Part shown: in pieces, positions 1 through 7,327 of the stretch
How positions within the stretch are numbered: position 1 is the stretch's first letter
How the letters are laid out: the number at the start of each line of letters is the position of its first letter
DNA from: an uncultured bacterium
GTDB taxonomy: Bacteria; Planctomycetota; UBA1135; UBA2386
Length of the DNA: 7,327 nucleotides
Direction: 5' to 3'
Assembly: GCA_938003515.1 (NCBI GenBank)
Contig: CALKYL010000120.1
Coordinates: forward strand, 1-7,327
Made by a program: the position numbers and the translations under genes
Notes under the pieces: model-generated
The model's database searches: none
What the model saw: only the letters and a program-made list of their open reading frames with translations
What the model was told of the DNA's origin: nothing

Positions 1-2
1 CC

Positions 3-1145
3 GGGGGCGCGAGCGCGCGGCTGCGGGTCGCCTTCTACCTGCCGGTCCGTATCCGCGCGATCGACGACCTCTCGGGCGGCGACCTCGCGATCGCTCCGGC
101 GATCCGCGACGATCTGCTGAAGGGCCTCGACGGCGGCCTCGCGCTGGGCGTCGCCGCGCCCGTCGGCGGGGTCATCCCGCGCGTCTACCTGTCGCTCGGC
201 GTCGCCGACGGCGACGCGCTCGACCGGGCGCTCGACGAGCTGCTGCGCGACCGCCACCGCGTGGTCGAATACGAGGGCGTGCCGTGCCGCGTGATCGAGG
301 TGCCGGGCACGCCCCAGGGCGTGCTGCCCGCGCTCTGTCGCGTCGACTCGGTGCTGCACGTCGCCGAGTCGGGCCTGACGCTGCGCCGCTTCCTCAAGGC
401 GCGCGCGGACGGCGGCGAGGCGATGGACGTCGGGGACGCGCCGCTGCCCGAGGGGCCGGGCGAAGTCCTGCCGGGCTTCGACCTCCGGCTCGACGAGGTC
501 GCGCTCTACGAGGCCTTCCGCGACACGTGGCTGCCGCTGTTCGCGCTCGTGCAGGACGAGTTCCGCGGCGCCGCGGCGCTGTCGCGCGACGACCTGCCGG
601 ACGTCGACGTCGTCGCCGAACACTGCGGCGCGAGCCGCGGCGTGCTGCGGCGGGACGGCGACCGGTACCTCGTGCAGCACCTCGGCCCGCTCGGCGGTCC
701 GGAGGCGGCGGCGCTCTTGATGACGTGGGCGCCGATCCTGACGACGACCATGTACGACTACTCGACCGAGCAGGTCGCGAAGGCCGTCGCGCAGGCGAGG
801 CTCGAGGTCGCGTGGACGGCGCTCGCGGCGTTCCGGGAACGCGAACAGCGCTGGCCGACGGACCTCCCCGAGCTGTTCGCCGCAGGCCGCCTCGCTCCCG
901 CCGCGCTGCTGCGGCCGGGCGACGACCTCGCCGAGCGCTTCGCGCTCGCCGGCGGCGGCGAGGCGCGGTCGTCGTTCCGCTACTTCGCGACGCCGGCGCC
1001 GGTGCCCGACGTGCACCCGGCGGGCATGCTGCTGGTCGAGGTCCGCGCGCGGCCCTACGAGCGCGCGATGCTCGCCGCCGACGGCGCCGTGCCCGAGGTC
1101 TACGGCGAGGCGTCGTCGCGGCCGATCGACGCGTTCGGCAGGTGA
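3..1145 (+). CDS. Hypothetical protein, 5'-truncated by the window edge
   Basis: The frame is open from the first bases of the window to a TGA at 1143-1145, giving 380 visible residues. The true start lies upstream; the GTG at 261 is internal, because the protein-like sequence continues before it without a stop. I do not recognise the family. The first 90 visible residues alternate beta-like strands with a Gly/Ala/Asp-rich stretch, then a segment reading VADGDALDRALDELL, which loosely recalls DUF3352-like proteins that compare per-residue scores; this is a weak resemblance only. Near the C-terminus, at about visible residues 270-300, there is a helix followed by ALAAFREREQRWPTDLPEL. This pattern (helix, then 'R-W-P-x-x-L-x-E-L') is common in exported proteins of planctomycetes and in pseudopilin-like tails. 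No transmembrane segment or cysteine-rich motif is seen. The gene converges on the selenoprotein gene, with a strong hairpin between them. Confidence 0.75.
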   Translation, partial: GGASARLRVAFYLPVRIRAIDDLSGGDLAIAPAIRDDLLKGLDGGLALGVAAPVGGVIPRVYLSLGVADGDALDRALDELLRDRHRVVEYEGVPCRVIEVPGTPQGVLPALCRVDSVLHVAESGLTLRRFLKARADGGEAMDVGDAPLPEGPGEVLPGFDLRLDEVALYEAFRDTWLPLFALVQDEFRGAAALSRDDLPDVDVVAEHCGASRGVLRRDGDRYLVQHLGPLGGPEAAALLMTWAPILTTTMYDYSTEQVAKAVAQARLEVAWTALAAFREREQRWPTDLPELFAAGRLAPAALLRPGDDLAERFALAGGGEARSSFRYFATPAPVPDVHPAGMLLVEVRARPYERAMLAADGAVPEVYGEASSRPIDAFGR

Positions 1146-1151
1146 CGGCCC

Positions 1152-1181
1152 GCCGCCGGCGCGTCACGGCGCGCCGGCGGC
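1152..1181. terminator. GC hairpin between convergent genes, possible bidirectional terminator
   Basis: A perfect 12-bp inverted repeat (GCCGCCGGCGCG at 1152-1163, CGCGCCGGCGGC at 1170-1181) encloses a 6-nt loop. It begins 6 nt after the stop of the upstream plus-strand gene and lies 23 nt beyond the stop of the minus-strand selenoprotein gene, so it could end both transcripts. There is no T-tract on either side, so classical intrinsic termination is not shown. The position between two convergent stops is the main support. Confidence 0.5.
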
Positions 1182-1204
1182 CGAGACGCACCGGCGGCCC
1201 CGCG

Positions 1205-2131
1205 TCACTTCTGCTTCGCGGCCTCGACGAGGTCCGACCAGGCCTTCTTGGCCCGTTCGAACTGCGGACCGGACTCGTCGGCGTAGCGCTCCATCAGCGC
1301 GTCGTAGGCCTGCTGCGCGAGCTTCGCGTCCTTGTCCGCGCTCGCCGCCCGCAGCACCTGCTGCCAGAAGGTGCCGGCCATCGCCGCGCTCGGCACCCTG
1401 CCGGCCCTGGCGATCGCGACCAGCTTCTGCTGCGTCTCCTCCATGCCGACCTCGCGCGCGCTGCGCAGGATGTCGCCGACCTCGGCGTCGACCAGCTTCT
1501 GCGCGACCAGCTTCTTGTCGGCTTCGCCGAGGCCCTTCACGGCGTCGGCGCGCTGCTGGATCTCTTCGGCCGGGATCAGGTCGAGCTCGAGCTCCGCGAG
1601 GAACAGCTCCTTCTCCTCTTCGGCGGTGCGGCCCTTCTTGTCGCGCAGCGCCATCAGGCTCTTGGTCTGCGCGTGCGTCTCACGGAACGCTTCGACCGAG
1701 CGGGACGGCTTGGTCAGCACGTTGCCCTCGGCGTCCATGAAGCACAGCGACGGGAAGCCGCGGAAGCCCTTGTCCTGCAGCAGCGTCGGGTACGGCTCGT
1801 CCTCGACCCGCGACGTGTTGTGCAGGAACAACACGACGGACTTGGCGAACTCGGGGAACTCCTTGTCGGAGAGCGGACCGCTCTCCAGTGCGTTGCACGG
1901 CGGTCAATTCGCGTAGCTGCGCGTGAAGTAGGCGAAGATCAGCTTGCCGCTCTCCTTCGCCTGCTCCCGCGCCGCGTCGTAGTCGGTGATCCAGGGAGCC
2001 TTCTGGAAGACGTCCTTGGCGAGCTTCTCGTCGCGCAGCTCCTTGAGTTCGTCCTGGCTGGGGGTCCGGCGGCCCTGGGCCGGGAGCAGCGCGGCCAGGG
2101 CGGCTGCGACCGGTAGCAGTTTGATGATCAT
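1205..2131 (-). CDS. Exported thioredoxin-fold selenoprotein with a UxxC (U-P-P-C) redox motif
   Basis: This is one continuous 308-residue frame if the single internal TGA (1904-1906) is read as selenocysteine 76. Residues 1-20 (MIIKLLPVAAALAALLPAQG) look like a Sec signal peptide, so the protein probably works in the periplasm. Residues about 45-150 form a thioredoxin-like domain: a helix, the strand GKLIFAYFTRSYAN, then U76-P-P-C79, a helix, the strand SVVLFLHN, and the segment FRGFPSLCFMDAEGNVL, whose FP fits the cis-Pro loop of thioredoxins. Residues about 160-308 are helical and charged, possibly repeat-like, with no recognised family. The likely role is thiol-disulfide or peroxide chemistry; the substrate is unknown. 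The ATG at 2129-2131 is chosen because it places the signal peptide at the N-terminus. An in-frame ATG at 2159-2161 would add ten residues. Neither has a good Shine-Dalgarno. The gene follows uvrC by 121 bp. A conventional gene caller would split it into two fragments (1904-2194 and 1205-1834). Confidence 0.88.
1867..1887 (-). promoter_or_regulatory. Bacterial SECIS hairpin directing selenocysteine insertion
   Basis: In the mRNA, 17 nt after the UGA, GGAGAGC (1886-1880) pairs perfectly with GCUCUCC (1874-1868) around a GGUCC loop (1879-1875). A U-G wobble (1887 with 1867) can extend the stem to 8 bp. Bacterial SECIS elements lie inside the coding region just after the UGA and carry G at the first positions of the apical loop. 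The E. coli fdhF SECIS presents GGUC in its loop, which is also seen here. The loop lies 24 nt from the UGA. The bulged U of the fdhF stem is absent. SelB would be the binding partner; it is not encoded in this window. Confidence 0.8.
1904..1906 (-). other. Recoded TGA: selenocysteine codon (Sec76)
   Basis: The minus-strand codons around the site read TAC GCG AAT TGA CCG CCG TGC AAC. The TGA replaces the first Cys of a CxxC motif whose second Cys is intact. Thioredoxin-like sequence lies in the same frame on both sides, with no length change or frame shift. Neighbouring genes, and this gene's own end (1205-1207), use TGA as a true stop, so the recoding is local and not a genome-wide code change. 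Confidence 0.88.
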
Positions 2132-2252
2132 GGTTCGGTATCGGGGAGCGACGTGCTCCATGGTCCAAGGGTAGGGGCGCACCCGGCCCGGCACACGCCG
2201 TTACCAACGTCAGACCTCCTCGCCGGCGCGCGCCGCGGGACCGGTCGGGGCC

Positions 2253-2498
2253 TCACCGGGCGCCGCCGCCGTGCTCGCCGCCGTCCTCACCACCGCCCGC
2301 GCCGCCGCCCTGCTCGCCGGTCCCGCCGCCCTGCAGGCGCGCGTGCACGGCCTCGGCGACCGCCGCGGGCAGGCCCGGCATCGCGCGCAGCTCGTCGAGG
2401 CTCGCCTTCTGCAGGGCCGACAGCGAGCCGAAGTGCCGCAGCAGCGCGCGCCGCCGGGTCGGCCCGACGCCGGGCACGTCGTCGAGCGCGCTGGGCAC
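2253..2498 (-). CDS. uvrC: UvrC C-terminal fragment: (HhH)2 DNA-binding domain with Gly-rich tail
   Basis: The sequence [19 protein letters not shown], followed by [22 protein letters not shown] and an alpha-helix, is the tandem helix-hairpin-helix domain that ends UvrC and binds the bubble-like DNA at the incision site. The two hairpins are PGVGP and PGLPA. After the HhH domain comes a tail of about 25 residues made mainly of Gly, Glu and His, which most UvrC proteins lack. This piece is in the same frame as the N-terminal fragment. The GTG at 2498 is only the first possible start in the open frame; it lies within the conserved domain and is not a credible start. Confidence 0.65.
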
Positions 2499-3351
2499 GC
2501 GCGCCGAGGCCGGCTGACCCGCTCGTTCGAGCCGAAGCGCCGCGCCCGCGCGGCCCCGGGTCCGCCCCCCCGGGCCGGACCTCCCCTTCGGCGCTCGCGC
2601 ACCGGTCGCCGCCGACGCCCTTCAGCCGGCTCTTCGCCAGGCCGCAGACCAGGACCTCGCCGGTGAGCCCCAGCTCGGCCAGCGCCTTCTCGGCGGCGCC
2701 GAGCTGGCCGCGGCCGCCGTCGACGACCAGCAGGTCGGGCAATTCCTCGTCGTCCCGCTCGAGGCACAGCGTCAGGCTGCGGCGCACGGCCTCCTGCATC
2801 GCCGCGAAGTCGTCGCCTGCGTTCGCCGGCGAGATGCGGAAGCGCCGGTAGTGGGCCTTGTGCGGCGCGCCGTCGACGAAGCAGACCCGCGACGCGACGG
2901 TGCTGGTGCCCTGGATCGTCGCCACGTCGAGGCAGTGCAGCCGCTCGGGCGCCTCGCCGCCCTCCCGTTCGAGGCCGAGGCCGCGCGCGAGCCGCTCGGC
3001 CGCCTCGCGCCGCCGCGCCTCGGCGTCGACCGCGACGCGGTCGGCGAGCTCGGCGTCCTGCATGGCGAGCGTCAGGTGCTTCTTGCGGTCGCCGCGCTGC
3101 GGCACCGCCAGCTCGACGCGCGCGCCGCGCTTGTGCTCGAGCCACGCGCGCAGCATCGCCGGCTCGGCCGGCATGGCCGGCACCAGCACCGCGCGCGGCA
3201 CGTAGCGGTCGCCCTCGTAGAGCCGCGCCAGCACGTCGGCGAGCAGCAGCTCGTCGGGCAGCTCGCTCCGGAAGCGGTGCCGCCGGCAGTGCTCGAGCGC
3301 GCCGCCGCGGAAGGTCAGGAACGCGACCGTGACCTCGTCACCGAGCCCGCG
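2287..3351 (-). CDS. uvrC: UvrC middle fragment: RNase H-like 5'-incision nuclease core
   Basis: This frame has convincing UvrC sequence from [16 protein letters not shown] (just below 3351) to [14 protein letters not shown] (about 2600). It carries the family's carboxylates: Asp in [17 protein letters not shown], the double Asp in [10 protein letters not shown], and Asp in [13 protein letters not shown]. These correspond to the Asp triad of the E. coli UvrC C-terminal nuclease. In most UvrC proteins the first site reads DxSH; here it is DVATIQ, so the Ser-His is not conserved. Below about 2570, after a run of seven G in the coding strand, the frame encodes low-complexity Arg/Ala/Gly residues without UvrC character. 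No start codon belongs to this piece, so it is only meaningful as part of the disrupted gene. Confidence 0.65.
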
Positions 3352-4049
3352 CCGAGCTGCTCCTTGATCGTCTGCGCGCGCTCGAACTCGAGCGCCGCGG
3401 CCGCCGCGGCCATGCGCGTCTCGAGCGCGCGCACCAGCGGCGCGATGTCGCCGCGCAGGATGCGCGCGGCCTCGTCGAGCAGCGCGTCGTATTCCTCGCG
3501 CGTGATCAGGTCGACGCACGGCGCCGGACAGCGGCCGATCTGGTGCTTGATGCACGGCCGCGAACGGTTGCGGAACACGGCGTCGTTGCAGTCGCGCAGC
3601 GGCACGACCTTGTGCAGGAGGCGCAGCGTGCGCCGCGCGGCCTTCGCCGACGCGAACGGCCCGAAGTAGGCCGCGCCGTCGTCGCGCCGCCGCCGCACGA
3701 AGCGGAACCACGGCCAGGGCTCCTTGCGGTCGAGGCGCAGCAGCAGGAACGCCTTGTCGTCCTTGAGCTTGATGTTGTAGCGCGGCTTGTGCTTCTTGAT
3801 CACCGTGTTCTCGAGCAGCAGCGCCTCCTGCTCGGTCGCGGTGGCGATGAACTCGACGTCGCTGGCCTCGTCGTCGAGGAAGCGCAGCAGGTAGCGGCCG
3901 TCGCCGCCGGGCTTGAGGTAGCTGCGCACGCGCGCGCGCAGGTCGGCGGCCTTGCCGACGTAGAGCGCCCGGCCGTCCGCGTCGTGGAACAGGTAGACCC
4001 CGGGACCGGTCGGGAAGCGGGCGACCTTGTCGGCGATGCGGGGGTCCAT
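3315..4049 (-). CDS. uvrC: UvrC N-terminal fragment: GIY-YIG nuclease, Fe-S cysteines, UVR domain
   Basis: This frame encodes genuine UvrC for about 232 residues, down to about 3354, then 12 unrelated residues rich in Ser/Arg before a TGA at 3315-3317. Residues 16-34 hold the GIY-YIG signature (PGVYLF, then YVGKA), with the catalytic-type Tyr19, Arg42 in RARVRSY and Glu80 in LLLENTVIKKHKPRYN, which is the metal-binding Glu of the family. Four cysteines spaced C-x11-C-x7-C-x3-C (LRDC, RPCIKHQIGRCPAPC) match the [4Fe-4S] site known in E. coli UvrC. Residues about 209-232 (AAAAALEFERAQTIKEQL) are the start of the UVR domain that contacts UvrB. If translated alone it would retain the 3'-incision nuclease but lose the 5'-incision core. 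It starts 91 bp below the stop of the AI-2E-type gene. Confidence 0.7.
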   Translation of the reverse strand: MDPRIADKVARFPTGPGVYLFHDADGRALYVGKAADLRARVRSYLKPGGDGRYLLRFLDDEASDVEFIATATEQEALLLENTVIKKHKPRYNIKLKDDKAFLLLRLDRKEPWPWFRFVRRRRDDGAAYFGPFASAKAARRTLRLLHKVVPLRDCNDAVFRNRSRPCIKHQIGRCPAPCVDLITREEYDALLDEAARILRGDIAPLVRALETRMAAAAAALEFERAQTIKEQLGAGSVTRSRSRS

Positions 4050-4096
4050 GCGGGCTGTCGAGACGATGCGACACCGCCGCGCCCGCGACAAGCGCG

Positions 4097-4124
4097 CGCG
4101 GCCCGGGCGGCGGCCCGGGCCGCG
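4097..4124 (-). terminator. GC hairpin after the AI-2E-type gene
   Basis: An 11-bp perfect stem (CGCGGCCCGGG at 4097-4107, CCCGGGCCGCG at 4114-4124) with a 6-nt loop lies 16 nt beyond the stop of the minus-strand AI-2E-type gene and 47 nt before the uvrC start. It would separate the two transcripts. No U-tract follows, so its efficiency as an intrinsic terminator is uncertain. Confidence 0.45.
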
Positions 4125-4140
4125 GACGATCCGCGCCCGC

Positions 4141-5175
4141 TCAGCGCCCGATCAGCGCGCGCAGCAGCGACAGGTCCCGGCGCGCGCCGATCGCGGTGCC
4201 GACCACGATCGTCAGCGGCACGGCGAGGAACATGCCGCCCGCCCCCCAGACCCAGCCCCAGAACACCAGCGACAGCAGGACGACCAGCGCCGGCATGCCG
4301 AACTGCCGCCCCATCAGGACCGGCTCGAGCAGGTTGCTGATGCCGTTGTTGACGAGCAGGTAGCCGACCGCCAGCGTCAGCCCGATGCCGACCCCGAGCT
4401 CGGGCGAGGCCATCGCGAGCAGGACGGGCGGCACGGCCGCGACGATCGAGCCGATGATCGGCACGAAGTTCAGGACGAACGCGAGCAGCGCCCACAGCAG
4501 CGCCGCCTCGACGCCGAGCGCCACGTTGAGCAGGTAGACCACGACGCCCGTCAGCAGGCTGGTGCCGAACTTGACGCCGAGGTAGCGCTGCAGGTCCGCG
4601 ACCATGCGCACCGCGCGCGACTCGTTCCACTCGTCGCCGAAGGCCGCGCGCAGCCGTTCGTGCAGCCGTTCGCCCTCCCACAGGGCGAACGCGACCGCGA
4701 TCGCGACGAGGAGACCCGCCGACAGCAGGCTGAACGCGCCGCCGACGCTCTGCTGCGCGAAGCCGATCCACGAACGCGGCTCGATCGAGCGCACGAGCTG
4801 GTCGACGTCGACGTCGACCCCGAGCGTCGAGAGCCAGCCGAGCGCGTCGGCGAGCAGCTGCTCGAGCCGTGCCCGGTAGTCCGGCAGCCGCGCGCCGAAG
4901 TCCCGCACGCCGTGCGCGAACGCCTTGCCGACCAGCCACAGGATCGCGCCGACGGCGGCGACCGACGCGAGCGCCGCGATCGGCCGCGGCACGCGGCGGC
5001 GCGCGAGCCACGTCAGCGGCAGGCTGCCGAGCACGGCCAGCAACAGCGCGAAGCAGACCGGCAGGAGCCAGGCGCGCGCCGCCTGCAGGCCGAACACGAC
5101 CACGACCAGGGCGGCGAGCTGGACCAGCCCGTCGCGCGGGCGGGCGGCCTTCGTCTCGGGTGCGGCTCGTTCCAT
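4141..5175 (-). CDS. AI-2E family (PerM/YdiK-like) membrane transporter
   Basis: This 344-residue polytopic inner-membrane protein has the length and layout of the AI-2E exporter/PerM family (PF01594): paired N-terminal hydrophobic segments, a third after PRPIA, a soluble region of about 100 residues with many Arg/Asp/Glu, then a dense block of about five membrane segments. Typical family motifs are visible in the C-terminal half: FVLNFVPIIGSIVAAVPP, then NNGISNLLEPVLMGRQ, then FWGWVWGAGGMFLAVPLTI. Family members have been linked to autoinducer-2 export or to Na+/H+ exchange; the substrate cannot be told from sequence. The ATG at 5173-5175 is chosen because the open frame upstream runs through the 14-bp tandem repeats and is Arg/Pro-rich without family character. 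No clear Shine-Dalgarno precedes it. It is divergent from the secretin-like gene. Confidence 0.9.
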   Translation of the reverse strand: MERAAPETKAARPRDGLVQLAALVVVVFGLQAARAWLLPVCFALLLAVLGSLPLTWLARRRVPRPIAALASVAAVGAILWLVGKAFAHGVRDFGARLPDYRARLEQLLADALGWLSTLGVDVDVDQLVRSIEPRSWIGFAQQSVGGAFSLLSAGLLVAIAVAFALWEGERLHERLRAAFGDEWNESRAVRMVADLQRYLGVKFGTSLLTGVVVYLLNVALGVEAALLWALLAFVLNFVPIIGSIVAAVPPVLLAMASPELGVGIGLTLAVGYLLVNNGISNLLEPVLMGRQFGMPALVVLLSLVFWGWVWGAGGMFLAVPLTIVVGTAIGARRDLSLLRALIGR

Positions 5176-5250
5176 GCGCGGGCGGCGGCGACGGCGAGCG
5201 CGCGAGGCTACCGACGGCGGCGGCCCGCGAACAGCGCGCGGCGCCTCGGG

Positions 5251-5320
5251 AGCCCAGCGCACGAAACCCGGCGCACGAAGCCCAGCGCACGAAGCCCAGC
5301 GCACGAAACCCGGCGCACGA
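5251..5320. repeat. Five tandem 14-bp repeats in a divergent intergenic region
   Basis: Five head-to-tail copies of a(g/a)ccc(a/g)gcgcacga occupy 5251-5264, 5265-5278, 5279-5292, 5293-5306 and 5307-5320, with a degenerate sixth beginning agcccggg at 5321. Copies come in two versions (agcccag.. and aacccgg..) in the order A-B-A-A-B, so a 28-bp A-B unit may have been the expansion step. The 14-bp period is not a multiple of three, which argues against coding. They sit between the starts of the AI-2E-type gene (5175) and the secretin-like gene (5388), 68 bp from the latter, where a regulator could bind; this role is unproven. The rest of the 212-bp gap shows no clear promoter. Confidence 0.85.
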
Positions 5321-5376
5321 AGCCCGGGCGGCCGGAAGTTTCCGCGCCCTGCGCCGTCCCAGCCTCGCACCGAACC

Positions 5377-5381
5377 GGAGG
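5377..5381 (+). promoter_or_regulatory. Shine-Dalgarno that fixes the GTG start of the secretin-like gene
   Basis: GGAGG followed by AA lies 6 nt before the GTG at 5388-5390. It is the only strong ribosome binding site seen in the window and, together with the signal peptide right after the GTG, decides this start over the longer open frame that extends upstream to 4869. Confidence 0.85.
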
Positions 5382-5387
5382 AACCCC

Positions 5388-6398
5388 GTGAAGACCCTGT
5401 GCCTTGCCCTCGTCGGCGCGCTCGCCGCCGCCGTCCCCGTCCACACGAGCCCCTGCCAGCAGGCCGAGCCGCCCGCCGCCCGGTCGGGCCCGTTCGTCCT
5501 GGAGGCCGGGGAGATCGAGGTCGCCGCGCTGATCGACCGCGTCGCCGAATACATGGGCTACAACGTGCTGTACAGCGAGGCGGAGGTGCAGGCCGCCGGC
5601 CCCACCGGCGGCCGGATCCGGCTGACCCGACGCACCGAGACCGACCGCGACGGCTGCTGGGAGCTGTTCGGCTCGCTGCTCTACCACAAGGGCTTCGCGG
5701 TGCTCGCGCTCGACGAAGCGCGCGGCCTATACGAGGTCGTGATGATCGCCGGCCAGCGCGGCCGCGAGATCGCGAGCGGCGCGAAGTTCGTGCCGCACGG
5801 CGAGGTCGAGCGCTACGCCGCGCTGCGCGCCATACCGATCATGACCACCGTGCCGCTGCAGAACGTCAACGCGCCGATCGCGACCAACGCGCTGCGGCCG
5901 TTCTTCGCGTCGACCGGGTCCGCGTCGACGGGCATCACGATCGGCAACGTCGGCAACACGAGCGACATCCTGCTGGCCGGGTTCGGGCCGCAGGTCGCGG
6001 CGGCCTGCCGGCTGCTGAAGCTGGTCGACACCGCCGACGACGACGCGCCGACGATGACGGTCGTCTACCTGCAGCACGCGGCAGCCGAGGAGCTCGTGCA
6101 GCGCCTGGAGGACACGCTCGGCGCACGCGCGATGCAGACCGCCGGGCAGGCCGGCTACCCCTTGGGCGCCCCTCTGCGCTCGGTCGCCCACCCGGCGCTC
6201 AACGCGATCATCTTGAGCGGCAATCCGACCCAGCTCCGCGACGCCACCGCGCTTATCGACAAGCTCGACCTGGCGACGAAGGCGCAGCCGCAGGCCGCGA
6301 CCGGTCTCGGGGAGCGCCTCGAGCAGCTCGAGCAGCGGCTGCAGCGCCTCGAGCGCGCGCTGCGCGCGGGCGGCGTCGGCCCGGGCAAGGACGGCTGA
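5388..6398 (+). CDS. Exported secretin-like N-domain protein without a pore domain
   Basis: The protein has 336 residues from a GTG start. Residues 1-20 (initiator Met, then KTLCLALVGALAAAV) form a Sec signal peptide, so it is periplasmic or outer-membrane associated; C23 follows S-P and does not make a lipobox. Residues about 35-75 (PFVLEAGEIEVAALIDRVA, then YMGYNVLYSE) resemble the N0/STN-type domain of secretins. Residues about 223-290 contain MTVVYLQHAAAEELVQRLE and LNAIILSGNPTQLRDATALI, the pattern of the N1-type ring domain (Secretin_N, PF03958). The region between may hold another such domain. The beta-barrel secretin domain is absent. Residues about 307-326 (LGERLEQLEQRLQRLERAL) form a Leu/Glu/Gln heptad coiled coil, followed by a short Gly-rich tail. 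It could be an accessory ring or pilotin-like partner of a type II or type IV pilus secretin encoded elsewhere. It converges on uvrB with only 25 bp between stops. Confidence 0.8.
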   Translation: MKTLCLALVGALAAAVPVHTSPCQQAEPPAARSGPFVLEAGEIEVAALIDRVAEYMGYNVLYSEAEVQAAGPTGGRIRLTRRTETDRDGCWELFGSLLYHKGFAVLALDEARGLYEVVMIAGQRGREIASGAKFVPHGEVERYAALRAIPIMTTVPLQNVNAPIATNALRPFFASTGSASTGITIGNVGNTSDILLAGFGPQVAAACRLLKLVDTADDDAPTMTVVYLQHAAAEELVQRLEDTLGARAMQTAGQAGYPLGAPLRSVAHPALNAIILSGNPTQLRDATALIDKLDLATKAQPQAATGLGERLEQLEQRLQRLERALRAGGVGPGKDG

Positions 6399-6423
6399 GC
6401 GGCGCCGTCCGGCCGCGGGCTCC

Positions 6424-7326
6424 CTACAGGAGCTCCATGTCCGCCTGCTCGAGCCGGTAGACCTCGTCGCGGATCTGCGCGGCGAGCTCGAAGTCGAGGT
6501 TCTTCGCGGCGGCCATCATCTCCGTGCGCAGCTGCTTGACGTGCCGCAGGAGGTCCTGGTGGCTCGCGAAGGCGCGCTGGCCGACCGCCGCGGTCGGGGC
6601 GGCCGCGCCCTGCCGGGGCGCCCCCTTCGCCTTGCCCCGGCCCTTGCCGCGGCCCTTCTTGCCCCTGTTGCCCGCCGCGTCGCCGTCCCCGTCGTCGTCG
6701 AGCACGACCTGCAGCAGGTCGCGCACCGGCTTGACGATCGTCTTCGGTTCGATGCCGTGCGCCTCGTTGTGCGCCTGCTGCTTGGCGCGGCGGCGCTCCA
6801 TCTCGGCGAGCGCGCCCTCGATCGAGTCGGTGCGTCTGTCGGCGTACAGGATCACCCGGCCCTCCACGTTGCGCGCCGCGCGGCCGCAGGTCTGGATCAG
6901 CGACGTCTTGCTGCGCAGGTAGCCCTCCTTGTCGGCGTCGAGCACCGCGACGAGCGCGACCTCGGGGATGTCGAGGCCCTCGCGCAGCAGGTTGATGCCG
7001 ACCAGGACGTCAAAGACGCCGAGCCGCAGGTCCCGGATCAGCGCCGTGCGCTCGATCGAGTCGATGTCGCTGTGCATGTAGCGCACCTTGATGCCGAGGT
7101 CGGCGAGGTAGTCGGCGAGCTCCTCCGCCGAGCGCTTGGTCAGCGTCGTGATCAGGACGCGCTCGCGCCGCGCGACGCGGGCGCGCACCTCGCCGACGAC
7201 GTCGTCGACCTGGCCCCGCGCCGGCCGCACCTCGACGGGCGGGTCGATCAGCCCGGTCGGACGCACGACCAGTTCGACGACCCGAACGTCGCTGTGCTGC
7301 AGCTCGTAGGCGCCGGGCGTCGCCGA
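6424..7326 (-). CDS. uvrB: UvrB, excinuclease ABC subunit B, C-terminal 300 residues (5' end outside the window)
   Basis: The open frame runs from the right edge to a TAG at 6424-6426. UvrB is the damage-verifying helicase-like subunit that loads UvrC; full proteins are about 660-700 residues, so somewhat less than half is seen. The fragment starts inside SATPGAYEL, then reads [14 protein letters not shown] and shows the helicase C-terminal motifs: [55 protein letters not shown] and QTCGRAARN (motif VI; usually QTIGRAARN). The last 35 residues ([20 protein letters not shown], ending MELL) are the UVR domain that binds UvrC. Between helicase and UVR domains lies an insert of about 45 residues, first Asp/Gly-rich and then Lys/Arg/Gly-rich. 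The gene is intact over the visible part, in contrast to uvrC. Confidence 0.96.
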
Positions 7327-7327
7327 G

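Follow-up and report, generated by a model that had tools for sequence, protein, structure and literature searches.

Gene organization of the locus

The window analysed here is a stretch of 7,327 nucleotides (positions 1 to 7,327 of contig CALKYL010000120.1, assembly GCA_938003515.1) from an uncultured bacterium of the Planctomycetota (UBA1135; UBA2386). On its minus strand lies a complete coding sequence (1205..2131), which starts with ATG at 2131, ends with a terminal TGA at 1205-1207 and encodes 308 residues when its single in-frame TGA (1904-1906, minus strand; residue 76) is read as selenocysteine (U). The motif around this codon is SYAN-U-PPC, and Cys79, the second residue of the U-x-x-C, is encoded by TGC at 1895-1897 (minus strand). 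Relatives align with the gene over nearly its full length. An earlier note on this DNA had given the coordinates, the length, the position of U76 and the motif exactly, and had left unstated that the gene is on the minus strand. As that note had anticipated, ordinary gene finding breaks the gene into two pieces, one of 96 aa ending at the TGA (1904-2194, minus strand) and one of 209 aa starting at a GTG after the TGA (1205-1834, minus strand), the latter being the database protein P0002. The GC-rich window holds 20 TGA codons with 60 open codons on both sides, the one at residue 76 included, and the open frame alone is therefore weak evidence. The residue-76 TGA stands above chance because of the homology on both sides of it, the TGA at the same column and the Cys in relatives, and a hairpin downstream.

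Several other features were noticed in the window. A uvrC homolog (2253-4091, minus strand) is split over several frames, with a GIY-YIG part at 3318-4091 and a helix-hairpin-helix part at 2253-2498, which may reflect assembly indels or decay; the matching frame beside the family gene in two related loci, L007 and L008, is open to the ends of those loci. A 380-residue open frame without a Pfam match occupies 3-1142 on the plus strand, and a frame resembling it sits near the family gene in another locus, L001 (3712-5895, minus strand). Scanning the window with Rfam gave only an ASdes TB sRNA match (7131-7191, plus strand; E 0.3), which lies inside the uvrB region, is below threshold (21.4 bits; gathering score, 40) and is probably due to chance.

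Domain composition of the encoded protein

Residues 1-18 (2078..2131, minus strand), followed by Gln19-Gly20, form a probable signal peptide. A18 and Q19, at the putative cleavage site, are each conserved at 90% or more in A3, an alignment of 52 chosen sequences that all carry TGA or Cys at the column of codon 76. In a crude hydrophobicity test, a hydrophobic N-terminal stretch was detected in 71 of 79 TGA copies (two of the 81 copies described below were excluded for runs of N). The signal peptide proposed in the earlier note is plausible both by eye and by this test.

A thioredoxin-fold domain is predicted at about residues 44-165 (1637..2002, minus strand). PF13899 (Thioredoxin_7) passes its cut-off in the window protein (34.4 versus 27 bits) and is matched by 51 of the 52 A3 members at E 0.01, while PF13098 stays below its cut-off in the window protein (17.3 versus 27 bits) and is matched by 30 of the 52 at E 0.01 (best 2e-7). 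Searching Pfam revealed no PDZ domain in the window protein. Both Cys79 and Pro127 are invariant in A3, and Pro127 (GF-P; codon 1751-1753, minus strand) sits where a thioredoxin fold would have its cis-proline. Because A3 contains only TGA and Cys sequences, its invariant columns are uninformative for the degenerate paralogs of the family. The structure model predicts a thioredoxin fold. Its closest matches among solved structures are DsbH and, scoring similarly, the DsbD C-terminal domain, with other thioredoxins and PDI-like proteins close behind in the list. The long helical C-terminal region claimed earlier is borne out by a confident model in which about residues 170-306 (1214..1624, minus strand) consist of helices only. 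This domain has only weak matches, many of which are TPR domains, and it is perhaps TPR-like.

Relatives and the codon at position 76

A protein search returned 92 proteins, the window's own 209-aa fragment (P0002) included. As many as 83 of them begin after position 76, with the aligned query starting at residues 78 to 117. The remaining nine are full-length, with Cys at column 76 in seven, Ser in two (P0042 and P0059, with QSGPC and SPSPVC) and Trp in none, and a profile search added three further full-length database proteins, all with CxxC. Apart from "hypothetical protein", these two protein searches for relatives yielded no source name.

Genomes were then searched at three levels. At E 0.001, matches turned up in 32 of the 34 genomes from the family to which the nearest relative, G001, belongs; other thioredoxins are among the weak matches. 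A class-level search gave a match at E 1e-20 in 62 of 154 genomes. The codon at the column was counted in 98 rows, namely the window and 97 relatives, drawn from the family-search matches with E 3e-18 or better and the listed class matches. Family-search rows with a worse E value lay outside this sample, except L029-L033. L001-L003 were excluded because they duplicate the genes in L004, L006 and L010, and L062 (a duplicate of the second L013 copy), L027 and L029 (column missing) and L030-L033 (scores under 200; other thioredoxins, with CGWC) were dropped before the count. The codon is TGA in 81 rows, of which the window is one, TGC or TGT in 11, AAC in two, and GAA, AGC, TAC and TGG in one each. 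All 81 TGA rows have Cys at +3, and in 76 of them Pro directly precedes that Cys. CxxC is found in only four of the 17 non-TGA rows (four of the 11 Cys rows), the others having degenerate motifs, and the Cys-for-Sec exchange is therefore documented by few genomic copies and ten database proteins.

In a phylum draw of 392 genomes, with at most five candidates scored per genome, 115 had a profile match at E 1e-15, the weaker of which may be other thioredoxin proteins. By hand count, 120 of the 131 listed matches with E 1e-30 or better have exactly one stop, a TGA; four have a TGA and another stop, and seven have no stop. In 40 of 40 further copies, picked for having a TGA and coming from 39 genomes outside the class search, the TGA is at the same column. 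The second TGA of L163 and L167 is the expected protein end. At the codon level, the stretches of the gene on the two sides of the TGA are similarly conserved. The end of the gene lies within the retrieved stretch in 62 TGA copies, and 29 of these (the window gene and 28 others) end in TGA, indicating that TGA is also a real stop in these organisms.

These counts agree with the earlier note in placing the TGA at the first Cys of a CxxC motif (81 of 98 rows have TGA there, and seven of the nine full-length database relatives have Cys) and in describing thioredoxin sequence on both sides of it with the second Cys kept. Homologs interrupted by TGA, or with Cys at this position, were what that note had proposed to look for, and both kinds were found, the former in the 98 rows and the 40 further copies alike.

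A SECIS-like hairpin downstream of the TGA codon

In the window, the TGA is followed by a SECIS-like hairpin of bacterial type (1867..1887, minus strand) with an 8-bp stem and the 5-nt loop GGUCC (1875-1879); 16 nt separate the TGA from the stem and 24 nt the UGA from the loop. Its conservation was analysed in A1, a gapless alignment of the 60 columns after the TGA in the 81 TGA sequences, in which columns 20-27 pair with columns 33-40. In A1, 91.4% of the stem cells are paired, double changes occur in 49 cells against a shuffled mean of 12.2, and covariation reaches a score of 0.375, compared with 0.235 in shuffled alignments; none of 500 shuffles was as high for any of the three measures. 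Counted by stem pair, double changes affect four of eight, which is no excess (330 of 500 shuffles were as high). When the partner strand was slid along A1, pairing fell to 38-63%. The 17 non-TGA copies are at background, with 55.1% paired versus 54.4% in shuffles.

Because the hairpin region is coding, we also compared each copy with synonymous shuffles recoded with its own codon use. The TGA copies form 7.31 of eight pairs versus 4.81 +/- 0.15 in the shuffles, and 47 of the 81 have perfect stems versus a maximum of 7 in 500 shuffles. For the non-TGA copies the corresponding values are 4.41 versus 4.05 +/- 0.30 pairs, with a perfect stem in one of 17. This one is L120, which has TGG (Trp; 41-43) in place of the TGA at the Sec codon and yet a perfect 8/8 hairpin, and which may have lost Sec recently, contain an error or have some other explanation. 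In the fixed register, the 40 further copies form 5.73 of eight pairs versus 4.62 +/- 0.18, with perfect stems in seven of the 40 (shuffle maximum 3), a lower score that arises because many of them have a shifted stem. An any-register test (7-bp stem, 3-6 nt loop), defined after the fixed-register result had been seen, was then run on the three sets and detected such a stem in 63 of the 81 TGA copies (maximum of 300 shuffles, 17), 34 of the 40 further copies (maximum 10) and two of the 17 non-TGA copies (maximum 4). By this definition, 18 of the 81 and six of the 40 TGA copies have no 7-bp stem.

In 76 of 81 copies the second loop nucleotide is G, and in 68 the second and third read GU. Directly 3' of the UGA, the family thus has a hairpin whose small apical loop contains G, the loop feature being given as a criterion for bacterial SECIS elements in PMC1088965. 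For the 54 nt that follow the TGA, minimum free energy gave a modest mean z of -0.98, with z below -1.645 in 25 of the 81 TGA copies and also in two of the 11 Cys copies and two of the six other copies; this test is weak and was replaced by the pairing of one stated stem and the synonymous shuffles. Rfam SECIS_1 (RF00031) had no match in three genomes and passed its cut-off in none of 14 controls; we take this model to describe a non-bacterial type of element, and hence to be uninformative for the present family.

Selenocysteine machinery in related genomes

Genes for selenocysteine synthesis and insertion, which the earlier note had proposed to look for in the same genome, are frequent in the related genomes. 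Matches over cut-off were obtained for selB in 31 of 34 related genomes versus two of 14 controls, for selA in 30 of 34 versus one of 14, and for tRNA-Sec in 29 of 34 (27 of 32, plus G002 and G003), the controls reaching three of 14 at the threshold of the 32-genome search and five of 14 in the search that gave G002 and G003. In addition, selD was found in seven of eight related genomes versus two of 14 controls. All four parts are over cut-off in G003, G027, G029 and G030, four genomes with close UGA copies. In G001, the home of the closest relative, the tRNA-Sec match is below cut-off (45.8 versus 47 bits), and five of the 32 genomes have none at E 1e-9. G018 and G033 lack selA, and its matches in G002 and G025 do not reach the cut-off; the same shortfall affects selB in G017, G025 and G031, and selD had no match in G033; these gaps may reflect the incompleteness of metagenome-assembled genomes. 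Two further observations concern the machinery genes themselves: selA and selD are neighbours on contig C81 of G001, and SelD has one in-frame TGA in all seven matches (L121-L127).

Proposed function and alternative interpretations

Taken computationally, the family has a conserved UGA, Cys at the same position in some relatives, a hairpin under selection, a predicted thioredoxin fold and, in most related genomes tested, the selenocysteine machinery. From these sequence data we infer that the UGA at codon 76 is almost certainly decoded as selenocysteine. The product is very likely an exported thiol oxidoreductase, and a reductive direction, judged solely from the fold likeness in the models, is slightly favoured. 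As a whole, an exported, reductive UxxC thioredoxin containing selenocysteine is likely to be the best explanation of the locus. In the mechanism that we propose, the mRNA hairpin just 3' of the codon-76 UGA would recruit SelB with Sec-tRNA, and Sec would be inserted at the UGA instead of termination. The signal peptide would then export the protein to the envelope, its presumed site of action. In thioredoxins, the first residue of the motif is the attacking nucleophile. The selenolate of Sec76, as the N-terminal nucleophile of the UxxC, would thus attack client disulfides or oxidised thiols, Cys79 would resolve the mixed selenosulfide, and the oxidised Sec-Cys bond would be reduced in turn, most likely by a DsbD-type membrane reductase. 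The C-terminal helical domain would probably hold clients or partners. A DsbD_TM protein is present in all eight related genomes tested, but also in 10 of 14 controls.

A reductive role is suggested because the fold resembles that of DsbH, which NCBIfam calls a disulfide reductase; the C-terminal domain of DsbD is equally among the nearest folds, and the second motif Cys is retained in every one of the 81 TGA copies. A selenoprotein that acts as a peroxidase, an isomerase or a disulfide-forming oxidase is the alternative that survives best and is a serious, if minority, possibility, since UxxC by itself does not fix the direction of the reaction and several thioredoxin-fold selenoproteins are described as peroxiredoxin- or DsbA-like in the 2026 selenoprotein inventory (PMC13188914).

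The other alternatives concern the UGA itself. Databases in effect treat it as a real stop, with 83 of 92 entries beginning after it, and the downstream frame would then be a separate gene restarted at GTG or TTG. Such a product, however, would start partway through the thioredoxin fold, some full-length relatives have no stop there, and codon-level conservation before the TGA is like that after it; the selected hairpin would also go unexplained, and we consider this reading highly improbable. Just as improbable is a decoding of UGA in these organisms as one of the standard residues, such as Trp or Gly, through a code change or plain read-through. The TGG of L120, with its intact hairpin, fits that idea, but 29 TGA copies, the window gene among them, terminate in TGA, Cys prevails over Trp at the column (11 versus one of the 17 non-TGA copies; seven versus none of the nine database proteins), and selA, selB, selD and tRNA-Sec occur in most related genomes tested. 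Finally, the possibility that a TGC or TGT was misread during sequencing or assembly, or was mutated to TGA in a pseudogene, is practically negligible and is refuted at the family level by the same TGA in 80 other copies from many genomes and in 40 further ones and by a hairpin kept against synonymous change, although the uvrC homolog, split in the window and open in L007 and L008, means that the window may carry indels or decay.

Comparison with known families

No NCBIfam model passed its cut-off for the window protein or for the 52 A3 members. With the model of its nearest solved fold, DsbH of Chlamydia (PDB 2ju5; NF043050), the window protein scored 26.9 bits against a cut-off of 190. We know of no selenocysteine in DsbH, and the NF043050 model comprises 166 positions and thus has no helical domain of the size found here. 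In CnoX/YbbN a thioredoxin domain is followed by a helical repeat domain, an arrangement that the present protein may share. The Foldseek alignment with this chaperedoxin (PDB 3qou, 3qdn) covers 305 columns at low quality, with an rmsd of about 21 and a TM score of 0.24-0.25 relative to the query, and E. coli CnoX is cytoplasmic, whereas the present protein is probably exported.

Among selenoproteins, the 2026 inventory comprises 119 families or subfamilies, and its table contains near entries, none of them clearly matching (PMC13188914). The entry "Thiol:disulfide interchange protein" (PF13098, UxxC, WP_011366075.1) has in common with our family the thioredoxin fold, Sec as the first residue of the motif and a retained second Cys (PMC13188914). 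Set against the inventory's description, the window protein passes PF13899 and not PF13098, the family has a helical domain of ~140 residues, and TGA dominates over Cys in the copies found. Given that 30 of the 52 A3 members match PF13098, the family may be related to this entry. The Trx7/PDZ selenoprotein (NF041199) shows a weak local likeness before and at the motif (15.2 bits over residues 46-80 against a cut-off of 300 bits), which was seen in 42 of the 52 A3 members, but its motif in the inventory is CxxU in contrast to UxxC (PMC13188914).

By its description in the GOS survey, GOS_C is a hypothetical protein with UxxC and a thioredoxin-like fold, the same motif type and fold class as here (PMC2398784); its model, NF045500, is not among the 21 NCBIfam families matched by the 52 A3 members at E up to 0.1. 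The survey also describes "Trx-like 2" and "Trx-like 3", both with UxxC (PMC2398784). Going by table descriptions, these two groups or the PF13098 entry might include members of our family, and Trx-like 2 or 3 could include its marine members. Among the papers listed in literature searches on the phylum, the one that by title or abstract deals with its selenoproteins is PMC4807772. Its section on them details formate dehydrogenase and formylmethanofuran dehydrogenase and mentions no thioredoxin-like selenoprotein, all candidates being listed in its S9 table.

The family therefore looks like a new one within a known kind, the UxxC thioredoxin-fold selenoproteins, with the nearest inventory and GOS entries compared by description only. 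The suggestion in the earlier note that it may be undescribed holds up, as far as the NCBIfam cut-offs, the bare "hypothetical protein" names and the table of the inventory can tell. A common selenoprotein family has apparently been missed, with 83 of the 92 database relatives beginning after the Sec codon, and it was apparently overlooked because gene callers cut the gene at its active site. It adds to the little-cultured phylum Planctomycetota an enzyme that has Sec in most copies found and is probably extracytoplasmic, and it gives annotation pipelines a clear model to add.

Divergent paralogs

Copies with degenerate motifs were observed beside the UxxC and CxxC forms. The motifs CGAA, NPQC, EVGG, NPAC, CPSS, SPLA and YAAC occur in the second copy of L013, L015, L025, L060, L063, L064 and the first copy of L102, and these paralogs are possibly redox-dead. 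Another group, L065-L069, has neither TGA at the column nor the hairpin and shares H-[CH]-T-R-S-[FY]-x-P-C-G-T-S-I-R-C-E, that is, CxxS with an extra Cys. A speculative and, on the present sequences, rather unlikely extension of the proposed function is an extracytoplasmic selenium chaperedoxin, in which a UxxC thioredoxin with a TPR-like client-binding domain would hold and re-reduce oxidised exported proteins, the family having expanded within genomes into UxxC copies that are catalytic and paralogs that are redox-dead (NxxC, CxxA, CxxS, SxxA) with a holding function only. Genomes in which UGA, Cys and degenerate copies occur together provide a natural experiment on the advantage of Sec over Cys within a single protein. 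One genome, G021, has seven family matches (L014, L050, L051, L052 twice, L054 and L056); its two L052 copies adjoin, and a second TGA in L056 gives a short form of 151 residues.
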